Shown piece by piece: positions 1 to 64,000 of a stretch of 64,000 bases of DNA. The notes beneath the pieces were generated by a model. The model saw nothing but the letters and a program-made list of their open reading frames with translations. It was not told where the DNA came from and did not search any database. Source of the DNA: Planotetraspora phitsanulokensis (GTDB lineage Bacteria; Actinomycetota; Actinomycetes; Streptosporangiales; Streptosporangiaceae); NCBI RefSeq assembly GCF_016863295.1, contig NZ_BOOP01000006.1, positions 62,001 through 126,000 on the forward strand, given 5' to 3'. Every line of letters starts with the position of its first letter. The first letter of the stretch is position 1. The translations under genes and the position numbers were made by a program.

Positions 1-325
1 CGGCCTCCCGCGCGACCCGGCGGGAGGTCTCCGGCTTGATCGTGCTCGCGTCGATGTACAACAGGCCGGGCTTGGCGTGCGCGAGCAGGCCGTCCTCGCC
101 GAAGGCGACCTCCTCCACCTGGGGGGAGTCGGGCAACATCGTGATCGCGACGTCGGCGCCCGCCACCGCCTCGGCGACGTTCGCGGCCGTCTGCCCGCCG
201 ATCGCGGCCAGCGCGGCCAGCCGTTCGCCGCTGACGTCGTACCCGACGACCGTGTAACCGGCTCGCACCAGGTGGGCCGCCATCGGGCTGCCCATGATCC
301 CGAGCCCGATGAATGCGATGTTCAT
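1..325 (-). CDS. glxR: 2-hydroxy-3-oxopropionate (tartronate semialdehyde) reductase, N-terminal part
   Basis: Only the first ~108 codons are in the window; the gene runs off the left edge. The translation begins MNIAFIGLGIMGSPMAAHLV, the Rossmann GxGxxG nucleotide-binding start of the beta-hydroxyacid dehydrogenase family, followed by the family-typical MLPDSPQVEEV stretch. The family reduces tartronate semialdehyde to glycerate with NAD(P)H in the cytosol. The start codon overlaps the stop of the hydroxypyruvate isomerase gene by a few bases, so the two are translationally coupled. Next to hyi and an oxalate gene set, the glycerate pathway (glyoxylate carboligase then GlxR) is the natural role; gcl itself would have to lie to the left. 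The family also contains 3-hydroxyisobutyrate dehydrogenases, so substrate rests on context. Confidence 0.85.
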   Translation of the reverse strand, partial: MNIAFIGLGIMGSPMAAHLVRAGYTVVGYDVSGERLAALAAIGGQTAANVAEAVAGADVAITMLPDSPQVEEVAFGEDGLLAHAKPGLLYIDASTIKPETSRRVAREA

Positions 326-1107
326 CCGTTCCTCCATGCGAAGCTCTCGGCGCTCGCGCCGACGGGCCGGTACTCCAGACCGACGTGGCCGCGGTATCCC
401 ACGGCCTCCAGCCGCTCGAAGATCTGCGTGTACGGCATGGCCCCGGTGCCCGGCTGGCCGCGCCCGGGGTCGTCGGCGATCTGGACGTGGCCGAACCGTG
501 CGGAGTGCGTGTCGATGAGGGCGATCACGTCCTCGCCCATCCGGTTCAGGTGGTAGAGGTCGGCAAGGAAGGCGACGTTGGGCGCGTCCACCCCGTCGAT
601 CACCTCGAAGGCGCCGCCGGACGACCAGATCGGATAGTCCGGGTTCTCGTGCGTGTTGATCGCCTCGACGACCACCGTGGCGCCGATCCCCGCCGCCGCC
701 TGCGCCGCCAGGGAGAGGTTGGACAGGGCCAGCTCGCGGTGCGCCCCGGCGGGCTCGCCCGGCACACGGTTGCCGTAGAGCGCGTTGAGCACCCGGCAGC
801 CCAGCGCGCCGGCCAGGCCGACCGCGACGTCGATGTTCGCGCGGAACCGCGCCGACCCGTCCGGCCGGGACAACAGGCCCCGGTCTCCCGAGGCCATGTC
901 GCCGGCGTCGAAGTTCAGCCCGACCAGGCGCACCCCGGCGTCTTCGATCGCCCGTCGCAACCGGTCGAGTTCACGCTGCCCGGGATCCGGGCCGTCGAAG
1001 GGCCACCACATCTCCACCGCGTCGAACCCCGCCTTGGCCGCCGCGGCCGGACGTTCCAGGAGCGGCAGTTCGGTGAAGAGGATGGAGAGGTTGACGTCGA
1101 ACTTCAC
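322..1107 (-). CDS. hyi: hydroxypyruvate isomerase
   Basis: A 261-residue TIM-barrel protein of the xylose-isomerase-like superfamily, full length for Hyi. It opens with FDVNLSILFTELPLLERPAA and has the characteristic GFDAVEMWWPF segment near residue 30 and a C-terminal GHVGLEYRP motif. Hyi interconverts hydroxypyruvate and tartronate semialdehyde in glyoxylate assimilation. The start is a GTG with GGAGG about 5 bases upstream. A second copy of GGCATCGTGA lies 20 bp upstream, so the start region is locally duplicated. The gene follows sucD by 90 bp on the same strand and overlaps glxR, giving a probable sucC-sucD-hyi-glxR operon read from the operator-bearing promoter near 3345. Confidence 0.9.
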   Translation of the reverse strand: MKFDVNLSILFTELPLLERPAAAAKAGFDAVEMWWPFDGPDPGQRELDRLRRAIEDAGVRLVGLNFDAGDMASGDRGLLSRPDGSARFRANIDVAVGLAGALGCRVLNALYGNRVPGEPAGAHRELALSNLSLAAQAAAGIGATVVVEAINTHENPDYPIWSSGGAFEVIDGVDAPNVAFLADLYHLNRMGEDVIALIDTHSARFGHVQIADDPGRGQPGTGAMPYTQIFERLEAVGYRGHVGLEYRPVGASAESFAWRNG

Positions 1108-1197
1108 GATGCCTCCAGGAACGTCACGATGCCGGTGGCCGCCGCCAGGGGGACCGCCCCCGGCGGCGCGGCCGGCTGATCCGGGGAAGGACGCGGC

Positions 1198-2082
1198 TCA
1201 GGGGGTCTGGATGGTGTCTCTCATGAGGCGGGCGGTCTCGCTGGGGGTCTTGCCGACGCGGACGCCGACCTTCTCCAGGGCTTCCTTCTTGGCCTGGGCC
1301 GTACCGGCCGAGCCGGACACGATCGCGCCCGCGTGGCCCATGGTCTTGCCCTCGGGCGCGGTGAACCCCGCCACATAGGCCACGACCGGCTTGGTCACGT
1401 GCTGCTCGATGTAGGCCGCCGCCCGCTCCTCGGCGTCGCCGCCGATCTCACCGATCATCACGATCGCGTCGGTGCCCGGGTCGTCCTGGAAGGCCTGCAG
1501 CGCGTCGATGTGCGTCGTCCCGATGACCGGGTCGCCGCCGATGCCCACCGCCGTCGAGAAGCCGATGTCCCGCAGCTCGTACATGAGCTGGTAGGTCAGC
1601 GTGCCCGACTTGGACACCAGGCCGATACGGCCGGCGGAGGTGATGTCGGCCGGGATGATGCCCGCGCTGGACTGTCCGGGGCTGATCAGGCCCGGGCAGT
1701 TCGGCCCGATGATCCTGGTACGCCCCGACGCCTGGGCGCGTGCCCAGAAGCGCAGCGTGTCGTGGACGGGAACGCCCTCGGTGATCACCACGCAGAGCGG
1801 GATCCCGGCGTCGATCGCCTCCTCGACCGCGCCCCTGGCGAACTTCGGGGGCACGAAGACGACCGACACGTCGGCTCCGGTCTCGGTCATCGCCTCGGCC
1901 ACGGAGCCGAAGACGGGCACCCGGCGCTGTCCGAAGTCGACCGCCTGCCCACCCTTGCCGGGAGTCACCCCGGCCACGATGTCGGTCCCCGCGGCGAGCA
2001 TGCGGGCGGTGTGGCGGGTGCCCTCCGCGCCGGTCATGCCCTGGATGAGCACCTTGCTGTCCTTGGTCAAGAAGATCGCCAT
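1198..2082 (-). CDS. sucD: succinate-CoA ligase alpha subunit (oxalate-cluster paralogue)
   Basis: 294 residues, normal length for SucD. An N-terminal CoA-binding Rossmann domain is followed by the ligase domain, with the phospho-accepting histidine at about residue 250 in [10 protein letters not shown]. With SucC it makes succinyl-CoA (or the reverse, yielding ATP or GTP) in the cytosol. It lies 76 bp behind sucC. Its place in an oxalate regulon rather than with TCA genes suggests a dedicated copy that recharges succinyl-CoA, or another acyl-CoA, as CoA donor for the Frc-type transferase. That role is inference. A malate-CoA ligase function (MtkB-like) is a less likely alternative, since the sequence resembles actinobacterial SucD. 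Confidence 0.92.
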
Positions 2083-2158
2083 CGCTGCTCCTCTCCGCGG
2101 CGCACCTGGGTCGTGCGGGCGCCGCTGCCGGCGTTTCCTTCGGCGCTCCTGGCGGAGC

Positions 2159-3316
2159 TCACGCGGCGGCCAGCTCCGCGACGAGCTCGGCGGCGCCGTC
2201 CATGGTGGTGACCACGCGGACCATCGGATGAGCCGCGTCGCTGAGGATCTCGCGCCCGGCTTCGGCGTTGTTGCCGTCCAGCCGGACCACGATCGGGCAC
2301 CGCGCGTCTCCGAGGACCTCCAGCGCCTTGACGATGCCGTTGGCGACCGCGTCGCAGGCCGTGATCCCGCCGAAGACGTTGACCAGCACGGCCCGGACGT
2401 CGGGGTCGAACAGGATGATCTCCAGTCCGTCGGCCATCACCTGGGCCGAGGCCCCGCCGCCGATGTCGAGGAAGTTGGCCGGCCGTACGCCGTCGAACCG
2501 CTCCCCCGCGTAGGCGACGACGTCGAGCGTGCTCATGACCAGCCCGGCGCCGTTGCCGATGACGCCGACCTGGCCTGCGAGCTTCACGTAGTTGAGGTGC
2601 TTGGCACGGGCCCTGGCCTCGAGCCCGCCGTCGTCGGAGCCGTCCGCGAAGGCCGCGTGGTCGTGGCGGAACGCGGCGTTCCCGTCGAGCGTGATCTTCC
2701 CGTCGAGGGCCAGCACTCTGCCGTCCGAGGTGCAGGCGAGCGGGTTGACCTCGACCAGCAGGGCGTCCTCCTCGACCAGGACCTCCCACAGGCGGACCAG
2801 CGTCTCCGCCACCGCGTCCTGGACGTCCTCGGGCAGACCCGCGCGGGCGGCCAGCAGGCGGGCGGTCTCGAGGTCGACGCCGGACGTGGCGTCGATCGGG
2901 ATGCGGGCCAGCGCCTCGGGCTTGGTCGCCGCGACCTCTTCGATGTCCATCCCGCCCTCGCTGGACACCATGGCCAGCAGCGTGCGGTTGGCCCGGTCGA
3001 CGAGGTAGGCCGCGTAGTACTCCTCGAAGCCGCCGGTGGCCTGCTCGACGAGGACGCTGTGAGCGGTGTGTCCCTTGATGTCCATCCCGAGGATCCGCCG
3101 GGCCTCGTCCTCGGCGGCCGAGGGGCCGGGTGCGAGCCGCACTCCGCCGGCCTTCCCTCGCCCGCCCGTCTTCACCTGGGCCTTGATGACCACCGGGACC
3201 TTCAGCTCCGTGGCGATCGCGCGCGCCTCCTGCGGAGTGGCCGCGACCTGGCCCGGAGGAACCGTTATCCCGTGCCGGGCGAACAACTCCTTGGCCTGGT
3301 ACTCGTACAGGTCCAT
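2159..3316 (-). CDS. sucC: succinate-CoA ligase beta subunit (oxalate-cluster paralogue)
   Basis: 385 residues with the ATP-grasp fold of SucC. It starts [17 protein letters not shown] and has the [18 protein letters not shown]-binding segment at ~45-60, the EVNPLA metal and nucleotide motif near 212 and [12 protein letters not shown] followed by GGGAS in the C-terminal half. A strong ribosome site (AAAGGAG) precedes the ATG. It forms a heterodimer with the SucD next door. The promoter region faces the OFA transporter and holds two copies of the regulon palindrome. The sequence matches actinobacterial SucC closely enough to be a paralogue of the TCA enzyme, presumably induced by oxalate. Confidence 0.92.
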
Positions 3317-3340
3317 GGGGGGTCTCCTTTAAGGGGCTCG

Positions 3341-3360
3341 TAGACTGTATACCGTATGGA
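3341..3360. promoter_or_regulatory. putative GntR operator O1 in the sucC/OFA divergent promoter
   Basis: Contains ACTGTATACCGTATGGA with the perfect core ATAC-C-GTAT at 3349-3357. It lies 30-45 bp upstream of sucC. The right half ACTGTATACCGTATG matches the site upstream of oxc and the one between moeA and the panE-like gene. Binding by the nearby GntR/FCD protein is inferred from recurrence. Confidence 0.7.
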
Positions 3361-3405
3361 ATCGGCTCGGTCTAGGGTCTCGACAGGAGCCAGCTTCCGG
3401 GATAT

Positions 3406-3420
3406 TCCATACAGTATGGA
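3406..3420. promoter_or_regulatory. putative GntR operator O2 overlapping the OFA start codon
   Basis: TCCATACAGTATGGA is a perfect 15-base palindrome centred on 3413, with core ATAC-A-GTAT. The probable ATG of the transporter (3416-3418) lies inside the right arm, so a bound repressor would cover the start codon or the first transcribed bases. Same core as O1 and as the sites near 14445 and 15789. Confidence 0.75.
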
Positions 3421-4717
3421 GAAGCCACACGTCGTCCGAGACTGGCAGGGACGCGCCTATCTCGTCGGCGCCTCGCCCCACGACCTGATCAATCGATCGA
3501 GGTCGTGGATGCTCTGGCTGCCCTGGGCGGCCATGATCGCGATCGCGCCCCTTCAGTACGGCTACGCGGCGGCCGTGCCGGGCCTGCTCGGCCCCGCCGG
3601 CCGTCCGGTCACCGGAGTCCTCGCGCCTCTGGCCGCCTGGATCGTCTGCCAGGCCGTCGTCGCCTTCCCCACGGCGTACCTCGTGCGCGACGGCCGGCTC
3701 GGTGCGCGCGCGGCTCTCGGCGCGGGCGCGGCACTGAGCGGCACGGCCCTGTTCACCCTCGCCCTCGCCGACGGGACGGCGACGATCGTGGCCGGGTACG
3801 CGCTGCTCGGCGGGGCGGGCGCCGGGCTGGTCTACGGCGTGTGCACCGAAGTCGTGGCCCGGTGGTACCCGGAGCGCCCGGGCACCCATGTGGCGTTCGC
3901 GACCGGGGCGTTCGCATATGGCGCCGCCCCCCTCGCCGTGGTCGCCGGCGCGGGTCCGGCTCATCTCGATGTCGCGTTCGCGGTCTCGGGCGTCGTCGCG
4001 GTCGCCGTCATCGGGTTCGCCGCCCGGTTCGTACGGCTCCCGCCGCCGCGCTGGTGGCCGTCTCACGTCGATCCGCGCGACCACGCGCTCGACAGCCTGG
4101 TGCTGCGCAGGACTCCCCCGGCGTTGCGGGAGTTCTCCACGGGCCAGGCGCTGCGGACAGGCGCGCTGTCGAGCCTGGTGGCGATCCTCGTCCTGGCCGG
4201 CGCGGTCTCCATCTTCGACGTCGTCGTCGTGGCCACCCTCGAGGCGCCGGGATCGTGGATCGCCCTCACCCTTCTCATCGCCCTGAACGGCGCCGGCCGG
4301 GCCTGCGCGATGCTCGCCTCCGAGAGGTTCGGCCGCAGGCGCGTGCTCAGCGCGGTGCTGGCACTGCTGGCCGCGGGACAGCCGCTGTTCGCCGTGGGGA
4401 CGTCGCCGGGCTCCGCAGGCGTGATCTTCGTGGCGGCGGTCCTCGCCGGCCTAGGCGGCGGCGCGTTCTACCCGCTCATCGCGAGCCTCGTGCGGGAGTT
4501 CTTCGGGCACGAGCGCACGGCCGAGATCCACGGGGTGGTCTACAGCACCAAGGCCGTGGCGGGCGTGCTCGGCGTCGGACTCGCCTACGTGGCGCTCACG
4601 TCCGGAAGCCAGGCGACGGTCTTCGCGGGAATGGCGATGGCGGCCGTGCTGTCACTAGTGGTGAGCCATCGTCTGCGTCGCCCAGGATGTCCGGCGACGT
4701 TGCCCGCGGGCATGTGA
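3416..4717 (+). CDS. OFA-family MFS transporter, probable oxalate/formate antiporter
   Basis: About 433 residues with roughly twelve hydrophobic segments of the major facilitator superfamily. It resembles the oxalate:formate antiporter (OFA) group: GYALLGGAGAGLVYGV in the N half, and GLGGGAFYPLIASLVREFFG, close to the OFA signature, in the C half. Importing oxalate in exchange for formate would supply Frc/Oxc and remove the product. The ATG at 3416 is preferred; an upstream ATG at 3356 would add 20 residues. Neither has a convincing Shine-Dalgarno sequence, and both sit inside operator palindromes, so a leaderless transcript is possible. It is divergent from sucC and followed by the gntR regulator on the same strand. 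Confidence 0.8.
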   Translation: MEKPHVVRDWQGRAYLVGASPHDLINRSRSWMLWLPWAAMIAIAPLQYGYAAAVPGLLGPAGRPVTGVLAPLAAWIVCQAVVAFPTAYLVRDGRLGARAALGAGAALSGTALFTLALADGTATIVAGYALLGGAGAGLVYGVCTEVVARWYPERPGTHVAFATGAFAYGAAPLAVVAGAGPAHLDVAFAVSGVVAVAVIGFAARFVRLPPPRWWPSHVDPRDHALDSLVLRRTPPALREFSTGQALRTGALSSLVAILVLAGAVSIFDVVVVATLEAPGSWIALTLLIALNGAGRACAMLASERFGRRRVLSAVLALLAAGQPLFAVGTSPGSAGVIFVAAVLAGLGGGAFYPLIASLVREFFGHERTAEIHGVVYSTKAVAGVLGVGLAYVALTSGSQATVFAGMAMAAVLSLVVSHRLRRPGCPATLPAGM

Positions 4718-4746
4718 TTGGCTTCACAGACGGTAGGCGAGCGTTC

Positions 4747-4762
4747 AACTGTATGCTGTAGG
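4747..4762. promoter_or_regulatory. degenerate GntR operator upstream of gntR
   Basis: AACTGTATGCTGTAGG shares the ACTGTAT-GC-GTA pattern of the other regulon sites but with a weaker right half. It lies 70 bp before the regulator gene start, consistent with autoregulation. It is the weakest member of the set. Confidence 0.45.
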
Positions 4763-4832
4763 CGGTCTACGAGAAACAGTGACGGGATATTCGCGGCATT
4801 CGGCCGCTCCCTGTCGCGTCATTCTGGAGTGG

Positions 4833-5576
4833 ATGGACATGTTGCGGACGGAATTGGCGAGCCAGGGAGCCGCTCCCAAGATCGCGCGGCCCGTACCGCT
4901 GCGGGAGAGCGTATTCGAGGCGCTCCTCGAACTGATCCTCACCGGGCATCTCAAGCCCGGGCAGCATCTGGCGGAGAGCGAGCTCGCGGCCCTGCTCGGC
5001 GTCTCCCGGCAGCCGATCCGAGAGGCGCTGCAGCTGCTCAGCGGAGAGGGCTGGGTCGACCTGCACCCCGGCCACGGCGCCTTCGTCCACGCGCCGACGG
5101 TGGAGGAGGCGGACCAGCTCCTCGCCGTGCGCACGCTGCTGGAGACCGAGTCGGCCAAGCTGGCGGCCCGCCACTCGACCCCTGACGGCGTCCAGCACCT
5201 GCGTGCGCTGTGCGCCCGCGGCCTGGCCGCGGTGGAGGCCGACGACGTCGACACCTCGGTCGCGCTCAACTCCGAGCTGCACGCGGCGATCACCGAGATG
5301 TCCGGCAACAAGGTGCTGGCCGAGCTGGCCTCCCAGGTCTCGCGGCGGGTCCGGTGGTACCACACGCCGGTCGCGCGGAAGCGGGGCCGCGACTCCTGGC
5401 GCGAGCACACCGAACTGGTCGACGCCATCGCCGCGGCCGACGAGGACCGCGCCGCCGAGATCATGCGCAAGCACACCGAGCACACGCGCAAGTCCTACCT
5501 GGAGCAGCGCGAGGCCGAGCCGATCGAGGCGGCCCCGGAGCCCACACGGCGCCGCCGGCCGCGTTCCCCCAAGTGA
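4833..5576 (+). CDS. GntR-family (FadR/FCD) transcriptional regulator of the oxalate cluster
   Basis: 247 residues. An N-terminal winged helix (about 15-85) carries the GntR pattern PLRESVFEALLELILTGHLKPGQ, then LAESELAALLGVSRQPIREALQLL. The rest is an all-helical FCD ligand domain in which conserved histidines (for example LNSELHAAITEMSGN and REHTELVDAI) usually bind a metal and an organic acid. Charged extensions end the protein. The start at 4833 is chosen because GGAG lies just upstream; 4839 is also possible. Its position inside the cluster, and the palindromes at four promoters including its own, make it the likely regulator. The effector is probably oxalate, glyoxylate or an acyl-CoA, which the sequence cannot tell. 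Confidence 0.88.
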   Translation: MDMLRTELASQGAAPKIARPVPLRESVFEALLELILTGHLKPGQHLAESELAALLGVSRQPIREALQLLSGEGWVDLHPGHGAFVHAPTVEEADQLLAVRTLLETESAKLAARHSTPDGVQHLRALCARGLAAVEADDVDTSVALNSELHAAITEMSGNKVLAELASQVSRRVRWYHTPVARKRGRDSWREHTELVDAIAAADEDRAAEIMRKHTEHTRKSYLEQREAEPIEAAPEPTRRRRPRSPK

Positions 5577-5610
5577 AAGGCCGCAAAAAGGCCCGCTGAA
5601 AGGCATTTCC

Positions 5611-5643
5611 CGCCTGGCGCGTTTCCCCGAAACGCGCCAGGCG
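5611..5643 (+). terminator. strong hairpin terminator after gntR
   Basis: A perfect 15-bp stem (CGCCTGGCGCGTTTC paired with its complement) with a 3-base CCC loop, 35 bp after the gntR stop. There is no long T run, as is usual in high-GC actinomycetes. Confidence 0.7.
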
Positions 5644-5989
5644 AATCATTTGGCACACGCGGTGGGCGGCTCGGCGGAATACGAGCCGATTTCACGTAGA
5701 GATCAATCAACTGGATGGCCGCCGCACGCCTGCCCGCGAAAATTGGCATACCAGATCCGGCGCGATCCTCTGTCGTCGCCGCTGAAGTTTCAGAATTGAC
5801 ATGGAATTCACGAGCGCTCCGTTTGGTTGAAACACCTCGGGTAGACAATTTCAATGGCACCGAAATAGTGCCTCGCCGAGGTCCGGGCGGAGCCGGTCGT
5901 TCAGAGTTTCCTGAGGTCAGAGCCTTGGGACCTGGAGACCGGACGACATCCGGGGCATCAGGCCGAATCCATGAGGGAAAGGGACGAAA
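5644..5989. other. intergenic stretch, no convincing gene
   Basis: About 345 bp clearly richer in A+T than its surroundings. Short open frames exist on both strands but lack coding character and ribosome sites. A TTGACA at 5796-5801 could be a -35 element for the small gene at 5990. I see no repeat or RNA-like fold beyond the terminator to its left. Confidence 0.4.
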
Positions 5990-6172
5990 ATGAAGAAGAC
6001 AATTCTGCGCCGGCTCCGCGCATTGCTCGAGGAGCCCGCGGGGCATCCCGCGGACGGCCGGATGATCGGCGCCGGGCTCGCGGCCGCCATGCGCAAGCAG
6101 GGCTCGGCCGACGACGTCGAGCGCTACCTCGAGGCCTGGGCCGGCGACCGCAGGATCGACGCCTCCCGATGA
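5990..6172 (+). CDS. small hypothetical protein (60 aa)
   Basis: Sixty codons starting MKKTILRRLRALLEEPAG, preceded by AGGGAAAGGGACGAAA, which supplies a purine-rich ribosome site at good distance. The product has a basic amphipathic N-terminus and an acidic C-terminal half (SADDVERYLEAW) and no membrane segment. The gene is bounded on the right by a strong hairpin. I do not recognise a family. It lies outside the oxalate operons in orientation but inside the cluster. It could be spurious; ribosome site and terminator argue for a real gene. Confidence 0.5.
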   Translation: MKKTILRRLRALLEEPAGHPADGRMIGAGLAAAMRKQGSADDVERYLEAWAGDRRIDASR

Positions 6173-6214
6173 CCATGGGCGGGAGTCCCCCCGGAGGGGA
6201 CCTCCCGCCCATGG
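6173..6214. terminator. bidirectional hairpin terminator
   Basis: A perfect 13-bp stem CCATGGGCGGGAG / CTCCCGCCCATGG, extended by further pairing of TCCCC with GGGGA in the loop. It lies between the small gene (+) and the terC end (-) and can close both transcription units, including the long minus-strand operon that may begin at oxc. Confidence 0.75.
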
Positions 6215-6228
6215 ACGCGGCCCGGGCG

Positions 6229-7215
6229 TCAGGAGTCCACGGACACCTGATCCCGTTCCACTTCGACGTCCTTACGACGGTCGCTCCGCGACTTCAGCAG
6301 GCTGGCGACCGTGGTGATGGCCAGCGTGCCGATGATGACGCCGAGAGACGCGACGATGGGCACCTCGGGCGCCCAGGAGACGCCGTCGTGGTGGAGAGCC
6401 TCCATCACGAGCTTGACGCCGATGAACGCGAGGACCACCGCCAGGCCCTTGTTGAGATAGACCAGACGCTCCAGCAGGCCTCCCACGAGGAAGAAGAGCT
6501 GGCGCAGGCCCATCAGGGCGAAGACGTTGGCCGTGAACACGATGTAGGGCTCCTTCGTCAGGCCGAAGATGGCCGGGATGGAGTCCAGGGCGAACAGGAG
6601 ATCGGACGTCCCGATCGCCACCATCACGATCAGCATCGGGGTGACGAGCCGGCGCCCGTCGATCCGCGTCGTCATCGCGGCGCCGTGGTAGGCGTCGGTG
6701 GACGGCACGAGCCGCTTGACCGTGCGGAGGGCGAGGTTCTCCGAGAAGTCGGCCTCCTCTTCTTTCTCGGTGACGAGCTTGTAGGCGGTGTACGCGAGGA
6801 AGGCTCCGAAGATGTAGAAGAGCCAGTCGAACCGCGTGATCGCCTCCGCCCCCACCGCGATGAAGGCGCCCCTCATGCCGAGTGCCAGCACGATTCCCGT
6901 CATGAGCACCTTCTGCCGGTACCTCTGGGGCACGGAGAAGCGGCTCATGATGATCAGGAAGACGAACAGGTTGTCGACGCTGAGGGAGTACTCGGTGATC
7001 CAGCCGGCGAAGAACTCCCCGCCGTGGGTCGGGCCGGCGAGGAACACCATGCCCAGGCCGAAGATCACCGCGATCAGGACGTAGAACGACACCCACCAGA
7101 CACATTCACGGAACGACGGCTGATGCGGGTTGCGTGAGATGAGGTAGAAATCGACGGCGAAGACACACAGGAAGCCGCCGACCGTGACCAGCCATACCCA
7201 CACAGGCAGGTTCAT
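6229..7215 (-). CDS. TerC/Alx-family integral membrane protein
   Basis: 328 residues with about nine membrane helices. It carries both TerC signatures: EYSLSVDNLFVFLIIM around residue 75 and the repeat-related FALDSIPAIFGLT around 200, whose acidic residues lie in the membrane. Family members are linked to Mn2+ export or metal homeostasis and tellurite resistance. Its start overlaps the stop of the preceding membrane-protein gene by 3 bases, so it is the last gene of the minus-strand operon Nramp-like / membrane protein / TerC. Since oxalate chelates divalent metals, a role in metal balance during oxalate use is a reasonable but untested idea. Confidence 0.88.
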   Translation of the reverse strand: MNLPVWVWLVTVGGFLCVFAVDFYLISRNPHQPSFRECVWWVSFYVLIAVIFGLGMVFLAGPTHGGEFFAGWITEYSLSVDNLFVFLIIMSRFSVPQRYRQKVLMTGIVLALGMRGAFIAVGAEAITRFDWLFYIFGAFLAYTAYKLVTEKEEEADFSENLALRTVKRLVPSTDAYHGAAMTTRIDGRRLVTPMLIVMVAIGTSDLLFALDSIPAIFGLTKEPYIVFTANVFALMGLRQLFFLVGGLLERLVYLNKGLAVVLAFIGVKLVMEALHHDGVSWAPEVPIVASLGVIIGTLAITTVASLLKSRSDRRKDVEVERDQVSVDS

Positions 7216-7751
7216 CGTGCTCCTTTCTCACGGCGCCTGAACGCCCGCCTCTGCTCCCGCGCCCGCCAGAGGGCCTCCGCGTGCGCCACGTACCGGCCGA
7301 GCAGTTCGTTCGCCACCGGATTGCCATCCGCGACGCGCATGAACCACTGCGGCGCCAGGCGCTCGTGCAGCCAGACGAAGCCGATCGCGAAGCCGAGGCT
7401 GACGACGGCCTGGAAGGCCAGGAAGGCCGGCAGGTCGTCGGACAGCGCGACCCGGCCGAAGACGACCTGGCTCGTGACCGTCTCCTGGATGAGCCGGCCC
7501 AGCGGGAAGCCGACCAGCCAGTAGACCCCGGCGGGCGCGAACACCCCCGGCTGGAACAGGTTCCGGCCGAGCAGCATGCCGTACCCCGCCCCGAGCAGGC
7601 CGAGCGGAACGGCCAGTGACAGCGCGGAGACCAGCGCCCAGGTCGCGGAATGTCCCGCGACCAGGGTCAGCCCGCCGGCCATGGCGCCCGCGAGGAGCCC
7701 GATGATCAGTCCGGGCAGGGCGACCTCTGCTTGCAATCGGGCGCGATCCAT
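7212..7751 (-). CDS. integral membrane protein of unknown function
   Basis: 179 residues with four or five hydrophobic segments (for example LPGLIIGLLAGAMAGGLTLV at the start and a segment FLAFQAVVSLGFAIGFVWL). A basic C-terminal tail ends RRAFRRREKG. The ATG at 7751 overlaps the stop of the Nramp-like gene by one base, and the stop overlaps the terC start, so it is a tightly coupled operon member. I do not recognise a named family. Its position between two putative metal-related membrane proteins suggests an accessory subunit, which is inference. Confidence 0.7.
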   Translation of the reverse strand: MDRARLQAEVALPGLIIGLLAGAMAGGLTLVAGHSATWALVSALSLAVPLGLLGAGYGMLLGRNLFQPGVFAPAGVYWLVGFPLGRLIQETVTSQVVFGRVALSDDLPAFLAFQAVVSLGFAIGFVWLHERLAPQWFMRVADGNPVANELLGRYVAHAEALWRAREQRRAFRRREKGAR

Positions 7752-9256
7752 CAGTCGAGCACCACGCCGTACTTGAAGAGGCTGTAGAACAGCATCCCGA
7801 GGTAGAACACCGCGCCGAACCCGATGATGAGGTTCGTGTACAGCTTGGGCCGGATCGGCTTGGGCAACATCCGGTTGTTCACCAGCAGGAGGGTGACGCA
7901 GTAGGCGCCCATCGCGAACGTCGACAGGAACGCGAGCGTGTCGAGGATCGCTCCGGGACCGTCCGCGGGCCCCCACAACAGGATGACGATGCCGAAGATG
8001 ATCACGCCCCACAGGAATGCGGCGTAGAGCTTCGAGATGCCGAACTTCTTGGCGCCGGGCACGAAGTGGTAGCTCATGTCCGCCTGCCCTCGGGAGAAGG
8101 AGTCGAACAGGCCCAGCGTCGCGTTGAGGCCGATCAACGCGATGAAGCCGAGGAAGACGGCGCCGAGCACCGAGCTGCCGGCGGAGGCGAAGGAGTCGGA
8201 CATCGCGTTGAGCGACGCCTCCCTGTCACCGGCGAGGATCAGTTCCTTGACGTTCGAGTTCTGCCGCGACGCCGCCTGGGCGAGCACCGTGAACGAGACC
8301 GTCACCAGCATCGTGATGCCCCAGAAGAGCAGGAAGGCGTCGAAGGTGACCCAGCGCCGCCAGCCCTTCCACTTGCGCATCTCCTCGGGGTTGTCGGTGT
8401 CGAACATGAAGCCACGCGAGGGCATGGCCTCCTCTTCACCGGCGTGCCGCAACCCGCGGATCTTCGGGATGTGCGCGCCCATGCCGGCCCCGGAGTCGCG
8501 CAGGTGCAGGGTGTACCACATCTGCTGCATTCCCGAGGGGCCGGCGAAGGCGATCGAGCCGACGATGACGGGGAACCACGTCGGTGACAGCGCCTCATCC
8601 GGGATGTAGCCGAAGGCGAACATGCCGGTGATGGTGCTGGACAGGTCCGACCAGCTGCCCACCATGGCCGCGATGATCGCGGTGCCGATGACCAGGACGC
8701 CGATGAGGATCGACAACACGTTCTCGAGCAGGTTGTAGATCACCTTGGCCAGGCTGAACACGATGCCGACCAGGACGAGGCCCACGCAGGCCGTTACCAC
8801 CCAGGGTATTCCGGTGATCTTCTCGAAGGCCGCGGCACCCGCTGACAGGTGCCCCGGCCAGATGTACACGAGGATCGCCACCGCGAAGAAGAACCACATG
8901 AGCGGCTTGAAGACGCGGGCGGCGCCGAAGAAGATGCTCTCCCCCGTCGCCATCGCGTATCGGGCCATCTCCAGCATGACGACGGCCTGGAGGGTGACGC
9001 CGATGAGGAAGAGCCAGCGGATCTCCGGCCCGAAGAGCAGAACCAGCCGGGGCCACATGTAGGACTCGCCCATGCCCACGCCCAGCGCGACCAGGAAGAC
9101 GGTCGGGCCGAGGATGTGCACCGAGGGAGGCGCGTCGGGTAATGACCGGATGGGCATCGGCTCGAGCCGGCCCGCTTTCCATACTCGTTCGTCCTGCACC
9201 GGCGAGGTACCGGTTTGCCCGGTTCCCGAGGTAGCCGGTGTTTTGGATGTCTCCAC
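7751..9256 (-). CDS. Nramp-related transporter lacking the classical metal motif
   Basis: 501 residues, about eleven membrane helices, LeuT/Nramp fold type. It starts at GTG with AGGAGG 6 bases upstream. The first helix reads FLVALGVGMGESYMWPRL where classical Nramp proteins have DPGN, and helix 6 has FAGPSGMQQMWYTLHLRD where they have the MPH motif, so the canonical Mn2+/Fe2+ ligands are absent. A hydrophilic loop of about 50 residues (GAHIPKIRGL to MRKWKGWRR) follows helix 6, as in the divergent actinobacterial group. It is 75 bp downstream of the acyl-CoA synthetase on the same strand, so it may belong to the oxc operon. The substrate is unknown. Confidence 0.75.
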   Translation of the reverse strand: METSKTPATSGTGQTGTSPVQDERVWKAGRLEPMPIRSLPDAPPSVHILGPTVFLVALGVGMGESYMWPRLVLLFGPEIRWLFLIGVTLQAVVMLEMARYAMATGESIFFGAARVFKPLMWFFFAVAILVYIWPGHLSAGAAAFEKITGIPWVVTACVGLVLVGIVFSLAKVIYNLLENVLSILIGVLVIGTAIIAAMVGSWSDLSSTITGMFAFGYIPDEALSPTWFPVIVGSIAFAGPSGMQQMWYTLHLRDSGAGMGAHIPKIRGLRHAGEEEAMPSRGFMFDTDNPEEMRKWKGWRRWVTFDAFLLFWGITMLVTVSFTVLAQAASRQNSNVKELILAGDREASLNAMSDSFASAGSSVLGAVFLGFIALIGLNATLGLFDSFSRGQADMSYHFVPGAKKFGISKLYAAFLWGVIIFGIVILLWGPADGPGAILDTLAFLSTFAMGAYCVTLLLVNNRMLPKPIRPKLYTNLIIGFGAVFYLGMLFYSLFKYGVVLD

Positions 9257-9331
9257 CTAAATCCTCCTGGGGAGTTGATCACTTCTAAGGCAGCCTCGAA
9301 CGCCCCCTCACTCGCCCCGAAAGCGGCCGGC

Positions 9332-11479
9332 TCAGCCGCTCAGCAGTCCCGCGGCCCTGGCCCAGCGATACTTCGCGCCGAGCACGGCCACCGGCTTCTC
9401 GGTCGTGTATGGATAAGCCACCACGCCGTGGTCGAACAGGTACTCGCATGCCTCCTCTACTTCCGTGTCGCCCGCGAGCGACGCGACCACCGGCTTCGTG
9501 TTGCCCTTCGCACGCTCGTCCGCCACCACGCGGGCGATGAGCTCGGCGAAGACCATTGGGGGGGTCACGATGGTGTGCCAGTAGCCGAGAACGAGTGCGT
9601 GGATGCGTGGATCCGACAGGCCGAGCCTGACGGTGTTCTCGTAGGTGCTCGGCGGCTCACCTCCGGTGATGTCGATCGGGTTGCCTGCCGCCCCGAAGGG
9701 GGGAATGTAGGCGCGGAAGGCCTCGTCGAGATCCGGGGGGATCTCCATGAGCGTGAGGCCGTTGTCCACGCAGGCGTCGGAGAGCAGCACGCCCGAGCCG
9801 CCGGCGCCGGTGATGATGACGACGTTCTCGCCCTGCGGCGTGGGCATCAGCGGCAGCGAGCGGGCGTACTCGAGCATGTCGTTCAGCCCGGCCGCCCGGA
9901 CGACGCCGGCCTGGCGGAGGATGTCGTCGTAGACCTTGTCGTCGCCGGCCAGCGCGCCGGTGTGCGACCCGGCCGCTCTGGCGCCCATGGCGGTGCGGCC
10001 GGCCTTCAGCACGATCACCGGCTTGTTCTTCACCACCCGCCGGACGGCGTCGACGAAGCCGCGCCCGTCCTTCAGGTCCTCCAGGTGCATGGCGACGCAG
10101 CGCGTGTTGTCGTCCTGCTCGAAGAAGGTGAGCAGGTCGTCCTCGTCGACGTCCGCCTTGTTGCCGACGCCGACGATCGCGGACACGCCCATCTTGGTGG
10201 TGCGGCTGAAGCCGAGGATGGCCATGCCGATGCCGCCGCTCTGCGAGGTCAGGGCGACGCTGCCCTTCACGTCGTACGGCGTGCAGAACGTCGCGCAGAG
10301 GTTCTCCGGCGTGTAGTAGTAGCCGTAGATGTTGGGCCCGAGCATGCGGACGCCGTGCCTGCGGGCGATCTCGACGATCTCCTGCTGGCCCTCGACGTTG
10401 CCGGTCTCGGCGAAGCCCGACGGGATCATGACGGCCCCGGCGACGCCCTTGCGGCCGACCTCCTCCAGGGCTCCGGCGACGAACTTCGCCGGGATGGCGA
10501 ACACGGCGACGTCGACCTCGCCCGGCACGTCGGAGATGCTGGGGTAGGCGGGCAGGCCGAGGATCTCCGGCGCCTTCGGGTTGATCGGGTAGATGTGGCC
10601 CTGGTAACCCCCGTTGATGAGGTTCCGCATGACCGAGTTGCCGATCTTCCCGGTCTCCCCCGACGCGCCGATCACCGCCACCGATCGGGGCTTGAAGATC
10701 CGGTTCATGGAGGCGAGGATCTGGTCGCGCGGCAGCCGTACGGGCTCGGTGACGGGCCCCTCCGCGAGGAGGATGCGCACGTCGGCGGCGATGGCGCCCT
10801 CGGCGGTCGCGAAGACCGGGTTGAGGTCCACCTCGGTGATCTCGGGGAAGTCGCTGACGAGGGCGCCGACCCGCTCGATCATCGCCGAGAGCGCGGCGCG
10901 GTCGGCGGGAGCGGCTCCGCGGGCGCCCTTCAGGACGTCGGCCGCCTTGATGTCGTCGAGCATCCCGGTGGCCTCGTCGCCGGACAGCGGGGCGAGCCGG
11001 AAGGTCACGTCCTTGATGACCTCGACGAGCACGCCGCCGAGGCCGAAGGCGACGACCTTGCCGAACGTCGGGTCGGTGACCGCGCCGATGATCACCTCGT
11101 GACCGCCGCCGACCATCTGCTGGACCTGGACGCCGTCGATCGCCGCGTCGGCGTTGTAGGCGTGGGCCGCGGCCATGATCTGGCCGTAGCCCTCGCGGAC
11201 CGCCTCGGGCGTGGCGAGCCCGACGAGCACGCCGCCGGCCTCGGTCTTGTGCAGGATGTCCGGGGAGACGATCTTGAGGACGACGGGGAGGCCGATCTCG
11301 GCCGCGAGCGCCGCCGCCTCGTCGGCGGACGTCGCGAGGCCCTCGCCGGGGGTGGCGATGCCGTACGCGTCGCAGATCCGCTTGCCCTCGGGCGCGGTCA
11401 GGCCGGTACGGCCCTCGGCCCGCGCCTTGTCCAGAACCTCGCGCACCGCCTGGGGATCGGGGGTGACGTTGTTCGGCAT
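9332..11479 (-). CDS. acyl-CoA synthetase (ADP/NDP-forming), oxalate cluster
   Basis: 715 residues counted from [10 protein letters not shown]. The order is an ATP-grasp (beta-like) domain at ~1-240, a CoA-binding Rossmann domain from ~262 (RSVAVIGASGETGKIGNS) and succinyl-CoA-ligase-like domains, with the phospho-histidine at about residue 506 in GSHTGALAG. The class interconverts acid + CoA + ATP with acyl-CoA + ADP + Pi. Its ATG overlaps the frc stop by one base, so it is the third gene of oxc-frc-acs. Candidate reactions are making oxalyl-CoA or another CoA donor, or harvesting ATP from formyl-CoA or succinyl-CoA. The order beta then alpha differs from the usual acetyl-CoA synthetase order. 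Confidence 0.85.
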   Translation of the reverse strand: MPNNVTPDPQAVREVLDKARAEGRTGLTAPEGKRICDAYGIATPGEGLATSADEAAALAAEIGLPVVLKIVSPDILHKTEAGGVLVGLATPEAVREGYGQIMAAAHAYNADAAIDGVQVQQMVGGGHEVIIGAVTDPTFGKVVAFGLGGVLVEVIKDVTFRLAPLSGDEATGMLDDIKAADVLKGARGAAPADRAALSAMIERVGALVSDFPEITEVDLNPVFATAEGAIAADVRILLAEGPVTEPVRLPRDQILASMNRIFKPRSVAVIGASGETGKIGNSVMRNLINGGYQGHIYPINPKAPEILGLPAYPSISDVPGEVDVAVFAIPAKFVAGALEEVGRKGVAGAVMIPSGFAETGNVEGQQEIVEIARRHGVRMLGPNIYGYYYTPENLCATFCTPYDVKGSVALTSQSGGIGMAILGFSRTTKMGVSAIVGVGNKADVDEDDLLTFFEQDDNTRCVAMHLEDLKDGRGFVDAVRRVVKNKPVIVLKAGRTAMGARAAGSHTGALAGDDKVYDDILRQAGVVRAAGLNDMLEYARSLPLMPTPQGENVVIITGAGGSGVLLSDACVDNGLTLMEIPPDLDEAFRAYIPPFGAAGNPIDITGGEPPSTYENTVRLGLSDPRIHALVLGYWHTIVTPPMVFAELIARVVADERAKGNTKPVVASLAGDTEVEEACEYLFDHGVVAYPYTTEKPVAVLGAKYRWARAAGLLSG

Positions 11480-12705
11480 CAGATGACTCCGTTCGACTTC
11501 AGCTCGGCGAGCTCCTCGGCGGTGACGCCGACGGTCGCGTAGATCTCCTGGTTGTGCTCGCCGAGAAGCGGCGGGGTGGTCACGTTGACCGGGGAGTCCG
11601 ACAGGTTCAGGGGGCTGCCCACCGTCGCGAAGGTGCCGCGTTCGGGGTGGGCGACGTCGACGATGATGCCCTCGGCCCTCAGCGAGTCGTCCTCGATGAG
11701 CTCCTTGGTCGACAGGATCGGGCCGCAGGGGATGTTCGCGGCGTTCAGCGCGTCGAGCACCGCCCACTTGCCGTGCAGGCTCGTCCACTCCTCGATGAGC
11801 TGGAACATCTTGTCCAGCTTGGGCAGCCGGGCGGCGGGGGTGGCCCACTCGGGGTCGTCGGCCAGCTCGGGGCGGCCGATGATCCGGGCCAGGGGGGCCC
11901 AGCCGGGGGGCTGGACGATCACGTAGATGTAGTCGTTCGGCCCGCCGGGGGCGCACTTGACGGCCCAACCCGGCTGGCCGCCTCCGGAGGCGTTGCCCGA
12001 GCGGGGGACATCGTCGCCGAAGGTCTTGTTGGGGTATTCGGAGAGCGGCCCGTGGGTGAGGCGCTGCTGGTCGCGCAGCTTGACCCGGCACAGGTTCAGC
12101 ACGGCGTGCTGCATCGCCACCTGGACCCGCTGGCCGCGGCCCGTGTGGGTCCGCTGGAAGAGGGCGGCGAGGATGCCGGCCACGGTGTGGATGCCGGTGC
12201 CGGAGTCGCCGATCTGCGCGCCGGTCGCGAGCGGCGGGCCGTCCTCGAAGCCGGTGGTGCTCATGGAGCCGCCCATGGCCTGGGCGACCACCTCGTAGGC
12301 CTTGAAGTCGGCGTACCGGCCGGGGCCGAAGCCCTTGATCGAGGCGTAGATCAGCCGCGGGTTGAGCTCCTGGAGCCGCTCCCAGGTGAAGCCCATGCGG
12401 TCGACGGCCCCGGGGCCGAAGTTCTCCACGAGGATGTCCGCGTCGCGGACGAGCTCCGTGAAGATCTCTTTCCCCCGATCGCTCTTCATGTTGAGCGTGA
12501 TGCTCTTCTTGTTGCAGTTGAGCATGGTGAAGTAGAGGCTGTCCACGTCCGGGACGTCCCGCAGTTGTTGGCGGGTGATGTCACCGGTGGGGGACTCCAG
12601 CTTGACCACGTCCGCGCCGAGCCAGGCGAGGAGCTGGGTGCAGGAAGGGCCGGACTGGACGTGGGTCATGTCGAGGACGCGGACACCTTCGAGTGCTCTG
12701 CTCAT
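11479..12705 (-). CDS. frc: formyl-CoA:oxalate CoA-transferase (class III, CaiB/BaiF)
   Basis: 408 residues, full length. The catalytic aspartate is visible at about 167 in [14 protein letters not shown], and the Frc glycine loop appears as GGGQPGW near 241-247, which separates Frc-type enzymes from other class III transferases. It moves CoA from formyl-CoA (or succinyl- or acetyl-CoA in related enzymes) to oxalate, forming oxalyl-CoA in the cytosol. It lies 10 bp behind oxc and overlaps the acyl-CoA synthetase, so the activation and decarboxylation steps are co-expressed. The sucCD genes in the same regulon leave open that succinyl-CoA is a donor here. Confidence 0.93.
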
Positions 12706-12715
12706 CGAGGCTCCC

Positions 12716-14398
12716 CTACTTGTACATGGTCTGGTTCATGGTCCCGGGGGCGTAGACGTCCGGGTCGACCCATACGTTGATCAGCGCGGGCTTGCCCGAC
12801 TCGCGGGCCCGCTCCAGCGCCGGGCGGATGTCCGCGGGGTCCCGGACCTCCTCGCCGTAGCCGCCGAGCATCCGGGCGAACTCGTCGTACCTGACGTCGC
12901 CGAGGGTGTTGCCGACGCGGCCCCGGTCCTGGCCGTACTTGGCGGCCTGGCCGTAGCGGATCTGGTTCATCGAGGAGTTGTTGCCGATGACCCCGATGAA
13001 CGGCAGGTCGAAGCGGACCATCGTCTCGAAGTCCCACCCGGTGAGGCTGAAGGCGCCGTCACCGAACAGGCACAGCACCTCCTTGTCGCGCTGGGCGTAC
13101 TTCGCGGCCATCGCGAAGGCGACGCCGACGCCGAGGGTGCCGAGGGGGCCCGGGTCCATCCAGTGGCCCGGCGACTTGGGCTGGACGACCTGGCCGGAGA
13201 AGGTGACGATGTCGCCGCCGTCGCCGATGTAGATCGTGTCCTCGGTGAGGAACTCGTTGATCTCGTGGACGAGGCGGTAGGGGTCGATCGGCTGCGAACC
13301 GGACAGCTGCCGGGGCAGCCGCTTCTCGAACGCCTTGGTCTCGACCTCGCGCAGCTCCTCGAGCCACTTCTTCCTGCGGGCGCTGCCGTTGTCCTCACGG
13401 CCGGTGGCCGCGGCCGCGGCGGCCGACAACACGAGCCCGGCGTCACCGACGATGCCGAGGTCGATGTCGCGGTTCTTGCCGACGGTCCGGTAGTCGAGGT
13501 CGATCTGCACCACCGTCGCGGTCGGCGACAGGCGCTTGCCGTACCCCATCCGGAAGTCGAACGGCGTGCCGACGATGATGATGAGGTCGGCCTCGGTGAA
13601 GGCGTAGCGCCGCGACAGCTGGAAGTGGTGCGGGTCGCCGGGCGCCAGCGTGCCGCGGCCGGAGCCGTTCATGTACGCCGGGACGTTGAGCGCGCGGACG
13701 AAGTCGACGGCGTCGTCGGTCGCGCGGCAGGTCCAGACCTGGCTGCCCAGGAGGATGGCCGGCTTCTCCGAGTGGACGATCAGGTCGGCGAGGCGCTCGA
13801 TCGCCGCCGGGTCGCCCAGCTGGCGCGTGGAGGCGCGGTAGCGACCCGCCTCCGGGATGCGCGCCTTCTCCAGCGGGACCTTGGCGTCGAGCACGTCGCG
13901 CGGGATCTCCAGGAACGACGGCCCGGGGGCGCCGTTGTAGCACTCCCTGAAGGCCATCGACACGATGTCGGCCACCCGCTCCGTCGACGGCACCGTCGCG
14001 GCGAACTTGGTGATCGGCGTCATCATGTCCACGTGCGGGAGGTCCTGCAGCGAGCCCATCTTGTGCTGGCTGAGCGCCCCCTGGCCGCCGATGAGCAACA
14101 TCGGGCTCTCGGCTCTGAAGGCGTTGGCCACGCCGGTCACGGCATCGGTGGTGCCGGGGCCCGCGGTCACGACGGCGCAGCCGGGTTTGCCGGTGATCCG
14201 CGCGTAGCCGTCGGCGGCATGCGCTGCGACCTGCTCGTGGCGGACGTCGACCACCTCGATGCCCTCGTCGATGCAACCGTCATAGATGTCGATGATGTGA
14301 CCGCCGCACAGCGTGAAGATCACATCGATCCCCTCCGCCTTGAGCGCCTTGGCCACGAGGTGACCGCCGGAGATCGTTTCCTCGGCATCCGCTGTCAT
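12716..14398 (-). CDS. oxc: oxalyl-CoA decarboxylase
   Basis: 560 residues of the thiamine-diphosphate enzyme family, near the usual Oxc length. The pyrimidine domain has the catalytic glutamate at about 55 in [17 protein letters not shown]. The pyrophosphate domain has the GDG...NN cofactor motif at ~446-474 ([12 protein letters not shown] to IGNNSS). A middle CoA/ADP-binding domain is also present. It converts oxalyl-CoA to formyl-CoA and CO2. The ATG at 14398 is chosen because AGAGGAC precedes it and it matches the family start; an upstream in-frame ATG at 14446 would sit inside the operator. It is the first gene of the minus-strand operon, with the regulon palindrome about 40-55 bp upstream. 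Confidence 0.95.
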
Positions 14399-14435
14399 CT
14401 GTGTCGTCCTCTCGCTGTCGCGAATTCGTCTAACT

Positions 14436-14454
14436 CCATACTGCATACCGTATG
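14436..14454. promoter_or_regulatory. putative GntR operator upstream of oxc
   Basis: CCATACTGCATACCGTATG; CATACCGTATG (14444-14454) is a perfect 11-base palindrome and the left part adds a second, imperfect ATAC-N-GCAT. It is identical at 17 of 19 positions to the site between moeA and the panE-like gene. Confidence 0.75.
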
Positions 14455-14518
14455 TTGCAGGTGTACTCCGGCGGCCGGGCGATGTCCAGACCCTTTCGGC
14501 CCGGGACCGGAGGACGTT

Positions 14519-15757
14519 TCAGCCGGGGAGGGCGAGCAGTTCGACCTGATCGCCCTCCCACCTGGGCGGAACCACCGCCAGCGCGTCCGCGAGCGCCGCG
14601 CCCCACAACGAGCCGGGACGGTCGTGCCCCACGCGGACCGCCCCCCGGGCGGAGCGCCGGACCGCCACCAGGCGGGTGTCCGACGGGTGCGCCGGCGACG
14701 GCCCGGCCAGCGACGTGCGCTCGCCGCGCGCCTCCGGCAGCCCGAGCAGGCCGCGGACCGCCGGGACCAGCAGGGTGAGAGCGGCCGACAGGGCGGCGAA
14801 GGGGTTGCCGGGCAGTCCCACGACGAGCCCGCCTCCGGGTAGGCGGGCGAGCAGCTGCGGATGGCCCGGCCGCACGGCCACGCCGTCCACGAGGATGTCG
14901 GCGCCGAGCCGCTCGAGCACGGGACGCAGATGATCCGCCCGGCCCTTCGAGGAGGCCCCGCAGACCGCCGTCACGTGCGCGGACCCGCCGTGCGCGGACA
15001 GGGCCGCGGTCAACGCGGCCTCGCCGTCCGGCAGCCACAGCGGCTCACCCGCCGTCCCGCCCGCCCAGCCGATCAGGCCGGGCAGGAAGGGCCCCACGGC
15101 GTCGCGGACCATCCCCTCCGCCGGCAGACCGGAGCCCGTCACCTCGTCTCCCGTCACCAGCACGGCGACGTGGGGACGCGGGAGCACCCGCAGCGTGTCG
15201 TGGCCGAGGCCGGCGGCGAGCCCGAGGACGAGCGGCGTGACGGGCGTTCCCGCGGCCAGGACGGCGGTGCCCGCCACGCACTCCTCGCCCCTGCGGCGGA
15301 TGTGCTTGCCAAGCGGCGAGGCACCCGACACCTCGAGCGCCGGGCCGTACCGCGCCTGCGCGGCCTCGTAGGGCAGCACCGACTCCGCGCCCACGGGCAC
15401 GGGGGCGCCCGTCGCGATCTCGACGGCCGTGCCGGGCGAGAGAACCCCCTCATGGCGGGCCCGGCCCGCCAGCACCCGGCCGACGACGCGCCAGGGCGCG
15501 GGGCCGCAGACCGCGTAGCCGTCCATCGCGGACACGTCGTCGCGGGGCAGGTCGACCAGCGCCCGCATCGGCTCCGCGAGGCGGCACCCGGCGGCCTGCT
15601 GAAGGGGCAGGTCGGAGGGGGGAAGCCGGCGCACCGCCTGCGCCGCGATCCGCCGTGCGGTGTCCCACGGAACCGCGCCCCCATGCCGGTCCCGTCTCGG
15701 CGGGCCCGCCAGGACCGTGCTCGTTTTCCTGGACAGAACCCTGTCGGCGACGGTCAT
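14519..15757 (-). CDS. moeA: molybdopterin molybdotransferase
   Basis: 412 residues from the ATG preceded by AAGGAG. MoeA domains in order: N-terminal segment with PLQQAAGCRLAEPMRALVDLPRDDVSAMDGYAV (the DxSAMDGYA signature), then the MPT-binding MoaB/Mog-like domain with TGDEV and the LPGNP motif near 310, and a C-terminal barrel. It inserts molybdate into the cofactor in the cytosol. Its regulon operator and the fdhD gene nearby suggest it supports a molybdenum formate dehydrogenase needed to oxidise oxalate-derived formate. It is probably a second moeA copy, with the housekeeping one elsewhere. It is divergent from the panE-like gene and upstream of oxc on the same strand. Confidence 0.9.
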   Translation of the reverse strand: MTVADRVLSRKTSTVLAGPPRRDRHGGAVPWDTARRIAAQAVRRLPPSDLPLQQAAGCRLAEPMRALVDLPRDDVSAMDGYAVCGPAPWRVVGRVLAGRARHEGVLSPGTAVEIATGAPVPVGAESVLPYEAAQARYGPALEVSGASPLGKHIRRRGEECVAGTAVLAAGTPVTPLVLGLAAGLGHDTLRVLPRPHVAVLVTGDEVTGSGLPAEGMVRDAVGPFLPGLIGWAGGTAGEPLWLPDGEAALTAALSAHGGSAHVTAVCGASSKGRADHLRPVLERLGADILVDGVAVRPGHPQLLARLPGGGLVVGLPGNPFAALSAALTLLVPAVRGLLGLPEARGERTSLAGPSPAHPSDTRLVAVRRSARGAVRVGHDRPGSLWGAALADALAVVPPRWEGDQVELLALPG

Positions 15758-15782
15758 CAGCGGCTCCTTGACCTCAATTTTG

Positions 15783-15801
15783 CCATACTGTATACCGAAT
15801 G
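15783..15801. promoter_or_regulatory. putative GntR operator between moeA and the panE-like gene
   Basis: CCATACTGTATACCGAATG; ATACTGTAT (15785-15793) is a perfect odd palindrome overlapped by a second imperfect ATACCGAAT. It can serve both divergent promoters, lying 26-45 bp from either start codon. Confidence 0.75.
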
Positions 15802-15828
15802 CACAGTCGACGCGAGAACGGAGCAACT

Positions 15829-16827
15829 GTGAAAGTCGCTGTTCTTGGCGCCGGCGCCATCGGTGCGTATGTGGGGGCCGCCCTGCATACCGCCGGCGTC
15901 GAGGTGCATCTCATCGCCCGCGGGGCCCACCTTGCGGCCATGCGGAAGTCCGGCGTCCGCGTGTTGAGCCCCCGAGGGGACTTCACCGCCCACCCGCACA
16001 CGACCGACGATCCGAGTGAGGTCGGCCCGGTCGACTTCGTCTTCCTCGGGCTGAAGGCCAACTCCTACGCCTCCGCCGACCACATGGTCCGTCCGCTGCT
16101 CCACGAGAACACGGGAATCGTCGCAGCGCAGAACGGCATCCCCTGGTGGTACTTCCACCGCCTTCCCGGCCCCTACGAGGGCTACCGCATCGAGAGCGTG
16201 GACCCGGGCGGCGGCGTCACGGCCGCGCTCCCCCTTGAGCGGGCCATCGGGTGCGTCGTCTACGCGGCCACCGAGATCGAGGAACCCGGCGTGATCCGCC
16301 ACCTCGAGGGCACCCGCTTCTCCATCGGCGAGCCGAGCGGGGAGCTGTCCCCGCGGTGCCTGTCGCTCAGCGAGGCCATGATCGCCGGCGGGCTCAAATG
16401 CCCCGTCGAGGCCGACCTGCGCCGCGACATCTGGGTGAAGCTGATGGGCAACATCGCCTTCAACCCGATCAGCGCCCTGACCAGGGCCACCATGGCCGGA
16501 ATCTGCAGACACCAGGGGACGCGCGAGCTCGTCGTCGCGATGATGCGCGAGACCGTCGACGTGGCCAGGCGGGTCGGCTGCGACCCGCACATCTCGATCG
16601 AGCGCCGCCTCGCCGGCGCGGAGAAGGCGGGCGAGCACAAGACCTCCACGCTCCAGGACCTGGAGAAGGGGAAACCGCTCGAGCTCGACGTGATCCTCGC
16701 CGCCGTCGTGGAACTGGCCGATCTCACCGGCGCGTCCGTCCCCACCCTGCGCGCCATCCACTCGGTGACCGACCTGCTGGACGAACAGGTACGGCAGAGC
16801 CTCCTCCCGGTCGCCGGGATCCGGTAG
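15829..16827 (+). CDS. ketopantoate-reductase-like dehydrogenase, candidate oxalyl-CoA reductase
   Basis: 332 residues from GTG 15829, with GGAG a few bases upstream. GAGAIG at 7-12 is the dinucleotide site. The body follows the PanE family: catalytic lysine region FLGLKANS near 75-82, EADLRRDIWVKLMGNIAFNP near 200 and a helical C-terminal domain. The family reduces 2-oxo acids with NADPH. In Methylobacterium extorquens AM1 a PanE-like protein (PanE2) reduces oxalyl-CoA to glyoxylate. A copy controlled by the oxalate operator, beside frc/oxc and with glyoxylate-assimilation genes in the regulon, is best read the same way. Ordinary ketopantoate reductase remains possible but would not explain the context. 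Confidence 0.8.
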   Translation: MKVAVLGAGAIGAYVGAALHTAGVEVHLIARGAHLAAMRKSGVRVLSPRGDFTAHPHTTDDPSEVGPVDFVFLGLKANSYASADHMVRPLLHENTGIVAAQNGIPWWYFHRLPGPYEGYRIESVDPGGGVTAALPLERAIGCVVYAATEIEEPGVIRHLEGTRFSIGEPSGELSPRCLSLSEAMIAGGLKCPVEADLRRDIWVKLMGNIAFNPISALTRATMAGICRHQGTRELVVAMMRETVDVARRVGCDPHISIERRLAGAEKAGEHKTSTLQDLEKGKPLELDVILAAVVELADLTGASVPTLRAIHSVTDLLDEQVRQSLLPVAGIR

Positions 16828-16857
16828 ACCGCACACGCACTCGGGAAAGGACGGCAC

Positions 16858-16962
16858 ATGACGACCAGGCGTGCCGGACGCCGCGAGAGGCCGATCCCTC
16901 ACTCGCCCCGCGAGGGCGTATTCGGGCTCCGGCACGCCGGGAAGGCGTCGGACGATGGGTAG
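16858..16962 (+). CDS. possible 34-residue small ORF coupled to fdhD
   Basis: ATG at 16858 preceded by GGGAAAGGACGGCAC, one of the better ribosome sites here. The frame runs 34 codons ([20 protein letters not shown] and on) and stops at TAG inside the first codons of fdhD. The overlap would allow translational coupling. The product is basic and of no known family. It may only be a leader that delivers ribosomes to fdhD, or chance. Confidence 0.25.
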
Positions 16963-17788
16963 GGTCACCGTCCGGCGCCGCGTCCTTCGGCTGAACGACT
17001 CGGCCGCCACGCGCAAGGTCGACGCGCTGGCGGCCGAGGAACCGCTGGAGATCCGGCTGAACGGGAGTCCGCTCACCGTCACAATGCGGACTCCCGGCGA
17101 CGACTTCGACCTCGCCGTGGGATTCCTGGTGAGCGAGGGCGTCATCGGCTCGGCGCGGGACGTCGACACCATCCGCTACTGCGCCGGGGCGACGGTGGAC
17201 GGCGAGAACACCTACAACGTCCTCGACGTACGGCTCGCGCCGGGCGTCACACCCCCGGCGGTCTCGCTGGAGCGCAACTTCTACACCACCTCCTCCTGCG
17301 GCGTGTGCGGCAAGGCCTCGCTGGAGGCGGTCCGCACCGTGGCCCGCTGGGAGGTCGCCGGCGATCCCGTGCGGCTGGAGCCCGAGCTGATCGCGGCCCT
17401 GCCCGACAGGCTCAGGTCCGCCCAGCGGGTGTTCGACCGGACCGGCGGCCTGCACGCCGCGGGGCTGTTCACGTCCTCGGGCGAGATGTTGTGCGTGCGC
17501 GAGGACGTCGGGCGGCACAACGCCGTCGACAAACTGCTCGGCTGGGCCCTGCGCGGCGACCGGCTCCCCCTCACGTCCACGGTGCTGATGGTCTCCGGCC
17601 GCGCCTCGTTCGAGCTGGTCCAGAAGGCCGTGATGGGCGGCATCCCGGTGCTCGCCGCCGTGTCCGCGCCGTCGTCGCTGGCCGTCGAGCTGGCCGCGGA
17701 GCGGGGGCTGACGCTGCTGGGCTTCGTACGCGGCGCCTCCATGAACGTCTACACGGGAGAGGAGAGGATCACGCGGAAGGCCGCATGA
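16955..17788 (+). CDS. fdhD: formate dehydrogenase accessory sulfurtransferase FdhD
   Basis: 277 residues from ATG 16955. It has the catalytic cysteine pair in SSCGVCGK (C115, C118) and the family motifs [42 protein letters not shown] and [12 protein letters not shown]. FdhD carries sulfur from IscS to the molybdenum cofactor of formate dehydrogenase. It lies behind the panE-like gene in the same direction, so it is probably in the oxalate regulon and supports removal of formate made by Oxc and Frc. No formate dehydrogenase structural gene is in the window. Confidence 0.93.
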
Positions 17789-17822
17789 AAACGGAATATG
17801 CCTTGCCAGGCATATTCCGTTT
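17789..17822. terminator. 14-bp inverted repeat after fdhD (terminator and/or operator)
   Basis: AAACGGAATATGCC and its exact complement separated by TTGCCA, starting right after the fdhD stop and ending 16 bp before the ArsR-family start. The T-containing right arm suits a terminator. Its position over the ArsR promoter and its AT-rich core also suit a metal- or ligand-responsive operator. Confidence 0.6.
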
Positions 17823-17838
17823 GTGGCATGTTAAGGGA

Positions 17839-18153
17839 GTGTCCGACGCGATCTGGTCCACGCTGATCGACCCCAACCGCCGCGCGATGCTCGACCTGCT
17901 GCGCGAGCGCCCGCGCACCGTGGGCGAACTGGTCGACGAGCTCGACCTCACCCAGCCGACCACGTCCAAGCACCTTCGGGTGTTGCGTGACTCGGGCTTC
18001 GTGCGCGTCCACAAGGACGCGCAACGTCGTGTCTACGCCATCGACCCGGCGCCGCTCGCCGCGCTCGACGCGTGGCTCGCGCCGTACCGGCTGCTGTGGA
18101 ACGACCGGCTCGACGCCCTCGGACACCACCTCGACACCACGAAGGAGCCCTGA
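17839..18153 (+). CDS. ArsR-family winged-helix repressor
   Basis: 104 residues from GTG 17839. The helix-turn-helix covers LIDPNRRAMLDLLRERPRTVGELVDELDLTQPTTSKHLRVLRDSGFV, the typical ArsR core, with a short C-terminal dimerisation part. No cysteine metal site is visible (no ELCVCDL). This subgroup is usually found with an SRPBCC/AHSA1 protein, here overlapping by one base. An in-frame ATG at 17785 overlapping the fdhD stop would add 18 residues encoded by the inverted repeat, which I consider less likely. The repeat upstream may be its operator. Confidence 0.85.
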   Translation: MSDAIWSTLIDPNRRAMLDLLRERPRTVGELVDELDLTQPTTSKHLRVLRDSGFVRVHKDAQRRVYAIDPAPLAALDAWLAPYRLLWNDRLDALGHHLDTTKEP

Positions 18154-18665
18154 TGGACCGCGGAACGTTCATCCAGCACGAAGGCCGGCCCGCCGTACGC
18201 TTCGAGCGCACCTACGCGCATCCGGCCGAGCGGGTCTGGGAGGCCGTCTCGACCCCGGAGGGACTGGCCCACTGGTTCCCCTCCACCGTCGAACTGGAAC
18301 CCCACGCGGGCGGGAAGATCACGTTCTCCGGCGATCCGAACCTGGAGGCGATGACCGGCACGGTCCTCGCGTTCGAACCGCCGCGCCGCCTCGCCTTCTC
18401 CTGGGGCGGCGACGAACTCCGGTTCAACGTCGAGTCGATCGACGCGGAGCACTGCCGGCTCACCCTGGTCAACGTGCTCGAAGCGCGGGACACCGCCGCC
18501 CGCAACGCCGCCGGCTGGACGGTGTGCCTCGCCGAACTGGGCAAGCACCTGTCCGGAGCCTCGGCGGATGGGCCGCACAGCACGTCGGCCGAGCCGTGGC
18601 AGCCCCTCTACGACGAGTACGTGGCGTCGGGCATGCCGTACGGCGCGGCCGTCCCCAGCGCCTGA
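18153..18665 (+). CDS. SRPBCC/AHSA1 domain protein
   Basis: 170 residues. It has the START-like fold pattern: VRFERTYAHPAERVWEAVSTPEGLAHWFP at the start, FEPPRRLAFSWGGDELRF in the middle and a C-terminal helix with AARNAAGWTVCLAELGKHL. Such proteins bind hydrophobic ligands or act as Aha1-like co-chaperones. The ArsR partner overlaps its start by one base, the standard pairing in actinomycetes. The ligand is unknown. Confidence 0.85.
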   Translation: MDRGTFIQHEGRPAVRFERTYAHPAERVWEAVSTPEGLAHWFPSTVELEPHAGGKITFSGDPNLEAMTGTVLAFEPPRRLAFSWGGDELRFNVESIDAEHCRLTLVNVLEARDTAARNAAGWTVCLAELGKHLSGASADGPHSTSAEPWQPLYDEYVASGMPYGAAVPSA

Positions 18666-18696
18666 ACCGGCCCGCCGCCCGGCGTACCGCCTCTGT

Positions 18697-18727
18697 CGGC
18701 CCGCGTGATCCCCGGTCACGCGGGCCG
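18697..18727 (+). terminator. hairpin terminator after the SRPBCC gene
   Basis: Perfect 12-bp stem CGGCCCGCGTGA / TCACGCGGGCCG with a 7-base loop, followed by GCGTTTTCACGC. Confidence 0.65.
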
Positions 18728-18819
18728 ATCGCGTTTTCACGCAAAGTCATCGGAATTTGGGCCCGTAATCCTTCTTACACAGACGGTGGAGCCGATGTAA
18801 AACCGCGGCCGCCGCCCTC

Positions 18820-19371
18820 GTGGCCGTGCCGCTGGCGACCGCACAGCCCGCACAGGCCGCCGCCAGCATCTGCTCCGCCCGCTACGGAGCCGACTGGAAC
18901 GTCGGCAACCAGGGATTCTGGTGGGGAGCCGCCGCGGCCAGCAGGGCGCAGAGCAAGCGGATGGTCATCGACATCGCCGGCCCGTCCAAGTCCAACGGCG
19001 CGCTGTCGCACATCTGGACCTGGTACAACGGCGAGAGCCAGTACTGGTGCCTGCACCGCATCAACTTCGCCGACGGCTCATACGCGTACCAGATGCGGAA
19101 TTACTACACCGGGAAGTGTCTGGACCTGGTCACCAATCCCGCGAACGGATCCCGCGTCAAGCAGCAAGACTGCAGTTCGGCTTATGCGAACCAGCGGTGG
19201 GTCCAGGAATACGTCGGCTCGGTGACGACGCCCGAGGGAACGAAGTCGGGTTATTCGTTCCGTCGCGACGACACCTCCTTCTGCCTGGACGTGCTGGGCC
19301 AGGGAACGGTCGACGGAACCGCCCTTCAGGTGTGGGGTTGCAAATACTCCGGCAACCAGGTGTTCTACTGA
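18820..19371 (+). CDS. secreted ricin-type beta-trefoil lectin-like protein, start region disturbed
   Basis: The frame encodes a signal-peptide core (LVAVPLATAQPAQAAAS) and then a domain of about 165 residues. The trefoil pattern is visible: NYYTGKCLDLVTNPANGSRV, QQDCSSAYANQRW, and FCLDVLGQGTVDGTALQVWGC ending the protein. These are carbohydrate-binding QxW-type repeats. The only in-frame starts are GTG codons inside the signal peptide. An ATG with GGAG 3 bases before it lies at 18795, but one extra T (18798) puts it out of frame. Without that T the protein would start MKTAAAALVAVPL, a perfect signal peptide. So this is either a freshly broken gene, a sequencing error, or a truncated product from GTG 18820. 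The role is secreted sugar binding. Confidence 0.7.
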   Translation: MAVPLATAQPAQAAASICSARYGADWNVGNQGFWWGAAAASRAQSKRMVIDIAGPSKSNGALSHIWTWYNGESQYWCLHRINFADGSYAYQMRNYYTGKCLDLVTNPANGSRVKQQDCSSAYANQRWVQEYVGSVTTPEGTKSGYSFRRDDTSFCLDVLGQGTVDGTALQVWGCKYSGNQVFY

Positions 19372-19569
19372 TCGGATCAGACCCGCGACGAAGTTCACCA
19401 TCGCCGGCCATTCCGCCGCCGGACGGTCCGCCGGGCAGGAATTGACATCCCCGTAATGGCCTTCATTCGCCGGCGTGAGTGATCCCCATTCCGCGACGAC
19501 CTGTGAACGGGCGACGGCATGCAGGAACTCACGCCGGCTTCGGGTATGCATCCCTTCGGGGGTGAGGCG

Positions 19570-21036
19570 ATGACGCGGTGTCTGGTCACGGGGGCGACGG
19601 GCTACATCGGCGGCAGGCTCGTGCCGCAACTGCTGGACGCCGGCTACGACGTCCGGTGCATGGCCAGGGCCGCCGGCAGGCTGCGGGACCAGACCTGGCG
19701 CGACCGGGTGGAGGTCCGCGAGGCGGACGCGATGATCCCCCAGCAGACCCGGGCGGCCCTCGACGGGGTCGAGGTCGCCTACTACCTCATCCACACGATG
19801 GGGTCGGGACGCGACTTCGCTCGGAAGGACCGGCGGGCGGCGGAGGTGTTCGCCGCCGCGGCCGGGGACGCGGGCGTGCGCCGGATCATCTACCTCGGCG
19901 GACTCACCACCGCCAGCAGGCCGTCACCGCACATGCGCTCGCGCGGGGAGGTCGAGCGGATCCTGCTGGCGTCGGACGTCCCGACCGTCGCGCTCCGCGC
20001 CGCGATGATCATCGGCTCGGGGTCGGTGTCGTTCGAGATGCTGCGCTATCTCACCGAGCGGCTGCCGGTCATGACCACACCCCGCTGGGTGCGCACACTG
20101 ACGCAGCCGATCGCGATCAGGGACGTGCTGCGCTATCTGGTGGGCGTAGCGGAGCTGCCCGCCCAGGTGAGCCGGGCCTTCGACATCGGCGGCCCCGACG
20201 TCCTCTCGTACGCCGACATGATGCGGGGATACGCCGAGGTCGCAGGCCTGCCACCTCGCATGATCATCCCGGTTCCCGTGCTCACCCCGCGGCTGTCGAG
20301 CTACTGGGTCGGACTGGTCACGCCGGTGCCCGCCGGAGTCGCCCGGCCGCTCGTGGAATCCCTGCGCAACGAGGCGATCTGCCATGAGCACGACATCACC
20401 CGGTACGTCCCCGACCTCCCCGAAGGGCTCATCGACTTCCGCCAGGCCGTGCATCTGGCGCTGCGCCGGATCAAGGAGGCCGACGTCGCCACCCGCTGGT
20501 CGTCGGCCTCGACTCCGGGCGCGCCGAGCGACCCGCTGCCGACCGACCCCGACTGGGCGGGCGGCAGCCTCTACGTCGATGAGCGCAGCAAGGTCGTGAA
20601 CGCCTCCCCTGCCGCGCTGTGGCAGGTCATCGAGGGGGTCGGCGGCGACAACGGGTGGTACTCCCTGCCCGTCGCCTGGCGGATCCGGGGGCTGCTCGAC
20701 CGCCTCATGGGCGGGGTCGGCCTGCGCCGGGGAAGGCGCGACGCCAACAGGCTGCGGGTCGGGGACGCCGTCGACTTCTGGCGGGTCGAGGAGATCGTCC
20801 CCGGCGCGCTGCTGCGGCTGCGCGCCGAGATGCGGCTGCCCGGCCTGGCGTGGCTGGAGCTCGCCTGCCACGAGGAGGACGGCCGGACGGTCTACTGCCA
20901 GCGGGCCATCTTCCATCCGCACGGCCTGCTCGGCCACCTCTACTGGCGGGGCATCTCGCCCCTGCACGGGCTGATCTTCGGCCGCATGCCGGGCAACGTC
21001 GCCAGGGCCGCGGCCCGGCAGAGCCACGCCGCCTGA
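19570..21036 (+). CDS. NAD(P)-binding SDR-like protein with C-terminal DUF2867
   Basis: 488 residues. The N-terminal half is an atypical short-chain reductase (NmrA/TMR type) beginning MTRCLVTGATGYIGGRLVPQ, with the TGxxGxxG motif and YLIHTMGSGRDF. The C-terminal part from about residue 340 (YVDERSKVVNASPAALWQVI, GDAVDFWRVEEI, GHLYWRGISPLHG) matches DUF2867, an SRPBCC-like domain. The fusion is common in actinobacteria; the reaction is unknown, possibly quinone- or lipid-linked. The start at 19570 follows GGGGGTGAGG; upstream in-frame ATGs at 19519 and 19546 are less well supported. It is convergent with the DinB gene, 3 bp apart. Confidence 0.85.
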   Translation: MTRCLVTGATGYIGGRLVPQLLDAGYDVRCMARAAGRLRDQTWRDRVEVREADAMIPQQTRAALDGVEVAYYLIHTMGSGRDFARKDRRAAEVFAAAAGDAGVRRIIYLGGLTTASRPSPHMRSRGEVERILLASDVPTVALRAAMIIGSGSVSFEMLRYLTERLPVMTTPRWVRTLTQPIAIRDVLRYLVGVAELPAQVSRAFDIGGPDVLSYADMMRGYAEVAGLPPRMIIPVPVLTPRLSSYWVGLVTPVPAGVARPLVESLRNEAICHEHDITRYVPDLPEGLIDFRQAVHLALRRIKEADVATRWSSASTPGAPSDPLPTDPDWAGGSLYVDERSKVVNASPAALWQVIEGVGGDNGWYSLPVAWRIRGLLDRLMGGVGLRRGRRDANRLRVGDAVDFWRVEEIVPGALLRLRAEMRLPGLAWLELACHEEDGRTVYCQRAIFHPHGLLGHLYWRGISPLHGLIFGRMPGNVARAAARQSHAA

Positions 21037-21039
21037 CGG

Positions 21040-21525
21040 TCAGACCTTCCCCGCCGGGACGAGCGATCCCACGGCGTCGGCGTAGTAGGTCGATCCGCCC
21101 AGGTGGAAGGCGAGCTGGCGGAAGGTCCAGCCGTCGCCGGGCGAGTGGTCGAGTTGTTCGGGCGTGAGCGCGTCCAGGCGGTCCGTCCACATCTGCGCCA
21201 GCCGGGTGATGCGACTGCGGGCCTCGTCCAGGTCCTCGTGGGTGAACGGGGCGAGGTCGGCGAGGGTGGTGGTCGCGGAGGCGTGCCAGTGATCGGGCAG
21301 GGGCTCGCGCCCGGCCAGGCGGGCCTCCATCTCGGCGAGGTGGTCGACCAGGTGATCGCTGACACGGCGGATCGCCTTGTGGGGCGTGTAGATCCGGTCG
21401 TCGATGTGGAACGGGGTGCCGTCCCACGCGGTCCAGGTGGCCGCCAGTCTGAGGACGTGGTCGGTCATCCCGGTCACGACCAGTGCGGGCCTGCGATCAT
21501 CGGTCCTCGGGGATTCGTCGGTCAT
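21040..21525 (-). CDS. DinB-superfamily protein
   Basis: 161 residues forming the four-helix DinB pattern. Histidines placed for a metal site occur near DHLVDHLAEME and at the C-terminal TFRQLAFHLGGSTYYADAVG. DinB relatives include mycothiol- or bacillithiol-dependent transferases. The start at 21525 is taken from the family and excludes 15 residues of upstream open frame. Function is otherwise unknown. Confidence 0.75.
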   Translation of the reverse strand: MTDESPRTDDRRPALVVTGMTDHVLRLAATWTAWDGTPFHIDDRIYTPHKAIRRVSDHLVDHLAEMEARLAGREPLPDHWHASATTTLADLAPFTHEDLDEARSRITRLAQMWTDRLDALTPEQLDHSPGDGWTFRQLAFHLGGSTYYADAVGSLVPAGKV

Positions 21526-21560
21526 CGGTCGTCTCCGTTTCAGTCGGCAAGCAGCGTTTC

Positions 21561-21599
21561 CGGTTCTCACGCCATCCCAGGCGATTTCCGTGAGAACCG
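21561..21599. promoter_or_regulatory. 11-bp inverted repeat in the 303-bp divergent gap
   Basis: CGGTTCTCACG and its exact complement CGTGAGAACCG separated by 17 bases, 36 bp upstream of the DinB start. This is either an operator or a hairpin at the DinB 5' end. The rest of the gap (21600-21828) holds no gene I can support. Confidence 0.5.
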
Positions 21600-21828
21600 C
21601 GGGCGAGCGCAGTCACCGAGCATGGCGACGCGGGTGCTCCATCGGGTCGCCATCCAGGCATGGAGCCCGGACGCGGCCGGAAGGAGCCGGCTCCGACACC
21701 GTAGGTTCCGGACGTTTCGGCGGCGGGCGAACCACCGCCGCAGATCGTGTCCGCAAAAGTCGTGCATTGCATCGTTCCATGTGGTCCAATCGCGGCACGA
21801 TCGATCAGCGGGCGAACGGGAGGCCGTC

Positions 21829-24336
21829 ATGGCCGTGTCCGAAACGGAGCCGACGGCTGGACCAGTGGCAGGACCGGCGCAGGGCCTCGGCGCGGGACTC
21901 GTACCTCCGGAGCCCCCCTCTGACGGCGTGACCGAGATCCGGCTCCACGGCGTGGGCGGCACCTCACCCCAGGGCATGCTGGGCGACGTCCCCCTCCAGC
22001 AGGTCGGCGGCGACGCGATCGCCGGGTTCTACCGAAGGCCCGACGCGGAGGGCCGCCACATCGAGGCGTACTCCTGGGGCGGGCTGACCTCCCGGAGCGG
22101 CACCCGGGTGTTGTGGCTGCTGCTTCTGCCCTTCCTGCTGGCGAACCTCGCCGGCTGGATGTTCCCCCCTCAGATGTTGCGGCGTCCGCGCGTCTTCGCC
22201 GCCTACCGGGCGGCGATCCGCTGGGCTGCGCTCGCCGTGACCCTGAACGCCGTGTTGTTCCTCACCTGGATCCCGGTCGACTACCTCGGATACCAGTGCG
22301 GCGGTCGCGCCGAATGCGTCAAACCGTGGCCGCTGTACGGGTTCGGGCTCCAGTTCGGCTTCGTCGCGGACCATCCCGGGCGGCGCGTCCTGATCGCGGC
22401 GGCCGTCCCGTTGCTGGCCATCGCGATCATGCTCGTGCTCTCCCGCAGGACGCTGGGCCGGTACGAGACGGTGCGCCCCCCGGCCCGCGGCCCGCTTCCC
22501 TCCCCCGATCCCGCCCGCAGCGCGGCGGCGCTGACCGCCGGGCTCGCGCACCCCGATTTCTGGAACGGCAGGCGTGCCACCTCCCGCCTCGGCACGGCGC
22601 ATCTGGCGGCGGCGGTCGCCATGCTGGCCGCGCTCATCGCCCACACCGTGCGCTCGACGGTGAACGTGGAGCAGCGGCCCCTCGCGCTGACCACCCTGGC
22701 GCTGAGCGGCCTCGTCCTCGCCGGCGTGGCCGTGGCGCTCGTCGCCGAGACGGAGAAACGGTGGCCGGAGAAGCTGGCCGGCGCGATGCTCGCGGTCGCC
22801 GTCGCGGCCCTGGTCCTGTCGGCGGTCTTCGCGTGGACGCAGCCGGCCGTGGCCTTCACCGAGGGCGAGTTGCCCGGCATGGGGCAGGCCGTGAACCTCA
22901 CCAACCTCGCGGTCGCGGGAACTCTCGCACTGGTGCTGGTCACGGTGCTCGCCGTCACGGCCGTGACGGCGAGCGGGTGGCTGCTGACGGCCGCCACAGT
23001 CGGGGCGACCCTGCTGGCGCTCTGGCTGACCGACATGACGGAGTTGCCCGGCATGCGGATGGCGGCCGTACTGGTGCTCATCGTCGGGCTGGCCCTCGCG
23101 GGGCAGGCGGCCCGCCGCGGCTACGACAGGTTCCGCTGGGCGGCGCCGTTCGTCGTGATGGCGCTCGCGGCGGGGGTGCTCAACGTCTTCATGCTCGGCT
23201 CGCTGATCCGGGTCGCGGACTCCGTGGGCGCCATCCACTATTCGGAGACCGACTACCTCATCCCGCCCCAGGAGCCGGTCATCGCCGTATTCCAGGTCAT
23301 CCGGCCGTTCGCACCGTACCTGGCCCTCCTGCCGGGAGCGATCGCCCTGGTGTTCCTGCTCTGGCAGGGTGTCCTGCTCTGGCGCGCCGCGAGCGGGCCG
23401 GCCACGGAGCGGACGCGGCAGGCCTATCTCGCACAGGAGCAGGCCGGCGCCCCGCCCGCCGGCGGTCCCGTGGAATGGGTGGCCTCCACCGTCTCCGACC
23501 CCGCCGTGCGGGATCCGGCCGTCCACGACTGGTTGCGGGTGCGGTCCTGGGCGCAGACGGTGGCCGCCTGGCGGCGCCTCGCCCAGGCGCCCCTGGACAT
23601 CGACCTGCTGCTCACCGGGATCGTCGTCGCGGGAGTGTTCCTGGTCGGCTCCATGCAGCTGGACGAGAGCGCGACCGGCGGCGCGCCCCCCTGGCTGATC
23701 GGCCTCGGCACGACGCTCGCCGCGGCGCTCCCCCTGTTCCTCATCGTGCTGCTGCGATCCGGCTGGAGCGATCTCACCAAGCGCAAGGTGATCGGCGTCC
23801 TGTGGGACGTCGGCACGTTCTGGCCCCGCTCCTACCATCCGTTCGCCCCGCCGTCGTACGCCGAGCGCGCGGTGCCCGAACTCCAGCGCCGCATCTGGTG
23901 GTTGCACGACAACGACGGCAGGGTGCTGCTCACCGCGCACAGCCAGGGCTCCGTGCTGGCCGTCGCCGCGCTCGCCCAGCCGGACCGCCGCAGCCCGGAC
24001 GACCGGGTGTCGCTCGTGACGTTCGGGGCTCCGGTCCACAAGCTGTACAACTGGGGCTTCCCCGCCTACTTCAACCAGGACATGCTGAACCGCTTGCGGG
24101 TGGAACGCTGGGTGAACCTCTACTACCTGACCGACTACGTCGGCGGCTCCATCGGAGCCGCCTCCTGCCAGGACGTCGAGATACCCGACCCGCCCACCAG
24201 CACGTTCCGGTACGGCGAGCCGGTCCCCCGCGTCGGCAGCCACACCGGTTACTGGGAGGACCCCGCCCTGTGGAAGGCCGTGGGCCAGGCGGCGGCGCTG
24301 CTCGCGGCCGGGCCGCCTGAACAGCCGCAGGGGTGA
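21829..24336 (+). CDS. membrane protein with split alpha/beta-hydrolase domain
   Basis: 835 residues. Near the N-terminus EIRLHGVGGTSPQGM (residues 37-50) looks like the first hydrolase strand and oxyanion loop (HGxGG). About twelve hydrophobic segments follow from ~85 to ~690, and then the hydrolase pattern resumes: LTAHSQGSVLAV gives a serine nucleophile near 705, with TDYVGG (Asp ~769) and GSHTGYW (His ~805) completing a plausible triad. A lipase-like domain interrupted by a membrane block is inferred from order of motifs. It may act on lipids at the inner membrane face. GGAGG lies a few bases before the ATG. The gene stands alone. Confidence 0.75.
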   Translation: MAVSETEPTAGPVAGPAQGLGAGLVPPEPPSDGVTEIRLHGVGGTSPQGMLGDVPLQQVGGDAIAGFYRRPDAEGRHIEAYSWGGLTSRSGTRVLWLLLLPFLLANLAGWMFPPQMLRRPRVFAAYRAAIRWAALAVTLNAVLFLTWIPVDYLGYQCGGRAECVKPWPLYGFGLQFGFVADHPGRRVLIAAAVPLLAIAIMLVLSRRTLGRYETVRPPARGPLPSPDPARSAAALTAGLAHPDFWNGRRATSRLGTAHLAAAVAMLAALIAHTVRSTVNVEQRPLALTTLALSGLVLAGVAVALVAETEKRWPEKLAGAMLAVAVAALVLSAVFAWTQPAVAFTEGELPGMGQAVNLTNLAVAGTLALVLVTVLAVTAVTASGWLLTAATVGATLLALWLTDMTELPGMRMAAVLVLIVGLALAGQAARRGYDRFRWAAPFVVMALAAGVLNVFMLGSLIRVADSVGAIHYSETDYLIPPQEPVIAVFQVIRPFAPYLALLPGAIALVFLLWQGVLLWRAASGPATERTRQAYLAQEQAGAPPAGGPVEWVASTVSDPAVRDPAVHDWLRVRSWAQTVAAWRRLAQAPLDIDLLLTGIVVAGVFLVGSMQLDESATGGAPPWLIGLGTTLAAALPLFLIVLLRSGWSDLTKRKVIGVLWDVGTFWPRSYHPFAPPSYAERAVPELQRRIWWLHDNDGRVLLTAHSQGSVLAVAALAQPDRRSPDDRVSLVTFGAPVHKLYNWGFPAYFNQDMLNRLRVERWVNLYYLTDYVGGSIGAASCQDVEIPDPPTSTFRYGEPVPRVGSHTGYWEDPALWKAVGQAAALLAAGPPEQPQG

Positions 24337-24351
24337 ACGCCGGACGGCCGC

Positions 24352-24405
24352 GGTCTCAGCCTGCGGCGCGGTTTCAGCCTGCGGACCAGTGTCAGCCGGC
24401 GGCGC
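24352..24405. repeat. three 18-bp imperfect tandem repeats across a gene end
   Basis: Units at 24352-24369, 24370-24387 and 24388-24405 share TCAGCC(T/G)GCGG. On the minus strand each unit reads ...GCA/GCC-GGC-TGA in the frame of the WYL gene, so the last codons and stop of that gene are present three times in tandem. Confidence 0.6.
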
Positions 24406-25351
24406 GGTCGTACCGGGCGGCCAGTTCGCGCAGGTGCGCAACCAGTTCCGGCGGGTCGTCGACGGTGAAGTCGAGTCCGAGCAGCCCGAGGTAGACGGCG
24501 ATGGTGCCGAGTGTGTCCGCCCCGGTCCGCAGGACACACGTGGTCTCGTCGACGATCTCCACGGTCCCGACGGCGGGCGTGATGCGCTCGGCGACGGCCT
24601 GCGCGGGCGCGTGGACGGTCACCCGGGCGTGGTGACGCCAGGCCGCCGCCGACACCCGGCGCGAGACGTAGGCGGCGACGTCGTCCTCGGGCAGTTCGCG
24701 GGGTGTGAACCTCGGGCCGTTCGGCGTGCGCGGTTCGATCCGGTCGACCCGGAACGTCCGCCAGTCGCCGCGGTCGGCGTCCCAGGCCACGAGGTACCAC
24801 CGCCGGCCCCAGTTGACCAGCCGGTACGGCTCCGCCGTCCGGAGACCGGCCGACCCCGCGTGGTCGCGGTAGCCGAACCGCAGGAGCTCGTGGTCGCGGC
24901 AGGCCGCCGCCAGCGTCGTCAGCACCTCGGGGTCGACCACCGGTCCCGCGCCGTCGCGTGGCACCTGGACGGTGTAGGTGTGCAGGGCGTTGACCCGGCG
25001 GCGCAGCCGGGACGGCAGCACCTGCTCGAGCTTGGCCAGCGCCCGCAGGGACGTCTCCTCCAGGCCAGCGATCGCGCCGCCGGCGGCGGTGCGCAACCCC
25101 ACCGCGACGGCCACCGCCTCCTCGTCGTCGAGCAGGAGCGGCGGGAGGGCCGACCCGGCGCCCAGCCGGTAGCCGCCCACCGCTCCCCGGGTGGCGTCCA
25201 CGGGATAACCGAGGGCCCGCAGCCGCTCCACGTCGTTACGGACGGTCCGCGTGCTCACGCGGAGCCGCTCGGCGAGTTCGGTCCCCGTCCAGTCACGCGG
25301 TGTCTGCAGCAGTGACAGCAGGCGGAGCAGCCGTGCCGAGGTCTCCAACAT
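24392..25351 (-). CDS. WYL-domain transcriptional regulator (YafY type)
   Basis: 319 residues. N-terminal HTH (ARLLRLLSLLQTPRDWTGTELAERLRVSTRTVRNDVERL), then a linker with GYRLGAGSALPPLLLDDEEA, the WYL domain near 150-225 (RWYLVAWDADRGDWRTFRVDR) and a WCX C-terminal extension. WYL domains sense small ligands, often nucleic-acid-related, and regulate the adjacent gene. It is divergent from an AlkZ-like glycosylase gene with a perfect inverted repeat between them. The start at 25351 matches the family; an ATG at 25372 lies inside the operator. Confidence 0.9.
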   Translation of the reverse strand: MLETSARLLRLLSLLQTPRDWTGTELAERLRVSTRTVRNDVERLRALGYPVDATRGAVGGYRLGAGSALPPLLLDDEEAVAVAVGLRTAAGGAIAGLEETSLRALAKLEQVLPSRLRRRVNALHTYTVQVPRDGAGPVVDPEVLTTLAAACRDHELLRFGYRDHAGSAGLRTAEPYRLVNWGRRWYLVAWDADRGDWRTFRVDRIEPRTPNGPRFTPRELPEDDVAAYVSRRVSAAAWRHHARVTVHAPAQAVAERITPAVGTVEIVDETTCVLRTGADTLGTIAVYLGLLGLDFTVDDPPELVAHLRELAARYDRAAG

Positions 25352-25370
25352 GAGACCAGTCTGCCGGTTC

Positions 25371-25393
25371 ATTAGGAATGAGGTGTTCCTAAT
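25371..25393. promoter_or_regulatory. operator between WYL regulator and AlkZ-like gene
   Basis: ATTAGGAA-N7-TTCCTAAT, a perfect 8-bp inverted repeat and AT-rich in a GC-rich setting. It lies 20 bp from both start codons and overlaps where the promoters must be. Confidence 0.7.
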
Positions 25394-25413
25394 TGGCGTC
25401 TACCGTTCGAGGC

Positions 25414-26616
25414 ATGGAGAACGGCAACGACATCCGCCCCAATGCCCGCCCCTCCCAGGACGGCGCCCAGCGGGAACCCGCCCCTGCCCGCACGGTGACG
25501 AGGACCGGGCACCCGGCGGGAGCACCCGTGTTGAGCCGCCGCGCACTCAGCCGGGCCACGCTCGAGCGCCAGCTCCTGCTGCGCCGCCACGACATGACGG
25601 CACACGAGGCGATCGAGCACCTCGTGGGCCTGCAGGCGCAGACCCCGCACACCTGGTACGTCGGCCTGTGGGCCCGGCTGTCCGCCTTCGATCCGCGCGA
25701 GGCCGCCGACCTGCTGACGAACAGGGGGGCCGTCCGGATCGCGCTCATGCGCTCGACGATCCATCTGATGACGGCGCCGGACGCCCTCGCCCTGCGTGGA
25801 CTGATCCAGCCGACGATCGAGCGCAGCACGAGATCCGTCTTCGGAAAGGGCGTCGCGGGGATCGACCCGGACGAGCTCGCCCGTGCGGGCAGGGCGGCGG
25901 TCGAGGACAGGCCGCTGACCTTCAGCGAGCTCGGCCGGGTCCTCGGCGAGCGGTGGCCGGGCCGCGACCAGGCGGCCCTCGCCCAGACCGTGCGGGCCGC
26001 CCTGCCGCTGGTCCAGGTGCCGCCGCGCGGAGTCTGGGGCGCGAGCGGCCTGGCCAGGCACACCACGGCCGAGGCCTGGCTCGGCCGGCCGCTGCGCGCG
26101 GACTACCCGGTCGGGGAGATGGTCCTGCGCTACCTCGCGGCGTTCGGCCCCGCCACCGTGCGGGACGTGCAGATGTGGTCGGGTCTCACCCGGCTGACCG
26201 AGGTCCTCGAGCGGCTGCGGCCCCGCCTGCTGTCCTTCCGCGACGAGAACGGCGCCGAACTGTTCGACCTGCCGGACGCGCCGCGGCCGGACCCGGAGAC
26301 CCCCGCGCCGGCCCGGTTCCTGTACGACTTCGACAATCTCCTGCTCTCGCACGCCGACAGGTCGCGGGTGGTGACCGACGCCTACCGGCGGCAGGACTTC
26401 GACCCCCACGGGCCCGTGCCCCGCCTCATCCTGCTCGACGGATTCACCGCGGGGACGTGGACGTTCGCCGAGGAGCGCGGGAAGGCGACACTGGTGATCC
26501 GCCCGTTCGCGAAGATCTCGGGCGAGGACGCCGACGCGCTGGCCGCCGAGGGCGCGGCGCTCGCCGCGTTCCTCGCCCCCAAGGCGGATGTCCGGGACGT
26601 CCAGTTCGCCTCGTGA
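25414..26616 (+). CDS. winged-helix AlkZ-like DNA glycosylase (HTH_42 family)
   Basis: 400 residues in tandem winged-helix domains of the HTH_42/AlkZ-like family. The signature HLVGLQAQTPHTWYVGLWARL holds Gln74-x-Gln76, the QxQ catalytic motif of AlkZ-type interstrand-crosslink glycosylases (YcaQ/AlkX types have QxD). Later family motifs include LMRSTIHLMTAPDALALRGLIQP and the C-terminal beta-barrel LDGFTAGTWTFAEE. It would unhook alkylated or crosslinked bases in DNA. No ribosome site is visible before the ATG, so it may be leaderless. The ~35 N-terminal residues are disordered. The divergent WYL regulator may induce it on DNA damage. Confidence 0.8.
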   Translation: MENGNDIRPNARPSQDGAQREPAPARTVTRTGHPAGAPVLSRRALSRATLERQLLLRRHDMTAHEAIEHLVGLQAQTPHTWYVGLWARLSAFDPREAADLLTNRGAVRIALMRSTIHLMTAPDALALRGLIQPTIERSTRSVFGKGVAGIDPDELARAGRAAVEDRPLTFSELGRVLGERWPGRDQAALAQTVRAALPLVQVPPRGVWGASGLARHTTAEAWLGRPLRADYPVGEMVLRYLAAFGPATVRDVQMWSGLTRLTEVLERLRPRLLSFRDENGAELFDLPDAPRPDPETPAPARFLYDFDNLLLSHADRSRVVTDAYRRQDFDPHGPVPRLILLDGFTAGTWTFAEERGKATLVIRPFAKISGEDADALAAEGAALAAFLAPKADVRDVQFAS

Positions 26617-26663
26617 ACCAGGTCACGGCCGGCGCGGCCCGGGCGGCGCCGGCCCGCGCGGGC

Positions 26664-27563
26664 TCAGCCGAGGGCGACCGTCACCGGGAGGAACAACCGG
26701 TCGCGGTCGCCGGGAAGGTCCGCGCCCTGGATCATGACCGTGGTCGTGAAGGCCCGGGTGAGGCCGTGGTCCACAGCCCAGTCGATCAGCGCGGGCCACC
26801 GGTGCTCCACGTCGACGCGCAGCGGGCCCTCGGCCTCCGCGGCCAGGTCGGACAGCAGCGCCGCGGCCGTCTCCCCCTCACCGGCGATCAGGGGACCGAG
26901 GACGGTGACGCTCTCGTTGCGCCATGCCCCGCCGTACGCCGTGATGCCGGAGGGTCCGTCCACGACGCGCATCGACGTGCAGAACGCGGGCAGCCGCGTG
27001 ACCAGTTCGGTGCGCGGTACGCCGCATGCCTCGGCGTCCAGGGCGAGCACCGCGGGAAGGTCGGCCGCGGTCATCGGACGCGACACGGGCCGGGCCGGGT
27101 CCGAGGGCCGGGCACGGAACGGCCCGGTGTACGCGCTGGAGTGGCCGATGGCGCGAAAGCCCAGACGCTCGTAGAGCGGGCGCCCGTACTCGGTGGCCGT
27201 CAGCCAGACGCTGGCCGTGCCGCTCCGCTCGAGCGCGTGCGTCATCAGCCGCCTGCCGAGACCCTGGCGCTCGTGCCTGCGCGCGACGAGCATCATGCCG
27301 ATTCCGGCGACCCCTGTGCCGTACCGGGTCGACACCACCGTCCCGGCCAGCCCGCCGGCGGGGTCGTCGATGCCGTAGACCTCGCCGACGTCGAACAGAA
27401 GACGCCATTTGTGCTCTTCACGGGACCAGTCGCGGTCCTGGGCCAGCAGCATGCAGTCGGGGAGGTCGTCGAGGCCCAGCCGCCGGACTGGCATGTCCGG
27501 GGAAGGCGGCCTGACCTCGTTCGGGTCGATCGGTGAGTCGGTTTCCGGCACAGGCGGGGACAC
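26664..27563 (-). CDS. GNAT acetyltransferase with C-terminal second GNAT-like domain
   Basis: 299 residues. An N-terminal GNAT domain carries the acetyl-CoA motif RRHERQGLGRRLMTHAL (R/QxxGxG/A) near residue 97. A C-terminal half starting around AADLPAVLALDAEACG is of the YitH type. The substrate is unknown. The start at GTG 27563 is provisional; MPVRRLGLDD 69 bases further in is a plausible alternative because the first 23 residues look unstructured. Confidence 0.8.
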   Translation of the reverse strand: MSPPVPETDSPIDPNEVRPPSPDMPVRRLGLDDLPDCMLLAQDRDWSREEHKWRLLFDVGEVYGIDDPAGGLAGTVVSTRYGTGVAGIGMMLVARRHERQGLGRRLMTHALERSGTASVWLTATEYGRPLYERLGFRAIGHSSAYTGPFRARPSDPARPVSRPMTAADLPAVLALDAEACGVPRTELVTRLPAFCTSMRVVDGPSGITAYGGAWRNESVTVLGPLIAGEGETAAALLSDLAAEAEGPLRVDVEHRWPALIDWAVDHGLTRAFTTTVMIQGADLPGDRDRLFLPVTVALG

Positions 27564-27594
27564 TAGCGATTCGCCCTACGGCACGTCGACCGAT

Positions 27595-28287
27595 TTAGCC
27601 CGCCGCGTCCTGCTCGTCGAGGAGGCCGGCGTCGTGGACGAGCAGCGCGATCTGCACCCGGTTGTTGAGGCCGAGTTTGGTGAGGATGCTCGACACGTGC
27701 GTCTTGACCGTGGGGACGCCGAGGTAGAGGACGGCGGCGATCTGCGCGTTCGACCTGCCTTCTCCGACCGCCACGGCCACCTCGCGTTCACGGTCGTTGA
27801 GAAGCGCGAGGCGCCGCCCGGCGTCGGCGCGGCGCCGGTCCTGGCCGGAGTGGGCGACCCGGGCGATGAGGCGCCGGGTGACCGCCGGGGAGAGCACGGG
27901 GTGCCCCTTGGCGACCTGGCGCACCGCGGCCACGATCTCGTCGGGCGGGGTGTCCTTGAGGAGGAAGCCGGCGGCGCCCGCGCGCAGGGCGCGCAGGACG
28001 TGCTCGTCGGCGTCGAAGGTGGTCAGGACGATGACCTCCGGCGCCCGCGGGCGGGCGCGCAGGGCCTCGGTGGCGGACAGCCCGTCCATCGCGGGCATCC
28101 GGATGTCCATCAGCACCACGTCGGGATCGTGCAGATCGATGAGGGACAGGGCTTCCGCGCCGTCACCGGCTTCGGCGACCACGCGGACGTCGGGCGCGCC
28201 GCCGAGCATCATCGTCAGGCCGGCACGCACCAGGGGGTCGTCGTCGACGATGAGCACGCCCACGGGGAGGGAGTCCGAGGTGGTCAT
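27595..28287 (-). CDS. NarL/FixJ-family response regulator
   Basis: 230 residues. The receiver domain has the acidic pocket VDDDP, phospho-acceptor Asp61 in VVLMDIRMPAMDG, and T/K in VLTTFDADE and GFLLKDTPP. A LuxR-type HTH follows (LNDREREVAVAVGEGRSNAQIAAVL, VPTVKTHVSSILTKLGLNNRVQ). It overlaps the histidine kinase gene by 4 bp and is its partner. Confidence 0.93.
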   Translation of the reverse strand: MTTSDSLPVGVLIVDDDPLVRAGLTMMLGGAPDVRVVAEAGDGAEALSLIDLHDPDVVLMDIRMPAMDGLSATEALRARPRAPEVIVLTTFDADEHVLRALRAGAAGFLLKDTPPDEIVAAVRQVAKGHPVLSPAVTRRLIARVAHSGQDRRRADAGRRLALLNDREREVAVAVGEGRSNAQIAAVLYLGVPTVKTHVSSILTKLGLNNRVQIALLVHDAGLLDEQDAAG

Positions 28288-29540
28288 GTCGGCCAGGGTA
28301 ACCATGCCGTGAGCCGCCAGCCGCCTTCCTCGGTCGGGCCGTGCTCCAGCCTCCCGCCCGCGAGCGCGACGCGTTCGGCCAGGCCGAGGAGTCCCTGCCC
28401 TGGGACCTTCCGCGCGAGGCCCCCCGGTGCGGCGCCCAACGTTGGGGCCGGTGGGGAGCCCGGTGGGAAGCCTGGCGGGGAGCCCGGTGCGCTGACCGGT
28501 CCGGGGACCGGCTCGGCGTTCGGGGCGGCGTTCGGGGCGGCGTTCGGGGCGGTGTTGCCCACCTCGACCGTCAGTCCCTGTCCGGGCGCCCCCACCGCCA
28601 GCAGCCGCACGTCGGCCCCCGCGGCGTGCTTCCTGGCGTTGGTCAGGCCTTCCTGGACGACGCGGTACGCCGTGCGGCCCATGCCGTCGGGAACCGGGTC
28701 GCCGACCTCCTGGCACAGGTCGACCCGCATTCCCGCCTCGACCGACTCGGCGACGAGTTGGTGGACGTCCGCGAAGGTCGGCTGCGGCAACTCGCCGACC
28801 GGGGCGCGGAGCACGCCGATGACCTCGCGCAGGTCCTGCAGCGCCTGGTGGGCGCTCTCTCTGATGACCTTGGCGGCGCGCGCGACGTCCTCGGGCGGGG
28901 CGTCGGGGCGGTACTCCAGCGCGCCGGCGTGGACGCTGAGCAGCGACAGCCTGTGGCCGAGCACGTCGTGCATCTCCCTGGCGATGGCCTCGCGCGTGCG
29001 CAGCTGGGCCTGCTCGGCCCGCAGGTGCGCCTCGGTCTCCGCGCGGGCCGCCCGGTCGCGTAGCGACATCACCAGTTCCCGCCGGTGGTGGATGAACAGG
29101 CCCCAGCCGACTGTGGCGCCCGTGATGGCGAGCCCGAGCAGCCAGATCAGGAGTCCGGGCGTGTCCGGCTCGGGGCGCACCTCGACGTAGACGACCGCGG
29201 CGACGAGGCTCAGCGCGAATACGATCCCCGTCGTCCGAGGCGGGCGGTGGACCGCGACGGTGAACAGGGCGACCAGCATCGCACCCGAAACCAACTCCGA
29301 GAACGTCGACAGGGCACTCAGCACCAGGCAGAGCTCGACCGGCCGGCTGCGCCTCAGCCACAGGGCGGCGCAGCCCAGCGTGGCGACGATCTGGTCGAGG
29401 CTGAAGACCCATGCCGGCTCCGGCAGCGGCGCCTGAACGCGCTCCGATGCCGTGAGCAGCCCGAAGGCGACCGCGAACAGGAACAGGCAGGTGTCCACGA
29501 TCCAGTCCCGGGTGCTGCGCCGGGTCGCCACGCCGTCCAT
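28284..29540 (-). CDS. sensor histidine kinase (HisKA_3) with repeat insertion
   Basis: 418 residues. Five or so membrane helices in the first 150 residues are followed by the HisKA_3 dimerisation helix with phospho-His191 in REMHDVLGHRLSLLSVHAGAL, and a HATPase with the N box near 301 (EGLTNARKHA) and the G box GQGLLGL at 381. Between them (about 329-378) lies a Pro/Ala/Gly-rich insert encoded in part by 12-bp tandem repeats. The insert replaces the ATP-lid strand region, usually short, so it may vary in length between strains. It partners the response regulator, overlapping by 4 bp. The signal is unknown. Confidence 0.9.
   Translation of the reverse strand: MDGVATRRSTRDWIVDTCLFLFAVAFGLLTASERVQAPLPEPAWVFSLDQIVATLGCAALWLRRSRPVELCLVLSALSTFSELVSGAMLVALFTVAVHRPPRTTGIVFALSLVAAVVYVEVRPEPDTPGLLIWLLGLAITGATVGWGLFIHHRRELVMSLRDRAARAETEAHLRAEQAQLRTREAIAREMHDVLGHRLSLLSVHAGALEYRPDAPPEDVARAAKVIRESAHQALQDLREVIGVLRAPVGELPQPTFADVHQLVAESVEAGMRVDLCQEVGDPVPDGMGRTAYRVVQEGLTNARKHAAGADVRLLAVGAPGQGLTVEVGNTAPNAAPNAAPNAEPVPGPVSAPGSPPGFPPGSPPAPTLGAAPGGLARKVPGQGLLGLAERVALAGGRLEHGPTEEGGWRLTAWLPWPT
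28515..28550. repeat. 12-bp tandem repeat, 3 copies, inside the histidine kinase
   Basis: Three exact copies of GGCGTTCGGGGC, encoding an N-A-A-P-like period on the minus strand. The adjoining 28407-28494 is also Gly/Pro-rich and repetitive, so slippage could change its length. Confidence 0.8.
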
Positions 29541-29716
29541 CGTTTCGAGGCTACCGACCGGACGGCGTCCGGCCAGGTGGCCGCGACGCGACGGTACCGA
29601 AGTCCGGACGGCCGCTACTTTGGTCGGTCCCGGCCCGCCGGGACGATACCCCGGACGGGCCGCGGAGGGCCTCATGGCCGTTCCGCGGCCGGCGCCGGCT
29701 CCCTAGCGTTCCGATC

Positions 29717-29947
29717 ATGCGCTCGACGATTCAGTTCATCGGGGTCTTCCTGGCCGTGCAGGGGGTCAGCGGAGCCATCGACCACCTGCTGGTTCAGCCG
29801 TTCTTCGGAATCGTGCTGAACTTCTTCAACCGCGTCGTCATCCCTCGTGTCGACGTCCTCGCCGAACACGCGCTGTTCGCGAACCTGACGCTGGCGCTCC
29901 TGGGCGTGATCGTGGTCATCGCCGCGGAGCCGCACAAGGGGTCATGA
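29717..29947 (+). CDS. small two-helix membrane protein (76 aa)
   Basis: Seventy-six residues: a first hydrophobic segment FIGVFLAVQGVSGAIDHLL, an amphipathic middle with FGIVLNFFNRVVIPRVDVLAEHALFAN, and a second helix LTLALLGVIVVIAAE with a basic tail. TAGCGT about 13 bases before the ATG could be a -10 box, making the mRNA leaderless or nearly so. It overlaps the end of the convergent marR gene by 6 bp. No known family. Confidence 0.6.
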   Translation: MRSTIQFIGVFLAVQGVSGAIDHLLVQPFFGIVLNFFNRVVIPRVDVLAEHALFANLTLALLGVIVVIAAEPHKGS

Positions 29948-30439
29948 CAACGCTTCGGCTCCGGTCCCGGTCAGGTTCTCCAGCATGCGCTGGAGCATGC
30001 CCGTGAGCTCCCGGACCTCCGTCTCGGAGAATCCCGCCAGCAGCCGCCCTGTGACACGCCCGAACACAGGGGCCAGACGGGGGACGATCGCGCGTCCCTC
30101 CTCGGTCACCTCGATGACGATGGAGCGCCGGTCGCCGGGATGCCTGCGCCGCCGTACCAGCCCCTTGTCCTCGAGGCGGTCCAGCAGTCTGGTCATGCCC
30201 GCCGTGTCGGTCCCGAGCTGAGGCGCGAGCTGGTTGGGGCTCGCCTCCTGCCGCGCGGCGTGCAGGAGCAGCGCGGCCTGCTGGGACGTGACGTCGAACG
30301 GGGCCAGCTGGCTCTCCACGGCGGTGCGCAGCTCGCGGCCGACCTGGTTGAGAAGCGAGCCGCCTCCCAGGACGAGCGCGATCGGGACGGCGCGGTTCTG
30401 ATCCTGGTACGGCCGGCTTCCGGCTGATGGGGATTCCAT
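29942..30439 (-). CDS. MarR-family transcriptional regulator
   Basis: 165 residues with the MarR winged helix: TSQQAALLLHAARQEASPNQLAPQLGTDTAGMTRLLDRLEDKGLVRRRRHPGDRRSIVIEVTEEG, including the DxRS wing. It is divergent from the FAD monooxygenase gene with a perfect palindrome between them, so it is the probable repressor of that gene. The ligand is unknown, likely an aromatic compound or antibiotic. Confidence 0.92.
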   Translation of the reverse strand: MESPSAGSRPYQDQNRAVPIALVLGGGSLLNQVGRELRTAVESQLAPFDVTSQQAALLLHAARQEASPNQLAPQLGTDTAGMTRLLDRLEDKGLVRRRRHPGDRRSIVIEVTEEGRAIVPRLAPVFGRVTGRLLAGFSETEVRELTGMLQRMLENLTGTGAEALS

Positions 30440-30466
30440 CGCGTCATGGTAGCTGGCACGACTGTT

Positions 30467-30480
30467 GCTGTCGCGACAGC
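30467..30480. promoter_or_regulatory. MarR operator palindrome
   Basis: GCTGTCGCGACAGC, a perfect 14-bp palindrome. TAGCT/AGCTA arms lie further out (30450-30454 and 30478-30482). It sits 28 bp from the marR start and 42 bp from the monooxygenase start. Confidence 0.65.
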
Positions 30481-30521
30481 TATCAGGCTACGGTGGGGCC
30501 GTTTCCCCGAAAGGACCCCGT

Positions 30522-31769
30522 ATGAACGAAGACCATTCGAACGGCCCGCACGTGCTCGTGATCGGCGGCGGCGTCGGCGGGCTCTGCCTCGCTCAGGGCC
30601 TGCGCAAGTCCGGCATCCGCGTCGACGTCTACGAGCGCGACCGGTCCGCCCGCTTCCGCGGCCAGGGCTGGCGCATCTCACTCAAGGAGGAGGGCACGTC
30701 CGCCCTCAGGAGTTGCCTGCCCGAGGACCTGTTCGAGCTCTGCGTCGCGACGGCCATCCTGCCGGCCACACGCATGGCGTTCCTCGACCACCTGCTGAAC
30801 CCCAAGTTCGAAAAGCCCGTCCCGCTGCTCCCCCACGACGTCTTCTTCGGAGTCAACCGGCTGACGCTGCGCGAGATCCTGCTGTCCGGCCTCGACGACG
30901 TACGGCACTTCGGCAAGACGTTCGTCCGGTACGACCATGCCGGCGACGGCCGGGTGCGTGCGCACTTCGCCGACGGGACCGTCGCGACCGGCGACCTGCT
31001 CGTCGGCGCCGACGGGACCAACTCGGCGGTCCGCCGCCAGCTGCTGCCCGCCGCCGAGGTCGACGACATCGGGAACTTCGTCTACGGCCGGACGCCGATC
31101 ACGCCCGGCATGCTCGACTGGCTCCCCGATGTCCTCGTCGACAGCTTCAACCGTCTCATCGCGCCCGGCGACGCGGCCATGTCCGTGGTCACCTGCAGGA
31201 CCAGGGAGCCCGTGCCTGAGGCCGTCGCGAGGCTCGCCCCCGGCGCGCGGCTGACGGACATGCCCGGCTACCTCGCCTGGATGGTCTCCAGTGACGAGCG
31301 GACCGGATGGGCGGCCGGGCCGTCGCTCACCGCCGAGCGCTTCCGGCAGTCCGACGGGGAGACCCTGCATCGACTGGCGCGTGAGACTGTCGCGGACTTC
31401 CACCCGCTGGCCCGGCGGATCCTCGACGAGGCCGACGTCCCCGCCACCTTCCCGGTCGGCCTGCGCAGCGCCCGGCCCGTCTCCCCGTGGCCGACGACGG
31501 ACGTCACCCTCCTCGGCGACGCCGTGCACACCATGTCGCCCGGGCGCGGGGAGGGGGCCAACACGACCCTTCGCCACGCCGAACTCCTGCGGCAGGCCCT
31601 GGTCGGCGTCGCGGCGAGGGGCGTGCCCCTGCTCGACGCCGTGGGACATTACGAGGCGGAGATGCTCCACCACGGCTTCCAGATGGTCTCCGCCTCGCTG
31701 GGCAACCCCCTCATGCCGCGCCCCTCCGTCACGAGTTCCCCGCGGCCAGGCCCGCGCGGCGCCGGATGA
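30522..31769 (+). CDS. FAD-dependent monooxygenase (PHBH/FAD_binding_3 type)
   Basis: 415 residues. It has the N-terminal dinucleotide motif VLVIGGGVGGLCLAQGL, a middle DG motif DLLVGADGTNSAVR near 165-178 and the C-terminal FAD motif TLLGDAVHTMSPGRGEGAN, all three group A flavoprotein monooxygenase fingerprints. It would hydroxylate an aromatic or polyketide substrate using NAD(P)H and O2. AAAGGA precedes ATG 30522. The adjacent divergent MarR regulator suggests a detoxification or resistance role, as for TetX-like or rifampicin monooxygenases; the substrate is not visible. Its 3' end overlaps the convergent next gene by 41 bp. Confidence 0.88.
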   Translation: MNEDHSNGPHVLVIGGGVGGLCLAQGLRKSGIRVDVYERDRSARFRGQGWRISLKEEGTSALRSCLPEDLFELCVATAILPATRMAFLDHLLNPKFEKPVPLLPHDVFFGVNRLTLREILLSGLDDVRHFGKTFVRYDHAGDGRVRAHFADGTVATGDLLVGADGTNSAVRRQLLPAAEVDDIGNFVYGRTPITPGMLDWLPDVLVDSFNRLIAPGDAAMSVVTCRTREPVPEAVARLAPGARLTDMPGYLAWMVSSDERTGWAAGPSLTAERFRQSDGETLHRLARETVADFHPLARRILDEADVPATFPVGLRSARPVSPWPTTDVTLLGDAVHTMSPGRGEGANTTLRHAELLRQALVGVAARGVPLLDAVGHYEAEMLHHGFQMVSASLGNPLMPRPSVTSSPRPGPRGAG

Positions 31770-32622
31770 CCTCGGCGACGGCCGCCCAGTCGAGGTCGGC
31801 GTCGCCGTGCGCGATCGCGTCCACGAAGGAGTCGCGCAGCACGCTCCCGAATGGAAGCGGCACATTGCTTCCCGCCCCGGCGCTGAGCGCGAGGGAGACG
31901 TCCTTGAGCCCGAGCGAGAGGCGGAACCCCGCGGGCTCGTAGCGCCGCTCGGCGACCATGGACCCGTAGCCGGAGTAGATCACGCCGGGGAAGATCGTGT
32001 TCGTCAGCAGGTCGACGAGCCCGGTCGACCTGATCCCCCTCGACTCCGCGAGGGCGCAGGCCTCGGCCACGGACTCGATCGCGCAGGCGATGAGGAAGTT
32101 GCCCGCGATCTTGACCAGGTTGGCCTGGTGAGGCGTGTCGCCCATGCGCCACGTGCGCTGGCCCATGGCCGCGAACAGCGGCTCCACATGGTCGATCAGC
32201 GCGCCGTCGCCCGCCGCGACGATGTTGAGCTTCCCGGCGGCCGCCACCTCGGACCGGCCCATCACCGGAGCCGACAGGTAGCCGACGCCGTGCTCGGCGT
32301 GGAGGGCGGCGGCGCGGTCGGCCAGTTCGACCGAGACCGTCGCCATGTTGACGTGGACGGTCGCCGCCGCCCCTTCCAGGAGGCGCGGATCCAGCAGGAC
32401 CGACTCGACGGCCGCGTCGTCGGACAGGATGGAGATCACGACGTCGTTGGCGAACACGGTCTCGAGACCGTCCGCCTCGGACGCCCCCAGCGCGACGAGT
32501 TCGGCGACCGGCCCCGGCGAACGGTTCCACACCTGTACGGCATGGCCCGCGCGGACCAGATTGGCCGCCATCCCCCGTCCCATGGCACCGAGCCCCACGA
32601 AGCCGACGTTCATCGCTGTCAT
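31729..32622 (-). CDS. NAD(P)-dependent beta-hydroxyacid dehydrogenase / imine reductase-like
   Basis: 297 residues from ATG 32622, which has GAGGGGG upstream. MNVGFVGLGAMGRGMAANLV is the Rossmann start, the substrate motif appears as YLSAPVMGRSEVAAAGKLNIV, and the catalytic-lysine region as NLVKIAGNFLIA. The family holds 3-hydroxyisobutyrate and tartronate-semialdehyde reductases; this one lies away from the oxalate genes and has no operator, so the substrate is open. The end lies within the convergent monooxygenase gene. Confidence 0.82.
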   Translation of the reverse strand: MTAMNVGFVGLGAMGRGMAANLVRAGHAVQVWNRSPGPVAELVALGASEADGLETVFANDVVISILSDDAAVESVLLDPRLLEGAAATVHVNMATVSVELADRAAALHAEHGVGYLSAPVMGRSEVAAAGKLNIVAAGDGALIDHVEPLFAAMGQRTWRMGDTPHQANLVKIAGNFLIACAIESVAEACALAESRGIRSTGLVDLLTNTIFPGVIYSGYGSMVAERRYEPAGFRLSLGLKDVSLALSAGAGSNVPLPFGSVLRDSFVDAIAHGDADLDWAAVAEVIRRRAGLAAGNS

Positions 32623-32752
32623 CGCTGGATCCCCCTCGATCTTCGAACTCGCGCGACGGTCGAGGCGCGCACGCCTCGGCTCGACAGGCTCTGGCGCTCG
32701 TCGTACCCGCACCCGCCCGGCCTGCACGCTAGCACCGCGAGGGCATCATGAT

Positions 32753-32773
32753 GGAACCGGCTATAGTGGTTCC
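32753..32773 (+). promoter_or_regulatory. promoter with overlapping inverted repeat before the CGNR gene
   Basis: GGAACC-N9-GGTTCC (32753-32758 and 32768-32773) encloses TATAGT (32762-32767), a good -10 box placed so that transcription would begin at or next to the GTG. That predicts a leaderless mRNA whose promoter is blocked by whatever binds the repeat, perhaps the encoded CGNR protein. Confidence 0.55.
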
Positions 32774-33358
32774 GTGGAGAGCGGCGACGGACCCCGGGAC
32801 GACGGTTTCAGGTTCGGCAACGGGCGGTTGTGCTTCACATTCACCGCGACGCTGGGCGACCGGGGCGCACCCGCTCCCCGTGAACGGCTCGCCGTCCCCG
32901 GCGACCTCTCGCGATGGTGCGTGGAGGCCGGGCTGCTCGACGAGGCTCCCCCGGCCGGTCCCGTCACGCTCACCGCGGCGCGCCGCCTGCGCGAGGCGAT
33001 CGACCGCGCGGCCGAGCGGGTGCGCACAGGGGGGTCCCCCGACCCACGGGACGCGGAGATCCTCAACGACTGGGCCGCCCGCCCGGCCCTCGCCCCCCGG
33101 CTCGACGAGGGCGGACGGCTCGGCTGGCACCAGGATGGGGCCCAGGTGCGGCACGTGCTCGCCCTCGTCGCCCGCGACGCGGTGGACGTCCTCACCGGGC
33201 CCGCGAGGTCACGACTTCGCCGCTGCGCCGACCCGGACTGCGAGGGCCTGTTCGTCGACGTCTCCCGGCCGGGAAACCGCCGCTGGTGCTCCATGAACAC
33301 CTGCGGCAACAAAGCCAAGAAGGCCGCCTACCGGCGGCGCCACCCGCAGTCCGGCTGA
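32774..33358 (+). CDS. CGNR zinc-finger protein (ABATE domain)
   Basis: 194 residues. An N-terminal ABATE-type stress domain begins FGNGRLCFTFTATLGDRG. At the C-terminus is the CGNR zinc finger: RCADPDCEGLFVDVSRPGNRRWCSMNTCGNKAKKAAYRRR, with four cysteines and the CGNK variant of CGNR. Members are probable transcription factors that respond to ligands or stress. The GTG at 32774 directly follows the promoter, so it is likely leaderless. Confidence 0.88.
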   Translation: MESGDGPRDDGFRFGNGRLCFTFTATLGDRGAPAPRERLAVPGDLSRWCVEAGLLDEAPPAGPVTLTAARRLREAIDRAAERVRTGGSPDPRDAEILNDWAARPALAPRLDEGGRLGWHQDGAQVRHVLALVARDAVDVLTGPARSRLRRCADPDCEGLFVDVSRPGNRRWCSMNTCGNKAKKAAYRRRHPQSG

Positions 33359-33360
33359 TC

Positions 33361-33789
33361 TCACGCTGTGGCGGCCGGGCCGCCTGACGAGCTCAGGACC
33401 TCCAGGTAGTGCGGGTTGTGCATGACACCCAGGACGTTCCCGAACGGATCGATCACCGAGGCGCCGATGAACCCGTCGCCGAAGTCCCGAGGGGGATGGT
33501 GCGGCTTCGCGCCCATGGAGGTCAGCCGATCGAGGGCGGCGTGCACATCGTCGACGTGCCAGTACACGATGGCGCCGGCCGGGCCCACCACGCCCTCGTC
33601 CACGCCGCCGAGGTCCGGCATGTACGTGCTGTCAATGATGCCGAGCTCATGCTGATAGTCGCCGATGCGGAACTCGACGTACGCCGGCCGCTGATAGTAC
33701 GGCTCCACGCCGAGCAACTCGGCGTACCACCGCTTCGCCGCCTCCAGGTCGGTCGACCGGTACGCGACCGTGGTCAGCCCTCGCAACAC
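33361..33789 (-). CDS. VOC-family (glyoxalase/dioxygenase-like) protein
   Basis: 142 residues, a double beta-alpha-beta-beta-beta VOC fold. It has TTVAYRSTDLEAAKRWYAELLGVEPYY in the first module and GASVIDPFGNVLGVMHNPHY in the second. Metal ligands such as HELGIID are plausible. The GTG at 33789 has AAGGGAG upstream. The role is unknown, possibly antibiotic sequestration or small-molecule conversion. It ends 3 bp from the convergent CGNR gene. Confidence 0.8.
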   Translation of the reverse strand: MLRGLTTVAYRSTDLEAAKRWYAELLGVEPYYQRPAYVEFRIGDYQHELGIIDSTYMPDLGGVDEGVVGPAGAIVYWHVDDVHAALDRLTSMGAKPHHPPRDFGDGFIGASVIDPFGNVLGVMHNPHYLEVLSSSGGPAATA

Positions 33790-33909
33790 GGTGTGCTCCC
33801 TTCGTCGCCGTTCGTCTCGTGCCCGCAACGCTAACCGGGACCACCGACAAATCCCGTGCCCCGGCCGCCTTCGAGTCGGCGTCTCGCCGCCTCGCGTCCG
33901 CGTGCTCGG

Positions 33910-34620
33910 TCACGCCGCCGTACGCCCCGGCCGTACGGCGAGCGGCCACAGGCCGGCGAGCACCAGCGCCAGGAGCGCGGTGGGCACCACGGGCCCATAG
34001 GGGCCACCATGATCGACCATCCACCCGCCGGCCGCCGCCCCGACGACCACCGACGCCAGCAGCACGACGTTGTGCCACTGCACCCTTCCCTCGATGACCA
34101 GGCCCGCCACCACGCCTGTCAGCGTCCCGGTGAAGAAGGTGGTCGACAGGCCGGGGATCCCGAAGGTCCTGATCACCGCGCTCTGCGCGCCCATGGCCAG
34201 CGAGGCCACGCCCGCCAGCGTGAGCCGCACGCCTCCGGTGGGGTGGCCGTCCTCCGCCGCCCACGTCCCGAGCAGCCCGGCCAGCATCAGGAACTCGACC
34301 CCCAGCACGACCGCCACCCGGACGCCCCAGCCGGGATGCCCCGGCCCGGTCCGGCCGATGACATGGCTGCCTGCGACCACGCCGGCGACGAACCCGGCGA
34401 TGGCGCCGATCGCGTGCGCGGCGAGCGTCGCATCGGGACGGCCGACGGCGAGCCCCAGCAGGACGAGGTTCCCGGTCATGACGCTGGTGAAGACGCCGCC
34501 CAGGCCGAAGAAGCTGATCGCGTTGGTGGCCCCCGTCGCCAGCGTCAGCGCGGTCGCCAGGATCTGCGGCCCGAGCCGGGCCCGCCTTCCCGCGCTCGGG
34601 GCGGTCGCCGCAGCCCGCAT
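33910..34620 (-). CDS. YoaK-family (DUF1275) membrane protein
   Basis: 236 residues from ATG 34620 (GGGTGGCGGG upstream). About six membrane helices and the DUF1275 pattern: ATALTLATGATNAISFFGLGGVFTSVMTGNLVLLGLA and a later MGAQSAVIRTFGIPGLSTTFFTGTLT. Function is unknown; some members are linked to solute export. It follows the TetR gene on the same strand by 36 bp. Confidence 0.85.
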   Translation of the reverse strand: MRAAATAPSAGRRARLGPQILATALTLATGATNAISFFGLGGVFTSVMTGNLVLLGLAVGRPDATLAAHAIGAIAGFVAGVVAGSHVIGRTGPGHPGWGVRVAVVLGVEFLMLAGLLGTWAAEDGHPTGGVRLTLAGVASLAMGAQSAVIRTFGIPGLSTTFFTGTLTGVVAGLVIEGRVQWHNVVLLASVVVGAAAGGWMVDHGGPYGPVVPTALLALVLAGLWPLAVRPGRTAA

Positions 34621-34656
34621 CCCGCCACCCCCGCCCACCGTCCCGGGCGGACGGTC

Positions 34657-35448
34657 CTACCGTTCAGCTTCCCCGGACTCGGCCGGACGCACCGCACGGG
34701 ACCCGATGAACGTCTCGATGCCGTCGAGCACCCGCTGCAGGCCGAACTCGAACGCGTGCCCGGGGTCGTAGGCCGCGTTGTGGGCCTCGCCCGCGGCCGC
34801 GCCGACGCGGGTCGCGAGCGGGTATCGGGCCGGGTCGAAGACCTTGGCGAAGAACGGGGAATGGGCGTACCACCACTCCTCGTCGGTCATCCCGGTGCTC
34901 CCCTCGGCCTGAGCCGCCTCCACCGCCCCCCGTGCCGCACCCGTCACGTACCCGCCGACCAAGGTGATCACCGAGTCCATCTCGACGTCGTCCAGCCCGA
35001 TACCGTCGACGGCACGCAGCTCGTAGTCGTACTTGGCGACGATGTTCGGCCCCAGAGGGGGACGGGTCGCGGAGATGTGCAACATCCACGGGTGCCGCCG
35101 GAAGAGGGCCAGGTTCTCCCTGGCGATCAGCTCCAGCCTGCCCCGCCAGCCCCCGGGGACGTCCTCGGGCATGGCCGCCTCGCCGCAGACCGTGTCGAAC
35201 ATGACGTCGAGCAGCTCAGCCTTGCCCGGCACGTAGGTGTAGAGCGACATCGTGCCGACCCCGAGCCGCTCGGCCACCTTGCGCATCGACAGCGCGGCGA
35301 TCCCCTCCGCGTCGGCCACCTCGACGGCCGCCCGCACGATCAGGTCGACGCTCAGGTCGGGCTTGCCCTTCCTGCTCGCCCGCTCGCCCGTGCGCCACAG
35401 GATGGCCAGGCTCCGCGCCGGATCTCCCCTGCCCGTGTACTCCGTCAT
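34657..35448 (-). CDS. TetR-family repressor of the adjacent ABC exporter
   Basis: 263 residues with an HTH at about 30-75 (IVRAAVEVADAEGIAALSMRKVAERLGVGTMSLYTYVPGKAELLDVM) and a long TetR_C ligand domain, as in TetR/TetR-C drug-responsive repressors. It is divergent from the ABC genes, with a 9-bp inverted repeat between. It probably represses both itself and the exporter until a drug binds. Confidence 0.92.
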   Translation of the reverse strand: MTEYTGRGDPARSLAILWRTGERASRKGKPDLSVDLIVRAAVEVADAEGIAALSMRKVAERLGVGTMSLYTYVPGKAELLDVMFDTVCGEAAMPEDVPGGWRGRLELIARENLALFRRHPWMLHISATRPPLGPNIVAKYDYELRAVDGIGLDDVEMDSVITLVGGYVTGAARGAVEAAQAEGSTGMTDEEWWYAHSPFFAKVFDPARYPLATRVGAAAGEAHNAAYDPGHAFEFGLQRVLDGIETFIGSRAVRPAESGEAER

Positions 35449-35471
35449 CGCCGCGCAGTCTATCCTTCACC

Positions 35472-35494
35472 TGTACCGTATGCTGTACGGTACA
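35472..35494. promoter_or_regulatory. TetR operator
   Basis: TGTACCGTA-TGCTG-TACGGTACA, a perfect 9-bp inverted repeat in the gap between the TetR start (35448) and the ABC ATPase start (35525). A partial further repeat, ACGTACGG, follows. Confidence 0.75.
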
Positions 35495-35524
35495 ACGTAC
35501 GGAACCGAGTGGATGGAGGCGGGG

Positions 35525-36484
35525 ATGACGTTCGCGGTGGTCGCGGAAGGACTGCGCAAGCGCTACGGCGACACCTGGGCGGTCGACGGCTTCGACCTGG
35601 CCGTGCCCGAGGGCGGCGTGTGCGGGCTGCTCGGCCCCAACGGCGCGGGCAAGACGACGGTCGTGCGCATGCTGACCACGCTGCTGCGGCCCGACGGCGG
35701 CCGCGCCTCGGTGGCGGGCCACGACGTCGTACGGCAGGCCGCACAGGTCCGCGCGCACATCGGGCTCGTGGGCCAGAACGCCGCCGTCGACGAGGTGCTC
35801 GGCGCACGGCAGAACCTGGTGATGTTCGGGCGGCTGTCCCACCTGGGCCGCGCCCGCGCCCGTTCCCGCGCCGACGAGCTGCTCGAACGGTTCGGCCTGG
35901 CGCAGACGGGAGACAAGCCGGTCAAGCAGTTCTCGGGCGGGATGCGCCGCCGCCTCGACCTGGCGGTCAGCATGATCCTCTCCCCGCCCGTGCTGTTCCT
36001 CGACGAACCCACGGCCGGCCTCGACCCCCGCGGCCGCAACGAGGTGTGGGAGGCCGTCCGAGCGCTCGTCGCCACGGGCCGCACCGCCCTGCTCACCACG
36101 CAGTACCTGGAGGAGGCCGATCAGCTCGCCGACCGGATCTCCATCATGGACACGGGAAGGGTGATCGCCGAGGGGACCCCGCGAGAGCTCAAGTCGGCGC
36201 TGGGCGGCGACCGCGTCGAGGTGGTCCTCCACGACGCCGCCGACCTCCCGGCGGCGGCCGGAGTCCTCGCCCAGGCCACCGGCGCTCAGGTCTCGCTCGA
36301 CCCCGACACCCGCCGCGTCAGCGCACCCGTGCGCGAGAAGGCGGCCGCCCTCGCCGAGCTCGCCCGGACGCTCGAGGCCACCGGCCTCGCCGTTGAGGAC
36401 ATCGGCGTCCGCAGGCCCACCCTCGACGAGGTGTTCCTCCACCTGACCGGACACGACGACTCCCGGAAGGAGGTGGCCGCGTGA
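35525..36484 (+). CDS. DrrA-like ABC exporter ATP-binding protein
   Basis: 319 residues. Walker [10 protein letters not shown] near 38-46, signature [12 protein letters not shown], Walker [13 protein letters not shown] and the H-loop replaced by [12 protein letters not shown] (Gln at the usual His). The [14 protein letters not shown] pattern and a C-terminal DUF4162 region are typical of daunorubicin-resistance (DrrA) ATPases. The ATG at 35525 follows GGAGGCGGG. It overlaps the permease by 4 bp and is repressed by the divergent TetR protein by inference. Confidence 0.92.
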
Positions 36485-37305
36485 CGACGGCCACCCCGCA
36501 CGCCCCGTACGGCCCGGCCTCACGGCTGAAGTGGGCGGTCGCCGACGGCTGGACCATGACCACGCGCATCCTCGCGCACTGGGCCAGGCAGCCCGCCCAG
36601 GTGGTCGTCGGCCTGCTGTTCCCCGTCATGATCGTGCTGATGTTCGGCTACCTCTTCGGCGGCGGCATGGCCGTACCCGGGGGCGGCGACTACCGGGAGT
36701 TCCTCATGCCCGGCATGTTCGCCCTCAGCATGCTCTTCGGCGTCGAGGCGACCTTCACCGCGGTCGCCGCCGACGCGGCCAAGGGCGTGACCGACCGGTT
36801 CCGCTCGATGCCGGTGTCCCGGTCCGCGGTCGTGGTCGGCCGGTGCGCGGCCGACATGCTGAACAGCGTCCTCGGGCTCGCCGTGCTCATCCTCTGCGGT
36901 CTCGCCGTCGGCTGGCGCTGGCACGACGGCTGGGGCAGGGCGGCCGCGGCCGTCGGACTGCTGTTGCTGCTGCGCCTGGCGTTCCTGTGGGTCGGCATCC
37001 ATCTCGGGCTCGCCATCGGCTCGCCCGAGGCCGTCGTGGCCCTCCAGATCCTGGTGTGGCCCATCGGCTTCCTGTCCAACGCGTTCGTCTGGACCGACAC
37101 GATGCCGGGCTGGCTCGCCACCGTCGCGGAGTGGAACCCGCTGGCCGCCACGATCACGGCCACACGTGAACTGTTCGGCAATCCCACCAGTGGCGGATCA
37201 TGGATCGCGGAGCACTCGACGGCGATGGCCCTGTTCTGGCCGCTGGCACTGAGCGCGATCTTCTTCCCCCTCGCCGTACGGCGCTACGCCCGGCTCGACC
37301 GCTGA
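36481..37305 (+). CDS. DrrB-like ABC-2 exporter permease
   Basis: 274 residues with six membrane helices of the ABC-2 type ([16 protein letters not shown] at the first helix, [20 protein letters not shown] and [17 protein letters not shown] toward the end, the DrrB pattern). GTG start within the ATPase stop. Partner of the DrrA-like ATPase for export of a lipophilic drug. Confidence 0.92.
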
Positions 37306-37354
37306 CCAGGCAGCCCACTGCGTCCGGTATATGCCTGCATGGGAAAATTGGACC

Positions 37355-37789
37355 ATGCCGACGGACATCGAGGTGATCCTCAATGACCGACCCGGTGAGC
37401 TGGCCCGACTGGGAGAGATCACCGGGGAGTCCGGCGTGAACGTGCTCGGCCTCGCCGCCGTCACGGGTGAGGGGAAGGGCGTCGTCCACATCCTCGTCGA
37501 CGACGACGTGGCGGCCCGATGCCGCGAAAAGCTTGAATCCGCCGGAATGGGCGTGGTCGAGGTGCGCCCTGTCATGGTCATCGACGTCGAACACCGCCCC
37601 GGCACGCTCGGCGAACTCGCCAGGGAGCTCTCCGACGCCGGCGTCAACATCGACCTGGCCTACACCACCTTCGGCGGCGTCCGGCTCGTGATCGCCACCG
37701 ACGACCTGGACGCCGCCGCCTCCGCGCTCGCCTGGCCCTCCGACCGCACGACCCCCGATCCCCCCAGCATCTGGGACCAGCCCGAGTGA
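37355..37789 (+). CDS. tandem ACT-domain protein
   Basis: 144 residues with two ACT domains: DIEVILNDRPGELARLGEITGESGVNVLGLAAV, then VMVIDVEHRPGTLGELARELSDAGVNIDLAYTTFGG. The RPGELA and RPGTLGELA loops are the usual amino-acid binding sites. There is no catalytic domain, so this is a stand-alone regulator or sensor of an amino acid. It stands alone with a hairpin behind it. Confidence 0.82.
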   Translation: MPTDIEVILNDRPGELARLGEITGESGVNVLGLAAVTGEGKGVVHILVDDDVAARCREKLESAGMGVVEVRPVMVIDVEHRPGTLGELARELSDAGVNIDLAYTTFGGVRLVIATDDLDAAASALAWPSDRTTPDPPSIWDQPE

Positions 37790-37810
37790 CGGTCATCCGT
37801 ACCTCCTGAC

Positions 37811-37831
37811 CCGCCCGTTTCCGGTGGGCGG
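37811..37831 (+). terminator. short hairpin after the ACT gene
   Basis: CCGCCC with GGGCGG around a 9-base loop, 21 bp after the stop. Weak stem and no T run. Confidence 0.35.
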
Positions 37832-38018
37832 CGGCCTCACCACCTGACGGTCGACCCGCGTCGCCGGTCCGCGCTCTGTTCCGCCGGCGCGGTAGCGGAA
37901 TCCGGCCGGTCACACGACGGGAGTACCGCCGCCCTCCTCCTTGTGGCCGATCGGTATCAGGGACGCGTCAGGGTCGCTCCCGATGTTCCCGGACCACGCC
38001 TCGACGAGGCTTGATCTC

Positions 38019-38624
38019 GTGCTGGACGTCCTGAGAGACCAGAGCCTCGTCATCGTCTGCGCGGCCCTGTTCGGTTTCCTCGTCCTCGACGGCATGCTGC
38101 TGGTCGGCCTCGTGATCCCGGCCGACGCGCTCATCCTCCTGGCGGGGACCACCGCGAGCGGGCCGGCCGAGGTCGCGGCGGTGATCGCCTCCGGCGCGGC
38201 CGGATGCGTGACGGGCGCGTCCGTCGGCCACCTCCTCGGCCGCCGGTACGGCTCCCGCCTGCTGCACGGCCGATGGGGATCCCGAGTCGGCGATGCGCGC
38301 TGGCGCCAGGCAGGCGACGTCCTGCGGCGCAGCGGCCCGGCGCTCGCGTTGTCGTACTTCCTGCCGGTCATGGACTCGCTCATCCCGGTTCTGGCCGGGA
38401 CGCTCGGCATGCCGTACCGGCGGTTCATCGGCTGGGTCCTGGCCGGCGGGACCGCGTGGGTGGCGGCGGACGCGATCGCGGGCTACGCCGCCGCGGAGAT
38501 CGGCGACGGCTGGCTGCTCGCCGCCGTCGCGGTCGTGCTGATCGGCGCGTCCGTCGCCGTCCGGGCGGGCCGCTCACGCCGTACGGAGAAGGCCGAGGAG
38601 GCCGAGACCGTCGACGCCGCATGA
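38019..38624 (+). CDS. DedA-family membrane protein
   Basis: 201 residues from GTG 38019. It has the DedA/SNARE-associated pattern: VIPADALILLAGTTASGPAEVAAVIASGAAGCVTGASVGHLLGRRYG, then FLPVMDSLIPVLAGTLGMPYRRFIGWVLAGGTAWV with the conserved basic and acidic residues of the reentrant region. The family scrambles or transports polyprenyl- and phospholipids. The start is uncertain: an ATG at 37983 adds 12 residues and a TTG at 37941 adds 26. I prefer 38019, as CGAGG lies at suitable distance and the family starts here. Confidence 0.82.
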   Translation: MLDVLRDQSLVIVCAALFGFLVLDGMLLVGLVIPADALILLAGTTASGPAEVAAVIASGAAGCVTGASVGHLLGRRYGSRLLHGRWGSRVGDARWRQAGDVLRRSGPALALSYFLPVMDSLIPVLAGTLGMPYRRFIGWVLAGGTAWVAADAIAGYAAAEIGDGWLLAAVAVVLIGASVAVRAGRSRRTEKAEEAETVDAA

Positions 38625-38732
38625 TCACGCACGACGTCCTCCCTGGTCAGCGGGCGTTTCGCCGAAGGTATGCATGATCACGGTTCGCGTTCCCCTGATG
38701 AGAGCGCCTGTCGCCGTACCTGTGCATGATCA
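38619..38732. repeat. three copies of GCATGATCAC at ~52-bp spacing
   Basis: At 38619-38628 (overlapping the DedA stop), 38672-38681 and 38723-38732. Each holds the palindrome TGATCA; copies two and three share TGCATGATCAC and a trailing GC-rich part. They fill the gap between DedA and the GNAT gene and may be operators, a small repeat family, or a scar. No gene is present in the gap. Confidence 0.45.
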
Positions 38733-38750
38733 CAGCCAAGAGAGGGGGTG

Positions 38751-39206
38751 TCATTGGAGTCTCAGGGTGATGAAGGGGTCCTCGTCCTCTGGCGGGAGGT
38801 AGCGGGACACCTCCACGAACTCGTGGGACAGCGCGAACCGCAGCCCGTCCGCGTTCGACGCGAGGACCACGGTCTCGATCGCCCGGGCGCCCGACGTCCG
38901 GGCGTGCGCCACCTCCGTCTCGTAGAGCTCCTCGCCGTACCCGTTTCGCCGATGGGCCGGAAGCACACGGACGATCACCGTGGCGGTCGCCGCGTCGCCC
39001 GCGGGAGGACGCACGGTCGTGCAACCGACGAGCACGTCGCCGAGATACGCCACCTCCAGATGGTTGCGCCCGACGCGCTCTCGCACCTCGTCGGTCGACA
39101 GAGGATCGGAGGGGATGATCACGTTGTGGACGTGACGCCAGTCTTCGAGCGTGGCGTCGCCGACGGGTTCGATGCGGAGCCGGGGCATCGCGACACTCAA
39201 CGGCAT
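38751..39206 (-). CDS. GNAT-family acetyltransferase
   Basis: 151 residues from ATG 39206 (an inner ATG at 39188 gives MPRLRIEPVG, equally plausible). The acetyl-CoA motif reads VRVLPAHRRNGYGEELYE, and the fold continues with SGARAIETVVLASNADGLRFALSHEFVEVSRY. The substrate is unknown. It is divergent from the MoxR operon across a 96-bp AT-rich gap. Confidence 0.8.
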   Translation of the reverse strand: MPLSVAMPRLRIEPVGDATLEDWRHVHNVIIPSDPLSTDEVRERVGRNHLEVAYLGDVLVGCTTVRPPAGDAATATVIVRVLPAHRRNGYGEELYETEVAHARTSGARAIETVVLASNADGLRFALSHEFVEVSRYLPPEDEDPFITLRLQ

Positions 39207-39302
39207 CGGCCAGACGAGCGTCAATTGGTTAATCACCCCAACATCCTGCAAAGCACACAATTCGGATGATCGTCCGCCGCCTGCTTCCGTACACTCCGGC
39301 GC

Positions 39303-40454
39303 GTGAAAACTGATTCCGAGCCGAGCATCGATCTCACTCAGGACGCCGCCGCGGTCCGCGACGCGGTGGCCGCCGCACGCGCCGGACTGGTCCAGCGAGA
39401 GCTGATCGCCGAGGTGGTCGCGCTGTGCGCGGTGGCGGGCGAACACCTGCTCGTGATCGGCGCGCCCGGCACGGCCAAGTCGGAGGCCGTCCGCCGCGTC
39501 GCGGGAAGCCTCGGCGGCAGATACTTCGAATACCTGCTCGGGCGTTTCACCGAGCCCAACGAGGTGTTCGGACCCGTGGACCTGCGCCGCCTGCGCGACG
39601 GCGTGGTGGAGATCGAGACGGCCGGCATGTTGCCCGAGGCGGACGTCGCCTTCCTCGACGAGGTCTTCCTCGGCTCGACCGCCATCCTCAACACGTTGCT
39701 GGGCATCCTCAACGAACGGGTCTTCCGGCGCGGCCACACCGCCGTCTCCACACCCCTCAGAGTCTGCGTCGGCGCGGCGAACACCCTGCCCGACGATCCC
39801 TCTCTGGCGGCGTTCGCCGACAGGTTCCTCGCCAGGATCTTCGTCGAACCGGTCCCCGACGCGCGGCTCGAGGAACTCCTGGAGGCGGGCTGGCGGCTGC
39901 CCGACACGGTGGAGCACGATCACGCCGGGCTGATGGAGGCCGTGGACCGCCTCGCCACCGCCGCGCGGGGATGCGACATGTCGCAGGTCCAGCCGCTCAT
40001 CGGCACCGCCATCCGGCGCCTGCGCGCCGCGGGCATCCACATCACCGACCGGCGGGCGGTCCGCGTCCAGCGACTGGTCGCGGCGGCGGCGATCCTGGAC
40101 GGACGGTCCACCGCCTCCATGGCCGATCTCTGGGTGCTGCCCCTGATCGTCCCGACCGCGGACACACAGGCCGCCGCCAGGGAGACACTCGCCGACCTGA
40201 TGGACAAGTCAGACAACCGCAACCTGACACATGCCGCCGAGGAGTTCTCCCGCGGCGCACAGGCACGTGCCACCCGGCTCGCCGAGACCGGCCGCACCCT
40301 GCTCACCGAACTCGATGCGGCACAACCCGATCGCGACCAGCGTCTGCGCGTGGAGGCGACACTGCGCGAGATCGACGCCTGGTTCGCGACCGACGACCTC
40401 GCCGAACCGCTCAGGTCGGTCCGGGCGCGGCTGGTCGCCGTGGTGAGCCCGTGA
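39303..40454 (+). CDS. MoxR-family AAA+ ATPase of a bpX ternary system
   Basis: 383 residues. Walker A GAPGTAKSE (53-61), Walker B VAFLDE (115-120) followed by the MoxR insert FLGSTAILNTLLGILNERVF, sensor 1 GAAN (157-160), and the arginine finger in DRFLAR. The C-terminal third is helical. MoxR ATPases work as chaperones with von Willebrand A proteins. GTG start. The next three genes each overlap by 4 bp and look like the partner proteins of the MoxR-vWA-beta-propeller ternary conflict systems described by comparative genomics. Its cellular target is unknown. Confidence 0.88.
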   Translation: MKTDSEPSIDLTQDAAAVRDAVAAARAGLVQRELIAEVVALCAVAGEHLLVIGAPGTAKSEAVRRVAGSLGGRYFEYLLGRFTEPNEVFGPVDLRRLRDGVVEIETAGMLPEADVAFLDEVFLGSTAILNTLLGILNERVFRRGHTAVSTPLRVCVGAANTLPDDPSLAAFADRFLARIFVEPVPDARLEELLEAGWRLPDTVEHDHAGLMEAVDRLATAARGCDMSQVQPLIGTAIRRLRAAGIHITDRRAVRVQRLVAAAAILDGRSTASMADLWVLPLIVPTADTQAAARETLADLMDKSDNRNLTHAAEEFSRGAQARATRLAETGRTLLTELDAAQPDRDQRLRVEATLREIDAWFATDDLAEPLRSVRARLVAVVSP

Positions 40455-40849
40455 CCCCGGGATTCGGCCTGGAATGGGTGCCACGCGAGCCGCCCCTGCC
40501 CGCCGTGGCGGTGGCCGGTTCGGGTCCGGTCGCGGCCGCCCTCGCGGCGTCCGCCCGTTCCCGGGTCCTCGAAGGCGCGCAGTTGCGCGTCGCCGCGGCC
40601 GATGACTGGATCCTCGTCCTGGGCGGCGAGGAGGACCTGCCCTGGGCCGACGGCGCCCACTACCTGGGCCTCGACGCCGGACTGCTCGTCCCGACGACAC
40701 GGACGCCCGTGCCACGGGCCGAACTGTGGCGCGACCACCTCGTGGCCGGTCACCCGGCCGGCAGGATCGCCGCGCTCATGCCGAGCCACGCCCTGGTCAC
40801 GGACATGCCGCTGCGACCCGTCGACCCCGCCTCGCTGGAGGACGGATGA
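40451..40849 (+). CDS. bpX-type small partner protein (possible bpX5)
   Basis: 132 residues from GTG 40451, inside the MoxR stop. The middle reads DDWILVLGGEEDLPWADGAHYLGLDAGLLVPTTRTPVPRAEL, which I associate with a small partner domain of MoxR-vWA-beta-propeller systems. No catalytic motif, signal peptide or membrane helix. The naming as bpX5 is from memory of the family pattern and is uncertain; the operon position is secure. Confidence 0.65.
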   Translation: MTPGFGLEWVPREPPLPAVAVAGSGPVAAALAASARSRVLEGAQLRVAAADDWILVLGGEEDLPWADGAHYLGLDAGLLVPTTRTPVPRAELWRDHLVAGHPAGRIAALMPSHALVTDMPLRPVDPASLEDG

Positions 40850-42537
40850 GACTCCCCACCGGGCTGAGTCCGTGGACGGAGTCGTTGTCCCACCTCACCC
40901 CCGACCTCGCCCTGGCACTCGGGCCGCTGGTCCGAGGCGTCGACCGGCTCGTCTCCAGCCAGGATCGGGCCCGCCCGGGACCGGGCGGCCTCGACGGATT
41001 CGAAGGGGTGACCACGCACGGACACCCGGAGCTCATGCTCGTGTCCGAATGGCTTCTCGCCGACGAGGCACCCGACGAGTTCCTGCGCCGCGCCGCCCAC
41101 CGAGAGCTCCTCCACCTGGCCCCCGCCGTCCGCACCCCGGCGGCCAGAGGACGGGTGGCCGTGCTCGCCGACACCGGCCCCGGCCAGGCGGGAGCCGGAC
41201 GCCTGGTCCAGCTCGCCTGCATGATCGTCCTACATCGCCGCGCCGCGACTCTGGGGACAACGCTCGCGGTCGGAATCCTCGGCCGCGAACCCGGCGACTG
41301 GCACACCGGCGACCTCCCCGAACTGCTCAAGACCTGGCTCGACGGCCGTGGTGACGCGGAGCCCGACTCCGGCGACGTCGCCGCCTGGACCCATGACGTC
41401 GCCGACGGCGACGACGTTTGGATCCTCACCGGCCCACGCCTGTCCTCGAAACTTCATGGACGGCGCCGCGTGGTCAGCAGCCGCGAATCGGCATGGGGAG
41501 AACACGGGGCCACCCACGTGCGCGTCACATGCGACGGCGACGGCGCCGAACTCGCCCTGCCGCCCGGCCCGATCGCGGTGCGGGCGCTGAGAGGCGCCGA
41601 GTTCAGGCGAGAGCCGGCCGCCGCGGGAAACCCTGAGGTCCCCGGCGCACTCCGGTTCCCCATCTTCCCGAGCTCGGCACGGCGGATCCTGGCACGCGGC
41701 ACGACCTCGGCCGAACTCGTCTCCATCCACGTGCCCCGCACCCCCGGGCGAGGCCCCGTCCGGCGACGCCTGCACCGTCTCGAAGGTCCGGTCCTCGCCG
41801 CCTCCATCCTCGGCAAACGCATCGTCGCCCTCATCGAGAGCGACCACCGGCTGCGCGTCCAGACGATCGGGCAACCGCTGGGCAGGGTCGCGTCCATGTC
41901 CGTCCCCGTCGAAGCCGCCGGCCTCGACATGGCCGGCGTGCACCAGATCTGCGCCGAAGGACTCGTCCCCCTCCACTACCAGTCCGGCGACGTGATCTTC
42001 CCTCTCCGCGACCGCCGCTGGTGGAGACTCACCCGGGACCGCGGAGCCCTCCAGACGGATCTCGTCGCCGTCGGACCGGCGACGGGCGACCAGTTCGACC
42101 AGCCACACCATGTCACCCACGGACCGGACGGCAAACACGTGTCCATCCCACGGATCTCCGGGCCGATCGAGCCCCAGGACGACACCGTCATCCTGGGCGG
42201 CGGCGGATACGCCCGATCGGGCGACGCCGTCACCTGGCAGGTCGTCCACCCGCGGAATCCGCGGACGATCATCACGATCCAACCTCGATCCCACGTCCTC
42301 GGACTCGTCTTCGACGGACAGGAGCCGGTTCTGGTGACCTCCGGGCCAGGTGGAGTCCTCCTCCGGCTGGTACGCCGGTCGGGCACGGTGACGCTCACCG
42401 ACTGGTCCGGGCTGCCGGCCCCGCCGGTGGTCCACCCGACCCTGCCGTTGATCGCCGCACTCGACGACACAGGACGGCTCAAGGCGGGCGACCTCGTCAC
42501 CGGGCAGATCCTCCTTCACACAGCGGCGGACGCATGA
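40846..42537 (+). CDS. vWA-like and beta-propeller partner of MoxR
   Basis: 563 residues from ATG 40846, overlapping the previous stop. The N-terminal part (~60-230) looks like a von Willebrand A fold: RVAVLADTGPGQAGAGRLVQL stands where the MIDAS DxSxS motif belongs but lacks both serines, so metal binding is doubtful. From ~260 the protein is all beta with repeated W/D-containing strands (for example DVIFPLRDRRWWRL, HVLGLVFDGQEPVLVTSGPGGVLLRLV), consistent with a beta-propeller. It may be the substrate-recruiting or scaffolding partner of the MoxR ring. No membrane segment. Confidence 0.65.
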   Translation: MRLPTGLSPWTESLSHLTPDLALALGPLVRGVDRLVSSQDRARPGPGGLDGFEGVTTHGHPELMLVSEWLLADEAPDEFLRRAAHRELLHLAPAVRTPAARGRVAVLADTGPGQAGAGRLVQLACMIVLHRRAATLGTTLAVGILGREPGDWHTGDLPELLKTWLDGRGDAEPDSGDVAAWTHDVADGDDVWILTGPRLSSKLHGRRRVVSSRESAWGEHGATHVRVTCDGDGAELALPPGPIAVRALRGAEFRREPAAAGNPEVPGALRFPIFPSSARRILARGTTSAELVSIHVPRTPGRGPVRRRLHRLEGPVLAASILGKRIVALIESDHRLRVQTIGQPLGRVASMSVPVEAAGLDMAGVHQICAEGLVPLHYQSGDVIFPLRDRRWWRLTRDRGALQTDLVAVGPATGDQFDQPHHVTHGPDGKHVSIPRISGPIEPQDDTVILGGGGYARSGDAVTWQVVHPRNPRTIITIQPRSHVLGLVFDGQEPVLVTSGPGGVLLRLVRRSGTVTLTDWSGLPAPPVVHPTLPLIAALDDTGRLKAGDLVTGQILLHTAADA

Positions 42538-45239
42538 ACCACCAGGACGGATTCCGCGGCAGAATCGGCGCGGCGGGATTCATCATCGACACCCCGGTGC
42601 TCGGCGAACCCGAGGCACGCAGACGCGTCATCGCCCACTGACACGACGGAGCGGAACTGCGCGCACTGCCCGACGCGCGCTGGCTGCTCACGCTCGCGAC
42701 CCCCCTCGACGTGCGCGCGGAGCACGCACCGGGACTCCCGCTCCGCGCCGTCGACGGAGGCCTCGTCACACCCGGCGCGTACGGCGCCCGCCCCGGCGAG
42801 ATCACCTGGCTGCACGCGGGGGCGACACGGACCGGCGAGCTGAACAGGCTGCCCGTCCTCCGCCCCGCCGAATGGCTGGACCCGACCGGACTGACGATCA
42901 CCGAGCTCAAGCCCGTCCAGGCCCCCGAGCCGCAGGTCTCCCCGATCGAGCGGTTCGAGGAGATGAAGGCACCGGACCTGCGCGTGGCCGCCCGGATCGG
43001 ACGGCCGTCCGGCCGGACCGCACGAGTGGCGGCCGAACTGCGCGAGGGCGCGCCCACGACAAGCTCACACGGAGGCCTGGCCGGCTGCCTCACCGTCCTC
43101 GTCGTCCTCATCCCGGCCGCCATGGTGGCGGTGGGGACCGTGCTCCTGTTCGGAGCCCTGTTCCACGACACCGGACTCCACCTGAGTCCGATCGGCGTGG
43201 GGGCGATCGCGGTGATCCTCTACCGGCTCGGCAGACGTCGCGGTCACCCCATGCCCGGCCGGACCGGCACGACCGCCGGGCGGCCGGGCCCGCATCGTGC
43301 CGGAGGCCGCCGCCCGCACCTCCTCCAACGGGCTCTCACCTGGCTGACCGTCCGCACGCCCGCCATGCCGGTCGTGCGACGCCGGCACGAGCGATACCTG
43401 CGTCAGCTCACGCGGGCCTTCCAGCAGAGCCGATGGGACGACGCACTGCGCCAGGCGATCGCGTTGAACGGCACCGGTCACCAAGGCCTGATGACCCTTC
43501 GGCTCCCCTCACGCCGGACCTCGCTCCGCCCGACCCCGATCCCCGGTTCCGGATCGGCATCGGTGCCCTACGGCGAGACGGTCTACCAGCACCTTCACGA
43601 TCTGTACCGCTCCGCCGCCCGGAGCCTCGAGGAGGCAGGCCGTGTCGAGGAGGCCGCGTTCACTCTCGCGGACCTTCTCAATGCGCCCGGCGAAGCCGTC
43701 GACCTCCTCGAACGCCACAAGAAGTGGCGGATGGCCGCCGAACTGGCCGAGGGGCGTGCGCTGTCACCGGACCTCACGGTACGGCTGTGGTGGCGCGCCG
43801 GCGACCGGGAGCGGGCCTCCGACATCGCCCGCTCCCGCGGCGCGTTCGCCTCCGGGATCACCCTTCTGGAGCGAGTCGACGCCGCGGCCGCCCAGGATCT
43901 GCGCAGGGCCTGGGTGCTCGACAGGCAGGCGGCCGGAGACCACGTCGGCGCCGTCGAGGCGGCCTGGCCCGACGAGTCCCTGCGGTCGTCGGTCCTCACC
44001 GACATCCAGGCGGGCCTCGCGCTGGGAGGTCCGGACGCGGCGCACCTGTTCGCCCACCTCGTCGCGCAATGGCCGGGCGACGCCGCACGCGGCACGGCGC
44101 AGGCGCTGCTGGACGGAGACGACGCCGACGGCATGGCGGCCAGATCGAGATTCGGGCAGGCTTTCGCGTCCTTGCGGTGCGCCGACGCGGCAGCCGACCG
44201 TGACCTGGCCACCACCACACTGAGGGCCCTCGTCCGGGACGAGGGCTGGTCGCTGGACGGCCGCACTCTCGACCGCCTGACCCAGTCTCTTTCCGACCGG
44301 GCGGATCCCCTTGCCGCGGCGGACCTTCCCCGGCCCAGGCGACGCCGCCCGTCGCGGGGCGGACCGCCGGTCGTCGCCGCGGCCTCCCCGGGGACGGTCA
44401 CCGTCTTCGACGCCGTCGTCCTGGCCGGCGGCGCGGTCCTGGTCGCCTGCGGGGACGTGGGCACACGCCTGCTCACCGTGGACGGCCGGGTCCGCGCGCG
44501 CTGGGACACCCCGGCACATCAACTGGTCGTCGCCGACCACGGCGGCGCCGCCCTTCTCGTCACCCACCGGGAGACGGTCAGCGACGTGCACCGGCTCGAC
44601 CTCGTCACCCGCAGGGTCCGTCACTGGACCACGCTGAGCGGTCTTCGGCTGGTCCTGCCGTCCTATGACGGCGGACTGCTGACGGCCGTGCAGGAGGACG
44701 GCATCGTCGTGCTCGACACCCTCTCCGAGCGTCCCCGGGTGGTCTGGCGGGAGATGAAGGAGGCCGATGCGATCCTGTCCGTCAGTCGCACACCGTCGGC
44801 CCTCACCGCTCTGGGCCTCATCCCTGTGACGGCACCGGGAGCCGATCGGCTGGTGCAGGCATGGACCTGGGACCTGCCCACGTGGACGCTGCGTGGACGG
44901 CCGACCGTGGAATCCGGCATGGCGCAGGGGACGCGGGTGCTCGCCTCAGGCCGTGTGCTGAGCCCCGATCGCCATGACGACCCGGTGATCTCGGCGGACG
45001 GCGACCTCTACGTGACCACCTCGGGCGGGACCGCCGGCGTGCGCGGTCCATCCGGAGAGGTGAAGTTCCAGGTCGCCTTCCCGGACTCCGATGGGCAGGT
45101 CGTCGGGCTGCGGTCGCACGCCGGAATCGCGACGGTCTTCGACCACCGCGGCCGGGTCGTCGGCCTGGACGCCCGTGGGGCCGTGCAGGCCAACCTTCGG
45201 GTCGTGGTCGGTGTGGGTTCGAGGGTTTCGGTGGGTTGA
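42534..45239 (+). pseudogene. bpX6-like beta-propeller partner, interrupted by in-frame TGA
   Basis: The frame opens at ATG 42534 (ATGA overlap), reads MNHQDGFRGRIGAAGFIIDT to ARRRVIAH, meets TGA at 42639-42641 (codon 36) and then stays open in the same frame for 865 codons. The flanks HAVE coding character on both sides (next: HDGAELRALPDARWLLTL), and a TGG Trp is the simplest ancestral codon. After the stop, the first in-frame start is GTG 42711 with no ribosome site. The long part has a hydrophobic segment (GCLTVLVVLIPAAMVAVGTV), a helical repeat region and a C-terminal propeller (GGAVLVACGDVGTRLLTVDG). So the gene is a nonsense mutant, a readthrough gene (TGA-C is leaky) or a sequencing error. 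Confidence 0.7.
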
Positions 45240-45297
45240 GTGGAATTCGTCCACGCCACGGCCTTTACAAAGTAGATTTCTATTACGATCGGACGTG

Positions 45298-46257
45298 ATG
45301 GACACCCCCGCCGTACCGGACCGGAGCCCGGCTCCCCGCCCCGCGCCCGATCCGTACCACGCCTACCTCGACGCGCTCCCCAGCCTCGAGTCCAAGCGCA
45401 CCATGCGCGGGTGCCTCGACCGGCTCGCCCGGCTCATCACGGGAGACCCGGACGCGACGGGGGCAGGCCAGCCGTGGGAGCGGCTGCGCTACGAGCACAC
45501 CGTCCGCCTGCGCACGGTGATGCGCGAGCAGGGCTGGTCCCCCGCGCACGTCAACAAGCATCTGGTGGCCCTGCGCCGCGTGCTCAAGGAGGCCTGGCGG
45601 CTCGGCCTGATGAGCGGCGAGGACTATCAGCGGGCCGCCGACCTGCCCGCCTTCAAGCACACCCGCCTCCCGGCGGGCGCCCACGTGCCGGCCGAGGTTC
45701 TCGTGGCGTGCCTGGAGGCGTGCGACGACGACCACTCCCCCGCGGGCCGCCGGGACGGCGCCATGCTGGCGGTCCTGTACTCAACCGGATGCCGCCGGGC
45801 CGAGCTCGCCGGTCTGCGGCTCGGCGACTTCGACCGGCCGGCCCGCTCGCTCCGCGTCCGCGGAAAGGGCGACAAGGAACGCCTCGTCTACCTGACGCCC
45901 GAGGCGGTGCAACGCCTCGACCTGTGGCTGTCGGACCGCGGGAGGCAGGCCGGGCCGCTCTTCTGCCCCATCAACAAGGCCGGGCGCCTGCGCCTGTCCC
46001 ACATGACGGGCCAGGCCGTCGCCGACATCGTGACGCGCCGCCTCACCTCGGCCGGAGCCTCGAAGAGGACGCCACACGACTTCCGCCGCACGTTCATCGG
46101 CGAACTGCTCGACGCCGGCGTCGACCTCGCGACCGCCCAGGCACTGGTCGGGCACGCCTCCCCCGCCACGACCGCCCGGTACGACCGGCGCCCGGAACGC
46201 CGCCGCAGGGAGGCCGTCGACCGCCTGCGGATCCCCGGAGCCCCGCAGGCGAGCTGA
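45298..46257 (+). CDS. tyrosine recombinase/integrase
   Basis: 319 residues. An N-terminal SAM-like domain (about 20-110) and a complete catalytic set: R166 in STGCRRAEL, K193 in GKGDKER, H260-x-x-R263 in PHDFRRTF, H286 in LVGHASPATT and Y295. Such enzymes cut and join DNA at specific sites. It starts at ATG 45298 (GTG 45295 also possible) 58 bp after the MoxR operon and is preceded by an AT-rich region (TTTACAAAGTAGATTTCTA). No excisionase or phage genes are nearby, so it is an orphan integrase, perhaps a remnant of the element that brought the MoxR genes, or a regulator of their orientation. Confidence 0.9.
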   Translation: MDTPAVPDRSPAPRPAPDPYHAYLDALPSLESKRTMRGCLDRLARLITGDPDATGAGQPWERLRYEHTVRLRTVMREQGWSPAHVNKHLVALRRVLKEAWRLGLMSGEDYQRAADLPAFKHTRLPAGAHVPAEVLVACLEACDDDHSPAGRRDGAMLAVLYSTGCRRAELAGLRLGDFDRPARSLRVRGKGDKERLVYLTPEAVQRLDLWLSDRGRQAGPLFCPINKAGRLRLSHMTGQAVADIVTRRLTSAGASKRTPHDFRRTFIGELLDAGVDLATAQALVGHASPATTARYDRRPERRRREAVDRLRIPGAPQAS

Positions 46258-46387
46258 CGGCCCGCTCGGGCGGTCTCGCCGTCCGCGTCACCGGACGAGG
46301 ACGGCCGACCCTCACGCTCGAGGAGCAGATCGAGCGGACCCGGGGCCAGCCTGATCTCGTTCGTGGACAGGATCCTCGCGTGAACGA

Positions 46388-46918
46388 TCAGCCGGCCGTG
46401 CGCCCGATCCGGTAGAGCACGTGGCGCCGCAGAGGGCTGTCCTCGGCGAGCGCCGGATGGTCGAAATCCCCGGCAGGATCATGCGACATGCCGATCCGGC
46501 GCATCACGGCCTGCGACCTGACGTTCCCGACGGCAGTGAACGAGACGACCTCCGCCAGGCCCAACCGGCCGAACGCGTCCTCGAGTACGGCCATCGCGGC
46601 CTCGGTGGCGTAGCCGTACCCCCAGGCGTGCCTGGCCAGCCGCCAGCCGATCTCGACGCACGGGGTGAAGGCGGCCGTGAACCGCGGGACCGAAAGGCCG
46701 GTGAATCCGAGGAAGGTCCCATCTGCCTCGACGGCCCAGAGCCCGAATCCGCGATCCTCGAAGCCGGCCTCGATCCGCCGGACCATCGCGTCGCTCTGCT
46801 CCCGGGAGAGGGCGGAGGGGAAGTGCTCCATGACCACGGGGTCGGCGTTCAGGGCCGCGAAGGGCTCCAGGTCGCCCTCCCGCCATCTCCGCAGCGTCAA
46901 CCGTTCGGTCTCGAGCAT
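46388..46918 (-). CDS. RimJ/RimL-type GNAT acetyltransferase
   Basis: 176 residues starting MLETERLTLRRWREGDLEPFAALNADP, the RimJ/RimL opening, with the acetyl-CoA region WRLARHAWGYGYATEAAMAVLEDAF and NVRSQAVMRRIGM. It would acetylate protein N-termini or small amines. GGGAGG lies just upstream of the ATG. Confidence 0.88.
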   Translation of the reverse strand: MLETERLTLRRWREGDLEPFAALNADPVVMEHFPSALSREQSDAMVRRIEAGFEDRGFGLWAVEADGTFLGFTGLSVPRFTAAFTPCVEIGWRLARHAWGYGYATEAAMAVLEDAFGRLGLAEVVSFTAVGNVRSQAVMRRIGMSHDPAGDFDHPALAEDSPLRRHVLYRIGRTAG

Positions 46919-47064
46919 GTTTCCTCCCGCCTCACGACCGGGCCTGACCGGCCGAGGTTAGCGCTCGCCTCGCCGACTCGGAAAAAGATTGATCTCAAAT
47001 CGGTCTATAACGGACATTAGGCGCCGCCGCCGGAATAGGGACCCCTGAGAGTCCGTTAAGCTCG

Positions 47065-47221
47065 GTGTTGGCCGATGTGGTTTGTGTCCCCCGGGCCGCA
47101 ATTACCGCCTTCACGGAATACCGTTCGGCTGGAGCCGTGTTGTGCATCTCGCCGAGGAGGCGACCGCCACATCGGCCCTCGGCGTGAACGCCCCGCGAGG
47201 CATCGGCCTCGCGGGGCGTTC
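47065..47221 (+). ncRNA. candidate structured RNA with intrinsic terminator
   Basis: GGCCGATGTGG (47070-47080) pairs perfectly with CCACATCGGCC (47167-47177), closing an ~86-base domain that itself contains short hairpins (ACGGAATACCGT; CGGCTGGAGCCG; TCGCC-GAGGAGGCGA). A 15-bp terminator stem follows 8 bases later. No open frame in it looks coding. It lies in the 457-bp gap before the acyltransferase gene. It could be an independent small RNA or a cis-acting leader that terminates early. It does not match any RNA family consensus I can recall. Confidence 0.45.
47186..47221 (+). terminator. 15-bp perfect hairpin terminator
   Basis: GAACGCCCCGCGAGG and its exact complement around a CATCGG loop, followed by GTCTGTCC. 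One of the strongest stems in the window, and it lies upstream of, not behind, a gene, which is why an RNA is suspected. Confidence 0.75.
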
Positions 47222-47376
47222 GTCTGTCCGGGGACATACGAGGGGTGCTCCAAGCGGGCGGCCTCCGATTTGGCGGAGCCGTACAAAATACGTGAACGGG
47301 AGTTGCCCGAGCCACACACTCCCCGGGGCGTCGGCCCGGCCTAGGGTTGACCGCATCGTCCGTCGGAGGAGAGCCC

Positions 47377-48027
47377 GTGCTTTACCGCAGCGCCAAGATG
47401 GTCACCGCTCCGCTGGTCCGCCTGTTGTGGTGGCCGAAGGTCGAAGGCCGGCAGCACGTTCCCGCGCACGGTCCGGCGATCCTGGCCTCCAACCACCTCT
47501 CGGTGCTCGACTCCTTCTTCCTGCCCGCGCTGCTGCGACGCCCGATGCGGTTCGTCGCCAAGAACGAGTACTTCACCGGCAACCGCCTGACCGCCACGTG
47601 GATGGGGGCCATGGGGACGATGCCGATCGACAGGGAGAACGCGTCCGCCGCTCAGGCCATGCTCGACTCCGCGGTGGAGGTGCTCCAGGCGGGTGAGATG
47701 TTCGGGATCTATCCCGAGGGCACCCGGTCCCCCGACGGGCGCCTCTACCGGGGCAAGATCGGTGTGGCGTGGCTCACTCTCACGACGGGCGCCCCGGTGA
47801 TCCCCGTGGCGATGCTGGGGACCGAGAAGGTGCTGCCGCCCGGCACCTCGGTTCCGCGCCTGCGCCGGTTCGGCATCCGCCTGGGCGCCCCCATGACCTT
47901 CACCGGAGACGCCGCCAGCGCCCGCGACCGCCGGGCGGTGACCGACGAGGTGATGGCGGCCATCCAGAAGCTCTCCGGCCAGGAATACGTGCCGAAGTAC
48001 GGCACCAGCGTGAAGAACGCCGCCTGA
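47377..48027 (+). CDS. 1-acyl-sn-glycerol-3-phosphate acyltransferase-like protein
   Basis: 216 residues from GTG 47377 (GGAGGAGAG upstream). Acyltransferase motifs in order: NHLSVLDS (the NHxxxxD equivalent of block I), block II FVAKNEYF, block III IYPEGTRSPDG (EGTR) and block IV VIPVAMLGTEK. It adds an acyl chain in phospholipid synthesis at the inner membrane face. It lies 155 bp behind the RNA-like element, which could attenuate it, and upstream of a penicillin-binding protein gene by 96 bp. Confidence 0.9.
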   Translation: MLYRSAKMVTAPLVRLLWWPKVEGRQHVPAHGPAILASNHLSVLDSFFLPALLRRPMRFVAKNEYFTGNRLTATWMGAMGTMPIDRENASAAQAMLDSAVEVLQAGEMFGIYPEGTRSPDGRLYRGKIGVAWLTLTTGAPVIPVAMLGTEKVLPPGTSVPRLRRFGIRLGAPMTFTGDAASARDRRAVTDEVMAAIQKLSGQEYVPKYGTSVKNAA

Positions 48028-48123
48028 CTGGGGCGTCGGTAACGATTTGTCCACGCTAGGCTCTCCGTCGTCCCGCAATCTCGGCGACCAGTCGTTCTGA
48101 GGTTGCCGTGCCGGCTCAAGGAC

Positions 48124-49758
48124 ATGGGGGTGCACATGCCGCGAGGACGAACCATCGCCATCACATCTGTCGTCGGCGTGCTCGTGGTGGCGGGGGCCGC
48201 CGGAGGCGCCTACTACGTGCTCCACACGCGCGGCACCCCCCAGGAGACGGCGCAGCGGTTCACCGCCGCGTGGACACGCGGCGACCTCGCGGGCATGAAA
48301 ACCGATCTCACGGCAGCCGCCCCGGCGTTCGACGCCGCGTACGCCGAGCTCACCAAGAACCTGGGCGCGACCAAGGTGGCGGTCAGCGACCTCAGCGTGA
48401 GCAAGCCGGTGAACGACCACGCCACGGCCACCTACACCGTCACCGCCACGCTCAATAACATCGGCGACTGGTCCTACAAGGGCACGCTCGATCTCGCGGT
48501 CAAGGATCACTACTGGAAGGTGGACTGGTCGCCGAAGGCCGTCCACCCCGACCTCGACGGCTCCAACCACCTGGCGATCAAAACGTCGTGGCCGGACCGC
48601 GCGGTGATCCTGGCCTCGAACGGCGAGCGCATCGACACCGGGGAAGTCGGCGGCTCGGTCCAGCAACTCGTGGGATACCTCGACAAGGCCACCGCGAAGG
48701 ACGTCAAGAAGCTCGGCGCCGCCTATCACGTGGGGAACGCCATCGGGCGGGGCGGCCTCCAGGAGACCTTCCAGAAGCAGTTGGCCGGAACGCCCACCAC
48801 CGAGATCCAGGTGACCGGACCGGAGAAGAAGACTCTTCACTCGATCAAGGGCAAGTCCGGCAAGGACGTCACCACGAGCCTCGACCTGCGCGTGCAGAAC
48901 GCCGCGGCCGACGCCGTGCGGGACAACAAGAAGCCCACGTCGCTCGTGGCGATCCGCCCGTCGACCGGCGAGATCGTGGCCGTCGCGAACAGCGTGGGCG
49001 GCTTCAACCGGGCACTGGGCGGCACCTATCCGCCCGGCTCCACGTTCAAGACGGTCACCGCGGCCGGGCTGCTCGCGGAAGGGCTGACGCCCTCGTCCAA
49101 GGTCACCTGCCCGGAGAAGTCGAAGATCGGCGGGCTGGACATTCGCAACTCCGACCACGAGGCCTTCGGCTCGTTGTCGTTCCTCGACTCCTACGCCCAC
49201 TCGTGCAACACGACCTTCGCCCCGCTGGCCGCCTCGAAGCTGGGAGCGCAGAAGCTCTACGACATCGCGTCCCAGCTCGGGTTCAACCAGACGCTCAACA
49301 TCGGCGTGCCGGCGACGAAGGCCAGCATGCCCAAGGCCACCAGCGACGCAGAGCTGGCCTCCGAGGCCTTCGGGCAGGCCAGGATCACCTCCAGCCCGCT
49401 GGTCATGGCCACGGTCGCCGCGGCCGCGGCCGACGGCAGTTGGCGGCCGCCCACCCTGGTCCCCGCGCTCAAGCAGAAGGTCGGCGTCAAGCCGCTGCCC
49501 AGCGGGGTCGCCGCCCCGCTCCAGCAGATGATGCGGGCCGTCGTCACCAAGGGCACGGCGCACGCGGCGGGGCTGCCGGCCGGCACTGCGGGCAAGACCG
49601 GGACGGCCGAGTTCGGCCCGGCCGGCAAGATCCAGACGCACGCCTGGTTCATCGGCTTCCGGGGCGACCTCGCCTTCGCCGTGGTCGTCGAGGCCGGCGG
49701 CATGGGCGGGGACGTGGCGGCCCCAATCGTCGCCGACTTCCTCAAGTCCCTGAGCTGA
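48124..49758 (+). CDS. penicillin-binding protein (transpeptidase with NTF2/MecA_N domain)
   Basis: 544 residues. One N-terminal membrane anchor (IAITSVVGVLVVAGAAGGAYYVL), an NTF2-like MecA_N domain (~37-140), a dimerisation segment, then the transpeptidase with STFK (306-309), SCN (360-362) and KTG (491-493 in KTGTAEF). The motifs are intact, so it should acylate beta-lactams and crosslink peptidoglycan outside the membrane. The MecA_N domain occurs in low-affinity PBPs, so beta-lactam tolerance is possible. Start at 48124 (AAGGAC upstream); 48136 is an alternative. Confidence 0.92.
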   Translation: MGVHMPRGRTIAITSVVGVLVVAGAAGGAYYVLHTRGTPQETAQRFTAAWTRGDLAGMKTDLTAAAPAFDAAYAELTKNLGATKVAVSDLSVSKPVNDHATATYTVTATLNNIGDWSYKGTLDLAVKDHYWKVDWSPKAVHPDLDGSNHLAIKTSWPDRAVILASNGERIDTGEVGGSVQQLVGYLDKATAKDVKKLGAAYHVGNAIGRGGLQETFQKQLAGTPTTEIQVTGPEKKTLHSIKGKSGKDVTTSLDLRVQNAAADAVRDNKKPTSLVAIRPSTGEIVAVANSVGGFNRALGGTYPPGSTFKTVTAAGLLAEGLTPSSKVTCPEKSKIGGLDIRNSDHEAFGSLSFLDSYAHSCNTTFAPLAASKLGAQKLYDIASQLGFNQTLNIGVPATKASMPKATSDAELASEAFGQARITSSPLVMATVAAAAADGSWRPPTLVPALKQKVGVKPLPSGVAAPLQQMMRAVVTKGTAHAAGLPAGTAGKTGTAEFGPAGKIQTHAWFIGFRGDLAFAVVVEAGGMGGDVAAPIVADFLKSLS

Positions 49759-49848
49759 GCGAGGAGGGCCCGGCGCACTCGAGTCCCCGGGTTGCGCGAG
49801 GGCCCGGACGCTCTCGGGTCTCCGTCCTGGCCGAGGCCCGGCCGGACG

Positions 49849-50709
49849 CTAGCCCTCCGAGTTCGCCTGCCTGGACCACTCGATGTGCCGGGGCCCGCCG
49901 GTGAGGCCGGACAGCAGGGCCAGCCCCTGCTCGGAGATGCTGCCGGGCTCGGCATGGTGAACGACCAGGACCTGGCCGTCCGTGCCGACGACGGCCAGCT
50001 TCTCGTAGCGCAGCTCGAGCGGTCCGACCTGGGGGTGGTCGAGGTGGAAGCTCCCGCTGCACTTCGCCTTGCCGTCCCGGCGGGCCCACAGCCTGCGAAA
50101 CCGCTCGCTGCACACCGACAGCTCCCCCACCAGCTCCGCCACGCGCGGGTCGTGCGTCTCGTCGCCCGCGAGCGCGCGCAGACCCGCCACGGTGCTCGCG
50201 GTGATCTTCTCCCAGTCGCGGTAGAGGTCGCGCACGGCGGGGTCGAGGAACGCGGCCCGCAGCTGGTTCACCCCCCGGGCGTAGATGGGGGACAGCGCCG
50301 TCGCCAGGGGGTTGGCGAGCAGGACGTCCAGATGGCGGCTCTGGACGTAGGCGGGGGTGCCCGCCCACGACATCACGAGTTGCTGGATGCCCGCGGGCAC
50401 CCGCTCGGGCTTGCGACGTGCCCGCCGCCGCACCGCGGGCCGTGCGAGGCGGTAGAGGTGGGCGGTGGCGTCCTCGTCGAGCCGCAGCGCCTGGGCCAGC
50501 GCCTCGAGCACCTGCTCGGACGGGTGCTGGTCGCGGCCCTGCTCCAGCCGCACGCAGTAGTCGATGCTGATGCCCGCCAGCATGGCGAGCTCCTCGCGGC
50601 GCAGGCCGGGCACCCGGCGGCGTCCCATGGCAGGCAGGCCGACGTCCTGCGGGCGCACCAGCTCTCGCCGCGCCCGCAGGAATTCTCCCAGCGACTTGCC
50701 TTCGTCCAT
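49849..50709 (-). CDS. XRE-family HTH regulator with MmyB ligand domain
   Basis: 286 residues. N-terminal helix-turn-helix (GEFLRARRELVRPQ, RRVPGLRREELAMLAGISIDYCVRLEQGRDQHPSEQVLEALAQAL) and a C-terminal MmyB-like PAS-type domain with SRHLDVLLANPLATAL. MmyB regulators of actinomycetes usually control an adjacent reductase and may bind a fatty acid. No such partner is adjacent here, only DUF3040. Confidence 0.9.
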   Translation of the reverse strand: MDEGKSLGEFLRARRELVRPQDVGLPAMGRRRVPGLRREELAMLAGISIDYCVRLEQGRDQHPSEQVLEALAQALRLDEDATAHLYRLARPAVRRRARRKPERVPAGIQQLVMSWAGTPAYVQSRHLDVLLANPLATALSPIYARGVNQLRAAFLDPAVRDLYRDWEKITASTVAGLRALAGDETHDPRVAELVGELSVCSERFRRLWARRDGKAKCSGSFHLDHPQVGPLELRYEKLAVVGTDGQVLVVHHAEPGSISEQGLALLSGLTGGPRHIEWSRQANSEG

Positions 50710-50818
50710 GCCTTCCACGTTATGTGCGCAGAGGCGAATGATCCTGTCCCTGCTACTCCCAGGAACACGGGATCCCTGCCCATGAGGGCAAGGCTGCACC
50801 GGCCGGGCGCACCGCGGC

Positions 50819-51085
50819 TCACATGGGGAACGCGGCCGCGTCGTTCCGCAGCGCCATGATCAATAATGTCGCGATCAGCGTCGCGATCAGGAGCCAGCTC
50901 ACGATGATGATCACCGTGGACCGCTGCGGCCGGCGCACTCGGGGAGGTTTCCCGTGCCGTCCCTGGGCGCGCCGCTCCACGCGCTCGTTGAACGACTCGA
51001 GCCGGGCCGCGAGGCGGGGATCCTCGTCGGTGAGATGCTGCTCGATGATCGCCAGCATCCGCGCGTCGTCCTGCGACCAGGCCAT
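50819..51085 (-). CDS. DUF3040 small membrane protein
   Basis: 88 residues. It begins MAWSQDDARMLAIIEQHLTDEDPRLAARLESF, the DUF3040 opening, followed by a basic stretch and one C-terminal membrane helix (VIIIVSWLLIATLIATLLIMAL). It is found almost only in actinobacteria; function unknown. GGGGAGGTG precedes the ATG. Confidence 0.88.
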   Translation of the reverse strand: MAWSQDDARMLAIIEQHLTDEDPRLAARLESFNERVERRAQGRHGKPPRVRRPQRSTVIIIVSWLLIATLIATLLIMALRNDAAAFPM

Positions 51086-51221
51086 GGCGCACCTCCCCGG
51101 AACGCAAGGTGTGTGCGGACGTTCTGCCCAACGATGAAGATCGTTAGCCGCTTTACAGGGACCGTATTTACCCGTCCATTGGGAGTTGCGATCATCATCG
51201 AACCTTTGTTCCAATCAAGGA

Positions 51222-52262
51222 ATGCGCTGGGACAATCTGCGTCTGACCGATCACGATGCGGGCACGGCGGCCACCCCGCTGTTCGCGCGGAACGCCGTCG
51301 CGAGGACATTCGACACGCCCGATTTCCGGGGCATCACGTTCTACGAGGTCCGCGCCCGGTCGATCATCAACCGCGTCCCGGGAGCGAGCCGGGTGCCCTT
51401 CGAGTGGACGATCAACCCCTATCGGGGCTGCAGCCACGCGTGCACCTACTGCTTCGCCAGGAAGACCCACGAGTACCTGGACCTCGGATCGGGTGAGGAC
51501 TTCGACTCGAAGATCATCGTCAAGGTCAACGCCCCCGACCTGGTCCGCAAGGAGCTCGCCGCCCCGAAGTGGGGCGGCCACCACATCGCGATGGGCACCA
51601 ACGTCGACTGCTACCAGCGGGCCGAGGGCCGATACCGGCTGATGCCGGGCATCCTGGCGGCCCTCAGGGACGCCGCCAACCCGTTCTCCATCCTCACCAA
51701 GGGGTCGCTCATCCTCCGCGACCTGGACCTCCTCGTCGAGGCCGCCGAGGTGACCGACGTCAGCACGGCCGTCTCCGTCGGCTTCGTGGACGACGCCATG
51801 TGGCGGGCGGTCGAGCCGGGCACGCCCCATCCGCGCAAGCGGCTGGAGGTCTGCGCCACCCTCAACGACCACGGCATCCGCTGCGGCGTCCTGATGGCCC
51901 CGATCCTCCCGTACCTCACCGACTCACCCGCGATGCTCGAGGAGACCGTCAGGCGCATCGCGGACAGCGGTGCGACACACGTCGCCCCCATCACCCTCCA
52001 CCTGCGCCCCGGCGCGCGCGAGTGGTTCATGGCCTGGCTGTCCCGCGAGCATCCCCGCCTCGTCCCCCGCTACCTGGAGTTGTACGGCAGAGGCGCATAC
52101 GCCCCCAAGGCGTACCAGGAGCGGATCCGCCGAGAGGTGGAGGCACTCGCCCGGCAGTACGGCATCGGCGGGACGAACGCCCGCGAAGCCCGGCGGATCA
52201 CCCCGCGACCCCGGCCCTCCGCGCCGGCGGCGCCAGCGCCCGAGCAACTCACGCTCATCTGA
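51222..52262 (+). CDS. Rv2578c-family radical SAM protein
   Basis: 346 residues. The Fe-S motif is CX3CX2C at C70, C74, C77 (YRGCSHACTYCFAR), with the preceding FEWTINPYRG of this family. AMGTNVDCYQRAEGRYRLM and SILTKGSLILRDLDLL follow, which resemble spore-photoproduct-lyase-related proteins. Members generate a deoxyadenosyl radical from SAM; the substrate is unknown, with DNA repair proposed. The Shine-Dalgarno AAGGA abuts the ATG at 51222, so leaderless translation is possible. It is divergent from DUF3040. Confidence 0.88.
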   Translation: MRWDNLRLTDHDAGTAATPLFARNAVARTFDTPDFRGITFYEVRARSIINRVPGASRVPFEWTINPYRGCSHACTYCFARKTHEYLDLGSGEDFDSKIIVKVNAPDLVRKELAAPKWGGHHIAMGTNVDCYQRAEGRYRLMPGILAALRDAANPFSILTKGSLILRDLDLLVEAAEVTDVSTAVSVGFVDDAMWRAVEPGTPHPRKRLEVCATLNDHGIRCGVLMAPILPYLTDSPAMLEETVRRIADSGATHVAPITLHLRPGAREWFMAWLSREHPRLVPRYLELYGRGAYAPKAYQERIRREVEALARQYGIGGTNAREARRITPRPRPSAPAAPAPEQLTLI

Positions 52263-52312
52263 GGCGTCCGAGAGCCGTGTGCGTGGCCTCCGGCCCGCTA
52301 CGATCGCCGGCC

Positions 52313-53083
52313 GTGGAAGAGTTCACCGCGTCCGGCGATTCGGGCGGGTCAGACGAGTTCGGCCGGTTCGTCCGCGCCCATACGACCCTCGGCCCCGTGC
52401 CGTACGTGCCGGAGATCCGGCTGCACCTGGCCGGCCCGGCCACCGCCGCGCCGGCCGGCCCTGCGCCCGCCGCCGAACCCGCGCCCATCGCCGAACCCGC
52501 GCCGTCGCGCGAACCCGGCCTCGGCGCCGCCGGCCCCCAAGCGGAGTCCGGCGAGGACGACCGGCTCTACGAGATGTGGGAGCGGCTGGGACGGCTGCCG
52601 TTCTGGGCCTACGCCTGGGCCGGAGGGCAGGCGCTCGCCCGGCACGTCCTGGACCATCCGGAGCTCGTGCGCGGCCGCTCGGTCCTCGACCTGGCAGGCG
52701 GCTCGGGCCTGGTCGCCGTCGCCGCCGCCCTGGCGGGCGCCGCCCGGGTGACCTCCAACGACGTCGACCCGCACGCCCTGGCCGCGACCGCCCTCAACGC
52801 GCGCGCCAACGGCGTGACGGTGACGGTCCTGGGGGGCGACCTCCTCGATTCGACGCCCGCGGAGGAGGTGATCCTCGCGGGGGACGTCTTCTACGAGCGC
52901 CCTCTCGCCCGCAGGGTCATGCCCTTCCTGGAACGGGCAGGCGGCACGGTGCTCATCGGGCATCCCGAGCGCGCGTGCTCCTACCTGCCCCGAGATCGTT
53001 TCCAGCCGGCCGGGCGGCACCTCGTGCCGGCGCCGCTGGAGAACGCGCTCGTGACGGCCACCACGATCTGGCGTCTGGTGTGA
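52313..53083 (+). CDS. class I methyltransferase of the ETFB-lysine type
   Basis: 256 residues from GTG 52313. The SAM site VLDLAGGSGLVAVAAALAGA follows LPFWAYAWAGGQALARHVLDHPELV, the pattern of ETFB-lysine methyltransferases (METTL20/ETFBKMT type), and DVFYERPL is a plausible active-site loop. Between EIRLHLA and LYEMWERLG there is a ~45-residue Ala/Pro-rich stretch where relatives are short. It may methylate lysines of an electron-transfer flavoprotein or another protein. The substrate is inferred from family only. Confidence 0.8.
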   Translation: MEEFTASGDSGGSDEFGRFVRAHTTLGPVPYVPEIRLHLAGPATAAPAGPAPAAEPAPIAEPAPSREPGLGAAGPQAESGEDDRLYEMWERLGRLPFWAYAWAGGQALARHVLDHPELVRGRSVLDLAGGSGLVAVAAALAGAARVTSNDVDPHALAATALNARANGVTVTVLGGDLLDSTPAEEVILAGDVFYERPLARRVMPFLERAGGTVLIGHPERACSYLPRDRFQPAGRHLVPAPLENALVTATTIWRLV

Positions 53084-53160
53084 CGCACATCACAACAACG
53101 CGAGCCCTCGTGATCGCGTCTCAGGAAGGGGAATTGAACACGAGATAAACGGGATTTGAC

Positions 53161-54441
53161 TTGTCGAAAACCTTCCGCGGCCGGGTCGCGAAGAAAGCAA
53201 CACGGGCAGTGGTCACTCCGCTCCTCAACGCGTTCCGGCGGGCACTGCTCGGGGCGTTGAGAACCCGCGACTGGCAACGCGCCCGGTCGGCGCCGCCGCC
53301 GAACGACCGGCAGATCCGGATCCTGCTCCTGCACGCCAACGGCATGGGCGGCACCATCCGCACGGTCTTCAACCTGGCCGGCCACCTCGCACGGACCCAC
53401 GACGTCGAGGTCGTCAGCGTGGTCAGGACCCGGGAGAAGCCCTTCTTCCCCATCCCGCCAGGTGTCAGCGTGCGCTACCTCGACGACCGGGTGCCCGGGC
53501 GCAAGGGGTTCCTGTGGCGGATCCCCGGCGTCCTCGTCCCGAGGGAGGAGTCGGCGTACGACGCGTTCACGCTGGAAACCGAGATCAAACTGATCCGGTA
53601 CATCCGTTCCCGCCGCGAGGGCGTCCTCATCAGCACCCGGCCCGCCCTGAACCTCCTCACCGCCCTCTTCGCACCGCCCGAGGTCGTCACCGTGGGGCAG
53701 GAGCACCTCAACCTCGCCTCCCACAAGCGGCCGGTGCGCCGGCAGATCGTCCGCCGGTACGGCAAGCTCGACGCGCTCGTCACTCTGACGGACACCGACC
53801 TCGCGGCCTATGACGGCGCGCTGCTCAGGAGGCCGCGGGTGCTCACCCAGATGCCGAACGCGGTGACGCCTCTGAACGGCGGCATCTCTCCGCTGACGAG
53901 CAAGACGGCCATCACCGTGGGCCGCCTCACCCACGCCAAGGGCCATGACCTGCTGATCCGGGCCTGGGTCCACGTCGCGGCGCGCCACCCCGACTGGACG
54001 ATGCGCGTCTTCGGCAGCGGCCGCAAACGCGACAAGCTGCGGGCGTCCATCGAAGAGCACGGACTCGTTGGCAAGGTCGTCCTGGAGGGCGCGGCCACCG
54101 ACGTCGGCGCCCAGATGGCCGAGGCCTCCATGTTCGTGCTGAGCTCCCGGCTCGAGGGCCTGCCGATGGTCCTCCTCGAGGCCATGAGCAAGGGCCTGCC
54201 GATCGTGAGCTTCGACTGCCCCACCGGCCCCGCCGAGCTGATCACGAACGGCCACGACGGGCTCGTGGTCGAGATGGGCGACATCGAGGCCCTGGCCGAC
54301 GCCATCTGCACGGTCATCGAGGACCAGAGCCTGCGTCACACGCTCGCCGCCCACGCCGTGAAGACCGCGGCGGGCTACGACATGGAGATCATCGGCAAGA
54401 GGTGGGAGGACCTCATCGCGTCACTCGTCCGGCCGGGATGA
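53161..54441 (+). CDS. GT4-family glycosyltransferase
   Basis: 426 residues from TTG 53161. GT-B fold: N-terminal domain with RILLLHANGMGGTIRTVFNLAGHLA, and a C-terminal domain with VGRLTHAKGHDLLIRAWVHV and the EX7E-type signature FVLSSRLEGLPMVLLEAMSKGLPIVSFDCPTGPAELI. The 50-residue basic N-terminus may bind membrane. It adds sugar to a lipid, teichoic acid or polysaccharide acceptor. Its 3' end overlaps the convergent WYL gene by 21 bp. Confidence 0.88.
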   Translation: MSKTFRGRVAKKATRAVVTPLLNAFRRALLGALRTRDWQRARSAPPPNDRQIRILLLHANGMGGTIRTVFNLAGHLARTHDVEVVSVVRTREKPFFPIPPGVSVRYLDDRVPGRKGFLWRIPGVLVPREESAYDAFTLETEIKLIRYIRSRREGVLISTRPALNLLTALFAPPEVVTVGQEHLNLASHKRPVRRQIVRRYGKLDALVTLTDTDLAAYDGALLRRPRVLTQMPNAVTPLNGGISPLTSKTAITVGRLTHAKGHDLLIRAWVHVAARHPDWTMRVFGSGRKRDKLRASIEEHGLVGKVVLEGAATDVGAQMAEASMFVLSSRLEGLPMVLLEAMSKGLPIVSFDCPTGPAELITNGHDGLVVEMGDIEALADAICTVIEDQSLRHTLAAHAVKTAAGYDMEIIGKRWEDLIASLVRPG

Positions 54442-55398
54442 GCCCGCCTCCGGCGCCTCCGCGTACACCAGGAGGCGCCGGGCCAGCGCCCGCACCTCGT
54501 CCCTGAGCTCGTCCGGCCGGATGACGGTGAACGACCAGCCGAGCCCGGCCAGCATCTGAGCCATGCCGTCCAGCCGCTCGGCCCGGGCGGTCATCCTCGT
54601 GCCGCGCTCGTCCGGGCTGAGCGCGGCCACGGAGGCGGGAATCCGCAGCCGCGCCTCCTCGGGCGTCACCGCCAGCACGACCTCGACCTCGTGCCGGTAC
54701 GGCACACCGGCCAATGACTCCAGGACATGCCCCACGGGGTCGAACCGTCCCGGCGGCGAGAACGCCGTCTCGGTGACGTCGACGCTCGCCACCCGGTCCA
54801 CGCGGAAGGTCCGCACCTCGCCGCTGCGATGGTCGTGGCCGGTCAGGTACCACCTGCCGGAGTGGAAGACCAGGCCGTAGGGGTCGAGTTCCCGCTCGCT
54901 GTCCGCGCCGGAGAAGGAACGGTAGGCCAGCCGCACCCTCCGGCGGCGGCGGACCGATTCCGCGAGCGTGAGCAGCGCCGCGGCGCTCGGCCGATGGTTC
55001 CCCGCGGCCCGCGCCGTCAGGGCGACGATCTCCTCCACCGCCCCCACCCGCTCACGCAGGTCCTTCGGCAACACCCGCTGGATCTTGGCGAGCGCGCTCT
55101 CGGTCGCCGTCTCCCCCACCGCCAGCCCGGTGCGCCGTCCGGACAGCAGGCCGAGCACCACGGCGGTCGCCTCGTCGTCGGTCAGCATCAGCGGCGGCAG
55201 CTTGTAGCCCGGCGTCAACCGGTAACCGCCGTACCGGCCGCGCCCGGCCTCGACGGGCACGCCCAGCTCGCTCAGCCGTACGGCGTAACGCCTGACGGTG
55301 CGCTCGCCCACCTCGAGGCGGGCGGCGATCTCCGGGCCGGTGAGGCCGGGCCGGGCTTGCAGGAGCTCCAGAAAAGCGAGCACACGATTCGTCGACAT
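54421..55398 (-). CDS. WYL-domain transcriptional regulator
   Basis: 325 residues. HTH (LAFLELLQARPGLTGPEIAARLEVGERTVRRYAVRLSELGVPVEAGRGRYGGYRL), a WYL domain (GLVFHSGRWYLTGHDHRSGEVRTFRVDRV) and a WCX extension. It is divergent from an alpha/beta-hydrolase gene with an 8-bp inverted repeat between, so it probably controls that gene and itself. The start at 55398 matches the family. Confidence 0.92.
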   Translation of the reverse strand: MSTNRVLAFLELLQARPGLTGPEIAARLEVGERTVRRYAVRLSELGVPVEAGRGRYGGYRLTPGYKLPPLMLTDDEATAVVLGLLSGRRTGLAVGETATESALAKIQRVLPKDLRERVGAVEEIVALTARAAGNHRPSAAALLTLAESVRRRRRVRLAYRSFSGADSERELDPYGLVFHSGRWYLTGHDHRSGEVRTFRVDRVASVDVTETAFSPPGRFDPVGHVLESLAGVPYRHEVEVVLAVTPEEARLRIPASVAALSPDERGTRMTARAERLDGMAQMLAGLGWSFTVIRPDELRDEVRALARRLLVYAEAPEAGSSRPDE

Positions 55399-55401
55399 AT
55401 C

Positions 55402-55429
55402 AGGACCGATTCTGGCCGGATTCGGTCCT
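55402..55429. promoter_or_regulatory. operator between WYL regulator and alpha/beta hydrolase
   Basis: AGGACCGA-N12-TCGGTCCT, a perfect inverted repeat lying 4 bp from the regulator start and 12 bp from the hydrolase start. GATTCTGGCCGGATTC in the middle adds partial dyad symmetry. Confidence 0.7.
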
Positions 55430-55440
55430 ACGGTCGACTC

Positions 55441-56166
55441 ATGACGACATTCGTACTCGTTCCCGGTTTCTGGCTCGGCGCGTGGGCGTGGCAGGGCGTG
55501 ACGACGGCACTGCGCTCGGCCGGGCACACAGCCTTCCCTCTCTCGCTCACCGGTCTCGCCGACCGCTCGCACCTGGCGTCGCCGGACCTGAACCTCGACA
55601 CCCACATCGGCGACATCACCAACCTGCTGGTCTTCGAGGACCTGCGCGACGTCGTCCTGGTCGGGCACAGCGGCAGCGGCGCCGCGGTCACCGGCGCGGC
55701 CGACAGGGCGGCGGACCGGATCGGCCGCGTCGTCTATGTCGACAGCGGGCCGGTGCCGGCGGGCGCCGCGCAGATCGACCTCACCGGCCGCGAGGGCATC
55801 GAAGAGATCACGGCCGGTGGATGGCGGTACCCGTTCCCCGCCTGGGACGAGCTCGAGAAGTCGGGCGCGAGCCTCGACGGGCTGGGACCGCGCGAGCGGG
55901 ATCTCATGTCGGCGCGCGCGACCGACCAGCCGCTCGGCACGATCACCCAGCCGCTCTCCCTCACCGGCGCGTTCGACAAGCTGCCCAAGACGCTGATCAG
56001 CTGCTCCTTCTCCTCCGACCAGGTCAAAACGATGATCGCCTCAGGGCACCCGTTCTTCGCGGCGTTGTCGGGCCCGGAGTGGGAGCTGCTCTTCCTGCCG
56101 ACGGGGCACTGGCCGATGCTCTCCCTGCCCGCCGACCTGGCGACGCTCCTCGCCGGCGTCGGCTGA
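55441..56166 (+). CDS. alpha/beta hydrolase
   Basis: 241 residues. Opens MTTFVLVPGFWLGAWAW (oxyanion loop VPGFW), nucleophile elbow VLVGHSGSGAA (Ser near 79), and C-terminal LPTGHWPML with a plausible catalytic His. This small-hydrolase pattern occurs in esterases and salicylate-esterase-like proteins; the substrate is unknown. No ribosome site is visible, so it is probably leaderless, starting at the operator. Confidence 0.88.
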   Translation: MTTFVLVPGFWLGAWAWQGVTTALRSAGHTAFPLSLTGLADRSHLASPDLNLDTHIGDITNLLVFEDLRDVVLVGHSGSGAAVTGAADRAADRIGRVVYVDSGPVPAGAAQIDLTGREGIEEITAGGWRYPFPAWDELEKSGASLDGLGPRERDLMSARATDQPLGTITQPLSLTGAFDKLPKTLISCSFSSDQVKTMIASGHPFFAALSGPEWELLFLPTGHWPMLSLPADLATLLAGVG

Positions 56167-56196
56167 TCCGCGCGGCGCACGGCACGCCGCCGCGGA

Positions 56197-57111
56197 TCAG
56201 ATCGTGGACAGGCCGAGCTCGACCGGCTCGGCGATGACGTCGACGAGGGCGTCGTTGCGCAGGACCGTGATCGGCAGGGGCCTCCCGATCGCCTCGGCGA
56301 ACATCAGCCGCTGGAGGCCCTGGGCGTCCTCCACCGGCTTCCTGCCCGCGGTCAGGACCAGGTCGCCCGCCCGCAGGCCGGCCTTCGCGGCGGGCGATCC
56401 GGTCACGACCTCCATCACCCGCAGCGCGTTGCGCTGCCCGACGCGTTCGCGGATGTCGGGCGGGAGCGGCGCCGGGGTGGTCACGAGCCCCAGGTAGGCG
56501 CGCCGCACCCGGCCGTCGCTCATCAGCGCGGCGACGATCGACCGGGTGGTGGAGTTGATCGGCACCGCCAGCCCGAGACCGGCGCCCGCCACCGCCGTGT
56601 TGATCCCGACTACATGGCCCTCGGCGTCGGCCAACGCTCCTCCCGAGTTCCCTGGATTGAGCGCGGCGTCCGTCTGAATGACGTCCTCGATCAGCCGTAC
56701 GGCGGAGCCGCTCCTGGCCGGAAGCGACCGGCCGAGCGCGGACACGACGCCCGCCGTCACCGACCCCGCGAGACCGAGGGGATTGCCGACGGCGACGACC
56801 AGCTGGCCGACGACCAGGGCGTCGCTGTCCCCCAGCACGACGGGCGCCGGCACCGATCCGAGCGCGCGGATCACCGCCAGGTCCGACAGGGGATCGGAGC
56901 CCACGACGGTGAAGTCGGCCGAGACGCCGTCGGAGAAGGCGACCGTGCCGGTCCGCGCACGGCCGACCACGTGGGCGTTGGTGAGCAGGAAGCCGTCCGC
57001 GGTGAAGACGACGGCGGACCCGCTCCCCCGGCCCGCCGTGACGGCCGCGACCTTCGGGGTGAGCTCGGCCGCGACCGAGGAGACGATCTGGGAGTACGCG
57101 TCGAGCGCCAC
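56197..57111 (-). CDS. HtrA/DegP-like S1C serine protease without signal peptide
   Basis: 304 residues. Trypsin-fold with His47 (TNAHVVG), Asp77 (DPLSDLAVI) and Ser156 (LNPGNSGGAL), and one PDZ domain from about 205 (RVMEVVTGSPAAKAGLRAGDLVLTAG). It starts at GTG with GGGAGG upstream. Neither a signal peptide nor a membrane anchor is evident, so it is probably cytosolic, unlike classical HtrA. It may handle damaged protein. Next to the ABC gene but divergent. Confidence 0.9.
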   Translation of the reverse strand: MALDAYSQIVSSVAAELTPKVAAVTAGRGSGSAVVFTADGFLLTNAHVVGRARTGTVAFSDGVSADFTVVGSDPLSDLAVIRALGSVPAPVVLGDSDALVVGQLVVAVGNPLGLAGSVTAGVVSALGRSLPARSGSAVRLIEDVIQTDAALNPGNSGGALADAEGHVVGINTAVAGAGLGLAVPINSTTRSIVAALMSDGRVRRAYLGLVTTPAPLPPDIRERVGQRNALRVMEVVTGSPAAKAGLRAGDLVLTAGRKPVEDAQGLQRLMFAEAIGRPLPITVLRNDALVDVIAEPVELGLSTI

Positions 57112-57253
57112 AGGACCTCCCGCAGTGACTGCTTACTTGATTACACGATAAGCGTGCGGGCGATCCGGCGATATTCCCCGAGTACTTTTGTCCCGCCGAA
57201 GCCCGGATCGTTGGATCTACTGGCGACGATCACCGATTTCTAGCGTTGTCCCC

Positions 57254-58141
57254 ATGGAAAACGACGCTGTGTCACTGACCGCGGTGACCAAGAGCTTCCG
57301 GGCCGTCCGCGCCGTCGACGGCCTCACGCTCGCCATCCCCCGGGGCCAGACCGTGGCCCTCCTCGGCCCCAACGGCGCCGGCAAGTCGACCACGATCGGC
57401 ATGCTCCTCGGCCTGATCCCCCCGGACTCGGGGAAGGCCGTCCTGTTCGGCCTCGACCCCGGCCAGGCCGTACGGCAGGGCCTCGCGGGCGCGATGCCCC
57501 AGGAGGGCGGGCTCATCCCCCGCGTCACGGTCGGCGAGCTGCTCACCTTTGTGGCGGGCACCTATCGCGCGCCTCTCCCGCTCGGCCAGGTGCTCGCGCT
57601 GGCGCAGATGACCGGCCTGGAGAACCGGCGCGTGGACAAGCTCTCCGGCGGCCAGGCCCAGCGGGTGCGCTTCGCCATGGCACTCGTCGGCGATCCCCGC
57701 CTGATCGTCCTCGACGAGCCCACCGCCGCCCTCGACGTCGAGGCGCGGCGTGAGTTCTGGAGCGGCATGCGCACGCTGGCCGGCCGGGGCAAGACCATCC
57801 TGTTCTCCACCCACTACCTCGACGAGGCCGACGAGCAGGCCGACCGCGTCGTCGTCATCGACCGGGGCCGCGTGGTCGCGGACGGCACCAGTGCGGAGAT
57901 CAAGAAGATCGTGGCCCTGACCACGGTCAGCGTGACGACCTCCGGCGAGGTCTCCTGGCTCGGCGACCTCCCGGGCGTGCGCCGGCTGGAGGTCAGGGGC
58001 GACCGCGTGCACCTGCGCAGCGCCGACCCCGACGCCACCGTGATGGCCCTCGCCCGGGCGGGAGCCGTGCGCGACCTCGAAGTGACCCCCGCCGACCTCG
58101 AGGACGCCTTCGTCGCCCTCACCGCCAAGGAGACCGTGTGA
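57254..58141 (+). CDS. ABC transporter ATP-binding protein
   Basis: 295 residues. Walker A GPNGAGKSTT, Q-loop PQEGGLIPRVTV, signature LSGGQAQRVRFAMAL, Walker B LIVLDEPTAALD and H-loop STHYLDEADEQADR. ABC-2 exporter type. It overlaps the permease by 4 bp, followed by a histidine kinase and response regulator, each overlapping in the same manner. TAGCGT near 57241 may be a -10 box close to the ATG, giving a very short leader. Confidence 0.92.
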   Translation: MENDAVSLTAVTKSFRAVRAVDGLTLAIPRGQTVALLGPNGAGKSTTIGMLLGLIPPDSGKAVLFGLDPGQAVRQGLAGAMPQEGGLIPRVTVGELLTFVAGTYRAPLPLGQVLALAQMTGLENRRVDKLSGGQAQRVRFAMALVGDPRLIVLDEPTAALDVEARREFWSGMRTLAGRGKTILFSTHYLDEADEQADRVVVIDRGRVVADGTSAEIKKIVALTTVSVTTSGEVSWLGDLPGVRRLEVRGDRVHLRSADPDATVMALARAGAVRDLEVTPADLEDAFVALTAKETV

Positions 58142-58866
58142 TGTTCGGCTACATCAGGCTCGAGCTGCTCAGGACCATCAGGGACGGCGGCTACGTCATC
58201 TTCGGGATCGCCTCCCCCGTCGTCATGTATCTGGTGCTCTCCAACCTCGCCCTCGCCCCCGGCGACGAACGATCCGGCTCGATCGTCACCATGGTCAGCA
58301 TGGCCGCGTACGGGGCGCTGGGCTGCGCGTTCAACAACGGCAGCGGCATCGGCGAGGACCGGTCCGCGGGCTGGCTGCGCCAGCTGCGCCTGACCCCGCT
58401 GGGGCCCGTCCAGGTGGTCGCCGGCAAGATCGTCACCGGCGCGGTGGGAGTCGTGCCCAGCATCGCGGCCGTGCTCCTCACCGGTGTGCTCGTCAACCAC
58501 GTCGAGCTGAGCCCCGGGCAGTGGCTGTCCATCGTGGGGCTGCTGTGGGCGGGGACGATCCCGTTCGCACTGCTCGGACTGGGCAACGGCTACGCCCTCA
58601 CCGGGCAGACCGCCTCGATGGCCAACATCGCGGCCTTCCTCGGCCTGTCCATCGTCGGGGGCCTGTGGGTGCCGACGATGGGGTTCCCCGGCTGGCTGCG
58701 CGCGATCGCGGAATGGACGCCGTCGAACAGCTACGCCACGATGTCCTGGCACGTCGCCGCCGGCACGGCCCCCGGGGCCCGTGCCGTCGCGATCCTGTGC
58801 GGGTGGCTGGCCGTGTTCGGCCTCTACGCCCTGTACGCCTACCGCCGCGCGGGCCGGACCGCGTGA
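58138..58866 (+). CDS. ABC-2 type transporter permease
   Basis: 242 residues with about six membrane helices (MYLVLSNLALAP, IAAVLLTGVLVNHV, NIAAFLGLSIVGGLWVPTMGFPGWLRAIAEWTPSNSYATMSWH near the end). It is the membrane part of the exporter. It starts at GTG 58138 (ATG 58141 directly behind). Confidence 0.9.
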   Translation: MMFGYIRLELLRTIRDGGYVIFGIASPVVMYLVLSNLALAPGDERSGSIVTMVSMAAYGALGCAFNNGSGIGEDRSAGWLRQLRLTPLGPVQVVAGKIVTGAVGVVPSIAAVLLTGVLVNHVELSPGQWLSIVGLLWAGTIPFALLGLGNGYALTGQTASMANIAAFLGLSIVGGLWVPTMGFPGWLRAIAEWTPSNSYATMSWHVAAGTAPGARAVAILCGWLAVFGLYALYAYRRAGRTA

Positions 58867-60023
58867 CCCCTGTGGGACGATCGCTGCCGATGAAGCAGAA
58901 CAGACCGGCCGAAGAGAGCTGGCTCAACCCGCTCGGCGAAGACGAGCAGGGGCCGGACGCCAAGGGCCTGTACATCTGGTGCGCCCTCGCCGGCGGCCCC
59001 GTGTGGGACATCGCGCACGGCCACGCCCACCCGCTCTGGGCCGCCTGGGCGGTGACGGCGGCCGGCGCCGCGCTCTACATCGTCACCGTCCGGCTCTCCT
59101 TCGCGGGCTCGCGGCGGGCGGAGCGGCTCTTCCTGCCGCTGCTCGCCGCGGTCGCGATCGCCGCCGCCTCGGTCTTCCATGGCAACTTCAGCCTCCTGCT
59201 CGTCATGACCGCGATCGCCTTGGGGGTGACCGTCAGGGGACGCCGGCTCCCCTTCCTGCTGTCCGCCCTCGCCCTGGCCTCGCTCGGCGTGCAGATCGCC
59301 ATCGGCTCCGGCGTCCGCGACACGGTGTTCCTGATGTGGGGGCTGTTCACCGCGGGGCTCATCCCGGCGATCATGCTCCGGCTGTGGGAGGCCATCAGGG
59401 AACTGCAGGAGACCAGGGAGGAACTTGCCCGCGCCGCCGTCTCCGAGGAGCGGCTGCGCTTCTCCCGGGACCTGCACGACCTGCTCGGGCACACGTTGTC
59501 CGTCATGGTGGTGAAGGCGGAGGCCGTACGGCGCCTCGCGCACAGGGACGCGGACGGCGCCGCCCGGCAGGCCGCCGACATCGAGCAGATCGGGCGGGAG
59601 GCCCTCACCGAGGTCCGCGCCGCCGTCACCGGATATCGCGGGCGCGGGCTGACCGCCGAACTCGACTCGGCCCGCACGGTGCTCGCCGACGCCGACATCG
59701 ACGTCACGGTCCGCACCCCCGTCGTACGGCTCTCGCCGGAGACCGACGTCCTGCTCGGCTGGGCCGTACGCGAGGGGGTGACCAACGTCATCCGCCACAG
59801 CCGCGCCCGCTCCTGCGAGATCGACCTGCGGGAACCGGGCGGGCTCGTGCTGGAGATCCGTGACGACGGCGCCCCCGCGGCCGGTCCAGGCCACCGCGGA
59901 AACGGCCTGGTCGGCCTGGGTGAGCGGGTCGCAGCGGTGGACGGGAGCCTGGACGCCGGGCCGCGGCCCGGCGGCGGCTTCCTGCTCCGCGTGACGCTGC
60001 CCGAGCAGGGGGAGAACGTGTGA
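58863..60023 (+). CDS. DesK-like sensor histidine kinase
   Basis: 386 residues. Five or so membrane helices (~35-172), coiled coil (LQETREELARAAVSEERLR), phospho-His205 in FSRDLHDLLGHTLSVM, and HATPase with N box near 308 (EGVTNVIRHSRA) and GNGLVGLGERV. DesK-type kinases sense membrane fluidity or antibiotics, and here likely control the ABC exporter. It starts at GTG 58863 overlapping the permease stop; ATG 58890 is an alternative. Confidence 0.92.
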   Translation: MTPVGRSLPMKQNRPAEESWLNPLGEDEQGPDAKGLYIWCALAGGPVWDIAHGHAHPLWAAWAVTAAGAALYIVTVRLSFAGSRRAERLFLPLLAAVAIAAASVFHGNFSLLLVMTAIALGVTVRGRRLPFLLSALALASLGVQIAIGSGVRDTVFLMWGLFTAGLIPAIMLRLWEAIRELQETREELARAAVSEERLRFSRDLHDLLGHTLSVMVVKAEAVRRLAHRDADGAARQAADIEQIGREALTEVRAAVTGYRGRGLTAELDSARTVLADADIDVTVRTPVVRLSPETDVLLGWAVREGVTNVIRHSRARSCEIDLREPGGLVLEIRDDGAPAAGPGHRGNGLVGLGERVAAVDGSLDAGPRPGGGFLLRVTLPEQGENV

Positions 60024-60625
60024 TCAGAGTGCTGCTCGCGGAGGACCAGGGCATGATGCGGGGCGCCCTGGCCCTCCTTCTCGGCCTGGAGGACGACATC
60101 GAGGTCGTCGCCCAGGTGGCGTCGGGCGACGACGTCGTGACCGCCGCCCTGGAGACGCTGCCCGACGTGGCACTCCTGGACATCGAGATGCCCGGGCGCA
60201 GCGGGCTCGACGCGGCGGCCGCCCTGCGCGAGCGCCTCCCGGCGTGCCGGGTCGTGATCCTCACCACGTTCGGCAGGCCCGGATACCTGCGGCGCGCGAT
60301 GGAGGCGGGCGCCTACGGCTTCCTCGTCAAGGACGGCCCCGTCGAGGAGCTGGCCACCTCGATCCGGCGTGTGCTCGGCGGCGAGCGGGTCATCGACCCG
60401 GCGCTCGCCGCCGCCGCGCTCAGCTCCGGCCCGAGCCCGCTGACCGACCGTGAGCGGGACGTGCTCGCCGCGGCGGCCGACGGCTCGACCATCGCCGACA
60501 TCGCGCTGCGCCTCCACCTGTCGGAGAGCACGGTCCGCAACTACCTGTCCTCCTCGATCGGCAAGACCGGCACCCGCAACCGGATCGAGGCGGCCAGGAC
60601 GGCCCGCCACAACGGCTGGCTCTGA
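60020..60625 (+). CDS. DesR-like NarL-family response regulator
   Basis: 201 residues. Receiver domain with Asp54 in ALLDIEMPGRSG and acidic residues LAEDQ; LuxR-type HTH in PLTDRERDVLAAAADGSTIADIALRLHLSESTVRNYLSSSIGKTGTRNR. GTG start overlapping the kinase stop, so it is the partner regulator of the operon. Confidence 0.93.
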   Translation: MIRVLLAEDQGMMRGALALLLGLEDDIEVVAQVASGDDVVTAALETLPDVALLDIEMPGRSGLDAAAALRERLPACRVVILTTFGRPGYLRRAMEAGAYGFLVKDGPVEELATSIRRVLGGERVIDPALAAAALSSGPSPLTDRERDVLAAAADGSTIADIALRLHLSESTVRNYLSSSIGKTGTRNRIEAARTARHNGWL

Positions 60626-60706
60626 GCCGGCGACCCAACCTCACGGCGGGCGTCACCGCAGAGGCGAACCGCGGAAGGCCCACCCCGAAGGCCCACTGCG
60701 GAGGGC

Positions 60707-61150
60707 TCACTGCACGTCGAACTCGTTGCCCTCCGGATCGGCCATGGTCACGTGGTTCGTCCCCGGCTCCTGGACCGTCCACAACACCGTCGCGCCGAGC
60801 CGCTTGAGCCGGTCGACCTCGGCGTCGCGCCGGTCGGGCCCCGCATGGACGTCGATGTGCAGCCGGTTCTTGGCGGCCTTCGGCTCCGGGACCGCCTGGA
60901 ACAGGATCCGCCGGCCGAGGCCCATCCCGCTGTCGGGATCGACCGGGTCCGCGGGATGCCGGACGGCCCGCAGCCCCCTCCACGCCTTCCCGTCCGGCGT
61001 CAGCGCGCCGTCCTCGATGACGCCGAGACCGAGGAGCCTCTCGATCAGCACGCTGTTGTCCTCGACCTCGTAGCCGAGGGCCTCCGCCCAGAAGGCGGCC
61101 TGCGCATGGGGGTCGGCGCAGTCGACGACGAGCTTCCAGTCAAGAGTCAT
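60707..61150 (-). CDS. VOC/glyoxalase-like protein
   Basis: 147 residues, Glyoxalase_6 type. WKLVVDCADPHAQAAFWAEALGYEVED opens the first module, and NRLHIDVHAGPDRRDAEVDRLKRLGATVLWTVQEPGTNHVTMADPEGNEFDV is the second with the conserved DPEGNEF end. Enzymatic role unknown. Confidence 0.85.
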   Translation of the reverse strand: MTLDWKLVVDCADPHAQAAFWAEALGYEVEDNSVLIERLLGLGVIEDGALTPDGKAWRGLRAVRHPADPVDPDSGMGLGRRILFQAVPEPKAAKNRLHIDVHAGPDRRDAEVDRLKRLGATVLWTVQEPGTNHVTMADPEGNEFDVQ

Positions 61151-61194
61151 GCGACCAGTTCTAGTGGCTGCGCGAGCGTGACGCCGCACACCGC

Positions 61195-61235
61195 GGCAGG
61201 CGTGCCGTACCGGTTCCGGTCCCGGCACGCCTGCC
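61195..61235 (-). terminator. hairpin terminator behind the SGNH gene
   Basis: Perfect 13-bp stem GGCAGGCGTGCCG / CGGCACGCCTGCC with a 15-base loop that can fold further. It lies between the end of the SGNH gene and the start of the VOC gene on the same strand and separates the two units. Confidence 0.65.
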
Positions 61236-61254
61236 CCGGACGCGGGGGCCGGAG

Positions 61255-62079
61255 CTATGCCGCCACGGGGACGAGCCCGGCGTTGTAGGTGATCTCGGCG
61301 ACGGCCCGCTGCCCGTCGGCGTTCGGGTGGAAGTAGTCCCAGGCGCTCAGGTGGTTCAGCGTGAAGGGGAAGGAGAAGACCGCGCCGCCGTCGTACCGGC
61401 AGGCTGTCCCGTAAAGCACGCACGCCTGGCGGAGCTGCTCGTTGTAGGCCATCACCCGCGCACGCACCCGGTCGCGCCGCGCCGCGTCGGCCTTGGCGAA
61501 GGATCCCGCGTTCGCCAGCATCGACGGGCAGATCCTGCCGATCGCCCAGAACGCGCGGGCCCACTTGCTGGTCCTGCCCACCGACCACAGCCGCTTCAGG
61601 TCGGGGACGCTGGCCATGAAGACCTGCGCTCCCGTCGGCCGCAGCACCGCGAGCGCCGCGTCGATCCGCTGCCGATAGGTGGCGACCGGCGTCATGGCCG
61701 CCTCCGAGTCCTGGCAGGCGTCCTGCGCGCCGATCAGGATCGTGACGTACCCGGCGCCGCTCGCGACCGCCTGACGGGCCTGCGCCAGCAGGTCCGCGCT
61801 GGTCGCGCCGGGAACGGCGAAGTTCAGGTTGTGCCCCCTGAGCGCCGGGCTCACCGCCAGCAACCGCAGATAGTGGCTGTTCACTCCCGAATAGTCACCC
61901 GCGGCCCATGAGCGTGACGTACACGACACATACCAGCCACAAGCATTGAATCCAGAACTAATAGAGTCCCCCAGCGCGGCCATTACCCTGGGCAGCACCT
62001 GCCGCGAGGTCCGCGCGTGGGCGGTGCCGGTCCCCACGAGGACCGACGCGACGACGACCGCTGCGAGCTTCTTGATCAT
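61255..62079 (-). CDS. secreted SGNH/GDSL-type esterase
   Basis: 274 residues. A short signal peptide (MIKKLAAVVVASVLVGTGTA, cleavage near AHA-R at 23) precedes the SGNH fold: block I MAALGDSISSG (Ser39), block II NFAVPGATSADLL, block III ILIGAQDAC where Asn is replaced by Gln-Asp, and block V DYFHPN (Asp248, His251). It includes six cysteines suited to disulfides. Extracellular lipase or esterase. GGAGG lies 5 bases before ATG 62079. Confidence 0.9.
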   Translation of the reverse strand: MIKKLAAVVVASVLVGTGTAHARTSRQVLPRVMAALGDSISSGFNACGWYVSCTSRSWAAGDYSGVNSHYLRLLAVSPALRGHNLNFAVPGATSADLLAQARQAVASGAGYVTILIGAQDACQDSEAAMTPVATYRQRIDAALAVLRPTGAQVFMASVPDLKRLWSVGRTSKWARAFWAIGRICPSMLANAGSFAKADAARRDRVRARVMAYNEQLRQACVLYGTACRYDGGAVFSFPFTLNHLSAWDYFHPNADGQRAVAEITYNAGLVPVAA

Positions 62080-62245
62080 GAACACCTCCGGGAGACCAAA
62101 ACTAGAGAGCGCGCGGAGGAGCGGTCTGTGACCACAAGGGGAGCTCAGGCTTCCATGACCAAGTTCCTATCGGTGCTTGACACAGCCGCCCCGGCGTTCG
62201 GGGGTCGGTGTCGAACGTGTTCAGTTCCTGCGTAAAGTGAGGCAA

Positions 62246-63469
62246 ATGAGTGTCGCGCTGATCCGCCCCCTCACGGTTCGCACGGTCGCCGTAAGCGATC
62301 CGGACGATCTGCTCTCGCGCCTTCCCGGCGCGGGGCCGTACGCCTGGGTGAGGCACGGCGAGGGTCTCGTGGGCTGGGGGCAGGCCGCCCGCACCACGGT
62401 CCCGCCGGGCGCCGGCCGCTTCCAGTGGGCGCGTGAGTGGCTGTCGTCGCTCTTCGACGACGCGTGGATCGACGACGAGGTGGGGATGCCGGGATCCGGC
62501 CCCGTGGCGTTCGGATCGTTCACGTTCGACGCCGGCGCCGAGGGGTCGACCCTGGTGGTTCCCCAGGTGATCCTCGCCCGCTCCGGCGGCCGCGCCTGGC
62601 TCACCACGGTCGGCGACCCCGGCGACGACGCCGTCGCGCCCTTAGTCACCCCCCGGGGGATCACGTACGGCGACGGCTCGCTGACCGCCCCCGAGTGGCA
62701 GGAGAGGGTCGCCAGAGCCGTGGGGAAGATCAGGGGCGGCTCGCTGGACAAGGTGGTGCTGGCCCGCGACCTCCTGGCCACGGCCGACCGGGAGATCGAC
62801 ACACGCGTGCTGCTGGCCCGGCTCGCCCGGCGTTATCCGGAGTGCTACACCTTCTCCGTCGACGGGCTCGTCGGCGCCACCCCTGAGCTCCTCGTCCGCC
62901 ACCGGGGACAGTCGATCGAGTCGCTGGTCCTCGCGGGCACCATCGCGCGCGGCTCCTCCCCCGCCGACGACACCGCCCGCGGCGCCGCGCTGCTCGCCTC
63001 GGAGAAGGACCGCTACGAGCACGTCTGCGCCGTCGTGTCCGTCAAGGAGGCGCTGGCCCCTCTCTGCGCCGCCCTCGAGGTGCCGGACGAGCCGGAGCTC
63101 CTTGTTCTCCCCAACGTGCAGCACCTGGCCAGCCGGGTGACCGGCCGCCTGTCCGACGGCGCCTCGGTGCTCGACGTGGTGGCGGCCATGCACCCCACGG
63201 CCGCCGTGGGAGGCACGCCCACCGAGATGGCCCTGAGCGTGATCCGCGAGCTGGAGGGCATGGACCGCGGCCGCTATGCCGGGCCCGTGGGATGGATCGA
63301 CTCACGCGGCGACGGCGAGTGGGGCATCGCCCTCCGCTGCGCCCAGGTCTCCGGCGACCGGGCCCGCCTGTTCGCCGGCTGCGGCATCATGGGCGGGTCC
63401 GACCCCGTCGCCGAGCTCGCCGAGGCGCAGGCGAAGTTCCGCGCCATGCAGTACGCGCTGGAGGGCTGA
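62246..63469 (+). CDS. menF: isochorismate synthase
   Basis: 407 residues of the chorismate-binding family. Active-site motifs: KVVLARDLLATADREID, PECYTFSVDGLVGATPELLVR, LAGTIARGSSPADD, the KDRYEHVCAVVSVKE helix, VQHLASRV, MHPTAAVGGTPTEMAL and GPVGWIDSRGDGEWGIALR. It converts chorismate to isochorismate, most often for menaquinone in actinomycetes. The ATG is at 62246; the longer frame upstream lacks family similarity. A siderophore role (DhbC-like) cannot be excluded but no such genes are adjacent. Confidence 0.9.
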   Translation: MSVALIRPLTVRTVAVSDPDDLLSRLPGAGPYAWVRHGEGLVGWGQAARTTVPPGAGRFQWAREWLSSLFDDAWIDDEVGMPGSGPVAFGSFTFDAGAEGSTLVVPQVILARSGGRAWLTTVGDPGDDAVAPLVTPRGITYGDGSLTAPEWQERVARAVGKIRGGSLDKVVLARDLLATADREIDTRVLLARLARRYPECYTFSVDGLVGATPELLVRHRGQSIESLVLAGTIARGSSPADDTARGAALLASEKDRYEHVCAVVSVKEALAPLCAALEVPDEPELLVLPNVQHLASRVTGRLSDGASVLDVVAAMHPTAAVGGTPTEMALSVIRELEGMDRGRYAGPVGWIDSRGDGEWGIALRCAQVSGDRARLFAGCGIMGGSDPVAELAEAQAKFRAMQYALEG

Positions 63470-63508
63470 GCCCCCGCCGTCGATCCACGAAGGCCGGGCG
63501 TTCCTCCC

Positions 63509-64000
63509 TCAGCGGGCCAGGTAGACGAGGCCGCCGAACTCCACCTCCGCGCGCCCGGCGGTGACGGTCGCCAGCCACTCCTCGAAGGCCGGCAGCCCCT
63601 CCTGCGCGACGGCGACCTCGAAGGTGACCCCCGCCCCGTAGACCACGCCCCGCAACGCGTACGGCGAGGCCCTGAGGTCGTTTTCCAGCCGCCCCGCGTG
63701 GGCGTGGTCGATCGTCACCGTCGCCACGGTCGCCGGGACCATCGCGACACTCTCGGCGCGGTCGAGCGTCTCCCCCACCGCGCCGCCGTACGCCCGGGCG
63801 AGACCGCCCGCGCCCAGCAGCACGCCCCCGAAATGACGGGTGACCACGGCGACGACGTCGGCGAAGCCCCGGCGGGCGAGCATCTCCAGCATGGGCGTGC
63901 CCGCCGTTCCCCCCGGCTCTCCGTCGTCGTCCGCCTTCCGGATCCGGTCGCCGATGACGTACGCCGTGCAGTTGTGCGTGGCGTCGGCGTGCCGGCGGCG
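63509..64000 (-). CDS. YigZ/IMPACT-family protein, C-terminal part
   Basis: The gene is cut by the right window edge; about 163 codons are visible. The pattern DDGEPGGTAGTPMLEMLARRGFADVVAVVTRHFGGVLLGAGGLARAYG is the IMPACT/YigZ N-domain with the ...GGxxLGxGGLxRAY core, followed by the RNase-PH-like C-terminal domain of unknown function. It may act on translation under stress. It is convergent with menF, 39 bp apart. Confidence 0.9.
   Translation of the reverse strand, partial: RRRHADATHNCTAYVIGDRIRKADDDGEPGGTAGTPMLEMLARRGFADVVAVVTRHFGGVLLGAGGLARAYGGAVGETLDRAESVAMVPATVATVTIDHAHAGRLENDLRASPYALRGVVYGAGVTFEVAVAQEGLPAFEEWLATVTAGRAEVEFGGLVYLAR

What the first reader, a model, noticed from the sequence alone, without database searches (positions are those of the whole stretch)
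39303..45239. Compact MoxR-vWA-beta-propeller (bpX) ternary system
Four genes overlap by exactly 4 bp each: MoxR ATPase, a 132-residue protein, a vWA-like/propeller protein and a large propeller protein. This matches the proposed MoxR ternary conflict systems, which have been predicted from genomes but hardly studied. Here it lies next to an integrase. It is the best candidate for an undescribed defence or quality-control system in the window.
Basis: partly seen in the sequence, partly recalled or inferred. Interest (0 to 1): 0.85.

Follow-up and report, generated by a model that had tools for sequence, protein, structure and literature searches.

The report
Damaged MoxR–bpX5–bpX6 propeller operon
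This is a four-gene bacterial protein machine of a kind predicted, but as far as found here not tested, to fight invaders such as viruses; the copy here has a premature stop in its largest gene, while a sister species keeps an intact one.

Summary
Window 39303-45239 (+), in a Planotetraspora genome, holds the MoxR–vWA–beta-propeller ternary system of Kaur et al. 2020 (their subsystem 4): bpMoxR ATPase (E 2.5e-83), bpX5 (E 6.8e-12), a vWA-like/propeller protein, and a bpX6–membrane–TPR-like–propeller protein. The three 4-bp overlaps are real.

Missed: gene 4 is interrupted. An in-frame TGA at 42639-42641 (codon 36) lies inside the bpX6 domain. Planotetraspora mira has all four genes open.

The integrase is no evidence of mobility: three congeners without the operon have it beside the same right flank. 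Flank trees, plus a gene-4 remnant at one empty site, point to loss from an ancestral carrier.

The same gene order is seen in all 11 relatives found by one scan of named genomes (Actinomycetota, Myxococcota, Proteobacteria, Armatimonadota). It is rare: bpX6 rang in 1 of 396 sampled genomes of the phylum, this one.

Most likely mechanism: the MoxR ring, through the vWA-like adaptor, remodels or arms the large scaffold protein, which is membrane-anchored in some members. A conflict role is inferred, not shown. Known kind; another actinobacterial member, probably non-functional in this genome.

The parts
39303..40454 (+). gene 1: bpMoxR AAA+ ATPase, 383 aa (P-loop GAPGTAKS, Walker B FLDEVF, FADRFL)
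   Evidence: Pfam PF20030 E 2.5e-83; motifs
40451..40849 (+). gene 2: bpX5, 132 aa
   Evidence: Pfam PF19921 E 6.8e-12, 45.7 bits over cut-off 27; 4-bp overlap with gene 1
40846..42537 (+). gene 3: vWA-like N-terminal part plus C-terminal beta-propeller, 563 aa
   Evidence: no Pfam match; model pLDDT 80.9 with propeller matches, best E 6e-7; aligns with the bpX0/bpX1 protein of Hymenobacter, prob 74.9, E 2.6e-5
42534..45239 (+). gene 4, interrupted: bpX6, hydrophobic segment, TPR-like solenoid, beta-propeller
   Evidence: bpX6 with 1 TGA inside, 41.2 bits; P. mira homologue bpX6 E 4.6e-13, model, propeller matches; hydropathy
42639..42641 (+). in-frame TGA, codon 36 of gene 4, inside the bpX6 domain
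   Evidence: relatives open there
42711..45239 (+). longest open remainder of gene 4 with a start codon, 842 aa
   Evidence: no evidence that it is translated
45186..45239 (+). 3' tail of gene 4, also present at the operon-free sites of G022 and (shorter) G125

Best explanation
The locus is a bpX5/bpX6-type MoxR–vWA–beta-propeller ternary system, encoded as one translationally coupled operon. Shown by sequence: family membership of MoxR, bpX5 and bpX6; fixed gene order; recurring 4-bp overlaps; propellers in genes 3 and 4; a helical solenoid in gene 4 and a hydrophobic segment in some members; loss or decay in close relatives; a premature stop in gene 4 here. Inferred: the MoxR hexamer, docked through the vWA-like protein, uses ATP to remodel or arm the gene-4 scaffold (bpX6 end as sensor or effector, optional membrane anchor, solenoid and propeller as docking surfaces), with bpX5 as a small assembly or regulatory subunit; on a trigger, probably an invading element, the scaffold is switched and acts on the cell. 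Here the stop probably disables the machine.
For: bpMoxR and bpX5 over cut-off; bpX6; same order in 11 of 11 loci and in two plasmid records; overlaps; models and fold matches; gene 3 and gene 4 align with the Hymenobacter system's second and third large proteins; Kaur et al. passages describe this architecture and propose a conflict role; dN/dS 0.17-0.40 between window and P. mira, so the proteins have been under constraint; patchy presence and loss.
Against: No functional test. Gene 3 is not recognised as vWA by Pfam or by profile comparison with vWA domains of the same genome. The membrane segment is absent from 5 of 11 gene-4 rows and, in Sorangium, the peak lies elsewhere. None of the PADLOC models fits beyond a weak mad8 match (E 8.8e-4). 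Defence genes near relatives are not shown to be enriched. The stop could be a sequencing error; no reads were available.
Confidence: 0.55

Rival explanations
1. A dedicated MoxR/vWA chaperone, like RavA–ViaA or NorQ–NorD, that matures or quality-controls a membrane or other complex; no conflict role.
For: MoxR is nearest, among solved structures, to RavA (E 4.2e-36) and matches the RavA model at 137 bits; gene 4 carries a membrane segment in several members.
Against: RavA equivalog cut-off is 681 bits; rare and patchy presence, with loss in sister species, is unusual for a maturation factor of a core complex; no constant client gene was seen beyond the four genes, although flanks were only sampled.
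Confidence: 0.3
2. A mobile island carried by the neighbouring tyrosine recombinase.
For: Adjacency in the window and in P. mira.
Against: The recombinase lies beside the same right flank in G125, G022 and G077, which lack the operon; it was found in 1 of 14 loci searched, P. mira; the stretch with operon, GNAT and recombinase is 89.3% identical between window and P. mira and two flank stretches are 90.8% and 91.7%.
Confidence: 0.05
3. The stop is an assembly or sequencing error and the system is intact in this genome.
For: One substitution in a draft of 95 contigs; the rest of gene 4 is open and its dN/dS resembles that of gene 3.
Against: Gene 4 has more window-specific than P. mira-specific amino-acid changes (38 against 20; gene 3: 21 against 17), a weak sign of relaxed constraint; other copies in the family are lost or truncated.
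Confidence: 0.12

Closest known systems
MoxR–vWA beta-propeller ternary systems, subsystem 4 of Kaur et al. 2020 (eLife 9:e52696, PMC7159879; passages seen)
   Same: bpMoxR with the GXXXTAKS P-loop, adaptor with C-terminal propeller, third protein with variable N-terminus, membrane segment, TPR-like part and propeller
   Different: host is an actinomycete, whereas the paper says mostly only Bacteroidetes, Planctomycetes, Verrucomicrobia and Proteobacteria; gene 3 lacks recognisable bpX0/bpX1; gene 4 is interrupted here
Bacteroidota form, Hymenobacter yonginensis plasmid (L016)
   Same: bpMoxR; gene 3 and gene 4 align with its second and third large proteins
   Different: bpX4, bpX2, bpX0/bpX1 and bpX3 in place of bpX5 and bpX6; bpX5 does not align with bpX2
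Pseudomonas syringae clade 2b-a region RGP_32 (PMC9677677, one passage seen)
   Same: table rows ravA, bpX5, '6ND4', bpX6 in that order
   Different: sequences not fetched or compared; no function tested in the passage seen
RavA–ViaA
   Same: MoxR ATPase with a vWA partner (partner from the literature listings)
   Different: 137 bits against the RavA cut-off of 681; bpX and propeller partners here

Membership tests
MoxR–vWA beta-propeller ternary system | MoxR of the bpMoxR kind, often with P-loop GXXXTAKS | tested here: met
   PF20030 E 2.5e-83; GAPGTAKS (TAKS in 10 of 13 rows, TGKS in Cellulomonas and both Methylobacterium)
MoxR–vWA beta-propeller ternary system | adaptor with C-terminal beta-propeller | tested here: met
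   model and Foldseek, best E 6e-7
MoxR–vWA beta-propeller ternary system | vWA domain in the adaptor | tested here: inconclusive
   invariant D109-x-G111 at a strand end, homology to the Hymenobacter protein, but no significant vWA match; the paper says some members lack one or both aspartates
MoxR–vWA beta-propeller ternary system | third protein: variable N-terminal domain, membrane segment, TPR and propeller | tested here: met
   P. mira gene 4: bpX6, model, propeller, hydrophobic segment; window copy has all parts but is interrupted
MoxR–vWA beta-propeller ternary system | role in biological conflict | not testable with these tools
   prediction in the paper; needs phage or plasmid challenge
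RavA–ViaA | RavA equivalog score | tested here: not met
   137.2 bits, cut-off 681
Catalogued anti-phage systems (PADLOC 2.0.0) | a model that fits the operon's proteins | tested here: not met
   only mad8, E 8.8e-4, on MoxR; none on bpX5, gene 3 or the 865-aa part of gene 4 (the 35-aa piece before the stop was not given)

The most novel reading that the evidence does not exclude
Actinobacteria carry their own lineage of bpX5/bpX6 systems whose cost drives repeated loss: an ATP-loaded scaffold, membrane-anchored in some lineages and soluble in others, that kills or quarantines the cell on infection, so that idle copies are quickly inactivated at gene 4 or at MoxR.
Probability: 0.2. Interest if true: 0.65.

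Novelty: new member of a known kind. Interest (0 to 1): 0.42.

Why it matters
The propeller ternary systems are predicted immune machines; the listings of four paper searches (up to 20 rows each shown) held no experimental study of one. Two pairs of sister species, each with one carrier and one non-carrier, and an intact P. mira operon of about 6 kb, make the conflict hypothesis directly testable. The locus also corrects two cues: the neighbouring integrase is not part of the system, and the membrane segment is optional.

Tried and rejected
Mobile island driven by the integrase: rejected. Defence hot spot left of the GNAT gene: rejected; the extra 12.9 kb in G104 and 10.6 kb in G022 are 96% alike over 11.5 kb, partly shared with G077 (83% over 9.6 kb), and absent from window and G125, so they look like ancestral DNA lost there; their genes looked metabolic by eye, no family search was made. 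Viral copies: 45 stretches matched a pattern in viral contigs, none was confirmed; in phage records 22 had partial MoxR matches, none covering 80%. Direct vWA match: not significant. bpX5 related to bpX2: not significant. Solved relatives of genes 3 and 4 by sequence: best 0.037 for gene 3 (coatomer), 0 for gene 4. Defence genes in flanks: 73 flank proteins of 11 loci, called by a GC-position heuristic, were scanned together and 30 of the 73 singly. Located: QatD beside the Methylobacterium bullatum copy; AriA/mad3 matches in Acrocarpospora and the Polyangiaceae MAG, possibly generic ATPases; a pVip match in Cellulomonas (E 5.3e-12), possibly generic; Cas12f-type matches in M. aquaticum, probably a TnpB (recalled). 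QatC and HEC-01A also rang, but I did not find in which protein. No control set was run, so no enrichment is claimed. I did not count the prevalence in other phyla (one search failed).
Full report
WHAT IS THERE. The region encodes, on the + strand, MoxR (39303-40454), a 132-aa protein (40451-40849), a 563-aa protein (40846-42537) and a large coding region (42534-45239). The fourth coding region is not open: codon 36, at 42639-42641, is TGA. The ORF list starts the remainder at GTG 42711, 842 aa. The search of the genome with the Pfam bpX6 profile reports its match there (41.2 bits, over the cut-off) with one TGA inside.

IDENTITY. MoxR matches bpMoxR PF20030 (E 2.5e-83) and the 132-aa protein matches bpX5 PF19921 (E 6.8e-12), both over the curated cut-offs; gene 3 and the two pieces of gene 4 had no informative Pfam match. 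In the intact P. mira homologue, gene 4 begins with bpX6 PF19922 (E 4.6e-13), and 9 of 11 gene-4 rows match bpX6 at E up to 0.1. The model of gene 3 (12-sequence alignment, pLDDT 80.9, pTM 0.52) has an alpha/beta part followed by many strands; by their titles most of the best PDB matches are propeller proteins (best E 6e-7). The model of P. mira gene 4 (11 sequences, pLDDT 76.9, pTM 0.41) shows an alpha+beta N-terminal domain, a poorly predicted stretch with helices at 186-234, a helical solenoid at about 351-600 and strands at 629-891, with propeller matches (best E 5.7e-8). The low pTM means that the arrangement of domains is not predicted.

THE vWA QUESTION. Gene 3 has an invariant D109-x-G111 at the end of a strand, but hhalign against vWA profiles built from the same genome is not significant. 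It does align with the bpX0/bpX1 protein of Hymenobacter over 88 columns (prob 74.9, E 2.6e-5). Kaur et al. [quoted passage not shown] I call it vWA-like.

RELATIVES. One scan of the species-genome collection with the gene-3 alignment (a pattern prefilter, 155 stretches) confirmed 11 loci: Planotetraspora mira, Acrocarpospora phusangensis, Embleya scabrispora, Yinghuangia seranimata, Cellulomonas chitinilytica, a Myxococcota MAG, Sorangium cellulosum, a Capsulimonas MAG, a Polyangiaceae MAG, a Stenotrophomonas and Methylobacterium aquaticum. All 11 show pieces of MoxR, bpX5, gene 3 and gene 4 in this order; the Capsulimonas contig holds only the end of MoxR and the start of gene 4, and Acrocarpospora's MoxR and bpX5 are truncated. 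Plasmid records of Embleya sp. NBC_00888 and M. bullatum hold the same order. In the MoxR tree the four actinobacterial genera used form one group, support 0.987 (Acrocarpospora was left out because its MoxR is truncated; the tree is unrooted). The Bacteroidota locus of Hymenobacter has bpX4, bpMoxR, bpX2, a bpX0/bpX1 protein and a bpX3 protein; its last protein aligns with gene 4 over the solenoid (prob 95.1, E 3.2e-8). A P. syringae table lists ravA, bpX5, 6ND4 and bpX6 in one plastic region (PMC9677677).

RARITY. With the window's MoxR, 13 of 297 family genomes have a match at E 1e-30 or better, but only three are at least 85% identical (the window itself, P. mira, and a 93-residue fragment in Acrocarpospora); the other ten lie at 32-46%, and in the one of them that I fetched (G004, 14 kb) no partner gene was found. 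bpX5 is matched in 4 of 297 genomes of the order, over cut-off in 2, and bpX6 in 1 of 396 genomes of the phylum, the window's own. These are samples: Embleya, Yinghuangia and Cellulomonas carriers exist.

HISTORY AT THE SITE. Five genomes of the genus are at hand: window, G104 (P. mira), G022, G125 and G077. The GNAT gene on the left and the recombinase on the right are adjacent without the operon in G125 and G022; G077 has the recombinase and right flank but other genes to its left. Trees of three flank stretches give (window, G125) and (P. mira, G022), with G077 as outgroup. So each pair has one carrier and one non-carrier. The stretch 38747-46281, operon included, is 89.3% identical between the carriers, two flank stretches 90.8% and 91.7%; synonymous divergence is 0.18-0.23 in the operon and 0.29 in the recombinase. 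This fits an ancestral operon lost twice better than two recent gains, although exchange through the shared flanks is not excluded. The empty site of G022 contains, between flank and gene-4 tail, a stretch that aligns with the interior of gene 4: score 32, against a maximum of 25 in 600 control segments, 24 in 400 shuffles and 23 for its reverse complement. That is direct evidence of deletion in G022; in G125 about 40 unassigned bases lie between the blastn matches. Against simple loss: both empty sites keep nearly the same piece of the gene-4 3' tail, and that C-terminal extension is not seen in the nine rows from other genera, so part of the tail may be older flank fused to the gene.

CONSTRAINT AND DAMAGE. 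NG86 dN/dS between window and P. mira: MoxR 0.168, bpX5 0.352, gene 3 0.381, gene 4 0.396, recombinase 0.099. With Acrocarpospora as outgroup, gene 4 has 38 window-specific against 20 P. mira-specific changes (54 unresolved), gene 3 has 21 against 17 (29 unresolved): a hint of relaxed constraint on the damaged gene, not proof. Acrocarpospora lost most of MoxR and the start of bpX5 by deletion, and the hydrophobic part of gene 4 is missing. Of the three Streptosporangiaceae copies examined, only P. mira has four open genes.

MEMBRANE SEGMENT. A strong hydropathy peak in the variable middle of gene 4 is seen in 5 of 11 rows (window, P. mira, Embleya, Yinghuangia, Methylobacterium), not in Acrocarpospora, Cellulomonas, the Myxococcota MAG, the Polyangiaceae MAG or Stenotrophomonas; in Sorangium the only peak lies near residue 88. 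Among full 60-residue blocks this region (181-240) is the most gapped (0.39) and shares the lowest identity (0.21) with 781-840. This refines the statement in Kaur et al. that the variable region includes a membrane-spanning segment.

MECHANISM. Kaur et al. describe, for MoxR/vWA pairs, capture of a peptide by the vWA domain and ATP-driven remodelling through the MoxR ring, and suggest that in this subsystem the third protein pairs with the vWA protein through the propellers and acts near the membrane. The fixed order and overlaps here argue for coupled translation and assembly. I hold this mechanism as most likely; the conflict role is inferred from patchiness, loss and the literature. The rival, a dedicated assembly chaperone, is not excluded.

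LITERATURE. Passages seen: PMC7159879, PMC10907252, PMC9677677. Seen only in search listings with the start of the abstract: PMC9489729, PMC3893208, PMC9976466, PMC13036017. Four searches listed no experimental work on a propeller ternary system; two searches showed 20 of 184 and 20 of 423 papers, and subscription journals and preprints are mostly not held.

Noticed in passing
window 38615-38745: Dispersed repeat of about 115 bases built on TGCATGATCAC; 39 matches in the window's genome, the stretch itself included, and many in congeners.
   Followed up: partly
window 38748/38749; G104:C27, G022:C31, G077:C62: About 10-13 kb present here in G104 and G022, partly in G077, is missing from the window and G125.
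   Followed up: partly
L047/L018 (Acrocarpospora phusangensis): Decayed copy of the system: MoxR stops being homologous after about residue 99 and runs into the second half of bpX5; gene 4 lacks the hydrophobic segment.
   Followed up: partly
L052:8815-12378 (Sorangium cellulosum So ce26): Gene 4 has a long insertion between solenoid and propeller that looks like a PP2C-type phosphatase domain; one search lists one of 11 rows with PP2C_2 (E 0.0011) without naming it, and I infer from the alignment that it is this one.
   Followed up: no
L015:628-1383 (Methylobacterium bullatum plasmid): A QatD match (E 2.4e-96) lies about 8 kb upstream of the M. bullatum copy of the system.
   Followed up: partly
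L056:11952-13178 (Methylobacterium aquaticum): A protein matching Cas12f/Cas12u profiles (E 2.7e-77), probably a transposon TnpB (recalled), directly behind gene 4 on the other strand.
   Followed up: no
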